DNA of 39,793 bases, taken from positions 1 to 39,793 of the forward strand of contig JANZZC010000101.1 in assembly GCA_026419575.1 (NCBI GenBank), in the 5' to 3' direction. Positions 1-39,793 of this stretch are shown here, piece after piece (the stretch's first letter is position 1; the number at the start of each line of letters is the position of its first letter). A program made the position numbers and the translations under genes. The notes beneath the pieces were generated by a model that was given only the letters and a program-made list of their open reading frames with translations, was not told where the DNA came from and ran no database searches. The DNA comes from Thermomicrobium sp. Its GTDB lineage: Bacteria > Chloroflexota > Chloroflexia > Thermomicrobiales > Thermomicrobiaceae.

Positions 1-19
1 AGATGTGTATAAGAGACAG
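1..19. other. Nextera/Tn5 mosaic-end adapter remnant
   Basis: The first 19 bases, AGATGTGTATAAGAGACAG, are identical to the Tn5 transposase mosaic end used in Nextera-type libraries. This is an untrimmed library adapter at the end of an assembled contig, not genomic sequence. The genomic sequence therefore begins at about position 20, and anything upstream of the TerC gene is truncated there. Confidence 0.95.
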
Positions 20-55
20 CGTCAACACAGGGTGAACCCCTCGGTCGGACGTGTG

Positions 56-103
56 GAGAGGCGAGACCACGACGGATCGGTCGATCCGTCTGGCTCGCCT
101 CTC
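56..103 (+). promoter_or_regulatory. long hairpin in the leader of the TerC-family gene
   Basis: A 10-base arm (56-65, GAGAGGCGAG) pairs perfectly with 94-103. Inside it a second 9-base arm (71-79) pairs perfectly with 82-90 around a two-base loop. The element ends about 40 bases before the ribosome binding site of the TerC-family gene. TerC/Alx-type manganese exporters in other bacteria are often preceded by the yybP-ykoY manganese riboswitch. The 5' half of such an element would lie beyond the contig end, and the conserved GGGGAGUA loop is not visible here. It is therefore safest to call it a structured leader of unknown type. Confidence 0.4.
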
Positions 104-160
104 TGCGTTCATCTGGGGCGGCTCCGGACGGGGAAGGGGACGGAGGAGGTAGCTACCACG

Positions 161-1126
161 ATGGTCGAGGTGCCGCTGTGGGGTTGGATCGCCTTCATCG
201 CGATGATCCTCGGGCTCCTGACGCTCGATCTCGGGGTCTTCCATCGGAAGGCGCACGTGGTCGAGATGAAGGAGGCGGGGCTCTGGGTCGCGTTCTGGGT
301 CAGTCTCTCGTTCCTCTTCGGGGTCTTCCTCTGGTACATCGAAGGGCACGAGGCTGGTCTCCAGTACTTCACCGGATACCTGATCGAGCTCTCGCTCTCC
401 GCCGACAACATGTTCGTCTTCGTGCTGATCTTCACGGCGTTCGCGGTGCCGGCGCAGTACCAGCACCGGGTGCTGTACTACGGCATCCTCGGCGCCCTGC
501 TCATGCGTGGCGCGATGATTCTCGGTGGCGCGTGGCTCATCAGCCAGTTCCACTGGATCCTCTATCTCTTCGGCGCGTTTCTCGTCTTCACCGGTCTCCG
601 CATGCTCTTGGAGAAGGAGGAGCGCGAGGTCGATGTCGAGAACAACATCGCGATCCGGATCGTCTCGCGCTTCGCGCCGATCGTCCCGCGCTACTTCGAG
701 CAGCGGTTCTTCGTGCGAATCGACGGCAAGCGCTACGCGACACCGCTCATCGTCGTACTGGTGCTGGTGGAGATCACCGACCTCATGTTCGCGATCGATT
801 CGATCCCTGCCATCTTCGCGGTGACGCGTGACCCGTTCATCGTCTTCTCGTCCAACGTCTTCGCGATCCTGGGCTTGCGCTCGATGTACTTCCTGCTGGC
901 TGGCCTCGTCCGGCGGCTGGCCTACCTGCGCTACGGTCTCGCGTTCATCCTGACCTACATCGGCGTCAAGATGCTGATCCAGGACTTCTACAAGATTCCG
1001 ACCGCGCTCTCGCTCGGAATCGTCATCGTGACGCTCGCGATCAGCGTCGTCGTCTCGCTCGTGCTCGCCGAGCGCCGCTTGACCCAGCCACCGGCGGAAG
1101 TGCCGCAGTCGCGCGAGTCGCATTGA
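161..1126 (+). CDS. TerC/Alx-family integral membrane protein
   Basis: This encodes a 321-residue multi-pass membrane protein of the TerC/Alx family, whose characterised members export manganese or support membrane-protein metalation. Two family signatures are visible: an acidic membrane motif SADNMFVFV in the first half and DLMFAIDSIPAIFAV in the second, with about eight or nine hydrophobic segments. The open frame reaches into the adapter, but the ATG at 161 follows a strong ribosome binding site (GGAGGAGGT, 142-150), and family similarity begins there. A universal stress protein gene follows after 16 bases and is probably cotranscribed. A long hairpin lies in the leader. Family membership is clear. 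The transported substrate is inferred only from relatives. Confidence 0.9.
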   Translation: MVEVPLWGWIAFIAMILGLLTLDLGVFHRKAHVVEMKEAGLWVAFWVSLSFLFGVFLWYIEGHEAGLQYFTGYLIELSLSADNMFVFVLIFTAFAVPAQYQHRVLYYGILGALLMRGAMILGGAWLISQFHWILYLFGAFLVFTGLRMLLEKEEREVDVENNIAIRIVSRFAPIVPRYFEQRFFVRIDGKRYATPLIVVLVLVEITDLMFAIDSIPAIFAVTRDPFIVFSSNVFAILGLRSMYFLLAGLVRRLAYLRYGLAFILTYIGVKMLIQDFYKIPTALSLGIVIVTLAISVVVSLVLAERRLTQPPAEVPQSRESH

Positions 1127-1142
1127 TGCGGGGGAGGGGATC

Positions 1143-2048
1143 GTGCCGACTTTGATCGTGCCGTTGGAATACGATCGGACGAAGCCGCAGCCGCACGGCG
1201 TGAGCGAGCTGGTGCTCCCCTGGGCGCGGGCGCTCGCGCAGCGGACCGGCGCGAGCGTCCAGCTCGTCTCGGTGCTCGAGGTACCGGTCGGACTCAAGTC
1301 GTTGCGCGAGCAAGCGCTCCTGCAGGCCCTCCTCGAGGACTGGCGTGCGGAGTGCCGCGCCTACCTCGAGGAAATCGCACGGAGCTTCCCGACGGAGCGA
1401 CCGGTCGGGATCCTCGTCGAGGAGGGAGACCCGGCGGCGATCCTGGTGCGTTCGGCGCGCGCGGTACCGGACCCGTTGATCGTGATGGCGGCGCACGCGC
1501 GGGCTGGTTGGCGGCGTCTCCTGCTGGGCTCGGTCACCGCGCAAGTGATCGCGAGCGGTGTCGCACCGGTCTTCGTCGTACCGGCCCACGTGGCGCCGAG
1601 GGAACCGGTTCCGGTGCTCGACCGAGTGCTCGTCCCGCTCGATGGTTCCAGACTGGCCGAGGGAGCGCTCGACCTCTTGCCGCTGCTCGGCAGCGAGGGG
1701 TGGGAAGTGGTGCTCCTGCACGTCCGGGAGGGGAGACCGCGCCGCATCGAGGTCGACGTCCCGGGCGACGACCCCGCGGTCTACCTGGCCGAGGTCGCCG
1801 AGCATCTCCGGGCGCAGGGATACCGGGTCGAACGACTCGTCATCGACGGGCGGCCGGCCCAGGCGATCGTCGAGGTCGCGCGCGAGCGAGCCGTCCATCT
1901 GATCGCGATGGTGACGCACGGCTGGAGCGGCATGCGCGACGTCCTGATGGGGTCGACGGCGGAACAAGTGTTGGCGCACGCGCCGACGCCGGTCCTGGTG
2001 CGGCGCCCGGTACCGCTCACTCCTCCAAGTGATACGGCACCATCGTGA
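1143..2048 (+). CDS. tandem universal stress protein (UspA x2)
   Basis: This 301-residue cytoplasmic protein is made of two universal stress protein domains, roughly residues 1-150 and 160-293. Each ends in the ATP-binding signature of the family, a glycine followed by LLLGS or VLMGS and then the pattern APVFVV or TPVLVR. The GTG start at 1143 follows a G-rich Shine-Dalgarno (GGGGAGGGG) and lies 16 bases after the TerC-family gene, suggesting one operon. Usp proteins bind ATP or signal nucleotides and modulate stress responses or transporters. Its 3' end overlaps the end of the opposing KimA-like gene by 32 bases. The pairing of Usp and potassium transporter is common, but a functional link here is inference. 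Confidence 0.9.
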   Translation: MPTLIVPLEYDRTKPQPHGVSELVLPWARALAQRTGASVQLVSVLEVPVGLKSLREQALLQALLEDWRAECRAYLEEIARSFPTERPVGILVEEGDPAAILVRSARAVPDPLIVMAAHARAGWRRLLLGSVTAQVIASGVAPVFVVPAHVAPREPVPVLDRVLVPLDGSRLAEGALDLLPLLGSEGWEVVLLHVREGRPRRIEVDVPGDDPAVYLAEVAEHLRAQGYRVERLVIDGRPAQAIVEVARERAVHLIAMVTHGWSGMRDVLMGSTAEQVLAHAPTPVLVRRPVPLTPPSDTAPS

Positions 2049-4035
2049 TGGCCAGGTCCGGGATCTGCACGAGCGCCCGGCGCAGTCGCCAGGCGGTCTG
2101 CGTGTGCAGCAACCGCTCCCACCAGTGCGCGGTCACGAACTCGGGGATCACGACCGTGATGAGCGGGGCGCCCTTCTCACGGTGGATCTTTTCGATGACG
2201 GCGACCAGCGGACCGAGCAGCTCGCGGTACGGCGAGTCGACGATGACGAGCGGGATGGTCAACCCGGCCTCGCGCCAGCGTTGCTGGAGCGCCTCGCCGG
2301 ACTCGGGTTCGGTCGCGACGTGGACCGCGGTGATGTCGTCGGCGATCGAGCGTGCATAGGCGAGCGCGGTCAACGAGGCGCGGTTGAGCGAGGCGACCGG
2401 GACGACGGCGATGCTGCGGCGCGGGACGAGCCGCAAGCGTCGCCGTGCTTCCTCGGGAGCGACACGGAGTTGGTCGGCGACCGAGACGTAGTGCCGGTGG
2501 ATCGCCACCATCATGCCAATGAGCGCCGGGATGAGCAGGACGACCATCCAGGCACCGTGCGTGAACTTCGTGACCACCACGACGATCGTGACGATCCCGG
2601 TCGCGATCGCGCCGATCCCGTTGATCAGCAGGCTGTGCCAGGGAAGCCGTCGCCACCGGCCCTGCCCGCTCCGCCACCAGTGGACGACCATGCTCGTCTG
2701 GGAGAGCGTGAAGGCGGTGAAGACGCCGACGGCATAGAGCGGGATGAGCGCGGACACGCTGGCGTGCCCGACGATGACGAGCAGGCTGTTCAGGATCCCC
2801 AGCGTGAGGATCCCGGTCGAGAAGGCCAAGCGGTCTCCCTGGAAGCGGAACTGGCGTGGCAGGAAGCGATCGCGGGCGAGGAAGTAGCCGAGCCGCGGGA
2901 AATCGGCGAAGGCGGTGTTGGCGGCCAGGAAAAGGATGAACGCTGTCGCCGCTTGGACGACGTAGTAGAAGGGCGACGTATCGACGAGCGTCCGCGCGAG
3001 TTGCGAGACGATCGTCTCGCGTTCGCTCGGAATCAGATGGAAGTGGTAGCTCAGGAGCGTGATCCCGCTGAAGAGCGAACCGAGGATGAGTCCCATCGCC
3101 AGGAGCGTCGTCCGTGCGTTCTCGGCCTGAGGCTCTTTGAAGGCAGGCACACCGTTGGAGATCGCCTCGACGCCGGTCAAGGCCGTGCTCCCGGAGGCGA
3201 ACGCGCGCAGGACGAGGAAGAGCGTGAGCGGGCTGCTCGGCGGCGGCGCCTCGTAACGTACCGGATGCGGTGTCGGCCCGATACCGGCCAGGGAGGCGAG
3301 GCCGAGGAGGATCAGGACGCCGATGCTCGCGATGAAGGCATAGGTCGGGAGCATAAAGATGGTGGCGCTCTCCCGCACGCCGCGCAGGTTGGCGATCGTG
3401 AGGAGGACGATCGCTGCCACGGCGAGTTCCACGCGCCACGGATACAAACTCGGGAACGCCGAGGTGATCGCCGCGACGCCGGCCGAGATGCTCACGGCGA
3501 CGGTGAGGACGTAGTCGCTCAGGAGGGCGGCTGCCGCGAGCAAGCCCGGTAGCGTACCGAGGTTGTCCTTGGTGACGATGTAGGTGCCGCCGCCGTGCGG
3601 GTAGGCCCGGATCGTCTGCCGGTAGGAGAAGACGACGATCGCCAGGAGCAGCACGATCGCGAGGCCGATCGGGAGGACGAAGGCGTAGGCGACGCTGCCG
3701 GCGAGAATCAGGATCCGGAGGATCTCCTCGGTCGCGTAGGCGGTCGAGGAGAGGGCATCGGAGGAGAAGACGGCGAGCGCTTTGGCCTTGCCGATCCGCT
3801 CGTGCGCTGCTTCGGCCGTGCGCAGCGGGCGACCGATCAGAGCCCGGCGGAGGCGATACCACGCTTTCCCGAACGCGCTCGCCGGCTCAGCGAGTTCGGC
3901 GACGAAACGGCCAGGGGCGATCTCCCGGAGGGGAAGGTCGCTCGAGGCGACGTGACGGATGTAGCGGTCGCCCGGGTGCGTTCCCGGGATGCTCGTTCCG
4001 TTGCGGGTCGACGAGCTCGGCTCGCTCGTCTCCAT
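2017..4035 (-). CDS. kimA: KimA-like potassium importer (APC superfamily)
   Basis: This 672-residue transporter has an N-terminal hydrophilic stretch of about 60 residues, 12 predicted membrane segments and a cytosolic C-terminal domain. The signatures SSDALSS (91-97), YPHGGGTYIV, TGVEAISNGVPAF and LIPLYAVGVFTAFTLSQT match Bacillus KimA (formerly YdaO), a high-affinity proton-coupled K+ importer controlled by c-di-AMP. The C-terminal domain from about residue 545 resembles a universal stress protein fold. In B. subtilis the gene is controlled by a c-di-AMP riboswitch. I see none in the 131 bases upstream here, only a TATACT -10-like sequence at 4086-4091. A general amino acid permease is the alternative. 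The start is the only upstream ATG, with a G-rich but very close Shine-Dalgarno. Confidence 0.82.
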   Translation of the reverse strand: METSEPSSSTRNGTSIPGTHPGDRYIRHVASSDLPLREIAPGRFVAELAEPASAFGKAWYRLRRALIGRPLRTAEAAHERIGKAKALAVFSSDALSSTAYATEEILRILILAGSVAYAFVLPIGLAIVLLLAIVVFSYRQTIRAYPHGGGTYIVTKDNLGTLPGLLAAAALLSDYVLTVAVSISAGVAAITSAFPSLYPWRVELAVAAIVLLTIANLRGVRESATIFMLPTYAFIASIGVLILLGLASLAGIGPTPHPVRYEAPPPSSPLTLFLVLRAFASGSTALTGVEAISNGVPAFKEPQAENARTTLLAMGLILGSLFSGITLLSYHFHLIPSERETIVSQLARTLVDTSPFYYVVQAATAFILFLAANTAFADFPRLGYFLARDRFLPRQFRFQGDRLAFSTGILTLGILNSLLVIVGHASVSALIPLYAVGVFTAFTLSQTSMVVHWWRSGQGRWRRLPWHSLLINGIGAIATGIVTIVVVVTKFTHGAWMVVLLIPALIGMMVAIHRHYVSVADQLRVAPEEARRRLRLVPRRSIAVVPVASLNRASLTALAYARSIADDITAVHVATEPESGEALQQRWREAGLTIPLVIVDSPYRELLGPLVAVIEKIHREKGAPLITVVIPEFVTAHWWERLLHTQTAWRLRRALVQIPDLAITMVPYHLEE

Positions 4036-4166
4036 CTCCCACCCCGTCGAGCGGCGGCAGCTGCCCCGCTCCAGTCCGGTCGGCGAGTATACACCCGGCA
4101 GCGGAGACGCATGGCAGTGGTACCCTTGTCGGCGGGACGAACGCGCGTCGCGCTCGAGGTGCGAGC

Positions 4167-5027
4167 ATGGTCCTGCCGGTTCTCCATGTCTGTCCGAGCT
4201 GCCCGAGCGTCCTCGGGATCACGTTGTATCCGCCAGCCTTGCTGCTCGTGCTCGTTCCGACGATCGCCTATGCGATCGCGCTCCGGCGCCTCCGCCGGTC
4301 CGGTCGAGCCGTGCCGCCGAGCTGGCCGGCGGCCTTTTTCGCGGGGATGGTGTCGGCGCTCGTCGCGCTGGCTGGCCCGCTCGATACCTGGAACGACGAG
4401 CTCTTGACCATGCACATGGCGCAGCACCTGGTGCTGATCCAGATCACGGCACCGCTCCTCTTGCTCGGCCGGCCGGTGCAGGTCTTCCTGCGGGCGTTGC
4501 CGCCGCACCGTGCCGGTGCGATCGTGCGGTTCGTCCTGCGTCCCGCCTGGGTGCGCCGGCTCTTGCGCGTGCTGACTGCGCCGCTCGTCGCGACCGCGCT
4601 CGCGAACCTCGCGCTGGTGATCTGGCACTTCCCGGCCCTCTACGAGCGAGCGGTCCGGGAGCAGTGGGTGCACGATCTCCAACATCTCAGCTTTTTCGGC
4701 ACCGCCCTGCTCTTCTGGTGGCCGATCATCGATCCGGTACCGCGGCACCAGCGCGTGAGCGGACTCTGGGCGAGCCTCATGGTCTTCGTCACCGCCGTGG
4801 TGAGCACGATCGTCGGCGCCATCCTCACGCTGGCGGACGACGTGCTCTACGCTCCGTACCGGTACGCCGCGATGCCGTGGGGCTTCACTCCCCAGGTCGA
4901 CCAGCAGGTGGCCGGGCTGCTCATGTGGATCGGCGGTGGGACGCTCTACGTCGTCGTCATCCTCGTTCTCCTGGCCCGCTGGCTCCTCCACGAGGAAGGC
5001 CGACGGATGGTGAGCGAGCCGGTCTGA
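4167..5027 (+). CDS. ctaG: CtaG-type cytochrome c oxidase assembly protein
   Basis: This 286-residue membrane protein of the CtaG_caa3 family has about seven hydrophobic segments. The family hallmark HMAQHLVL lies near residue 90, followed by LLLLGRPVQ, then LVIWHFPALY and a third conserved block HDLQHLSFFGTALLFWWP. Members of this family help insert copper into caa3-type oxidases of Gram-positive bacteria and Chloroflexi. Histidines in these motifs probably bind copper at the outer membrane face. No oxidase subunit genes lie nearby. It is divergent from the KimA-like gene and ends 6 bases before the opposing flavoprotein gene. Family assignment is firm; the specific oxidase partner is unknown. 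Confidence 0.87.
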   Translation: MVLPVLHVCPSCPSVLGITLYPPALLLVLVPTIAYAIALRRLRRSGRAVPPSWPAAFFAGMVSALVALAGPLDTWNDELLTMHMAQHLVLIQITAPLLLLGRPVQVFLRALPPHRAGAIVRFVLRPAWVRRLLRVLTAPLVATALANLALVIWHFPALYERAVREQWVHDLQHLSFFGTALLFWWPIIDPVPRHQRVSGLWASLMVFVTAVVSTIVGAILTLADDVLYAPYRYAAMPWGFTPQVDQQVAGLLMWIGGGTLYVVVILVLLARWLLHEEGRRMVSEPV

Positions 5028-5033
5028 GGTCGC

Positions 5034-6404
5034 TCAGCAGCAGGTTCCGTCGCCCGGTACTTCGGCAGCGATGGCGTCGCAGCGGGCCGGCGGGACGACG
5101 GGAACAGCGCGCCCGCTGCCCAGGCGGGCAGGAACGGGTCGCTCGTCGCTCTCGCAGCAGCTGTCACCGGTGCCGCTGCAGACGCCGGTCGCCGGGAGTT
5201 CCAGCTCGACACGCCGTGCCGCTTCCCAGTCGCCGGCCAGGGCGGCGACGACCGAGCGGACTTGCTCGTACCCGGTGCGCAGGAGAAAGGTCGGTGCCCG
5301 CCCGTAGCTCTTGAGGCCGACGATGAAGAAGTCGGGCTCCTGTGGGTGCGCGAGCTCCGCGACGCCGTGCGGGGGCACGGTTCCACAGCTGTGGTAGCGA
5401 GGATCGATGTACGGCGCGAGCGCGACCGGCGCCTCGACCACGGGGTCGAGCGCGAGACGCAGTTCGCGCAGCGGAGCGAGGTCGGGCCGATAGCCGGTGG
5501 CGCAGACGATGCGGTCGACCGGTGGGAGGGCGCGGTCGCCGCTGCGCACGACGAGTCCGTGGGCATGCGCTTCGATCCGATCGACGAGTACCCCGGTGTG
5601 CAGCGTGATCGCCCCGCGACCGACTGCCTCCGCGACTCGCTGGCCCAGCCGACCGCGCTCCGGCAACTCGTCGTCGGTGCTGCCCAACCGTCCAGTGAGG
5701 GAGCGTCGGCGCACGGCCCAGTGGATCGCGGTTCCCGGCGCCTGTTCGGCGAGCGCGACCAAGTCCAGCAGCACGCCGAACGCCGAGTGCCCTGCCCCGA
5801 CGACCAGGACTCGCCGTCCGGCGTACTCCGCACGAACTCGCCCGAGAACGTCGGGCATGCCGTACGCGATGCGGTCGGCGAAGGCCGTCTCGCCGAGGGC
5901 GGGGAGTCCGGACGCGCCGAGCGGATTCGGCAGGGCACCGGAGGCATCGATCACCCCCCGAGCGAGGAACTCCCGCTCCCCGTCCGGCGTCGCTACCCGG
6001 ACGACGAACGGCCGGCCGGCCCGGTCGGGTCCGGCGAGCTTGTCGCGGCCGCTTCTGGAGACGGCGACGACGCGGTGGTGGAGGCGCAGTGCGGGGGCGA
6101 TCGCGGGATGCGTCGCCAGGGGTTCCAGCCACCGCGCGACGAGTTCCTCGCCGGTAGGATACTGCTCGGGGGCGGGCGGTTCCCAGCCGTGCTGGGCGAG
6201 CAGCGACGCTGCGACCGGATCGAGCTCGAAGCGCCATGGCGAGAACATGCGCACATGGCTCCAGCGTCGCACCGACGCCCCGACCGCGTCTCCGGATTCG
6301 AAGACGAGAAAGGGAATCCGGCGATAGGCCAGATGGGCAGCGGCGACCAACCCGATCGGCCCGGCACCGATCACCACGACCGGGCGTTCGTTCACGCCGG
6401 ACAT
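5034..6404 (-). CDS. FAD/NAD(P)-dependent flavoprotein monooxygenase, ArsO-like
   Basis: This 456-residue flavin-containing-monooxygenase-type protein has two Rossmann motifs, GAGPIG (13-18) for FAD and GAGHSAFG (203-210) for NAD(P)H. FATGY-like spacing is present as CATGYRPDL. The C-terminal tail is cysteine-rich (CSGTGDSCC and a terminal CC), which is unusual for a plain FMO and fits thiol or metalloid chemistry. The ATG at 6404 follows AAGGAAGGGAG and begins exactly at the family's N-terminus. A longer frame to 6650 lacks support. The gene lies 166 bases downstream of an arsR-type regulator on the same strand, as arsO genes do in some ars operons. Arsenic function is inferred from this context. 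A thioredoxin-reductase-like or siderophore monooxygenase role is less likely. Confidence 0.75.
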   Translation of the reverse strand: MSGVNERPVVVIGAGPIGLVAAAHLAYRRIPFLVFESGDAVGASVRRWSHVRMFSPWRFELDPVAASLLAQHGWEPPAPEQYPTGEELVARWLEPLATHPAIAPALRLHHRVVAVSRSGRDKLAGPDRAGRPFVVRVATPDGEREFLARGVIDASGALPNPLGASGLPALGETAFADRIAYGMPDVLGRVRAEYAGRRVLVVGAGHSAFGVLLDLVALAEQAPGTAIHWAVRRRSLTGRLGSTDDELPERGRLGQRVAEAVGRGAITLHTGVLVDRIEAHAHGLVVRSGDRALPPVDRIVCATGYRPDLAPLRELRLALDPVVEAPVALAPYIDPRYHSCGTVPPHGVAELAHPQEPDFFIVGLKSYGRAPTFLLRTGYEQVRSVVAALAGDWEAARRVELELPATGVCSGTGDSCCESDERPVPARLGSGRAVPVVPPARCDAIAAEVPGDGTCC

Positions 6405-6510
6405 CGCGGGACTCCCTTCCTTCCAGTCGTCTCTCGTCACGGCATCTTCGTGGCGGTTCGGCACCGCTCCGCGTGTTCGTGGGTGTCCGCTTCGTCCCCG
6501 CGGACTCATC

Positions 6511-6530
6511 CATCGATACATGTCGATACA
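6511..6530. promoter_or_regulatory. possible ArsR operator repeats upstream of the flavoprotein gene
   Basis: Between arsR and the flavoprotein gene, CGATACA occurs twice in direct repeat separated by three bases. The first copy lies in CATCGATACA. The same ten-base word, CATCGATACA, lies between the -35 and -10 boxes of the arsR promoter, there on the opposite strand. Shared words at two ars-type control points suggest an operator, and possibly a second promoter for the flavoprotein gene. This is inference from repetition only. Confidence 0.35.
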
Positions 6531-6570
6531 GTCGAGATGAGCGAGCGGCTCGTTCCTCCCTTCTCCAGCC

Positions 6571-6915
6571 TCACGCCGACGCTGTCGCCGGTTCTGTGAG
6601 CAGGCGACCGAGGTCATCGAGCACCTGGCGGGCCAGCGGTGTCGCTGCATAGTAGGCCCAGGTTCCGCGTCGTTCGACGGTGACGAGCCCTGCCTCGCGG
6701 AGGATCCGCAGGTGATGCGACACCGTCGGCTGCCCGACCGGAACGTGCTCGACGAGGTGGCACACGCAGAGCGGTTGCTGGTAACAGGTCAGGAGCGTCA
6801 GAAGCGCCAGGCGCGTCTCGTCTGCCAGCGCGCGAGCCAGCGACACGATACGGCTGACCGGCACGGTCGCCGTCGTCGCATCGGGAGTATCCATCGGACA
6901 GCACTGAGCGCCCAT
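6571..6915 (-). CDS. arsR: ArsR/SmtB-family metalloid-responsive repressor
   Basis: This 114-residue winged-helix repressor has the DNA-recognition helix at about residues 62-78 (QPTVSHHLRILREAGLV). Cys50 and Cys52 lie in the motif PLCVCHL, which aligns with the Cys32-Val-Cys34 arsenite-sensing pair of E. coli ArsR (ELCVCDL). Further cysteines at 5, 6 and 44 could provide the third ligand. The ATG at 6915 follows GGGAGGCGAGCG. An internal ATG seven codons later would lose the Cys5-Cys6 pair. It is the first gene of a probable two-gene operon with the ArsO-like flavoprotein. It likely represses its own promoter and is released by As(III) or Sb(III). Confidence 0.88.
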   Translation of the reverse strand: MGAQCCPMDTPDATTATVPVSRIVSLARALADETRLALLTLLTCYQQPLCVCHLVEHVPVGQPTVSHHLRILREAGLVTVERRGTWAYYAATPLARQVLDDLGRLLTEPATASA

Positions 6916-6931
6916 CGCTCGCCTCCCGGCG

Positions 6932-6961
6932 GCAGTGTACCAGTTGTATCGATGTTCGTCA
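6932..6961 (-). promoter_or_regulatory. sigma-70 promoter of arsR with embedded operator-like word
   Basis: On the minus strand, TTGACG is followed by a 17-base spacer and TACACT, close to the sigma-70 consensus, just upstream of the arsR Shine-Dalgarno. The spacer contains CATCGATACA, the word also found upstream of the flavoprotein gene. ArsR repressors commonly bind over or between these boxes. The remaining DNA between arsR and the amidohydrolase (about 6965-7200) shows no gene. Confidence 0.7.
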
Positions 6962-7202
6962 ATGCACGGGACCGAAAACCGGATCGACCGGGAGCACAGG
7001 GCCGGATGGCGAGTGCTCGCAGGCAGCCCGCGATGCCCCGGGCGCTCCCCTTTCCGATGCGACTCTACCGCGGCTGCTCGCCTCGTCGCGCCAGTCCGGT
7101 TTCGACCGTCCACGGCTCGGTGGCCCTGCGACACGCGACGAGTGTAGGTTCGGTCGGACCAGCTCGCTGGACCTATCGGTCCCGTCGCGTGCGGTGGATC
7201 GC

Positions 7203-7231
7203 TTGCCAACTCGCAGCGATCCCGTTAGTGT
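7203..7231 (+). promoter_or_regulatory. probable promoter of the amidohydrolase gene
   Basis: TTGCCA (7203-7208), a 17-base spacer and TAGTGT (7226-7231) form a fair sigma-70 promoter about 50 bases upstream of the amidohydrolase ATG. It lies in the 365-base divergent gap between arsR and this gene. Confidence 0.5.
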
Positions 7232-7280
7232 GCCGAAAGAGAGCGGTTCACCCCGAGTGCTCTCGCGGAAGGGGCGAGCA

Positions 7281-8876
7281 ATGGACGCCTATCTGGTCAC
7301 CAACGGCACGATCCTCACGATGGATCCCGCGCGACCGGAAGTCGAGGCCTTCGCCGTCATCGGAGAACGGATCGTGGCGGCCGGGTCGCGCGCCGAAGCG
7401 GAAGCGGTCCTCCCGCGCGGTTTCCGGCGGCTGGACTTGGCGGGGGCGACCTGCCTCCCGGGATTCAACGAGGCGCACAACCACATGATCAACTTCGGGC
7501 TAGTGCTCGGGCAGGTCAACTGCCGCTACCCAGCGGTCCGTTCGATCGAGGACATCGTAGCGCGCTTCGCCGCGCGTGCCGGACAGGTGCCGCCGGGGAC
7601 CTGGATCCGCGGCCGCGGCTACGACGACAACGTGCTCGCCGAGCACCGTCATCCCACCCGCGCCGATCTCGATCGGGCGAGTTCCGCCCACCCGTTCGTC
7701 CTCACCCACAGCTCGGGGCACATGCTCGTCGCCAACTCGCTCGCCCTGCGACTCGCTGGCGTGACGCGCGAGACGCCCGATCCTCCCGGTGGGCAGATCG
7801 TGCGCGACGAGCATGGCGAGCCGACCGGGCTCCTGCAGGAGAACGCGATGGAGCTCGTCGAGCGGGTCGTTCCTGCCCCGACGCTCGAGGAGATGGTCGA
7901 AGCGCTCCGCCGCTGCAACGATGCCTACGTCGCTGCCGGCATCACGTCCAGCCAGGATGCCGGTTCCGACCATCCGCTCCAGGTCGAGGCCTACCAGCGC
8001 GCGGTCGAGCGCGGCGTCCTGAGACTCCGCACGTCGATGATGATCCGTCACCAGCTCCTGCCGCATCTCCTCGGACTCGGGATCAAGCAAGGGTTCGGAG
8101 ACGCGCGGCTTCGCGTCGGCCCGGTGAAGCTCTTCGCCGACGGGAGCCTCATCGGCCGCACGGCGGCGGTGAGCCGGCCCTTCCTGAACGATCCTCGGCC
8201 CGACAACTACGGTCTGACCATCTGGACGCAGGAGGAGCTGGACGAGCTCGTCTGGCAGGCGCACGCGGCAGGGTTCCAGGTCGCGACGCACGCGATCGGC
8301 GACCGCGCGATCGAGATGGTGCTCGATGCCTACGAACGTGCGCTCGCACGACTGCCGCGCCCGGATCACCGCCACCGCATCGAGCACTGCGGCGTGCTGC
8401 GCCCCGATCTCATCGGGCGGATCGCCCGGGTCGGGGTGCTCGTCGTCAGCCAGCCGATCTTCATCGTCGAGTACGGCGACGGTTTCATCCGGCATCTCGG
8501 ACTCGATCGGATCCAGCTCACTTATCCGTTCCGGAGTCTCCTCGACGCCGGCATCCGGCTCGTCTTCTCGACCGATTGCCCGGTCTCGGCCTACCAGCCG
8601 CTCCGCTGCATCCAGTCCGCGGTGCTCGAGCGGACGGCGAGCGGCCGTTCCTATGCGCTCGAGGAAGCGATCACCGTCGCCGAGGCGCTCCCGCTCTACA
8701 CGGTCAACGGTGCCTACGCGACCTTCGAGGAGCGGGAGAAAGGGATGCTGCGTCCAGGCATGCTCGCCGATTTCGTCGTCCTCGAGCGCGACCCGCGGTC
8801 GGTCGATCCGGAGGAACTCGCCGAGCTCCGCGTGCTGCGCACCGTCATCGGTGGCGAGACGGTCTACGAGGCCTGA
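7281..8876 (+). CDS. YtcJ-like metal-dependent amidohydrolase
   Basis: This 531-residue enzyme belongs to amidohydrolase family 3 (YtcJ/AepA type). The metal-binding motif HNH is at 66-68 after PGFNEA. Later signatures are FADGSLIGRTAA, ATHAIGDRAIEMVLDAYERA, HRIEHC and a terminal GMLADFVVLERDPRSVDPEEL block that closes the small beta-sandwich domain. Relatives hydrolyse amides or cyclic amides, but substrates are mostly unknown. The ATG at 7281 has a G-rich ribosome binding site (GGAAGGGGCGAG) and the family N-terminus (VTNGTILTMD). A longer frame from 7194 lacks support. The gene ends three bases before the opposing peptidase gene. Confidence 0.87.
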   Translation: MDAYLVTNGTILTMDPARPEVEAFAVIGERIVAAGSRAEAEAVLPRGFRRLDLAGATCLPGFNEAHNHMINFGLVLGQVNCRYPAVRSIEDIVARFAARAGQVPPGTWIRGRGYDDNVLAEHRHPTRADLDRASSAHPFVLTHSSGHMLVANSLALRLAGVTRETPDPPGGQIVRDEHGEPTGLLQENAMELVERVVPAPTLEEMVEALRRCNDAYVAAGITSSQDAGSDHPLQVEAYQRAVERGVLRLRTSMMIRHQLLPHLLGLGIKQGFGDARLRVGPVKLFADGSLIGRTAAVSRPFLNDPRPDNYGLTIWTQEELDELVWQAHAAGFQVATHAIGDRAIEMVLDAYERALARLPRPDHRHRIEHCGVLRPDLIGRIARVGVLVVSQPIFIVEYGDGFIRHLGLDRIQLTYPFRSLLDAGIRLVFSTDCPVSAYQPLRCIQSAVLERTASGRSYALEEAITVAEALPLYTVNGAYATFEEREKGMLRPGMLADFVVLERDPRSVDPEELAELRVLRTVIGGETVYEA

Positions 8877-8879
8877 GCG

Positions 8880-10286
8880 TCAGATCACGTTCCCCTCGGT
8901 CGCCCGGACGCGCTCGAGGAGCCCGGCGTCGGCGAGCTGCTGCCGCACTTCCTCCGGCGTCCGTTGGCGCCCGGGGAAGGCGTCGTCCTCGCTCAGCCGG
9001 ATTACCAATCGGGCAGCCAGCGCAGCGGCGAGCTGGATGCTGCGCAGCGTGACCTTGTCGAGCGTGTCGGCCTCGGTATGGCCCCAGCCGCGCCCGATCA
9101 TCCCGGCGGTCGCGTCCCGGCTGCTCAAGGTCGCGTTCGGAATCCCGCGCAGGGCGAACGGAAAATGGTCGGAATGCGCGTTCAGCTCGTCGCGGATCAC
9201 GAAATCGTAGGGCAGCGCCCGCGCGATGTCCCGGAAGTACGGGACGAGCTCCGGCAGCCCGGAGAGGACGAGTTGCTCCTGTCCTCCCGTGCCCCGACCG
9301 GCGCCGTCCAAGTTCAGGACGAAGCGGATGCGCTCGCCGCGTGCAGCCGCCTGGGCGGCGTGAGAGTAGGCGCCGAGCAACCCGAGTTCCTCCGCCCCGA
9401 AACAGATGACGCGGACGGTGCGGGCGAGTCGCCCGCGCACACGCGCCAGCGCTCGCCCGACTTCGAGACCGACGACCGTTCCGGCTCCGTCGTCACTGGC
9501 CCCGTGGGCGATGTCGTGCCCGTCGTAATGCCCGCCGACCAGCACGATTTCCTCAGGTCGCCGATATCCCGGGATCTCGCCGATCACGTTCGCCGACTCC
9601 GCGTCGCGCGTTCGGTTCTCCGTCGCGATGCGGAGCCGCAGTCGGCCACGTTCGGCCAAGCGTCGCAGGAACGAGCCCGTTTCGTAGGTGACGCCGAGTC
9701 CGGGGATCGGTGCCTCGCGGTCGACGGCGCGCCAACCGTTGGGGTTGCGCCCGGTGAGCGAGCCGGTGATGTGGAGCTGTCCAGGGTTCTGGTTGACGAA
9801 GAGCACCGCGACCGCGCCTCGTTGGATCGCCCAGTTGAACTTATCGGTACGGTGACTCTTGCGCTCTCCCGGACGGTTGGTCTCGGCGTCGGTCAGGACG
9901 ATCCTGCCGGGGATGGTGCTCGCCAACCGTTCGAAGTCCGGAAGCTCTCCCTCGCCGACATCGACGACCTCGGCCTCGAGACGTGCGGTCGGGCAGTACG
10001 GCATCGCGATCGCCGGGAGGTCGCGCTCGAGCGGCTCGACGACGGCGAGATGGCACGGGCCGCGTTCCCACGTCGCGATCGGGAAGGTCTCCAGGCGGAC
10101 GTTCTCGAGGCCATAGGCCCGCATGCGCTCGGCGAGGAACTCGGCTGCCCGTCGTTCCTGCTGCGAGCCGGCGAACCGATGCCCGAGGTCATCGCAGAGG
10201 AAGACGAGGTTCCGCCAGGCCTCGTCCGTCGTCCAGATCTCGCCGAGCACGATCCGATCCAGTTCGCGCAGCCGTTCGGATTCCAT
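8880..10286 (-). CDS. M28-family zinc metallopeptidase with PA insert
   Basis: This 468-residue protein carries the full M28 aminopeptidase metal set: His253 (GGHYDG), Asp265/266 (HGASDDGAG), the Glu299-Glu300 pair (FGAEELGLLG), Asp327 (LNLDGAG) and His374 (NAHSDHFPF). A protease-associated-like region lies between about residues 105 and 200. No signal peptide is visible, so it is probably cytoplasmic, unlike many M28 enzymes that are secreted. The ATG at 10286 is preceded by a purine-rich stretch. A longer upstream frame overlaps the kinase gene and lacks similarity. It follows the sugar kinase gene by 13 bases and is probably cotranscribed. It likely releases amino acids from peptides; specificity cannot be read. 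Confidence 0.87.
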   Translation of the reverse strand: MESERLRELDRIVLGEIWTTDEAWRNLVFLCDDLGHRFAGSQQERRAAEFLAERMRAYGLENVRLETFPIATWERGPCHLAVVEPLERDLPAIAMPYCPTARLEAEVVDVGEGELPDFERLASTIPGRIVLTDAETNRPGERKSHRTDKFNWAIQRGAVAVLFVNQNPGQLHITGSLTGRNPNGWRAVDREAPIPGLGVTYETGSFLRRLAERGRLRLRIATENRTRDAESANVIGEIPGYRRPEEIVLVGGHYDGHDIAHGASDDGAGTVVGLEVGRALARVRGRLARTVRVICFGAEELGLLGAYSHAAQAAARGERIRFVLNLDGAGRGTGGQEQLVLSGLPELVPYFRDIARALPYDFVIRDELNAHSDHFPFALRGIPNATLSSRDATAGMIGRGWGHTEADTLDKVTLRSIQLAAALAARLVIRLSEDDAFPGRQRTPEEVRQQLADAGLLERVRATEGNVI

Positions 10287-10299
10287 CGTTCTTCTCCCC

Positions 10300-11277
10300 C
10301 TACGTTCGACCGGACACCCTCGTCTGTCCGTCCGTCCGCAAGAAGCGTTCCACTCGGGCCCGCGTGGGCAAGGCCGGTATCGCACCGCGTCGCGTGCAGA
10401 CCAGCGCGCCGACGGCGTTGGCGAAACGGAGCGCGCGCTCCAGTGAGGACACCGACCAATCGTTCCCCTGCTCGAGGAGCGCGACGAGGAGCCCGGCCGT
10501 GAAACCGTCGCCGGCGCCGGTCGTATCGACGACGCGGACAGCGAAGCCCGGGACGCTCCCGTTCGTCTCCGGAGTGAGATAGCTGCACCCGTTCGCGCCA
10601 CGGGTCACGACGAGGAGGCGCAGGCGATCGTGCCAGAGCTGGCGCGCTGCGGCGGGGGCGCGCGAGCCGGGGAGGAACTCGAGCTCGTCCTCGCTGATCT
10701 TGACGAGTTCCGCTTCCTGCCAGCCGCGAAGGATCCCCTCGCGGGCTGCCCGAGCCGACGGCCAGAGCGCCAGCCGCAGGTTGGGGTCGTAGGAAACGAG
10801 CGCCCCGTGCGCGCTTGCCTCGGCGAGCGCAGCCAGCGTCGCGGAGCGGGCCGGCTCGTCGATCAGCGAGATCGACCCGAAGTGGAAGATCCGCGTCGAG
10901 CCGGCCACCGACCGATCGACGTCCTCGGGGCGCCAGAGCATGTCGGCGCTCGGGTGCCGGTAGAAGAGAAAGTCGCGCTCGCCGTCGGCGCGCAGGCTGA
11001 CGAAGGCGAGCGCGGTGCGGGCAGCCGACGAGAAGCGCAGGCCGCGGACATCGACGCCGCTGCGCTCGAGCGTCGCCGCGAGGTAGCGGCCGAAGTCGTC
11101 GTCACCGACCTGTCCGAGGAAGGCGGCTCGCTTGCCGAGACGCGCGACGCCGACCGCGACGTTCGCCGGAGCTCCGCCAGCGGCGCGACGGAACGCGGGC
11201 GCCTCGGTCAAGCGGATACCGCGCCGGAGCGCGACGAAGTCGATCAGGAGTTCACCGCAGCTGACGACGTCGAACAC
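10300..11277 (-). CDS. PfkB-family sugar kinase, fructokinase-like
   Basis: This 325-residue ribokinase/PfkB-family kinase has an N-terminal substrate motif GELLIDF (8-14), a GGAPANVAVGVARLG block (34-48) and the C-terminal signature DTTGAGDGFTAGLL with catalytic Asp257. The pattern GG-APANVA followed by GDDDFG is typical of bacterial fructokinases, so fructose to fructose-6-phosphate is the best guess. The start is a GTG at 11277. It lies downstream of an alpha-glucosidase, which fits disaccharide use: the glucosidase would split a disaccharide and this kinase would phosphorylate one product. A weak TTGACG/CATCAT promoter candidate lies at 11323-11351 in the 234-base gap upstream. Confidence 0.87.
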   Translation of the reverse strand: MFDVVSCGELLIDFVALRRGIRLTEAPAFRRAAGGAPANVAVGVARLGKRAAFLGQVGDDDFGRYLAATLERSGVDVRGLRFSSAARTALAFVSLRADGERDFLFYRHPSADMLWRPEDVDRSVAGSTRIFHFGSISLIDEPARSATLAALAEASAHGALVSYDPNLRLALWPSARAAREGILRGWQEAELVKISEDELEFLPGSRAPAAARQLWHDRLRLLVVTRGANGCSYLTPETNGSVPGFAVRVVDTTGAGDGFTAGLLVALLEQGNDWSVSSLERALRFANAVGALVCTRRGAIPALPTRARVERFLRTDGQTRVSGRT

Positions 11278-11511
11278 CGCTCGGCACTCACCCCTTCACG
11301 GCAATCTGTCTTCAGCCCGGCGATGATGCGGCGCAGGTAGTCGGTCGTCAAGAAGGAGCGATCGCACAGCGGTCGGCCCGGCGGGAATCGTCGCGTGCGG
11401 GAGCGTCCGGTCGGCGAAGGCTCCGCGCTGGTGGGGCTGCCAGCGTCCTGCCCCGACGGTCGAGCGGAACCCCTCGGCTGCCGGCCGCGCTCGGGAGCGT
11501 GCGGCCAACGG

Positions 11512-13131
11512 TTACGGCGTCGCGACGCCGTCGCGCAGGGCGACGATGCACCCCTCGCTCGGGCGCAGCTCGAGGGTGCCGCGAACGCTCTCGCCGTCCC
11601 GGTCGAGATGCGTCGAGAGGAGGATGCGTCCCTCGAGCGCGAAGCGCGTCGGCCGGAACTCCTGGGCATGTCCGCTGAGGTTGAGCACGATCGCCAGTCG
11701 TCGTCCGGCGGCGGCGCGTTCGTAGGCGAGCAGCTCGGCGGTGACTCCGAGCGGACGGTACCGGCCAATCGCGAGCGCTGGTTCGGCGCGCCGGAGGATG
11801 AGGAGTTCTCGGTAGAGGCGGAGCATCGAGCGTGGGTCTTCCCGCTGCACGGCGACGTTGCGGCTCGGATAGTCCGCGTTGAGCGGAAGCCACGGCTCGA
11901 CGGTCGAGAAGCCGGCGTGCGGCCCAGGTTCCCAAGGCATCGGCGTCCGGCAGGGATCGCGACCGGCGCCCGGGCCGAGCGTGCGCTCGAGCGGGTCCTG
12001 GCGGCGCTCGGGAGGAACGGGGACGTCGGCGAGGCCGAGTTCGTCGCCGTAGTAGATCGTCGGTGTCCCGCGCAGCGTGAGGAGCAGCATCGCGGCGACG
12101 CGCGCTTGGTCTTCGCCGATCCGCGTCGCCACGCGTGGGTGGTCGTGGTTGCTCAGCACCCAGTTCGGCCAGTCGTCGGGACCGAGCAACCCTTCGTACG
12201 TGTCGATCGTCGCGGCGAGATGCCGGGCGGTCCAGGGAATCAAGAGGAGCTGGAAGTTGAACGGGAAATGCAGCTCCCGCTCGTGCCGGCATCCGTAGTA
12301 GGTCACGAGTCGGCTGATCGGGATGTACATCTCCCCGATCAGCACTCGTTCGCCGAAGGCCTCGGTGACGTGCCGCATCGCGGCGAGCACCTCGTGGAGT
12401 TCGTACTGATCGGCACTGTAGGCAGGGATCGCCTCGTTGAAGGGGAGCTGGTCGGGCGTGTAGTCGGGATTCGGCGGATTGTCGCGCAGCTGTTCGTCCT
12501 TGATCAAGAACCGCAGCGCGTCGATCCGGAAGCCGTCGACGCCGCGCTCGAACCAGAAGCGAAGGACGTCGAACATCGCTGCGCGGACTTCCGGATTGCG
12601 CCAGTTGAGATCTGGTTGCTCCTTGAGGAAGGTGTGCAAGTAGTACTGTCCGGTCGTCGGATCGAACTCCCAGGCGCTGCCGCCGAAGACGCTGCGCCAG
12701 TTGTTGGGTGGGCCACCGTTGGGAGCGGGATCGGCCCAGATGTACCAGTGGCGACGTGGGTTGTCGCGGGAACTCCGCGACTCCTGGAACCAGGGATGCT
12801 GGTCCGAGGTGTGGTTGGGCACGAAGTCCAGAATCACCCTGATCCCACGGGCATGGGCGTCGGCGATCAAGCGGTCCAGATCGGCCAGCGTGCCGAAGGT
12901 CGGATCGACATCGCAGTAGTCGCTGATGTCGTACCCGAAGTCGGCCATCGGGGAAGGGAAGATCGGCGAGAGCCAGATGGCATCGACGCCGAGCCAGACG
13001 AGATAGTCGAGCCTCCGACGGATTCCCTCGAGGTCACCGATGCCGTCGTGGTTGCTGTCGGCGAACGAGCGGGGATAGATGTGATAAATCACCGCTCGCT
13101 GCCACCAGCGCCAGCGTCGCTCCTCTTCCAT
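11512..13131 (-). CDS. GH13 alpha-glucosidase
   Basis: This 539-residue glycoside hydrolase family 13 enzyme shows the usual motifs: DFVPNHTS (102-109), GFRIDALRF with nucleophile Asp204, IGEMY with acid/base Glu267, and SNHDHPR with Asp330. The QPDLNW motif between them marks alpha-glucosidase/oligo-1,6-glucosidase subfamilies rather than amylases. No signal peptide is seen, so it acts on imported oligosaccharides such as sucrose, trehalose, maltose or isomaltose; which one cannot be told. The ATG at 13131 follows GGAAGGGG. The minus-strand neighbour downstream is a fructokinase-like gene. Confidence 0.92.
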   Translation of the reverse strand: MEEERRWRWWQRAVIYHIYPRSFADSNHDGIGDLEGIRRRLDYLVWLGVDAIWLSPIFPSPMADFGYDISDYCDVDPTFGTLADLDRLIADAHARGIRVILDFVPNHTSDQHPWFQESRSSRDNPRRHWYIWADPAPNGGPPNNWRSVFGGSAWEFDPTTGQYYLHTFLKEQPDLNWRNPEVRAAMFDVLRFWFERGVDGFRIDALRFLIKDEQLRDNPPNPDYTPDQLPFNEAIPAYSADQYELHEVLAAMRHVTEAFGERVLIGEMYIPISRLVTYYGCRHERELHFPFNFQLLLIPWTARHLAATIDTYEGLLGPDDWPNWVLSNHDHPRVATRIGEDQARVAAMLLLTLRGTPTIYYGDELGLADVPVPPERRQDPLERTLGPGAGRDPCRTPMPWEPGPHAGFSTVEPWLPLNADYPSRNVAVQREDPRSMLRLYRELLILRRAEPALAIGRYRPLGVTAELLAYERAAAGRRLAIVLNLSGHAQEFRPTRFALEGRILLSTHLDRDGESVRGTLELRPSEGCIVALRDGVATP

Positions 13132-13194
13132 GCCCCTTCCTTCCCGGGTCACTCTGGAAGCGAGCGGGTCGCCTACTGGGCGGCCCCGGTTCGC

Positions 13195-13452
13195 TCAGCG
13201 TCGCTGCGTCGCTCGTGCGGCGGCGACGCGCGCGAGCAGCAAGCTCGTCCCGACCGCGACGAGGAAGACGAGCGGGATATCGATGAGCAGGAAGGCCCAG
13301 GTCGCGGCGAGTTCACCGGTGAGGAGACTCGCGAGTGCCCCGAACAGGACGCTCAGCAGCACCAGCGCCACCGTGCGCGCGCGTACCGACGAGATCCGCC
13401 AGCAGATGAGCCCGACGACGACACCGGCACTGATCGGGAGGATTTCGCCCAT
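13195..13452 (-). CDS. small hypothetical membrane protein
   Basis: This encodes 85 residues with about three hydrophobic segments (near 5-18, 28-47 and 50-73) and a basic C-terminus (RVAAARATQRR). The ATG at 13452 has a strong AGGAGG eight bases upstream, the main reason to accept the gene. It resembles no family I can name. The arginine-rich loop SSVRAR and basic tail suggest these parts lie in the cytoplasm. It precedes the alpha-glucosidase gene by 63 bases on the same strand and might be cotranscribed, but a role in sugar uptake is only a guess. Confidence 0.6.
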   Translation of the reverse strand: MGEILPISAGVVVGLICWRISSVRARTVALVLLSVLFGALASLLTGELAATWAFLLIDIPLVFLVAVGTSLLLARVAAARATQRR

Positions 13453-14872
13453 GGTCGGCCTCCTCGTGCATCCCCGATCCAGCCTGCCGCAACCTGGAAA
13501 GGTTGTCAAGCCGGAACCCGCCTGGTTCGGGTTCACTGCCGCCAGGGCGAGCCCGGTCGGCACCGCGTCGGAACCGGTCGCGGACGTCTGCGAGACACCT
13601 GGAGGTTCGGCAGGCCTCGTCTGCGGTGACCTCCGGCGACACGGTCGAGGGCGAGCGACACGTGCGGGCGAGCAGCGCAGAGCGGCCGGAAACTGCCCGA
13701 AGCGGTTCGACACGGTGGGCCGACACCGCTGCGCTGAGCCGCCGAACTCGTGGGCCACGGGTGGTTCGCACCTCTGCTGAGTGATGTCCGCGAACCGGTC
13801 GTGGAAGCGGTCGAGCGGGTGCTCGCCGAGACCTTCGGCGCCGATCGACCAGCCGGCGGTGTCGTCGGGAGCTGGCCGGGCACGAGCGCGCAACGTGCTG
13901 CGTGGGTCGGTGATCGTGCCCGGGAACCTTGGGGTGTCGGACGTCCCGAAAGCGCGGGTAGGCGGCGAAATCGTGGGCTCCACTGTCCTCGGTTGACCGC
14001 TCGCCGTCGCGCCGCTCGTCGGCTGCCCTTGCGTGCTGACGCGGCGTATGGAACGCGCGTCTCGGTTCCGTGGGCTCGAGGAGCCGGGCGTGCGATCGTC
14101 GCTCGCCGACCGCCTCGATACCGACGCGTCGCGCGAGCTCGGTTTCACTCCCCGCCAGCGCGATCCGGGCAGGACGATCGATCGTCGCGCCGGCTTCGAG
14201 CGCTTCGCTCGCCCGATCGCGGAACGTCTCTCCAGCCGAAGCGAGTTCGGCGCACCTCGGTCGCCCGGTAGAGCGTGACGCGCAGCGCGCACTTCTGGCG
14301 AGCGCGGCGTACCCGGTCAGGGTAGCGGGATCCGCCTGGATCGACGCGAAGTCGGTCGGGGGGCGGATCCGCGAGGTCGAGTCGACCTCCGCTGTCGCGT
14401 CCTCCGGCGAGTGTCGGGTCGAGCGGGGGCTCGGCTACCGAGGAAAGGAACGGTCTCTGGATAGGTGGCCGACTGCGAGGCGGAGCGCTCGCTACCTTTC
14501 GCTGTCGTCGTCAGCCGGGCGGGGAAGCACCAGTTCCCGTGGCTCGTCGCTGGCCGGGTCGCTCCGACCTCGGGGCCGACCCAGGAGACCTTCCGGCACG
14601 GAGTCGGCGAGGACCTCGCGGGAACCGTGCGGCGAGGCTTCGTCGCTCGTCCGGGGGCTCTGCACGGAAACGGACGGGGCGAGTCGCCATCGGCGCCGCG
14701 CCTTGCGTGCCTCGACGCGAGCGGCACACGGGAGCTCCGGGGCGACGGCGATCGCGCGGCTCGCCCGGCTCTCTCGGGTCGCTCCCTCTACGCGTGTCGT
14801 CCTTGGAGGGCGCTGTCGTGTTCGCTGTGCCGACCTGCCACCCGCTGCAGCTGCAGGGCGCCGAGCGTCGCT
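13453..14872. other. 1.4-kb stretch without a confident gene
   Basis: No open frame here combines a ribosome binding site, a recognisable product and typical codon use. No tRNA, rRNA or common small RNA is apparent. Base composition equals that of neighbouring genes. Parts look like decayed coding sequence: the minus-strand frame around 14075-14254 reads as a plausible helical protein segment (for example FRDRASEALEAGATID) without a start codon. The minus frame from 14872 to about 14495 stays open in phase with the cysteine ligase gene. A degraded or highly diverged region is the best description. Confidence 0.5.
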
Positions 14873-16093
14873 TCAGCGGGTCACGGTGAGGCCGAGGAGA
14901 CCGCCCATTTCGCGGAGCTGCTCGCGCGCTCGCTCGATGTCGCGTCCTTCGCGAGCGGCCGTGAGGAGCCGTTCGCCCGCCTCGGCGAGCAGTTCGATCG
15001 CGCGCGGTGTGTCGAGGTCGTCGGCGAGCGCGGCTGCGAGTTCGTCGCGGAGCGGTGCGAGATCGAGCGGTGTGCCCCGCCCGCCCGGTGCGTCGACCGC
15101 GGCGCGCAAGCGCCGGACGAGCGGCTCGAACCGGGCCGGGCCGTCGTCCTCGTACTCGAACGGTGTGCGGTAGTGGTGACTGAGAAGATAGAGACGAATG
15201 GCATCGCCGGTGTGGCGACGCAGCGTCTCGCGGACGAGCACGAGATTCCCGAGCGATTTCGACATCTTCGTTCCCTGGTACTCGACCATCGCCACGTGCA
15301 CCCAGAACCGGGAAAAGGGGGAGAGACCGGTGTAGCCTTCCGACTGGGCGATCTCGCTCTCGTGATGCGGGTAGATGAGGTCGTAGCCGCCCCCGTGCAC
15401 GTCGATCTGGGGGCCGAGATACTTCATGGCCATCGCGCTGCACTCGATGTGCCAGCCTGGACGTCCCGGGCCCCAGGGGCTGTCCCAGGTCGGCTCGCCG
15501 GGCTGAGCGGCCTGCCAGAGAACGAAATCGAGCGGGTCGTCCTTCCGCGGATCCTGCGGATCGGCGCCCCGCTCGGCCGAGAGGCGGATCATCTCCTCGC
15601 GACTACAGCGACAGAGCTGGCCGTAGTCGGGATCGCTCGCTACCCGGAAGTAGACGTTGCCGTCCCGCACGTAGGCAGCACCCCGATCGATGAGTCCCTG
15701 GATGATCTCGATCATCAGCGGGATCTCCTCGGTCGCGCGGGGGAAAACCGAGGGGAAGAGCACGTTGAGCGCGTTGAGATCCTCCTGGAATTGACGGATG
15801 TAGCGGTCGCCGAGGCGGTCCCACCGCTCGCCGACCTCGCGGGCTTTGCGCAGGATGTCGTCGTCGATGTCGGTGATGTTCTGCACGTACTTGACGCGCC
15901 AGCCGTGGTACTGGCAGATCCGGTTGAACACGTCGAAGACGAGATACGTCATCGCGTGTCCCATGTGAGTCGTGTCGTACGGGGTCACGCCGCAGACGTA
16001 CAAGCGGACGGTACGCCCGTCGGCCGGGGCGAACGGCTCGATCTTCCCGGTGAGCGAATTGAAGAGTCGCACGGTCTCGCTCGCTCCCTCCAT
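14873..16093 (-). CDS. CysRS/MshC-like class I cysteine ligase without anticodon-binding domain
   Basis: This 406-residue class I synthetase-fold enzyme activates cysteine. The HIGH motif is HMGH (43-46) and KMSKS is at 276-280. Zinc ligands Cys34, Cys218, His243 and Glu247 match those of cysteinyl-tRNA synthetase. CysRS is usually about 460 residues, with a C-terminal domain reading tRNA-Cys. This protein stops just after the helical bundle (ending LLGLTVTR). Its length and its [14 protein letters not shown] motif resemble MshC, the mycothiol cysteine ligase (CGITPYDATHLGHA). HHESE retains a glutamate that MshC proteins as I recall them lack. It could be a minimal CysRS, an MshC-like ligase, or a truncated gene. 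The ATG at 16093 is preceded by GAGGA. It is divergent from the peroxiredoxin gene, 72 bases away. Confidence 0.8.
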
Positions 16094-16165
16094 CACTCGC
16101 GTTCCTCGCTTCGGGTATCGTACCATCGGTACGTCAGGGAGCGTGCGGGTCCGAAAGGAGGCGCG

Positions 16166-16654
16166 ATGGCGGGACGAGTCGGCGAACGAGCACCGGAGTT
16201 CCGGTTGCCGAGTACGCTCGGGCAACCGCTCGCGCTGAGCGAAATCCTGCGCGAGCGGATCGCGGTTCTGGCGTTCTTCCACTTCGCTTTTACCGGTGGT
16301 TGAGCGAACGAGCTGTCCCAGTTGTGGGGCAGAATCGAGGAGATCCGAGCGCTCGGTGCCGAGGTCTACGCGATCAGTTGCGACAGTCACTTCGCGCAGG
16401 CCGCCTGGGCACGCGAGCTCGGTGTCGACTTCCCGTTCCTGAGCGACTGGAGCCGCGAGGTCATCGCGGCCTACGACGTGAAACTGGACGAACTGATCGG
16501 CTATCGCGACGTGCCGGCTCGGGCGATCGTCATCGTCGATCGGGACGGGACGATCGTCCATCGTGACCGAGCACCGTTGCGGGCGCTGCCCGATGTCGAC
16601 GCCGCCGTCGCCGCTCTACTCTCGGTCGCGGCGCGCAACGGAGCCGACGGCTGA
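16166..16654 (+). CDS. AhpE-like peroxiredoxin, probable selenoprotein (in-frame TGA at 16301-16303)
   Basis: Read through one TGA, this frame gives 162 residues of a complete peroxiredoxin: APEFRLPS near the N-terminus, FFHFAFTGG-TGA-ANEL, FPFLSDW, and VIVDRDGTIVHRD near the end. AhpE-type enzymes have the peroxidatic cysteine in AFTGxCxxEL, so the TGA (codon 46) sits exactly on it, and threonine 43 is conserved. The usual proline four residues before this threonine is histidine. Cys72 is the only other cysteine and is not at a standard resolving position, so a one-Cys/Sec mechanism is likely. The ATG at 16166 has AAAGGAGG. A SECIS-like hairpin follows the TGA. Alternatives are a nonsense mutation or base-call error. 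The 3' end overlaps the opposing NDH-2 gene by 39 bases. Confidence 0.8.
16313..16332 (+). promoter_or_regulatory. candidate bacterial SECIS hairpin
   Basis: CUGUCCCA (16313-16320) pairs with UGGGGCAG (16325-16332) in eight consecutive pairs, one of them G-U, around the loop GUUG. The loop begins 17 bases after the TGA at 16301-16303 and its first base is G. Both fit the usual description of bacterial SECIS elements, which lie inside the coding region just downstream of the UGA and recruit SelB. The hairpin also encodes conserved protein sequence, so pairing could be partly chance. Confidence 0.6.
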
Positions 16655-18025
16655 CGAAGCCGGCGACTCGGTCGGAACCGGCGCCTCGCGCAGGCGGCGG
16701 AGCGCTGCTTCGACCAGCCGGCGCATCGCCGGCGCCGGTTGCCCGACCTTCAGCTGCACCAGCTCGGGCGGGAAGAGGAGGTCGAGTGTCCACTCCATGG
16801 CGAGGCGCAGTCGCCGGTCCCAGCGCGGGACTTGGAGGAGCGCGTAGGTGCGCCAGAGCCACCAGGCCGGAAAGCCCGTCAGCGTGAAGCGCCCCAACCA
16901 CGCGATCGCCGCGTGGTCGCCGAGCGTGACCATCATGCCGCGGGTGCGGTAGCGCATCGGTTCGAGCGTTCCACCGCCGAGGCTCGCCAGGAGATTCCGC
17001 GCCAGGAGTTTGGCCTGGCGCACGGCGTGCTGCGCGGTCGGTGCGTACGGGCGTCCGGTCGCAGGGTCGGGCACCGCCGCGTTGTCACCGATCGCCCAGA
17101 TGTCGGCGAAGCCAGCGACGCGCAGGTACTCGTCGACGACGATCCGGCCGCGTCCATCGAGCGGCAGGCCGAACGAGCGCACGATCGGGTTCGGTTCCAC
17201 CCCGATCGCGCTCACGATCGTCCGCGATTCGAGCACCGTTCCGTCCTCGAGCGTGACCGCGGCTGGATCGACGCGAACGACCTTGCGACCGAGCGAGACC
17301 CCGATGCCGCGTTTCCGGAGTTCGTGCGCGGCTCGTTCGGCGGCGTCGTCGGGAAAACCAGTGAGGAGGCGCGGTAACGCCTCGACGAGCACGATGCGTT
17401 CGCTGCCGGGTCGGATGTTGCGGTAGAAGGGAAGCGCGTGCGTGAAGAGGCTGCGGATCTCGGCCGCGACCTCCACGCCGGTCGGACCGCCGCCGATGAC
17501 GACCACGGTGAGCAAGCGGCGCTGCTCCGCCGGGTCGTCCTCGATATCGGCCTGTTCGAGGAGATCGATCAGGTGGTTCCGCAACGCGAACGCGTTGCCG
17601 AGGCGCTGGACGTCGAACGCATAATCGTCCAGGCCGGGGATCCCGAAGGTCGCCGGTACGCCGCCAAGCGCGAGGACCAGGTGATCGTACGGGAGTTCGA
17701 GCGGTTCCTGGTGATGCTGGTAGAGTCCATGGCGGATCGTGACCGTCCGGCGGTCGAGATCGATTCCGGTCAACTCGCCGACGTACAACCGGGCATGCGG
17801 GACGACGTGGCGGATCGAGGTGAGGATCGTTTCGACACGCAGTGCCCCGGAAATGACCTCGGGCATGAGCGGGTAGAAGACGAAGGCGTTCTCCCGCGAG
17901 ACGATGGCGACCTCGACTCGGCCCGAGGCGGCGGCGTGCCGGAGCGCGTGCGCCGTCGTGACGCCGGCGAAACCGCCGCCTGCGATCACGATCCGTACCG
18001 GTTCGGTGCGCTGTACTCTCTCCAT
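16616..18025 (-). CDS. ndh: type II NADH dehydrogenase (NDH-2)
   Basis: This 469-residue FAD enzyme passes electrons from NADH to quinone without pumping protons. It has an FAD-binding GGGFAGVTTA motif (about 16-25), an NADH-binding GGGPTGVEVA motif near 195, and the family signature WAIGDNAAVPDP followed by PTAQHAVRQAKLLARNL. The C-terminal stretch GFPAWWLWRTYALLQVPRW is the amphipathic membrane-binding region characteristic of NDH-2. The ATG at 18025 is chosen by similarity, with GAGG 11 bases upstream. A TACAAT -10-like box lies at 18085-18090 in the divergent gap with the next gene. It ends inside the 3' end of the peroxiredoxin gene on the other strand. Confidence 0.9.
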   Translation of the reverse strand: MERVQRTEPVRIVIAGGGFAGVTTAHALRHAAASGRVEVAIVSRENAFVFYPLMPEVISGALRVETILTSIRHVVPHARLYVGELTGIDLDRRTVTIRHGLYQHHQEPLELPYDHLVLALGGVPATFGIPGLDDYAFDVQRLGNAFALRNHLIDLLEQADIEDDPAEQRRLLTVVVIGGGPTGVEVAAEIRSLFTHALPFYRNIRPGSERIVLVEALPRLLTGFPDDAAERAAHELRKRGIGVSLGRKVVRVDPAAVTLEDGTVLESRTIVSAIGVEPNPIVRSFGLPLDGRGRIVVDEYLRVAGFADIWAIGDNAAVPDPATGRPYAPTAQHAVRQAKLLARNLLASLGGGTLEPMRYRTRGMMVTLGDHAAIAWLGRFTLTGFPAWWLWRTYALLQVPRWDRRLRLAMEWTLDLLFPPELVQLKVGQPAPAMRRLVEAALRRLREAPVPTESPASSAVGSVARRDRE

Positions 18026-18204
18026 CGCCTGCTGACCTCGTCGTTCAGCCGGGCACGGCACCGCTGCCGTGACATGAACCCCACATTGTATCGCACGCGA
18101 CGGTCGCCGTGTGGGCGGTAGGTACCGGCATCGTGAACGAGCGGCGAGCGCGGTTCGGGGGAGCCGGCGACTGCGAGCGGTCGACGAGCGAAGGGAGCGA
18201 GACG

Positions 18205-19020
18205 ATGGGTGCGCGAGGGTTCGGGCTCGCGGCGGCGGTGCCGCACGAGGTGATCCGTGCGGCCGCCAGTGCTTGCGAAGCGTTGGGATACCGGACGTTC
18301 TGGGTCAACGATACGCCTGACGGTGACGGCTTGGCGGCCTTGGCCGCTGCCGCCGCGGTGACCAGTCGGATCGCGCTCGGCGTCGGCGTGCTGCCGCTGA
18401 CCCGTTGGGAGCCGGAGCGGATCGTCGAGCGGGTCCGCCAGCTCGGCCTGCCGCTCGAGCGGCTCCGCCTCGGTATCGGTTCCGGGGCCGGCCCGGGTGC
18501 GCTGGAGCGTGTCCATCGTGGCGCCACGGCCCTCCGTGCCGCGCTTCCCTGCGAACTCGTGATCGCCGCCCTCGGTCCTCGGATGTGCCGGTTGGCCGGG
18601 GAGCTCGGCGATGCCGTGCTGTTCAACTGGCTCATGCCCGAGCATGTCGATCGCTCGACCGCGTGGCTCGCCGAAGGGGCTCGCGTGGCCGGTCGGCCGC
18701 TGCCCAAGCGCTACGCCTACGTGCGCGTGGCGCTGGGGAAGGCGGCGTTTCCCCGCCTCGAGGAGGAAGCTGCGCGGTACGAGCGGTTCCCGGGGTACCG
18801 CGAACATTTCGGGCGCATGGGGGTTGCGGCACGAGCGACGGCGGTCGCCGTCGAGGTGGCGGAAGCGCTGCCGGCTGCGCTGGCTCCCTGGGAGGATCGT
18901 CTCGACGAAACGATCGTCCGGGCGGTGACCGCCGGGGATCGGCCGGACGAGGTCCGGGCGCTCGTCGAGGCGGCGGCACCGGAAGGTCAGTTCGGTTCCG
19001 GTGGCCAGGGGGTGTTCTGA
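18205..19020 (+). CDS. LLM-class (luciferase-like) oxidoreductase
   Basis: This 271-residue protein has the bacterial luciferase-like fold. Recognisable parts are GFGLAAAVPHEVIRAAASACE at the N-terminus, FWVNDTPDGDGLAALAAAAA, RIALGVGVLPLTRW and LGIGSGAG. It is shorter than typical members (about 320-350), as in a subgroup of Chloroflexi and actinobacterial proteins. Cofactor F420 or FMN is expected; which one cannot be told. The ATG at 18205 follows AAGGGAG; the frame is open upstream to 18109 without a better signal. It is divergent from ndh, and its 3' end overlaps the opposing DinB gene by 34 bases. The substrate is unknown. Confidence 0.75.
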   Translation: MGARGFGLAAAVPHEVIRAAASACEALGYRTFWVNDTPDGDGLAALAAAAAVTSRIALGVGVLPLTRWEPERIVERVRQLGLPLERLRLGIGSGAGPGALERVHRGATALRAALPCELVIAALGPRMCRLAGELGDAVLFNWLMPEHVDRSTAWLAEGARVAGRPLPKRYAYVRVALGKAAFPRLEEEAARYERFPGYREHFGRMGVAARATAVAVEVAEALPAALAPWEDRLDETIVRAVTAGDRPDEVRALVEAAAPEGQFGSGGQGVF

Positions 19021-19454
19021 CCGGCGAGGAGCCGTTCGATCTGCTCGAGATGGGCGCGGTCGTGCTCGACGAGTTGCTCGACGAGGTCCTCGACGGTGAC
19101 TTCGCCGAGCGTCTCGTGGATCGCTGACCGTTCCCAATCTTTGAGCGAGAGCGTCATGAGCGTCGTGAGCGTCTCGCCGCGTTCCTGTCCCAGCCGTTGC
19201 ACGGCCTCGGCGAGGCTGGGAACCGCCTCGGCGGCCGACGCGAGATCGATCGCCCGGAAATACGGCGTCTCCTGCGCGACCATCCGGCGGATCCGCTCGC
19301 GCAGCAATGCTTCCACGGCAGCCAGATGCGCGACGACCCGCGTCAGCTTCTCCTCCCGGTCGGGCGAACGCGCCTCGGAGTTCGCGAGCAGGCCGGTCAG
19401 CCGCCGCGGCGTTTCGGCGAGGAGGTCGATGAGTTCCTGGTAGGGGTGCAGCAT
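18987..19454 (-). CDS. DinB-superfamily protein
   Basis: This 155-residue protein is predicted to be a four-helix bundle of the DinB/YfiT type. The sequence reads MLHPYQELIDLLAETPRRL at the N-terminus, a helix with HLAAVE, and EHDRAHLEQIERLL at the end. Histidines in the second and last helices match the usual metal triad. Such proteins include thiol S-transferases using bacillithiol or mycothiol, and isomerases, but most are uncharacterised. It is the last gene of a minus-strand group, 28 bases after the VOC gene. A thiol-dependent role would fit the cysteine ligase nearby but is speculative. Confidence 0.75.
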   Translation of the reverse strand: MLHPYQELIDLLAETPRRLTGLLANSEARSPDREEKLTRVVAHLAAVEALLRERIRRMVAQETPYFRAIDLASAAEAVPSLAEAVQRLGQERGETLTTLMTLSLKDWERSAIHETLGEVTVEDLVEQLVEHDRAHLEQIERLLAGQNTPWPPEPN

Positions 19455-19482
19455 GCGGCGTTCGTTCCTTTCGTTCCCGCCT

Positions 19483-20043
19483 TCAGCGGTCGGGCGGGGC
19501 GGTCACCGCGAGGTCCGTGACGTGCCAGGTGATGCCGAACGGATCGCGGAAGACGAAGGCGTGCTCGTCGCTCTGGGCGATCGGGTATTCGCGGACCAGC
19601 ACTTCGGCCCGGATCTCGGCGAGTGTCTCCGGGGCGACGCGCACGCTCAGGTGCACCAGACGCGGCTCGACGAACACCGTTCCCCGCCCCGCGAACTGGA
19701 GCAGCAGCGCCAGCGGACCGTTCCGGAGCAGCACGTACTGCGGGTAGATGCCGGTACGCAGTCCAGCGTCCCAATCGAAATCGGCCGGAAGGTATTCCCA
19801 GCGCTCAGCGGAACGCCGCACCCGCCAGACGACCTCCATGCCGAAGAGTTCGCGGTAGAACGACTCGGCCGTCCGGAGATCGGCGACGCGAATGGCGATG
19901 TGCTGGATCGCTTCGATGCGCACGGCGCGCGGGGCCGGAAGCAGCGGGCGGTCGCTGGGATCCGGTAAGCCGTACGGGAGCGTCCCGCTCCCGGTCGGTG
20001 CTGGAACGATCTCGGGCTGGATCGGCGTCAGGGGCTCGCTCAT
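19483..20043 (-). CDS. VOC-family (glyoxalase-type) protein
   Basis: This 186-residue protein has an N-terminal proline-rich extension of about 40 residues and then one vicinal-oxygen-chelate domain: IEAIQHIAIRVADLRTAESFYRELFG, later LVHLSVRV and a C-terminal HAFVFRDPFGITWHVTDL. His48 and the later histidine and acidic residues are placed as metal ligands are in the family. It may be a glyoxalase, dioxygenase or resistance protein. It lies 22 bases after the secreted glycosidase gene and before the DinB gene, all on one strand. Confidence 0.8.
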   Translation of the reverse strand: MSEPLTPIQPEIVPAPTGSGTLPYGLPDPSDRPLLPAPRAVRIEAIQHIAIRVADLRTAESFYRELFGMEVVWRVRRSAERWEYLPADFDWDAGLRTGIYPQYVLLRNGPLALLLQFAGRGTVFVEPRLVHLSVRVAPETLAEIRAEVLVREYPIAQSDEHAFVFRDPFGITWHVTDLAVTAPPDR

Positions 20044-20065
20044 CGTCCTGGATCCTCTCGCGCAG

Positions 20066-21850
20066 TTACCGATACCAACCGAGCGTCTGGAGCGCTTGGG
20101 CGCCGAGGAGACCGAGCTGCACCTCGTAGGGAGTCCCGGCAGCTTCGGGATGCAACTCGAACCGCGCTCGCTCGAAGTACTGGACCATGTACTCCTTGCC
20201 GTCGCTCGGATTCACCTCCCGGAACTCCGGGCTGATCGGCAACCCGAAGCGAGCGAGGCCACCGTTCTGCTCCCAGTATCGCAGAAACGGGTCGCGGACG
20301 ACGTAGCCGGTCTCCGGGAAATACCGCTCGCCAGGCTGCGGCTTCTCCGGCGGCGGCTGCGGCGCGAAGCTCCGGCTCCCGAGCGCCCAGCGGCCCAGGT
20401 GGGCGAGCTGGACCTCGTTCGTCGTGCCGCGGAACTCCGGCCAGTACTCGAAACGTGCCCGTTCGAAGAACTGGACGAGTCGTCCCCCGCTCCAGAACGC
20501 CTCGGTGAGCGGATACCCGAAGGCAGCCAGCCCACCGTTCTGCTCCCAATAGCGGCGGAACGGCCCGCTCAGGGTGTGTCCGGTCTCCGGGAAGTAGCGC
20601 ACCGCTGGATCGGCGGGTGGTGCGACTCGGGTCGTCGGCACCGCTTCCGGTCGGGCGAGCTGCTGGTAGACCAGGAAGGCGGGCTTGCGCGGCCAGGGGA
20701 TGGCCTCGCGGGCGTAGATCTTGTTGGAATCGAGCAGCCGGACGAGCCCCCAGTTCGCGTAGCCGTGGCTCGTGCCGAAGTCCTCGAACTTGAACCAAAA
20801 GACGCGCTCGACCTCCGGTGCTCGTTCCCAGAGCAGCGTGTAGACCTGACGCAAGAACTCCGCTTGCTCGAGTTCCGAGGGAGTCGGGGCGAGGACACCG
20901 GAGGCCGACCATCCTGCTGGCTCGGCCGGCATGCCGACTTCGGTGATCCAAATCGGGCTGGTATCGCCGTACTCGAGCTGGACACTGCGGAGTTCGCGCA
21001 CGGCTGCGAGGACGCTGGCGGCATCGGGCAGGAAGTAGGGATGGAGCGAGAGCGCGTCCCAGGGGTACCGACCGGTCCGTGCCCGGAACTCCCGGACGGC
21101 CGGGCTCCCGTAGACGGCCCGGAGCCAGGCGAGATGCCGGTCACCGTCCGCATGTCGATCGAAGAGTACGCTGCCGGCGACCAGACGAGTCGACGGGCTC
21201 GTCCGCTGGATCGTCTCGTAGACGTCGACCGCCAGTCGACCGTAGATCTCCGGGCGGACCGCGTGCACCTGCTGGTTCGTCTCTTCCCAGAGGAGTTCGT
21301 TCGCGTTCGGTTCGTTCAGGAGTTCCACGGCAGCGAGGACGGGTCCGTAGCGGCCGACGATCTCGGCGGTGCGGGTCACGAAGGCGCGCGTGTACCGGTT
21401 GCGCCCCTCGCGGTCCGGCGTGTCGTTGATGCGCGAGAACGCGTAGGTCGGATCGAGGTCGGCCAGGATGCCGGATCCCAGGACCCCGAGCACCCTCATG
21501 CCGTATCGCGGGGCGAGATCGAAGAGATACCAGTCGTGCGTGTTCCAATCGATCCAGCCGGGGCCGGTCGGCTGATCGTACTCGGCGTGGAACTCGATCC
21601 GAACCCAACGGGCGCCCATCCTGGCCATCTCGGCCATCATCGTTTCGAGGAACGTCCGGTTGACGTCGACCGGATACCGTTCGGGGTCGCTGTTGAACTC
21701 GTACCAGGGGTCGCGGCCGACGATGCCGAAGAACTCGCTCCAGATCGCCGGATCGCGAGCAGCCGCGCTACGGGGCGTGGGAACGATCAGCCCGGGCAGG
21801 AGCAGCGCGATCGCGAGGATCGCACGCAGCGCTCGGCTGTGGACGCTCAT
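20066..21850 (-). CDS. secreted TIM-barrel glycoside hydrolase with two C-terminal repeat modules
   Basis: This 594-residue protein starts with a signal peptide (hydrophobic residues 9-24, cleavage probably after AAA near 31). A (beta/alpha)8 glycoside hydrolase domain follows at about 35-400. It carries the clan GH-A features ELLNEPN (likely acid/base Glu180) and WITEVGMP (likely nucleophile Glu304), as in families 5, 39 and relatives. After a proline-rich linker come two copies of a 70-80 residue module (418-490 and 509-588) built on YFPETG, FRRYWEQNGGLAAFG or a close variant, and FFERARFE. Such modules are frequent in secreted Chloroflexi proteins and may bind cell wall or sugar. The substrate is unknown. 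It sits in an operon with the HAD, VOC and DinB genes. Confidence 0.85.
   Translation of the reverse strand: MSVHSRALRAILAIALLLPGLIVPTPRSAAARDPAIWSEFFGIVGRDPWYEFNSDPERYPVDVNRTFLETMMAEMARMGARWVRIEFHAEYDQPTGPGWIDWNTHDWYLFDLAPRYGMRVLGVLGSGILADLDPTYAFSRINDTPDREGRNRYTRAFVTRTAEIVGRYGPVLAAVELLNEPNANELLWEETNQQVHAVRPEIYGRLAVDVYETIQRTSPSTRLVAGSVLFDRHADGDRHLAWLRAVYGSPAVREFRARTGRYPWDALSLHPYFLPDAASVLAAVRELRSVQLEYGDTSPIWITEVGMPAEPAGWSASGVLAPTPSELEQAEFLRQVYTLLWERAPEVERVFWFKFEDFGTSHGYANWGLVRLLDSNKIYAREAIPWPRKPAFLVYQQLARPEAVPTTRVAPPADPAVRYFPETGHTLSGPFRRYWEQNGGLAAFGYPLTEAFWSGGRLVQFFERARFEYWPEFRGTTNEVQLAHLGRWALGSRSFAPQPPPEKPQPGERYFPETGYVVRDPFLRYWEQNGGLARFGLPISPEFREVNPSDGKEYMVQYFERARFELHPEAAGTPYEVQLGLLGAQALQTLGWYR
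20087..20326 (-). repeat. second C-terminal module of the secreted glycosidase
   Basis: Residues 509-588 repeat the module: YFPETGYVVRDPFLRYWEQN, GGLARFGLPISPEF, YFERARFELHPE and EVQLGLLG. Conservation of PETG, WEQNGGLA, FERARFE and EVQL marks duplication of one domain. Confidence 0.85.
20381..20599 (-). repeat. first C-terminal module of the secreted glycosidase
   Basis: Residues 418-490 form the first of two tandem modules: YFPETGHTLSGPFRRYWEQN, then GGLAAFGYPLTEAF, FFERARFEYWPE and EVQLAHLG. It is closely similar to the second module and separated from it by an 18-residue proline-rich linker. Confidence 0.85.
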
Positions 21851-21895
21851 CGCCCCCTCTTCCCTTCCCGATGGTCCCGGCCGAGCGGTCGGAGC

Positions 21896-22795
21896 TCAGG
21901 CGAGCGCGCTCGCCTGGCGCCACGGCTCCAAGACGAAGCGTTCGAGCGCCTCGACGACGCCGTCCTCGTCGTGTCCCCGCACCACCGCACCGGCCTGGGC
22001 GCGGACGTGCTCGGGTGCGTTCCCCATCGCGACCCCGAGGCCGGCTCGCCGGAGCAGCGGGAGATCGTTCTCGCCGTCCCCCACGGCGAGAACGTCGGCC
22101 AGCTCCAGGCCCAGCCGGCGTACGAGGAAGTCGACCCCGCTCGCCTTGCTCACGCCCGGCGCGTGCACGTTGGCGACCCAACGCGGGAGTTCCGGGAGCC
22201 ACTCGAACGGTCCGTGGTGGTAGATCGGGAGCCCGGCTCGGGCGAGCCGCGCCGTCGCCCGGCGGAGCTCCCGCTCCGGCCCGAAGAGATCGACCGTCAG
22301 CACGTCGTCCAAGTGCACCACGTCGGCGGCCGGTAGCCGGTCGACCTCGCCGCTCCGCGGGAGCAGCTGTCGCTCGAACTCGGGCAGTTGCGCCAAGGGC
22401 GCGCCGACCAGGACGAGACGTTCGCCGCTCGCTGGGCCGCGCAGCACGAGCGCACCGAGTCCCTCTCGCTCGGCTTCCTCGAGCGTGCGTTCGAGGTCGC
22501 GACGCGCCAGCGGCCGTTCGACGAGGGAGGCCTCGTGCGCGGTGTCCCAGACGAGCGCACCGTTGTAGAGGACGAGGGGCAGCGGGAGCCCGAGCTGCTC
22601 CACGATCGGAAGAGTGGTGCGCAGGCGGCGGCCGGTCGCGAGCGCGACCTCGACGCCCAGCATGCGGCAGGAGAGGATCGCCTGGTGCACGGTTGGCCGC
22701 ACGACGTCGCTCGGATCGAGCAGCGTGCCGTCGATGTCCAGGACCACGACTCGGAAGCGTCGTGCTGGTCTCGGGTTCGGTGCTCGCTCGTCCAT
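21896..22795 (-). CDS. HAD-superfamily Cof-type phosphatase
   Basis: This 299-residue cytoplasmic hydrolase of the Cof/IIB subfamily has motif I LDIDGTLLD (nucleophile Asp20, Asp22), a motif II threonine in ALATGRR, a cap domain in the middle, the lysine motif SKASGVDFLVRRLG and the motif IV block VGDGENDLPLLRRAG. Such enzymes dephosphorylate sugar phosphates or cofactors such as pyridoxal phosphate; the substrate is not readable. The ATG at 22795 follows GGGAGACCGAG. It is the first gene of the minus-strand group with the secreted glycosidase, VOC and DinB genes. Confidence 0.88.
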   Translation of the reverse strand: MDERAPNPRPARRFRVVVLDIDGTLLDPSDVVRPTVHQAILSCRMLGVEVALATGRRLRTTLPIVEQLGLPLPLVLYNGALVWDTAHEASLVERPLARRDLERTLEEAEREGLGALVLRGPASGERLVLVGAPLAQLPEFERQLLPRSGEVDRLPAADVVHLDDVLTVDLFGPERELRRATARLARAGLPIYHHGPFEWLPELPRWVANVHAPGVSKASGVDFLVRRLGLELADVLAVGDGENDLPLLRRAGLGVAMGNAPEHVRAQAGAVVRGHDEDGVVEALERFVLEPWRQASALA

Positions 22796-22820
22796 CTCGG
22801 TCTCCCGTCCGCCGGATCTT

Positions 22821-22829
22821 GGTATAGCA
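22821..22829 (-). promoter_or_regulatory. extended -10 promoter of the HAD-glycosidase operon
   Basis: On the minus strand TGCTATACC forms an extended -10 element about 26 bases upstream of the HAD gene start. No convincing -35 box is seen, as is normal for extended -10 promoters. The helicase gene has nearly the same word, TGCTATACT. Confidence 0.5.
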
Positions 22830-23232
22830 CAGCGCAGCCGGTCGCTCGCGGAAACACGGTCGACCCGCGGGCGTTGCGAGGTCGCTCGGTGAACGGCGGG
22901 GGACCGGCGCTCGCGAGTGTGCTCCCCTCGGGAGGAGCGGTCAGGTCTCGGCGAGCGACCGGTGCGTCCGCCTCGCCGAGTGACGGGTGAGGAGCCGCTC
23001 TCTTCCGGTCTTCGCGCGTCGGCGCGAGGGTTCCGACCCGCCTTCGCTGGGCAGCGCAGTCGTCGCGGAGGAGAAGACGCTGGAACCGGGGCGGAGCACA
23101 CCTCGCCGTTCGGTCCGCTGGTCTGCAGGGTCAGTGCAGCCGGCCTACCCGCCGGCAGCGCAGGCGTCGTCCGGACGGATCTACCGCCGACGCTGGCGCG
23201 CAGCCCTGGCCCATGATTGTGTCCAGTGGGCG
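22830..23232. other. intergenic region of about 400 bases
   Basis: Between the HAD promoter and the terminator of the NlpC/P60 gene no convincing gene is seen in either strand. The open frames that cross it have arginine/serine-rich, non-protein-like translations. No tRNA or common RNA motif was recognised. Confidence 0.5.
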
Positions 23233-23270
23233 AAGAAAAAAGACGAGCAGGCACCGGAGCGTGCCTGCTC
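23233..23270 (-). terminator. Rho-independent terminator of the SH3-NlpC/P60 gene
   Basis: On the minus strand GAGCAGGCAC (23270-23261) pairs perfectly with GTGCCTGCTC (23254-23245) around a six-base loop. It is followed by GTCTTTTTTCTTC. It begins 23 bases after the stop codon of the cell-wall hydrolase gene, in the right orientation. Confidence 0.93.
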
Positions 23271-23293
23271 GCGAGCGTCCGTTCGATGTTCGG

Positions 23294-24583
23294 TTACGAC
23301 CCGACGCGGCGTGCGGTGTAGTAGCGCGGCCCGTAATAGTCGCCCCAGAGTTCGCTGATCGTGACCCCGGTCGCGTAGTTCTCGGCGTGGATGAAGCGTC
23401 CGTTCCCGATGTAGATCCCGACGTGGGAGAGACCCCACTTGTAGGTGTTCTGGAAGAAGACGAGGTCGCCCGGCTGGAGGTGATCGGGATCGACGGAGAC
23501 GCCGGCGACCGCCTGGGCCTCGAGGCTGCGCGGGAACCCACCGCCCAGTACCTGGTTGACGACGAAGTAGACGAAACCGGAGCAATCGAACCCGGCCGGT
23601 GTCGTCCCGCCCCAGACGTACGGTCGGCCGAGATACTGCATCGCTGTCGCGACGATCCGGTCACCGACCGAGCTCGGTGCCGGCGCTGCGGACGACTGCT
23701 CGGCGGTCGATTCGGCGGGTACTGCAGCCGCGGCCTCGGGCGCGCGATCGGTGGGGGCGAGATATCCGCCGTGCACCCAGCCCTGGATACCCCGGTAGTC
23801 GACCTGCCACCAGGTGATCCCTTGTCCGTCCGTCTGCGGGCCACCGATCACCCGCATCACGGTCCCCTCGGGAGCGACAGCGGCGATCGGCTGGTCGTAT
23901 CCCGCGCCGTAGCGCACGTTGACGCCCTGGCCGTCGGTGTTCACGACCTCGGCGTTGCCGCCGACCTGGATCGTCGGCGTGTTCGTGATCTGCCGGGTTT
24001 GCGCGACGGGCTGGCTGGTTGCCGAACCCGAGTCACCGGCGACGACGGCGAGATAGGCACGAGCGGCGAACCCGTCGTTCCCCTCGTACCGGAGCGGTAC
24101 CCATTCGGTACCCGAACCGTCGGTCACCGGTGCGCCCGTCACCTGGGCGTGACCGCCTTCCGGCATGATGGCGAGGACCGCTGCATCCGCCGAAGGGGCG
24201 GCGCGGAGCCGCAGCCCGTAGCCGGCGGTACCGGTCACACGGACGGTGTCGCCAGCGGCGGGTACCGCGGCAGCGAGATAGTCGGCGAGTACCCAACCCT
24301 CGAGACCAGGTGCTTGGACCTTGTACCAGAGAGAACCGTCGGACGCGCTCTGCGGTCCTTCGAGGATCGTGACGCGAGCCCCCTCGGGGAGCCCGCCGAC
24401 ACGCTCGGCGTCTCGGCCGGGCGCCGAGCGGACGTTTACACCGTCACCGTTCGTTCCGGCCACCTGCCCGAGCGTACCGGTGACGAGGTCGTTCGCAGCC
24501 AGTGCGGGAGTCAGCAGAACGGCGGCTGCGAGGAGCGCCAGACACGCCGAGACCAGCCGAGCTGGAAGTCGTGTCTTCCCCAA
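23294..24583 (-). CDS. secreted cell-wall hydrolase: three SH3b domains and NlpC/P60
   Basis: This 429-residue exported protein has a signal peptide at 1-30 ending TPALAA, three bacterial SH3 domains (about 38-103, 112-178 and 210-275; the first and third contain GVNVR and each ends in a YL motif), a Pro/Ala/Ser-rich linker and a C-terminal NlpC/P60 domain. Its catalytic residues are Cys334 (GFDCSGFVYF), His387 (LSHVGIYIG) and probably His399. It should cleave peptide stems of peptidoglycan while SH3b domains hold the wall. The start is a TTG at 24583 after GGGGAGG, right before the signal peptide. A structured leader that may be a c-di-AMP riboswitch precedes it, and a strong terminator follows. 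Confidence 0.92.
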   Translation of the reverse strand: MGKTRLPARLVSACLALLAAAVLLTPALAANDLVTGTLGQVAGTNGDGVNVRSAPGRDAERVGGLPEGARVTILEGPQSASDGSLWYKVQAPGLEGWVLADYLAAAVPAAGDTVRVTGTAGYGLRLRAAPSADAAVLAIMPEGGHAQVTGAPVTDGSGTEWVPLRYEGNDGFAARAYLAVVAGDSGSATSQPVAQTRQITNTPTIQVGGNAEVVNTDGQGVNVRYGAGYDQPIAAVAPEGTVMRVIGGPQTDGQGITWWQVDYRGIQGWVHGGYLAPTDRAPEAAAAVPAESTAEQSSAAPAPSSVGDRIVATAMQYLGRPYVWGGTTPAGFDCSGFVYFVVNQVLGGGFPRSLEAQAVAGVSVDPDHLQPGDLVFFQNTYKWGLSHVGIYIGNGRFIHAENYATGVTISELWGDYYGPRYYTARRVGS

Positions 24584-24607
24584 TAGACCTCCCCTTCCCG
24601 CTTCGCT

Positions 24608-24735
24608 GTGGCCGAGACGGCCAGCTCACCGATCCGGCTCTCGCGGGAGCAGGTTCCGCAGCTCCCGTTTTCCCCCGCCGGACGGCGGTACGTACCGCCC
24701 GGTTGCCCGCAGGCTACCATGCGCGGTCGCGAGCT
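24608..24735 (-). promoter_or_regulatory. candidate c-di-AMP (ydaO/yuaA-type) riboswitch
   Basis: The 222 bases between hisF and the NlpC/P60 gene contain, on the minus strand, a GC-rich folded leader. It has a GGGGGAAAAC element, a perfect CGGGAGC/GCTCCCG hairpin, then CCGGATCGGTGAGCTGGCC. This order resembles the ydaO class (GGGGAAC, hairpin, CCGAATCCGNCAGCTNACC). Riboswitches of that class commonly control SH3/NlpC-type wall hydrolases in other bacteria. The match is by eye and several consensus positions differ, so the class is uncertain. A regulatory leader of some kind is likely. Confidence 0.45.
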
Positions 24736-24805
24736 GTCAAGACCAGGATTGGGAGATTCGTGCGACTTCGGCAGGCGAGAAGGGGTATCCCGGTGGGGAG
24801 CGTCT

Positions 24806-25579
24806 TCACGGCGACGGCTGCGTCTGCCGTACCGGCACTCCTCGTTCAGCGAGGAACCGCTTCGCCTCGGCGATGGAGTAGCGTCCAAAGTGGAAGATGG
24901 AGGCGGCAAGGACCGCGTGCGCACCGCCGATCGTCAAGGCTTCGTAGAGGTGCTCGAGCGTGCCGGCGCCTCCGGAGGCGATCACCGGAACCGGCACCGC
25001 ATCCACGACGGCGCGCAGGAGCTCGACGTCGTACCCGTTCTGCGTGCCGTCCGTGTCCATGCTGGTGAGGAGGATCTCACCGGCACCGAGTTCGACGCCG
25101 CGCTGCGCCCATTCGATCGCATCGAGCCCGGTGGGCTTCCTCCCCCCGTGCGTGTAGACTTCCCAGCCGCCCCCGGGGCGGCGACGAGCATCGATCGCCA
25201 GGACGACGCACTGGCTCCCGAAGCGCTGGGCGCAGATCCGGATGAGTTCGGGATTCTGCACGGCTGCGGTATTCACGCTCACCTTGTCAGCTCCCGCGCG
25301 TAGGAGCCGGTACATGTCCTCCGGGGTGCGGACCCCGCCGCCGACGGTCAGCGGGATGAAGACCTCCTTGGCCGTCCGACGCACGACGTCGATCATCGTC
25401 TCGCGTCCCTCGGCGGAGGCGGTGATGTCGAGGAAGACGAGTTCGTCGGCGCCCTCCCGATCGTAGCGGGCAGCCAGTTCCACCGGGTCACCCGCGTCGC
25501 GCAGGTCGACGAACCGGACGCCCTTGACGACACGGCCGGCGGTCACGTCGAGACAAGGCACGATCCGTCGCTTCAGCAT
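24806..25579 (-). CDS. hisF: imidazole glycerol phosphate synthase subunit HisF
   Basis: This 257-residue (beta/alpha)8 cyclase subunit closes the imidazole ring in histidine synthesis, using ammonia from HisH and releasing AICAR. The N-terminal RRIVPCLDV carries catalytic Asp11. The second catalytic aspartate lies in [13 protein letters not shown] near residue 130. Phosphate-binding loops GGGVRTPED and [10 protein letters not shown] are intact. Its ATG overlaps the stop of the preceding coiled-coil gene by one base (TGATG), so translation is probably coupled. It is the last his gene of the run. Confidence 0.96.
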
Positions 25580-26697
25580 CAGGTCGTGGTTCCCTCTCCG
25601 CGTTCGGCGCGTTGCCGTTGCTCGATGAACTGCTCGAGTTCCTGCTGCGCTTGCTCGAACCGCAGGCGTACGCGCTGCTCGAGCAGGCGCCAGAGTTCGG
25701 CGCGGAGCTGCCGATCGATCTCGCGCAGCTCCTCCAACTTGAGCTCGATGAGGTCGATCCGGTAGCGCAGCTCGCGATCGACGGCCTCGAGTTGCTCGAA
25801 CTCGGCATCGATCCGCTCGGCTCGCTGGTCGCCGACGGCCGCGAGATCGCGGAGCGCTTGGTCGAATTGCTGCCGCAGTTCCTCGACGCGCTCCAGCAGC
25901 AGTTCGTCCCGCTCGCTGGTATGGCTCCGCACGCGCTCGAGTTCCGCTGCCAGGCGCTGGGTCGCCCCGCGGAGGTCCTCGAAGTGCTGGGGAATCGCCG
26001 TCAACTCTTCCCGAACGCGCTCGAGTTCCTCTTCCAGCCGGCTGTCGCGCGCGGCTCCCTCCTTGAGTTGGACCTGGATCGTCTCGATCACCTGCAAGGC
26101 CTCGGCGATGCGTCGCCGCACGTCCTGCTCGACGATGCGTACCGCATCGTGCAGTCTCGTCACTTCGCGGCCGAGCCGTTCCACCTCGTTCGTCACCGCT
26201 TCCAGGCCGCCCCGCAACGACTGGTCGGTCGCCGAGAGGCGCTCGATGTGCGCGGCGAGATGCTCGATGAGCACGCGCAGTTCGTCGTAGCGGCGCGTGT
26301 CCTGGCCGGTATCCTCACGCTGGCGGCGTACCGCGTCGAGGAGCTCGGCCACCTGGGCTTGCAGGGTGCGGATGGGACGGGTCAGTTCGTCGACCCGCAG
26401 CGCGAGTTCGGTGAGTTGCTGGCGGAAGCGGGCTTCCTCGAGCTGTCGAGCTTGCTGGGCTTGGTGCGTTTCGTGCCGGTGCTGCTCCAGCGCGTGACGC
26501 TGCTCCGCCCAGTCGGCCTCGGCAGCCTTCAGCTCTTCTTCCAACCGCAGCTGCCGTGCTGCCAGTTCCCGCACGCGATGCCGGAGTTCGTCCAGCTGGC
26601 TCTGCATCGCCTGCTGCCGAGCTTCCTCGCGCCGGCGTCGCTCTTCCTCGCGCGCTTGCTGGATGAACTCGGGTTGCTCGGGGCGCCGCTCCGTCAT
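25579..26697 (-). CDS. coiled-coil protein embedded between hisA and hisF
   Basis: This 372-residue protein is almost entirely heptad-rich and charged, dominated by Glu, Arg, Gln and Leu. There is no signal peptide, membrane segment, cysteine or recognised domain. An N-terminal [20 protein letters not shown] region leads into long alpha-helical stretches to about residue 365. It is expected to form an extended cytoplasmic coiled coil, like SMC- or tropomyosin-like rods without heads. The ATG at 26697 overlaps the hisA stop (ATGA), and its stop overlaps the hisF start. It is therefore transcribed and probably translationally coupled inside the his operon. A scaffold for the pathway is possible but unproven. 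Function unknown. Confidence 0.85.
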
Positions 26698-27428
26698 CCA
26701 GCTCCTCCAGCGATGACCCAGTCCGACGGACGCTCCAAGCGGAGCCGACCCTCGTACAATGCCCGGCCGACAACGGTCGCTTCCACACCGGGAACACGAG
26801 CGAGAGCGACGAGGTCCTCGGGGCCGCGCACGCCGCCGGATGCGATCACGGTCACACCGATCCCGGCGAGGCGCGCCATGAGCTCGATGTTCGGACCCGT
26901 CAATGTCCCGTCGCGCGCGATATCGGTCGCCAGGATGCGACGGACGCCCGACTCCGCCAGGCGCCGCACCACCGCTTCCGCTTCGATGGCCGCCGTGGAC
27001 TCCCAGCCGCGCGTGGCGACCAGGCCGTCGCGCGAATCGACCGCGACGACGATCCGGTCAGCGCCGAAGCGCTCGAGGGCTTCCGCGACGAGCTCCGGCT
27101 GCTCGAGCGCCACCGTGCCGACGACGACCCGTGCGACGCCGGCCTCGAGGAGTTCCCGAATAGCGGCGAGCGACCGGACGCCGCCCCCCGCTTGCACGGA
27201 AACTTCCGGCGTTGCCTGGACGATCGCTCGGACGAGCGCGAGCTGCACCGGCGCCCCTGCCCGCGCGCCGTCGAGATCGACGACATGAAGCCACGTCGCA
27301 CCGCGGTTCGCCCAGTGCCGTGCCATCGCCACCGGGTCGTCCGCGTAGACCGTCTCGCGCGCGAAGTCTCCCTGGAAGAGCCGGACGCAGCGTCCGTCGC
27401 GCAGGTCAACGGCAGGAATGACGATCAC
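26694..27428 (-). CDS. hisA: phosphoribosylformimino-AICAR phosphate isomerase HisA
   Basis: This 244-residue TIM-barrel isomerase catalyses the Amadori rearrangement of ProFAR to PRFAR in histidine synthesis. IPAVDLRDGRCVRLFQGD near the N-terminus holds catalytic Asp8. The second aspartate lies in LATDIARDGTLTGPN. Phosphate loops GGGVRSL and ASGGVRGPEDL are present. The start is GTG at 27428, overlapping the hisH stop by four bases (GTGA). Its stop overlaps the coiled-coil gene start in the same way. Confidence 0.95.
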   Translation of the reverse strand: MIVIPAVDLRDGRCVRLFQGDFARETVYADDPVAMARHWANRGATWLHVVDLDGARAGAPVQLALVRAIVQATPEVSVQAGGGVRSLAAIRELLEAGVARVVVGTVALEQPELVAEALERFGADRIVVAVDSRDGLVATRGWESTAAIEAEAVVRRLAESGVRRILATDIARDGTLTGPNIELMARLAGIGVTVIASGGVRGPEDLVALARVPGVEATVVGRALYEGRLRLERPSDWVIAGGAG

Positions 27429-28069
27429 GCGTTCGCCTCCAGTGCGGCGGCTCGCGCGGTACGCTCCACGATCGCGACGAAGTTCTCCAGAACGCGCAGT
27501 CCCCAGGAGCCGCTCTTCTCCGGATGGAACTGCGTCGCCATGACGTTGTCGCGTGCGAGGACGCTCGCGAAGCGGACGCCGTACTCCGTCTCGCCGAGGA
27601 TCCAGTCTTCGTCCGCTGGATCCGCGTAGAAGGAGTGGACGAAATAGAAATCCGTGCCGTTCGGGATGCCGGCGAACAGCGGATGCGGCCGGCGCAGCCA
27701 CACCTCGTTCCATCCCATGTGCGGAACCGTGACCTCATCCGGCAGGCGGCGGACGGTCCCGGGGACGATGCCGAGGCAGCGGTGCTTCCCCCCTTCGTAA
27801 CTCACCTCGAGGAGGACTTGCAGTCCCATGCAGATGCCGAGAAAGGGGGTGCCACGGGCGACCGCTGCCTCGAGGCTCGCGACCAGTCCGAGTTCGGTCA
27901 GATGCCGCATCGTGTCGGCGGCGGCACCGACGCCGGGTACGATCACGCCGTTGGCCGTCGCGAGCTCTGCGGGGTCACGGCTCACCACGACCGGCGCGCC
28001 GATCCGCTCGAGGGCGTTCACGACGCTGGCGAGGTTGCCTGCTCCGTAGTCGACGACGACGAGCTTCAT
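27425..28069 (-). CDS. hisH: imidazole glycerol phosphate synthase subunit HisH
   Basis: This 214-residue class I glutamine amidotransferase supplies ammonia to HisF. The nucleophile cysteine is in FLGICMGLQVL. Histidine and glutamate of the triad are in TQFHPEKSG. The N-terminus VVVDYGAGNLASV and oxyanion loop PGVGAAADTM are typical. The ATG at 28069 follows GAGGATCGCTCG. The separation of hisH and hisF by two genes is unusual because the two proteins form one complex. Confidence 0.95.
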   Translation of the reverse strand: MKLVVVDYGAGNLASVVNALERIGAPVVVSRDPAELATANGVIVPGVGAAADTMRHLTELGLVASLEAAVARGTPFLGICMGLQVLLEVSYEGGKHRCLGIVPGTVRRLPDEVTVPHMGWNEVWLRRPHPLFAGIPNGTDFYFVHSFYADPADEDWILGETEYGVRFASVLARDNVMATQFHPEKSGSWGLRVLENFVAIVERTARAAALEANA

Positions 28070-28098
28070 CGAGCGATCCTCGTTCCGTTGTCTAGGGT

Positions 28099-29049
28099 CT
28101 AGGCACTGCCGTCCAGCGCATCGAGAGTCGCCGCGACGCTCGAGGCGAGTGCGCTCAGATTGTAACCCCCTTCGAGCACCAGGACGAGCCGTCCCGCGCA
28201 CCATTCGCGCGCCCAGCGCAGGACGCGTTCCGCCATCACGCTGAACCCTTGTTCGGTTACGGCCATCGCGGCCAAGGGGTCGGCGTAGTGGGCGTCGTAG
28301 CCGGCCGAGACGAGGAGGAGTTCCGGACGGTACGAGCGCAACCGCGGTTCGATCGCTTCGTCGAACGCGCGCACGTACGCCCGGTCGTCGCTGCGCGGCG
28401 GCAAGGGGATGTTCAGCGTGTAGCCGTAGCCGAGGCCCTCGCCGACCTCGTCAGCTCGACCGGTGCCGGGGTAGAGCGGCCACTGATGCAGCGAAACGAA
28501 GAAGACACGGTCCGTCCGGTAGAACGCTGCTTGCGTGCCGTTCCCGTGGTGGACGTCCCAGTCGATGATCGCCACGCGCTCGAGACCGTAGCGCTCCAGT
28601 GCCCACTGCGCGGCGACCGCGACGTTGTTGAAGAGACAGAATCCCATACCGCGGTCCGGCTCGGCATGATGCCCGGGCGGGCGAACCAGCGCGAAGGCCC
28701 GCGGTTCCTCGCCTCGGAGCACGAGGTCGACGGCAGCCACCGCGGCGCCGACGGCCAGGCGCGCGACGTCGTAGGAGCGTGGGGAGACGATGGTGTCGGC
28801 ATCCAGCCAGCCGCCGCCGCGCGCTGCGAACTCGCGGAGTTCCTCGATGTAGTTGCGGTCGTGGACGAGGGCGATCGTGTCCTCGTCGGCCGGATCGGGC
28901 TCGATGACCTGCCGGTCGTCCAGCCGGCCCGTCCGCTCGAGCAGGCGGAGGATCGCTTCGAGCCGCTCCGGACGCTCGGGATGATCACCGGTTTCGTGCT
29001 CGAGGAAGATCCGTGACGTGACGATGGCAGTCCGGCTGTACGTCGTCAC
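28099..29049 (-). CDS. HDAC/AcuC-like zinc deacetylase
   Basis: This 316-residue protein of the arginase/deacetylase fold is related to class II histone deacetylases, AcuC and acetylpolyamine amidohydrolases. The zinc and charge-relay motifs are intact: RPPGHHAEPDRGMGFCLFNN with the double histidine, DWDVHHGNGTQ with metal Asp and His, and SAGYDAHYADPL with the third ligand. Bacterial members remove acetyl groups from small molecules, polyamines or proteins such as acetyl-CoA synthetase. The GTG start at 29049 overlaps the upstream phosphatase stop (GTGA). It sits immediately upstream of hisH, 29 bases away, without obvious pathway connection. Confidence 0.9.
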   Translation of the reverse strand: MTTYSRTAIVTSRIFLEHETGDHPERPERLEAILRLLERTGRLDDRQVIEPDPADEDTIALVHDRNYIEELREFAARGGGWLDADTIVSPRSYDVARLAVGAAVAAVDLVLRGEEPRAFALVRPPGHHAEPDRGMGFCLFNNVAVAAQWALERYGLERVAIIDWDVHHGNGTQAAFYRTDRVFFVSLHQWPLYPGTGRADEVGEGLGYGYTLNIPLPPRSDDRAYVRAFDEAIEPRLRSYRPELLLVSAGYDAHYADPLAAMAVTEQGFSVMAERVLRWAREWCAGRLVLVLEGGYNLSALASSVAATLDALDGSA

Positions 29050-29834
29050 CGTGGCACCTCGTCCGACCCCGCGATCGTCGTGAGCATCGCCTCGTGGATG
29101 AGGCCGTTGGAGGCGACGCATGCCCCTTGGTCCAACCGGAACGGCCGTCCGGCGTAGTCGGTCACCGTACCGCCGGCTTCCTCGACGAGGAGCACACCGG
29201 CCGCGGTGTCCCAAGGCGAGAGTTCTCGCTCCCAGAATCCATCGAAGCGGCCAGCCGCCACGTAGGCGAGGTCGAGCGCGGCACTGCCGTCGCGGCGAAT
29301 GGCACGGGACGTCAACGTGAAACGGGCGAACGCCGCGAGCGCTTCCCGGCGTCGCTCGAGATCGTACGGGAACCCGGTGGCCAAGAGCGCGCTGCGGAGT
29401 TCCCGGTGCCGGGAGACGCGGATCCGCTCACCGTTCAGGAACGCCCCGACCCCACGCTCGGCGACGAACAGCTCGTCCAGCACCGGCTGGTAGACGACGC
29501 CGACTTCCGGTCGCCCGTACCGGACGAAAGCGATCGAGACGCAGAACATCGGGTAACCGTGCGCGTAGTTGGTCGTCCCGTCCAGCGGATCGATGACCCA
29601 GAGCGCTGGTGCGTCGAGCGCGTCGCGTGCGGTACCTTCTTCGGTGAAGAAGGCATGGTCGGGGAAGGCCGCGCGGATCGTCTCCACGATCAGTCGCTCG
29701 CTCGCCAGATCGACTTCGGTGACGAGGTTGACGGCTCCCTTGTACTGGATCTCGCGGACCTGCCCGATCTGCTGGCGCAGGAGTCTTCCGGCGGCCAGCG
29801 CGGCGGCGATCGCGACCTGTCGGAACGTCGACAT
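29046..29834 (-). CDS. inositol-monophosphatase-family phosphatase (SuhB/HisN-like)
   Basis: This 262-residue Mg2+/Li+-sensitive phosphatase has all family motifs: a first acidic glutamate in EEGTARD, WVIDPLDGTTNYAHG and SPWDTAAGVLLVEEAGG. Members dephosphorylate inositol phosphates, fructose-1,6-bisphosphate, PAP or histidinol phosphate. Because the hisH, hisA and hisF genes follow in the same transcript, a histidinol-phosphatase (HisN) role is an attractive inference. If the nearby cysteine ligase is MshC-like, an inositol phosphate role is also possible. The ATG at 29834 lies 12 bases after the tsaD stop. Confidence 0.9.
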   Translation of the reverse strand: MSTFRQVAIAAALAAGRLLRQQIGQVREIQYKGAVNLVTEVDLASERLIVETIRAAFPDHAFFTEEGTARDALDAPALWVIDPLDGTTNYAHGYPMFCVSIAFVRYGRPEVGVVYQPVLDELFVAERGVGAFLNGERIRVSRHRELRSALLATGFPYDLERRREALAAFARFTLTSRAIRRDGSAALDLAYVAAGRFDGFWERELSPWDTAAGVLLVEEAGGTVTDYAGRPFRLDQGACVASNGLIHEAMLTTIAGSDEVPR

Positions 29835-29845
29835 GCCCGGACCTC

Positions 29846-30943
29846 TCAGGCGGACACTGCGCGGAGCAGGGTCCGCGTCACGAGCGGCAGTTGCGCCTGG
29901 ACGTCGAGATCGAGATCGGCGTGCACGCCGCGCTGCGCCAGATAGTAGGCCGCTCCGGCGATCATCGCCGCGTTGTCGGTGCAGAGGATCGGCGGTGGAT
30001 ACCGGACGGGGACCGGGCTGATCTCGCGCAGGCGCTGGCGGAGCGCAGCGTTCGCCGCGACGCCGCCGGCGAGGAGGATCATCGTCGCACCGAACTCACG
30101 GGCCGCCCGTGCCGTCTTCTCGGCCAGGACGTCGACGACCGCGGCCTGGAATTCGGCTGCGAGATCCGCGATCGGGACGTTCGGGCCGTATTCGGGCGCG
30201 ACGTACTCGGGGAACGGTTCCTGCGCAGCGACCCGACGCTGCGGGCGACGTTGGTACTGTTCCACGATGCGCAGCAGCGCGGTCTTGAGCCCGCTGAAGC
30301 TGAAGTCGTAGCTGTCGGCGAGCCAGGCGCGCGGGAGCTGGAAGCGACCGGGGCGGCCGCGCTCGGCTGCCCGTTGGATGGCCGGTCCGCCGGGGAAGCC
30401 GAGACCGAGCACGCGCGCTGCCTTGTCGAAGGCCTCGCCTGCGGCGTCGTCGAGCGTTCGTCCGAGAAGCACGTAGTCGCCGTGCCCGCGCATCAACACG
30501 AGCTCGGTGTGTCCGCCCGAAACGATGAGGCAGACCAGCGGGAAGGTCGGTTCCGGCACTTCTTCCTGGCCCGGCAGGGTGAGCCAGTTGGCGTAGATGT
30601 GTCCCTCGAGGTGGTTGACGGGGATGAGCGGTTTGTCCCAGACGAACGCCAGCGTCTTGGCGACGTTGATCCCGACCAGGAGCGAGCCGGCGAGACCCGG
30701 CCCTTGCGTGACCGCTACCGCCTCGATCGCCGAGGGGCCGACGCCGGCTTCCTCGAGCGCCAGATCGACCACCGGGACGATCGCGGTCACGTGTCGCCGC
30801 GACGCCAGTTCGGGAACGACGCCTCCGTACCGCTCGTGGAGATCGACCTGCGAGCGGATGACGTTGGAGAGAACGAACCGCCCGTCGCGGACGACCGCTG
30901 CAGCTGTTTCGTCGCAGGACGTTTCGATGCCGAGGATGATCAC
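29846..30943 (-). CDS. tsaD: tRNA t6A synthase catalytic subunit TsaD
   Basis: This 365-residue ASKHA-fold protein (Kae1/YgjD/Gcp family) transfers threonylcarbamoyl to A37 of ANN-decoding tRNAs. It begins [17 protein letters not shown] and contains [16 protein letters not shown] around the metal histidine, [21 protein letters not shown], and [11 protein letters not shown] with the terminal [15 protein letters not shown]. The start is GTG at 30943, overlapping the rimI stop (GTGA). The gene arrangement tsaE-tsaB-rimI-tsaD is the standard bacterial one. Confidence 0.95.
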
Positions 30944-31620
30944 GCTGCTTCCTCCAGAATCTCGATCCCTTCCGCTGCCAGCCGTGCCAGAAGCTGATCC
31001 CGCAGCTGCAGGAGCTGCTGGCGATAGGCCGGATCGCGCAACGGCGGAGACGTCATGATGTAGGCGTCTTCCTGATTGTCGCTGTAGTAGCGCGGCCGTA
31101 CGCCGCGCCGCGTGAAGCCGTACTTGGCGTAGAGCGCTTGCGCGGCCATGTTGGAGACGCGCACCTCCAGGGTGACGAACTCGGCGCCGCGTCGGATCGC
31201 TTCGCTGATCAGCGTTAGGAAGAGCACCTCGCCAAGACCAAGCCGACGATGCTCCGGAGCGACCGCGATCGTGGTGACGTGCGCCTAGCCGTAGATGACC
31301 CAGATGCCAGCGAAACCGACGACCGGATGGGGGTTCGGGCGTGGGCGTGCCGGGCGGAAGATCCGGGCGAGCGGGCCGCCAGCGACGACCGGCTCCGGTT
31401 CGGCCTCGACGGTGCTGGCCTGCCAGCGCAGCACGATGTAGTAGTTGCGGTCCGGCTCGCGGAGTTCACGGTAGTACGCCGATTCCGGCCAGGGGTTCGT
31501 GAAGCAGCGCCGCTCGAGCTGAGAGACTTCGGGAACATCGCTGCTGCGCATCGGCGCGAGCACGTACCGCCGCACCTCGCCAGACGGCTCGGTGTCCCAC
31601 TGCCGGGAGGCGTCTGCCAC
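30940..31620 (-). pseudogene. rimI: rimI-like N-acetyltransferase interrupted by an in-frame TAG (31285-31287)
   Basis: This is a GNAT acetyltransferase of the RimI type (acetylation of ribosomal protein S18), 226 codons counted through one amber codon at position 112. The part before contains [32 protein letters not shown] and [10 protein letters not shown]. The part after continues in the same frame with [20 protein letters not shown] (the acetyl-CoA loop) and ends normally. In homologues this junction usually has a glutamate (GEAHV), so GAG to TAG is a single change. The GTG start at 31620 has AGGAG and lies four bases after tsaB. The stop overlaps tsaD (GTGA). A nonsense mutation, a base-call error or suppression are possible. 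Confidence 0.75.
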
Positions 31621-31624
31621 GTCG

Positions 31625-32353
31625 TCACTCCTGACCGGGCCGCGCTCCGTAACTCTCCGGCAATTGTACCGGAGGGACGGTCTCGACTCCGCCTCCGTGG
31701 ATGTAGATCGGTTCCAGCGACGGAACCGGATCGTGCTCCCCCGCATGCCAGCGGCGGTAGGCGAGTTCGGCGACCCAGGCCGGCCGCAGCTGGCGCATCG
31801 CCGGAGAAGGGAGGAGGATCGCTGGATGATTCCGGAAGCGCGCTTCGTACTCCGGTGGCAACGCCCCGGCCAGCACCGTGCGTTCGATCAGGCCGGTCGC
31901 GAGCTCTTCCCAGCGGACGGACCGGAGCGTCGAGTCGCGCGTCCAGGTCGCGCCGTGCCGACGATAGTCGGCGTAGACGACGCGTCCTCGCCCGGCTGGG
32001 ACGAACGCCCGGATCGGATGACCGAGCGCCGTGTGCGGGTAGGCCAGGGCATCGAGCGTCGAGACGCCGAGGAGCGGTACGTCAAGCGCGTAACTCAGGG
32101 CTTTGGCGATGCTCATCCCGACGCGCAGTCCGTTGAAACTTCCCGGGCCAGTGGTCACGGCGACCGCGCCGAGTTCCTGCAGCCGTCGCCGATTGGTCTC
32201 CAGCAGGTGCCGGATCGAGGGGAGAACGGTCGCGGTCTGCTCGCGTCCGGCATCGAACGAGCATTCGCTGACGACGCGGCCGTCGTACAACGCGAGCGCG
32301 ACCTGCTCGCTACCCGTCTCGATGGCCAGGAGCAGTCGACCGCTTCGCTCCAC
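31625..32353 (-). CDS. tsaB: t6A synthesis scaffold protein TsaB
   Basis: This 242-residue inactive paralogue of TsaD dimerises with it and, with TsaE, supports threonylcarbamoyl-adenosine formation. It begins LLLAIETGSEQVALALYDG and contains the hallmark VTTGPGSFNGLRVGMSIAKAL and GVSTLDALAY. The GTG at 32353 follows a perfect AGGAGG six bases upstream. This makes it overlap the end of tsaE by 44 bases. Confidence 0.93.
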   Translation of the reverse strand: MERSGRLLLAIETGSEQVALALYDGRVVSECSFDAGREQTATVLPSIRHLLETNRRRLQELGAVAVTTGPGSFNGLRVGMSIAKALSYALDVPLLGVSTLDALAYPHTALGHPIRAFVPAGRGRVVYADYRRHGATWTRDSTLRSVRWEELATGLIERTVLAGALPPEYEARFRNHPAILLPSPAMRQLRPAWVAELAYRRWHAGEHDPVPSLEPIYIHGGGVETVPPVQLPESYGARPGQE

Positions 32354-32855
32354 CGACGACCTCCTTCCGCAAGGCTTCGACGAGTTCGCGCGCTCGTTCG
32401 CCGACCGGGAAGAACGCCAGGCGGCGCTTCGTGTCGGCGAGCGGCTCGAACCGGACGACGAGATACTCGTCGACCCAGTGCTCGGGCAGCCGTTCCGACC
32501 ACTCGATGACGGTGATTCCCGCGGGGTCGCTCAGGCAGTCCTCCAGTCCGAACGTCGCGAGCTCGCGCGCCTCCTCGAGCCGGTAGAGATCGATATGGTA
32601 CAGCCGGATCGGTGTCCCGTCCGATAGGGTGCCCCGGTGCTCCATGACCAGGATGAAGGTGGGACTCTGCACGTACTCCCGAACGCCGAGGCCGCGCGCG
32701 AGTCCTTGGACGAACGTCGTTTTGCCGGAGCCGAGCGGCCCTTGGAGGAGCAGGACATCACCGCCCCGGAGGTGACGCGCGAGCGTCGCGGCGAACTGAC
32801 GCGTCTGGTCGGGGCTGTGGCTCACGAGGTCGAGCGCCGGTACGCGCTGCGTCAT
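32310..32855 (-). CDS. tsaE: t6A synthesis ATPase TsaE
   Basis: This 181-residue P-loop ATPase of the t6A complex has a Walker A motif GPLGSGKTT at 39-47, the SPTF motif in QSPTFILVMEH, HIDLYRLEE, and VIEWSERLPE with the Walker B-like region. The ATG at 32855 has AAGGAG and overlaps the amidase stop by four bases (ATGA). A longer upstream frame is not needed. It regulates turnover of the TsaB-TsaD complex through ATP hydrolysis. Confidence 0.93.
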   Translation of the reverse strand: MTQRVPALDLVSHSPDQTRQFAATLARHLRGGDVLLLQGPLGSGKTTFVQGLARGLGVREYVQSPTFILVMEHRGTLSDGTPIRLYHIDLYRLEEARELATFGLEDCLSDPAGITVIEWSERLPEHWVDEYLVVRFEPLADTKRRLAFFPVGERARELVEALRKEVVGGAKRSTAPGHRDG

Positions 32856-34279
32856 GTCGTCGCTCCTTCGCTCACCACCGGCGGTCGCCGGTCGCGCCAC
32901 GGGCGCAGCCGCTCGAACGCAGCGGCGAGGCGGAGCACTCCGAGGTCGTCGAGCCGGCGTCCGACGATCTGCAAGCCGACCGGAAGTCCTTCGCTCGTGA
33001 AACCGCAGGGGACGCTGATGGCCGGTTGCCCGGTCAGGTTGAACGGGTACGTGAACGGTGTCCAGCTGAGGTACGTCGTTGCGATCCCGTCGATCGTCCC
33101 CGGGTGATCGTCTCCGGCTCGGAACGCCGGTATCGGCGTCGTCGGGCTCACCACGAAGTCGTACCCAGCGAGCTCACGGCGGAGCCGGTCGACGTACCGG
33201 TTCCGCTCGGCCAGTGCCCAGGCGACGTCGACGCCCCGCCAACCGAAACCGCGCTCGATGACGGCGCATCGTCCAGGGTCGAGCGCTTCCTCGACCTGCT
33301 CGTAGTCGTCGCGGTGGACCGCGGCCATCGCGCTCGACCAGAGAATGTCGAGCAGTGGGTAGGGATCCTCGAGCGGTTCCGTGCGTTCCTCGACCGTGCA
33401 GCCGAGTTCGGCGAACGCTGCGGCGGCGCGGTACGCGATGTCGGCGACCTCGCGGGTCACCGGCGTGTCGCCGATCCGGGATATCCAGAGGATCCGCCTG
33501 CCGCGAACGTCCGTCTCCAGGCGGGTGAAGTCGATGCCCATCGCCGGGAGGGAGTTGCGATCCCGTGGATCCGGTCCGGCCATCACGGCGAGCATCAGCG
33601 CCGCATCGGCGACGGTCCGCGTCATCGGGCCGACGTGGGCCAGCGGCTCGACCGCGCTCGGGGGGTAATACGGGACGAGTCCGAAGGTCGGCTTGAAGCC
33701 GACGATTCCACAGAAGGCGGCGGGGATCCGCACCGAGCCGGCACCGTCCGTTCCCTGGGCGAGCGGGCCCATCCCGCTCGCGACCGCAGCGGCGGCCCCG
33801 CCGCTCGACCCTCCGGCCGTGCGGTCGAGCTTCCACGGGTTGCGGGTCGGGCCGATCAGCCGGTTGCCGGAGTCGCCTTTCCAGCCGAGTTCCGGAGTGT
33901 TGGTCTTGCCGAGGAGAATCGCGCCGGCGGCCCGCAGGCGCTCGACGACCGGCGCGTCTTCGGTCGCCACCCGGTCCTTCCAGAGGAGCGAGCCGCTCGT
34001 CCAGCGGACACCGGCCACCGGTGTGACGTCCTTGATCGAGACCGGGACGCCGAGCAGCGGGCGCTGCTCGCCGTGCGCGTAGGCGTACTCGGCGTCGATC
34101 GCCTGGCGTCGAGCGTCGTCGGCGGTCACCGTGACGAAGGCACGGAGCAGCGGATCGAGCCGTTCGATCCGCTCGAGCACCGCGTCGACGACCTTGACCG
34201 GCGACAGGGCGCGGCGCCGGTACTCCGCGAGGAGCTCCGTCGCCGAGAGGAAGCAGAGTTCGAGTCGTGCCGTGTCCAT
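32852..34279 (-). CDS. amidase-signature family hydrolase
   Basis: This 475-residue enzyme carries the Ser-cisSer-Lys triad of the amidase signature family: Lys83 in PVSIKDV, Ser158 in GGSSGG and Ser182 in TDGAGSVRIPA, with the 24-residue spacing between serines seen in the family. It could hydrolyse aryl or aliphatic amides. It is not an obvious GatA, because no gatB or gatC is adjacent and GatA proteins usually keep other flanking motifs. The ATG at 34279 follows GAGGTGAGG. An extended -10 sequence within a palindrome lies about 37 bases upstream, and its stop overlaps tsaE. Confidence 0.9.
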   Translation of the reverse strand: MDTARLELCFLSATELLAEYRRRALSPVKVVDAVLERIERLDPLLRAFVTVTADDARRQAIDAEYAYAHGEQRPLLGVPVSIKDVTPVAGVRWTSGSLLWKDRVATEDAPVVERLRAAGAILLGKTNTPELGWKGDSGNRLIGPTRNPWKLDRTAGGSSGGAAAAVASGMGPLAQGTDGAGSVRIPAAFCGIVGFKPTFGLVPYYPPSAVEPLAHVGPMTRTVADAALMLAVMAGPDPRDRNSLPAMGIDFTRLETDVRGRRILWISRIGDTPVTREVADIAYRAAAAFAELGCTVEERTEPLEDPYPLLDILWSSAMAAVHRDDYEQVEEALDPGRCAVIERGFGWRGVDVAWALAERNRYVDRLRRELAGYDFVVSPTTPIPAFRAGDDHPGTIDGIATTYLSWTPFTYPFNLTGQPAISVPCGFTSEGLPVGLQIVGRRLDDLGVLRLAAAFERLRPWRDRRPPVVSEGATT

Positions 34280-34313
34280 TCCTCACCTCTGGGCGACCCT
34301 GCGCGATCCCATG

Positions 34314-34327
34314 CCATGCTAGCATGG
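34314..34327. promoter_or_regulatory. 14-base palindrome overlapping a -10 element before the amidase gene
   Basis: CCATGCTAGCATGG is a perfect palindrome in the 65-base gap between thiL and the amidase gene. On the minus strand it contains TGCTAGCAT, a possible extended -10 element placed 37 bases before the amidase ATG. It could be a promoter with a repressor site, or chance. Confidence 0.35.
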
Positions 34328-34344
34328 GGCTCGCTGCCGCAGAA

Positions 34345-35370
34345 TCAGCCGGCACGGAAGTGATCGTAGCCGCGCGCTTCGACCGGACGGCAACGCCCAG
34401 CTGCGTCGCGCAGCTGTACGACCGGTCCGGCTGTACCAGCCTCGATCAGCTGGCCGATCGCGCGGGGCGGCAGCATGCCGGCACGGGCGAAGGCTCGCTG
34501 CACCCGCGCGAAGACGTGCGGCGGCGCCGTGAAGAGCAGCTCGTAGTCGTCACCGCCCCGCAGTGCGAGTTCCTCCCAGTCCGGAAAACCCCATTTCACG
34601 GCGTTCGGCACCGGCACGCGCAGCGTATCCACGATCGCCGAGACACCACTCGCGCGGCAGAGCTTCTCGAGATCGCCGAGCAGACCGTCGCTGATGTCCA
34701 TCGCCGCGCGCACGCCGCAACGTCGCAACAGGAGGGCCTCGCGGACGCGCGGTTCCGGCCGATGGTACCGTTCCTGCATGACCGGGTTGCCGTCCAGCGT
34801 CTTGAGTCCACGCTCGAGCACGCGGAGCCCGGCCGCCGCGAGCCCGAGCGGACCGGTGACGCCGATGACGTCTCCCGGTCGTCCGGCGTCGCGCCGGAGG
34901 AGCGGGCGGCCATCGCGCGGACTCTCCCCGATCACCGTGACCGAAATCGCGACCCCGAGCGGTGACCGGGTCGTATCGCCGCCGACGATGGCGACACCGA
35001 AACGACGGGCGAGCGCCTGCGCGCCGCGGTAGAAATCGGCGACGTCGCGGTCGCGCTCCGTACCGCGGAGCGCCAGATCGACGACGGCGAGACGCGGGAG
35101 GGCTCCCATCGCGGCGATATCGCTGAGATTGACGGCGAGCGCCTTGTGCCCGAGCGTCGCCCAGTCCGTCCACTCGAGCCGGAAATGGATCCGCTCGATC
35201 AGCGTATCGGTGGTGACGACGAGCTCGTGCCCGGCGTGCGGTCGCCAGACCGCTGCATCGTCGCCGATCCCAATGCGGACACGGGGACAGGTCGTAGCGA
35301 CCAAGCGGGCGATCTGTTCGATGAGCGCTTCCTCGCCGACTTCGCGCAGGGGGCGACCGCCGCTCGTCAT
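34345..35370 (-). CDS. thiL: thiamine-monophosphate kinase ThiL
   Basis: This 341-residue kinase phosphorylates thiamine monophosphate to thiamine pyrophosphate. Motifs are RVRIGIGDDAAVW near 31-42, TTDTLIERIHFRLEW, HKALAVNLSDIAAMGA, VGGDTTRSP, AMDISDGLLGDL and GGDDYELLF. Two ATGs are possible. The one at 35370 is preferred because AGGAGG lies nine bases upstream and the start overlaps the stop of the glycosyltransferase gene (ATGA). No other thiamine gene is nearby. Confidence 0.94.
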   Translation of the reverse strand: MTSGGRPLREVGEEALIEQIARLVATTCPRVRIGIGDDAAVWRPHAGHELVVTTDTLIERIHFRLEWTDWATLGHKALAVNLSDIAAMGALPRLAVVDLALRGTERDRDVADFYRGAQALARRFGVAIVGGDTTRSPLGVAISVTVIGESPRDGRPLLRRDAGRPGDVIGVTGPLGLAAAGLRVLERGLKTLDGNPVMQERYHRPEPRVREALLLRRCGVRAAMDISDGLLGDLEKLCRASGVSAIVDTLRVPVPNAVKWGFPDWEELALRGGDDYELLFTAPPHVFARVQRAFARAGMLPPRAIGQLIEAGTAGPVVQLRDAAGRCRPVEARGYDHFRAG

Positions 35371-36524
35371 CTCGGGCATCCTCCTCGTTCCATCGTGTGC
35401 CTGCAAGCGAGCGACCGATAGACACGGACGGTTTCCTGGGCCGTCCGTTCCCAAGAGAACGTGCGGGCTCGTTGTCGTCCGGCCTGGGCGAGCGCCAGCC
35501 GGCGCCCTTCGTCGCGCACCAGTTCACGAATCGCCGCCGCGATCGCGGCTGGATCGGTCGGGTCGACCAGGACCGCGGCGTCGCCGGCGACCTCGGGAAG
35601 CGCCGAGCGGTCGGACGTGATGACCGGTGTCCCGCAGGCCATCGCCTCGAGGACCGGTAGTCCGAATCCCTCGTAGAGCGAGGGATAGACGAAGATGGTC
35701 GCGGCGCTGTACCAGTACCGGAGTTCCTGCGGGAGCGCATAGCCGACGAAGACGATCCGGTCGCCGAGCCCCGTTTCCTGGACCGTGCGGAAGACGGGAT
35801 TCTCCTTCCAGCCGCGGGCTCCGACGACGTAGAGCGGCCAATCCAGCTGGTCGCCCAGTCGGGCCAGAGCTTCGACGAGCCTCGCCAGATTCTTGCGCGG
35901 CTGGATCGTCCCAACGAAGAGGAGAAAACGCTCCGGTAGCCCTCGCTCGGCTCGCCAGCGAGCGAGGTCGTGCTCCGGAACCCGTGTCCAATCGGGATCG
36001 ATGCCGTTCGGGATCACCGTGACGCGGTGCGGTGCGAGACCGTACGCCAGGACCAGGTCGCGCTGCGTCTGTTCCGACACCGCGATGACGCGGCGGGCAC
36101 GGCGGACACTGAGACCGGTCATGAGCCGGAGGTACCAGCGCTTCGCCGCTGGGTAGTGCTCCGGAAAGTGGAGGAAGGCGACGTCGTGGACGGTCACGAT
36201 CCCCGGCCTCGCGAGCGCGAGCGGTAGGACGTTGACGGGGCCGTGGACGACGTCGCAGCGGAGCGTCGTCCACGGAGCGATTCCCTGCTCCCAGGCGATA
36301 CGGACGATCGGGTGCTCGGTCGGCCAACCGGTACACTGCCAGGCGATCCCAGCGAACTCGTCGCGTGCCTCCAGCCAGACCGAGCGCGGTACTGAGGCGA
36401 CCAGCTCGATGTCGGGCGCCAGACGCGGCACGTAGGTCAACAGCGCTTCGATGTACCGGCTGACCCCGGCCCGACGATAACCGGGGCGTCGGCTGAGCAA
36501 CGATGCCAAGAGTCCGACGCGCAC
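35367..36524 (-). CDS. GT4-family glycosyltransferase
   Basis: This 385-residue retaining glycosyltransferase with GT-B fold has the N-terminal glycine-rich acceptor loop SRRPGYRRAGVSRYIEALL. Its C-terminal domain has FVGTIQPRKNLARLVEAL and the nucleotide-sugar motif PSLYEGFGLPVLEAMACGTPV with the family's E-x7-E pair. It likely transfers mannose or a related sugar to a lipid or exopolysaccharide. The GTG at 36524 follows GGGAGG. A TAGAAT -10-like box lies at 36542-36547, giving a very short leader. A frame to 36674 runs upstream without similarity. Confidence 0.88.
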   Translation of the reverse strand: MRVGLLASLLSRRPGYRRAGVSRYIEALLTYVPRLAPDIELVASVPRSVWLEARDEFAGIAWQCTGWPTEHPIVRIAWEQGIAPWTTLRCDVVHGPVNVLPLALARPGIVTVHDVAFLHFPEHYPAAKRWYLRLMTGLSVRRARRVIAVSEQTQRDLVLAYGLAPHRVTVIPNGIDPDWTRVPEHDLARWRAERGLPERFLLFVGTIQPRKNLARLVEALARLGDQLDWPLYVVGARGWKENPVFRTVQETGLGDRIVFVGYALPQELRYWYSAATIFVYPSLYEGFGLPVLEAMACGTPVITSDRSALPEVAGDAAVLVDPTDPAAIAAAIRELVRDEGRRLALAQAGRQRARTFSWERTAQETVRVYRSLACRHTMERGGCPR

Positions 36525-36589
36525 GCGCGACCTCCCGGCCGATTCTACCGACCGGCTCCGGTTCCTGCGCAGGGAAGCGGGTGGAGACC

Positions 36590-36598
36590 TGCTATACT
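36590..36598 (+). promoter_or_regulatory. extended -10 promoter of the helicase gene
   Basis: TGCTATACT is an extended -10 element 45 bases upstream of the helicase ATG. It lies in the divergent gap with the glycosyltransferase gene. No clear -35 box is seen. Confidence 0.6.
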
Positions 36599-36642
36599 GG
36601 TCGGGATACAGAGTCGAGAGTTCGTGCGTCCGAGCGAGGACC

Positions 36643-39471
36643 ATGGCGGAGACGCTTTCGCTCCCGGAGAGCATCGAACAGTTCTCGGTGTTCTACCCGT
36701 TCCGGTTCGACCCCTTCCAGCTGGAGGCGATGCTCGCGTTCCTGGAAGGGCAATCGGTGATGGTCGCGGCGCCGACTGGGACGGGGAAGACGGTCGTCGC
36801 CGAGTTCGGCGTCTACGAGACGTTCCGTCGCGGTGCCCGCGTCATGTACACGACGCCGATCAAGGCGCTCAGTAACCAGAAGTTCCGAGACCTGCGGGCC
36901 ATCTATGGGGACAACGTCGGGCTGCTGACCGGCGACGTGACGGAAAATCCGCGGGCGCCGATCCTGGTGATGACGACCGAAGTCCTCCGCAACATGCTGC
37001 TCCAGACTCCCTGGGAGCTGGACAGCGTCGAGTGCGTCATCTTCGACGAGATCCACTACCTCGCCGATCCCGAGCGCGGCACGACGTGGGAGGAGTCGAT
37101 CATCCTCTGCCCGGAGCACATCCGGCTGATCTGTCTGTCCGCGACGGTGTCGAACGCGCAGGAGATCGCCGACTGGATCAGCCGGACGCACCGGCCGATC
37201 AAGCTGATCGTGCACACCGAACGAGCCGTGCCGTTGGCGCTCTGGTACTTCTACGACAAGAAGCTGCGCTTGGTGATCGACCATCACGGTCGTCAGGTCG
37301 CCGACTACTCCAACGTCGGCGGCGAGATCCGCGCCATGCTGTCGCGCGGTGGACTGACCGCCGAGCGGCGCCGCGAGGCGGAAGAGGCGGAGCCGCCGCC
37401 GTGGGAGATCGTGCAGGCGCTGGCTGCCGAGGACATGCTCCCGGCGATCTACTTCCTCTTCAACCGTCGCGACTGCGAGGACTACGCGACCCGGCTCGCC
37501 ATGATGCGCGTCAATCTCATCCGGGATCGCGCGACCCGGCAGCGCATCGCGCAGGTCATCGAGTCGTTCCTGGCCAGCCTGCGCCCGGAAGACCGTGAAC
37601 TCGGCCAAGTGCAGACGATCGTCCAGCTGGCGAGCAAGGGGATCGGCTTCCATCACGCCGGCCTCCTGCCGGTGCTCAAGCAGCTGGTCGAGGTGCTGTT
37701 CAGCCAGGGGCTGATGAAGGTCGTCTTCGCGACCGACACGCTCGCCCTCGGCGTCAACATGCCGGCACGGACGGTCGTCATCGGGCGGATGACCAAGTGG
37801 GACGGTCGGCGGCGACGCCTGCTCACGCCGAACGAGTTCCAGCAGATGGCCGGGCGGGCCGGGCGCCGGGGGATGGACGAGCGGGGCAACGTGGTCGTTC
37901 CGTACAGCCCCTGGATCTCCTTCAAGGAAGTGCTCGCCGTCGCCACGGGCGAACTGGAGCCGGTGCGCTCGGCCTTCACGATCCGCTACAACACCGTCCT
38001 CAACCTGTGGGATCCGCCGCGTGGCGAGCGCGTGCGCCAGCTCTTCCAGGAGAGCCTCGCCCAATACCAAGCGGCCCAGCGTGTCCGCATGCTCGAGGAA
38101 GAGCTCCTGGAGATCGGTCACGAAATCGAGGCGATCCCGCGTGGTTGCCTGATCGGGCTCGACGGCGACGAACTCCTGTACGAGTACCGCAACCTGGCTG
38201 CCCAGCTCAACCACGCCAAGAGCCAGGAGCGGCATCTGGAACACGACCTCGAGCAGCTCGCGGCCGATCTGGACGAGCGTCCCTGGGCCGTTCCTTCCCG
38301 TCCGGTGCTCCGGCGTCTCGTGCGGGAGATGGCACCGGGGACACCGCTGCACACGCGCGAGCGCGGCTGGGTGCTCTTCTTGAATCGCCTTCCGTACGGC
38401 GGGATCGCGCTCGTCCTCACCCGCGAGGGATCGGCCGAGCTTCTGACCGAGTACCGGCAGATCGACTACGTGCCGCACGACGTCGAGCCGGTTCCGGTAC
38501 CCGAGGCGCTCGCTCGTCTTCCCGAACCGGTGACCGACGTCCGCGGCATCGTGAGCGAGGATGCGCTCGAGGCGATCTGGCGCGAGGTGGAGCGGCTCGG
38601 GTTGCCCGACCTCGAAGCGATGCTCGCCGAGCATCGGCGGACGGTCGAAGCGCGCATGGCCCCCGAACGACGGCGGCTCGAGGAACGCTTGGCCGCGGTG
38701 CGCCAGGCTGTCCACGAGCTGACGCAGCAGCGTTTCCGTCATCCCTGCCACGCCTGTCACCGGCGCAAGGAGCACCAGCGCAACCTGCAGCGGATCGCGC
38801 ACCTCGAGCAGGAACGGGCCGAACTCGAGGCGCAACTCGGCCGCGAGATCGCTGCCGAGGAGCGGCGCGTCCGCGAGCTCCTCCGCGGTATCCGGAACGT
38901 CCTCGAGTACTTCGGCTACTTGCACCGTGGCTACCCGACGAACAAGGCCGACACCTTGGCCGACGTCTTCGACACCAACGGCCTCATCATCTGCGAGATG
39001 CTCGACCGCGATTTCTTGAAGGGGCTCGACCCAGCGGACGTCGCCGAAGTCTTCTCCTGGTTCGCGTTCGATCGCGATGCGCGCTTCGCCAACCATTTCA
39101 CGCTGCCGACCAAGCTCGTCCTGCTGCGTCGCCGTCTGGAGAGTCTCGAGCAGGAAGTGTTCGAGGTCGAACGCCGCAACGGCCTCGCCCTCTCGACCGG
39201 CCACCACGAGGGCTTCTACGGCGCGATGCGCGCCTGGTGCAACGGCGCGACGATGGCGGAGATCACCCAGCTCATCGAGCTCAGCGAGGGCGATCTCGTC
39301 CTCACCTTCAACAAGACGCTCGATCTCCTGCGCCAGGTGCGGGAAATGCTCGAGAAACTCTACCCGGATCATCCGCTGCGCTCGACGATCGCGGCGGCCG
39401 AAGCGTTGGCGCGTCGCGACATCATCGAGCAGTCGCTCATGATCGGATTGCTGCCGCCTGTCGGCTCGTGA
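36643..39471 (+). CDS. Ski2-like DEAD/DEAH helicase (HelY-like)
   Basis: This 942-residue superfamily 2 helicase has Walker A APTGTGKT (43-50), motif Ia [10 protein letters not shown], motif II DEIHYL (135-140), motif III SATVSN, motif IV-V HHAGLLP and [14 protein letters not shown], and motif [14 protein letters not shown] near 402. The second half has a helical insertion with coiled coil and HPCHACH near 700, then a C-terminal DSHCT-type domain with [14 protein letters not shown] and [18 protein letters not shown]. This architecture matches Ski2/Mtr4 and actinobacterial HelY RNA helicases, linked to RNA decay. The ATG at 36643 lacks a strong Shine-Dalgarno. The 3' end overlaps lipB on the opposite strand by 35 bases. 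Confidence 0.92.
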
Positions 39472-39793
39472 GCCGCGGGAGCACTCCCTCGGGAGAAGCG
39501 ACCGGTGCCAGGTCGTACGCTACGCGGCGCTCGAACCGTGTCGCGAACGCGGCCAGCCAGCGCTCGGCGACCTCGCCGAGTTCCACCGGGTATCCGAGCA
39601 GGGCTACCAGCGAGGTGACTCCGCGGTCTGGGATCCCGCAAGGGACGATCCAGCTGAACGGGGTGAGATCGACCGTCACGTTCAGCGCGATGCCGTGATA
39701 GGTGACCCCGTGCTGGATCGCGATACCGATCGCCGCGACCTTGTCGCCGCCGACCCACACGCCCGGGTGCGCCGGATCGAGCCGGACGGTGAT
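39437..39793 (-). CDS. lipB: octanoyltransferase LipB (C-terminal part, cut by window end)
   Basis: Only the last 118 residues are in the window. They include the LipB core [21 protein letters not shown] followed by [10 protein letters not shown] and [13 protein letters not shown], where the lysine in GDKVAAIG is the conserved catalytic lysine and PCGI carries the catalytic cysteine. The enzyme transfers octanoyl from acyl carrier protein to lipoyl domains. The C-terminus is 35 bases inside the helicase gene's end. The start lies beyond 39793. Confidence 0.93.

Follow-up and report, generated by a model that had tools for sequence, protein, structure and literature searches.

The window analyzed here is one whole contig of 39,793 nucleotides from a draft assembly (174 contigs, 90.9% completeness) of a thermophilic Thermomicrobium sp. 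Within it, a single frame opens with an ATG at 16166 and closes with a TGA stop at 16652-16654, and the only stop codon in between is another TGA, at 16301-16303, which corresponds to residue 46 (Table 1). The original prediction had proposed that this frame encodes an AhpE-like peroxiredoxin in which selenocysteine (Sec) replaces the peroxidatic cysteine. As far as the frame is concerned the proposal was confirmed, since the TGA is the sole interruption and lies at the peroxidatic position. An ORF lister run under translation table 11 splits the frame into a 612-residue ORF that ends at 16303 and a 110-residue ORF that starts at 16322. This bears out the expectation that the gene would be broken up by automated calling, and standard gene prediction would be expected to divide genes of this type in the same way.

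Table 1. Features at the Sec gene locus (window coordinates).
Feature	Position	Strand	Basis or remark
cysS-like cysteinyl-tRNA synthetase gene, head-to-head neighbour of the Sec gene	14873..16093	-	tRNA-synt_1e, 369.9 bits
Shine-Dalgarno-like AAAGGAGG upstream of the ATG	16154..16161	+	Read from the sequence
Predicted Sec-containing AhpC/TSA-family gene	16166..16654	+	162 codons including one for Sec, plus stop; AhpC-TSA match, kept in the family
CAC, His39, at the signature Pro place of Pxxx(T/S)xxC	16280..16282	+	Alignments
Thr43 of TxxU	16292..16294	+	Read from the frame and alignment
UGA, predicted Sec46, peroxidatic position	16301..16303	+	TGA in 15/15 family genes
SECIS-type hairpin	16313..16332	+	8-bp stem, 16313-16320 with 16325-16332; GUUG loop, 16321-16324
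Arg119, conserved arginine	16520..16522	+	Invariant in alignments A2 and A4; 15/15 family rows

The translated frame scores 102.8 bits (cut-off 26) against the Pfam AhpC-TSA domain, the match spanning residues 5-132. The portion past the TGA, searched alone, still scores 62.2 bits and enters the profile at position 43, which indicates that this portion completes the domain begun before the TGA and is no chance match. When NCBIfam was searched with the window protein, no model reached its cut-off, and the protein stands apart from the PrxU family (NF040737) at 44.2 bits versus a cut-off of 270. A/G-rich stretches upstream of the start are also found in 14 relatives of the gene. The cysS gene adjoins the Sec gene, in head-to-head orientation, in all 15 family loci that carry it. 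Within the flanks available, cysS was also found beside 3 of 45 other loci tested, and these three are copies of this family's genes (L075-L077). The head-to-head arrangement could allow a shared promoter region. On the other side, a convergent gene for a pyridine nucleotide-disulphide oxidoreductase (Pyr_redox_2, 173 bits) occupies positions 16616-18061.

Conservation of the TGA and its predicted decoding as selenocysteine

The window protein was searched in 101 genomes including its own, 21 of which make up the family (G000-G020, with G000 being the source of the window). A close copy is present in 15 of the 21, and the catalytic codon is TGA in every one of the 15. Named relatives include HRbin27 (93% identity) and Thermomicrobium sp. 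CFH 73360 (86%), which point to Thermomicrobium (Chloroflexota) as the genus. A close copy was not found in the remaining six genomes; G003 (54% complete) gave no match and the five members of genus g5 (G010, G014, G017, G019, and G020) gave only distant ones. No close Cys-containing copy was found among the 21 family genomes. Loss of the downstream frame in relatives had been named as an outcome that would count against a selenoprotein; instead, the frame is kept in all 15 genes. In comparisons with four congeners (L026-L029), dN/dS is 0.03-0.09 before the TGA and 0.03-0.07 after it. More distant pairs gave 0.17-0.21 where the ratio was computable, with dS often above 1. Judged from these substitution rates, both sides of the TGA are under purifying selection. 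The gene has the hallmark of a bacterial selenoprotein, namely an in-frame UGA that aligns with a redox Cys and is conserved among orthologues. A nonsense mutation or a miscall in an ordinary Cys peroxiredoxin, conceivable in a draft of this kind, was rejected as highly improbable on the identical TGA in 15 genes from 15 genomes and the low dN/dS downstream of it among congeners, and the lack of a close Cys copy in the family genomes also argues against it.

A stem formed by CUGUCCCA and UGGGGCAG begins 9 nt past the UGA and presents its loop 17 nt past it. The bacterial SECIS model, as given in a passage of PMC13188914, calls for a loop of 3-9 nt with a G among its first two nucleotides, a stem of 4-16 bp, a distance of 16-37 nt from the UGA, and a minimum free energy of -7.5 or lower. 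The window hairpin falls within these limits (-15.3 kcal/mol, 17 nt, 8 bp, and a GTTG loop). By our own coding of those published criteria, 55 of 91 TGA rows pass, compared with 14 of 66 among the Cys rows (Fisher p 9e-7); rows whose downstream sequence was a duplicate or too short had been removed. The 36 TGA rows that fail include four of the 15 family genes (L031, L034, L036, and L039); the other 11 pass, with the best hairpin elsewhere in three (L032, L033, and L158).

Synonymous shuffling was applied to the fold of nt 7-33 after the TGA, a stretch chosen after the fold was seen, so that the test is partly post hoc; 1 of 2000 shuffles reached the window hairpin, and p was at most 0.0225 in 11 of the 15 family genes, the window included. 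The four genes of sister genus g3 were not significant (p 0.08-0.12), nor were six of seven more distant TGA rows, and none of eight Cys rows reached 0.05. In the 15-row alignment of the hairpin, 83.3% of the cells pair versus 75.0% in shuffles, cells changed on both sides number 10 versus 3.9, and the covariation score is 0.273 versus 0.135, with 0 of 500 shuffles reaching any of these values. Slid versions of the hairpin attain neither the both-side-change nor the covariation value. Two of five pair measures do not exceed the shuffles (335 and 493 of 500). Since related rows can exceed shuffles without any structure, these pair counts are taken as support for the hairpin and not as proof.

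The genome that carries the window encodes most of the machinery for Sec insertion, which the original prediction had singled out as a check. The selB gene scores 368 bits (cut-off 242), selA, which runs off the end of contig C66, 348 bits (cut-off 268), and selD 358 bits (cut-off 125). Among 14 control genomes, the respective cut-offs were passed in only two, one, and two. The selD gene itself has an in-frame TGA that places Sec within SCAGUAGKL. The outcome for tRNA-Sec was mixed. The G000 draft holds only a 73-nt 3' piece (C18:17859-17931; L007, L072, and L073), which is 100% identical to the gene of a relative. The first 24 nt of the gene are replaced by a different sequence with local CCGTCTCC..GGAGACG repeats, found three times in G000 within two mismatches, always on contig C18. 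When the missing 5' piece was sought by pattern, seven two-mismatch matches were obtained, versus three for a control pattern. Intact tRNA-Sec genes were found by ARAGORN in five of six congeners (G001-G004 and G006), and in the sixth (G005, 62% complete) the match over the cut-off (L060) is a tRNA-Ser. We consider a draft-assembly fault or a local rearrangement to be a more likely cause of the incomplete gene in G000 than a split tRNA. Of the two genes whose absence would have spoken against the proposal, selB is present and tRNA-Sec is partly present in this assembly. It should be noted that Rfam tRNA-Sec matches were not accepted at face value. The search matched 18 places in the G000 genome, of which the only one over the cut-off (L001) is a tRNA-Ser by ARAGORN; it also gave matches in every one of the 14 control genomes, five of which had one that exceeded the cut-off. 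Although the cut-off was passed in seven of seven congeneric genomes, the match is a tRNA-Ser for G000 and G005.

Decoding of the TGA as another residue, either as Trp or by near-cognate readthrough, would fit a frame that stays open however the TGA is read and a genome whose own tRNA-Sec is incomplete. However, the same codon ends the gene at 16652, the internal TGA aligns with the catalytic Cys in numerous genomes, and selA, selB, and selD are accompanied by a SECIS-type hairpin downstream of the codon. On these grounds such decoding was rejected, with only a slight chance left to it. Taken together, the TGA in 15 of 15 genes, the purifying selection before and after it, the covarying hairpin, and the sel genes uphold the replacement of the peroxidatic Cys by Sec, and we conclude that positions 16166-16654 very probably hold a working selenoprotein gene. 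The best explanation as a whole, to which we assign a probability of about 0.93, is that the gene encodes a 162-residue selenoprotein with a peroxiredoxin (AhpC/TSA) fold in which UGA46 is read as Sec.

Fold, relatives, and proposed mechanism

An AlphaFold2 model of the Sec protein (pLDDT 90.8) matches solved peroxiredoxins with TM-scores by query length of up to 0.88. In addition to the AhpC/TSA domain and fold, the protein has the (T/S)xxU motif and the conserved Arg of peroxiredoxins; all 15 family rows retain both, the motif having Thr in 11 and Ser in 4. Among solved chains, PrxQ/Bcp of Aeropyrum pernix (2cx3 and 4gqf) ranks first both by sequence (80 bits) and by Foldseek E-value (36% identity). 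It differs in having Cys and Pro in the loop where the window protein has Sec and His. A resolving Cys is common among PrxQ enzymes. AhpE of Mycobacterium tuberculosis (Rv2238c; 1xxu and 4x0x) resembles the window protein in lacking a conserved resolving Cys and in fold (TM 0.84-0.86 by query length), but scores only about 42 bits by sequence. The AhpE loop is of the FAFTG-x-C type, as in the window protein, and has a Pro. A Knoellia row (L083), taken as AhpE-like by its motif, likewise has Pro where the window protein has His. Our trees, in which deep forks are poorly supported, do not join this row to the Sec clade. With an archaeal PrxQ first by sequence and fold and L083 outside the Sec clade, the label "AhpE-like" was not established.

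A conserved second Cys was not found. Eight of the 15 family proteins have no other Cys, six from Thermomicrobium share one at +26, and one protein has one at +17. Likewise, no other Cys occurs in 48 of 82 raw Sec rows without the signature Pro, repeats included. Because no resolving Cys is conserved, we infer from the alignments that the protein probably works as a peroxidase of the 1-Sec type and depends on an external thiol for its reduction. Under our current hypothesis, SelB bound to the hairpin just 3' of the UGA would deliver Sec-tRNA, and translation would continue to 16654. Kept in place by Thr43 and Arg119, the selenol of Sec46 would attack hydrogen peroxide or an organic hydroperoxide to give a selenenic acid, which could then be reduced by a thioredoxin-like protein, a small thiol, or sulfide. 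In the loop, which differs from that of standard peroxiredoxins, His39 stands in place of the Pro that shields the active site from solvent, and the replacement may be tolerated because the selenol is already ionised and the oxidised form is easier to reduce.

Several known selenoproteins come close to the window protein. A bacterial Sec peroxiredoxin with a TxxU motif was described from Eubacterium acidaminophilum (Sohling et al. 2001, cited in PMC13188914). The window protein shares its AhpC/TSA fold, the Sec at the peroxidatic position, the TxxU motif, and a SECIS-type hairpin past the UGA. However, the motif is given in PMC13188914, a review, as a highly conserved PxxxTxxU, whose Pro is His here. 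A second TGA gene in the genome (G000:C174:5562-5981, L129) encodes an AhpC/TSA-related protein of the Prx-like UxxC type and has relatives in G001, G002, and G006 and in a further eight genomes of the family. Its hairpin has the CAGTTG apex in common with that of the window gene (the loop being AGTT in L129 and GTTG in the window gene), but the protein has a UPxC pair (UPYC) in place of TxxU and belongs to a separate branch of the tree. AhpC of Blastococcus saxobsidens, as described in a passage of PMC5330540, also has Sec in an AhpC-family protein with a bacterial SECIS after the codon. There, Sec is read from UAG and the lineage is another; the parallel is drawn from the published description.

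The signature proline in Chloroflexota

According to a passage of PMC8945050, all six peroxiredoxin subfamilies share the motif Pxxx(T/S)xxC, and in a paper on a Prx6 structure the conserved Pro is described as a barrier to solvent (PMC3337327). By the former definition, the window protein departs from the family, with His39 in place of the Pro; besides the AhpE-like label, this is the second point on which the original prediction needs correction. Pro occupies the equivalent place in the three solved proteins aligned.

The distribution of the Pro was followed in 400 Chloroflexota genomes, the one phylum sampled in depth. With a query profile built from Sec rows lacking the Pro, 199 genomes gave a match at E<=1e-25. 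An in-frame TGA is present in 39 of the best 40 matches listed, and is the catalytic codon in 37 of the 37 read; by this measure the Sec branch is widespread in the phylum. Among the matches listed, 30 loci and 60 hand-picked places (34 with TGA and 26 without) were read in addition to the earlier loci. Two places picked as having TGA (L193 and L215) proved to have TGC as the catalytic codon and were counted as Cys. Eighteen of 189 loci were left out of the counts (15 UxxC proteins, L097, L112, and L128), and L084 and L085, the latter a Cys row with Pro, lie outside the 189. In the resulting 171 raw (T/S/G)xxC/U rows, the Pro is missing in 82 of 105 Sec rows and in none of 66 Cys rows. As the raw rows hold repeats (L153-L161 and L075-L077), we prefer the counts after thinning at 85% identity, in which 47 of the 68 Sec forms but none of the 63 Cys forms are without the Pro. 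Thinning removed the window's own row, for which a close relative stands. In the Sec forms without Pro, its place is taken by Val, His, Leu, Tyr, Ala, Ile, Phe, or Glu. The Pro is kept in 21 of the 68 thinned Sec forms, and Sec therefore does not force its loss.

On the tree, this group requires seven changes of the Pro state, either losses or regains, at least five of them on well-supported branches. The state thus changed more than once. A smaller tree had been built from 101 loci less six (L075-L077 as repeats, L084, L112, and L128), and a further analysis of these loci also omitted 15 UxxC rows. An independent-pairs test of Sec versus Pro loss was not significant, with too few well-supported pairs to decide (two in that further analysis and four in the larger sample). 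We suggest from this pattern that, among relatives of the Sec gene, selenium lets the enzyme drop a residue that the sulfur versions keep. The broader proposition, that selenium has freed Chloroflexota peroxiredoxins from the family-defining loop Pro, with a state that changed repeatedly and is missing solely in Sec forms, is put forward tentatively, at somewhat less than even odds.

The missing Pro also raises the prospect that the protein is an oxidoreductase or a selenium carrier with no peroxidase activity. Two Deinococcus BCPs without the motif, which also carry a 15-residue insertion there, may be inactive according to a passage of PMC8945050. We regard this prospect as unlikely. The (T/S)xxU motif and the Arg persist throughout the family rows, the Sec protein has no UxxC pair, the predicted fold matches that of peroxidases, and Sec forms without Pro are widespread in the Chloroflexota sample. 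A 1-Sec peroxidase remains our preferred reading.

A Sec peroxiredoxin in this genome is of an expected and known kind; a branch lacking the Pro and seen only with Sec goes beyond what we found described. Within the open-access PMC literature (subscription papers being outside the scope), no paper was found on the Thermomicrobium Sec gene or on Sec peroxiredoxins without the Pro. A 2006 survey counted Prx homologues by T/SxxU/C, as stated in a passage of PMC1794560, so that such genes may sit in its lists without the Pro being remarked upon. If the broader proposition is true, proline-less seleno-peroxiredoxins would form a large class whose active site is opened up, and small thiols or sulfide might then reduce these enzymes directly. 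The Pro pattern also poses the question of which residues are needed by a Cys enzyme but not by a Sec enzyme, which can be addressed by mutagenesis and kinetics. Separately, four Sec rows (L186, L188, L189, and L192) have Gly for the Thr/Ser of TxxU and are also without the Pro, a further departure from the motif.
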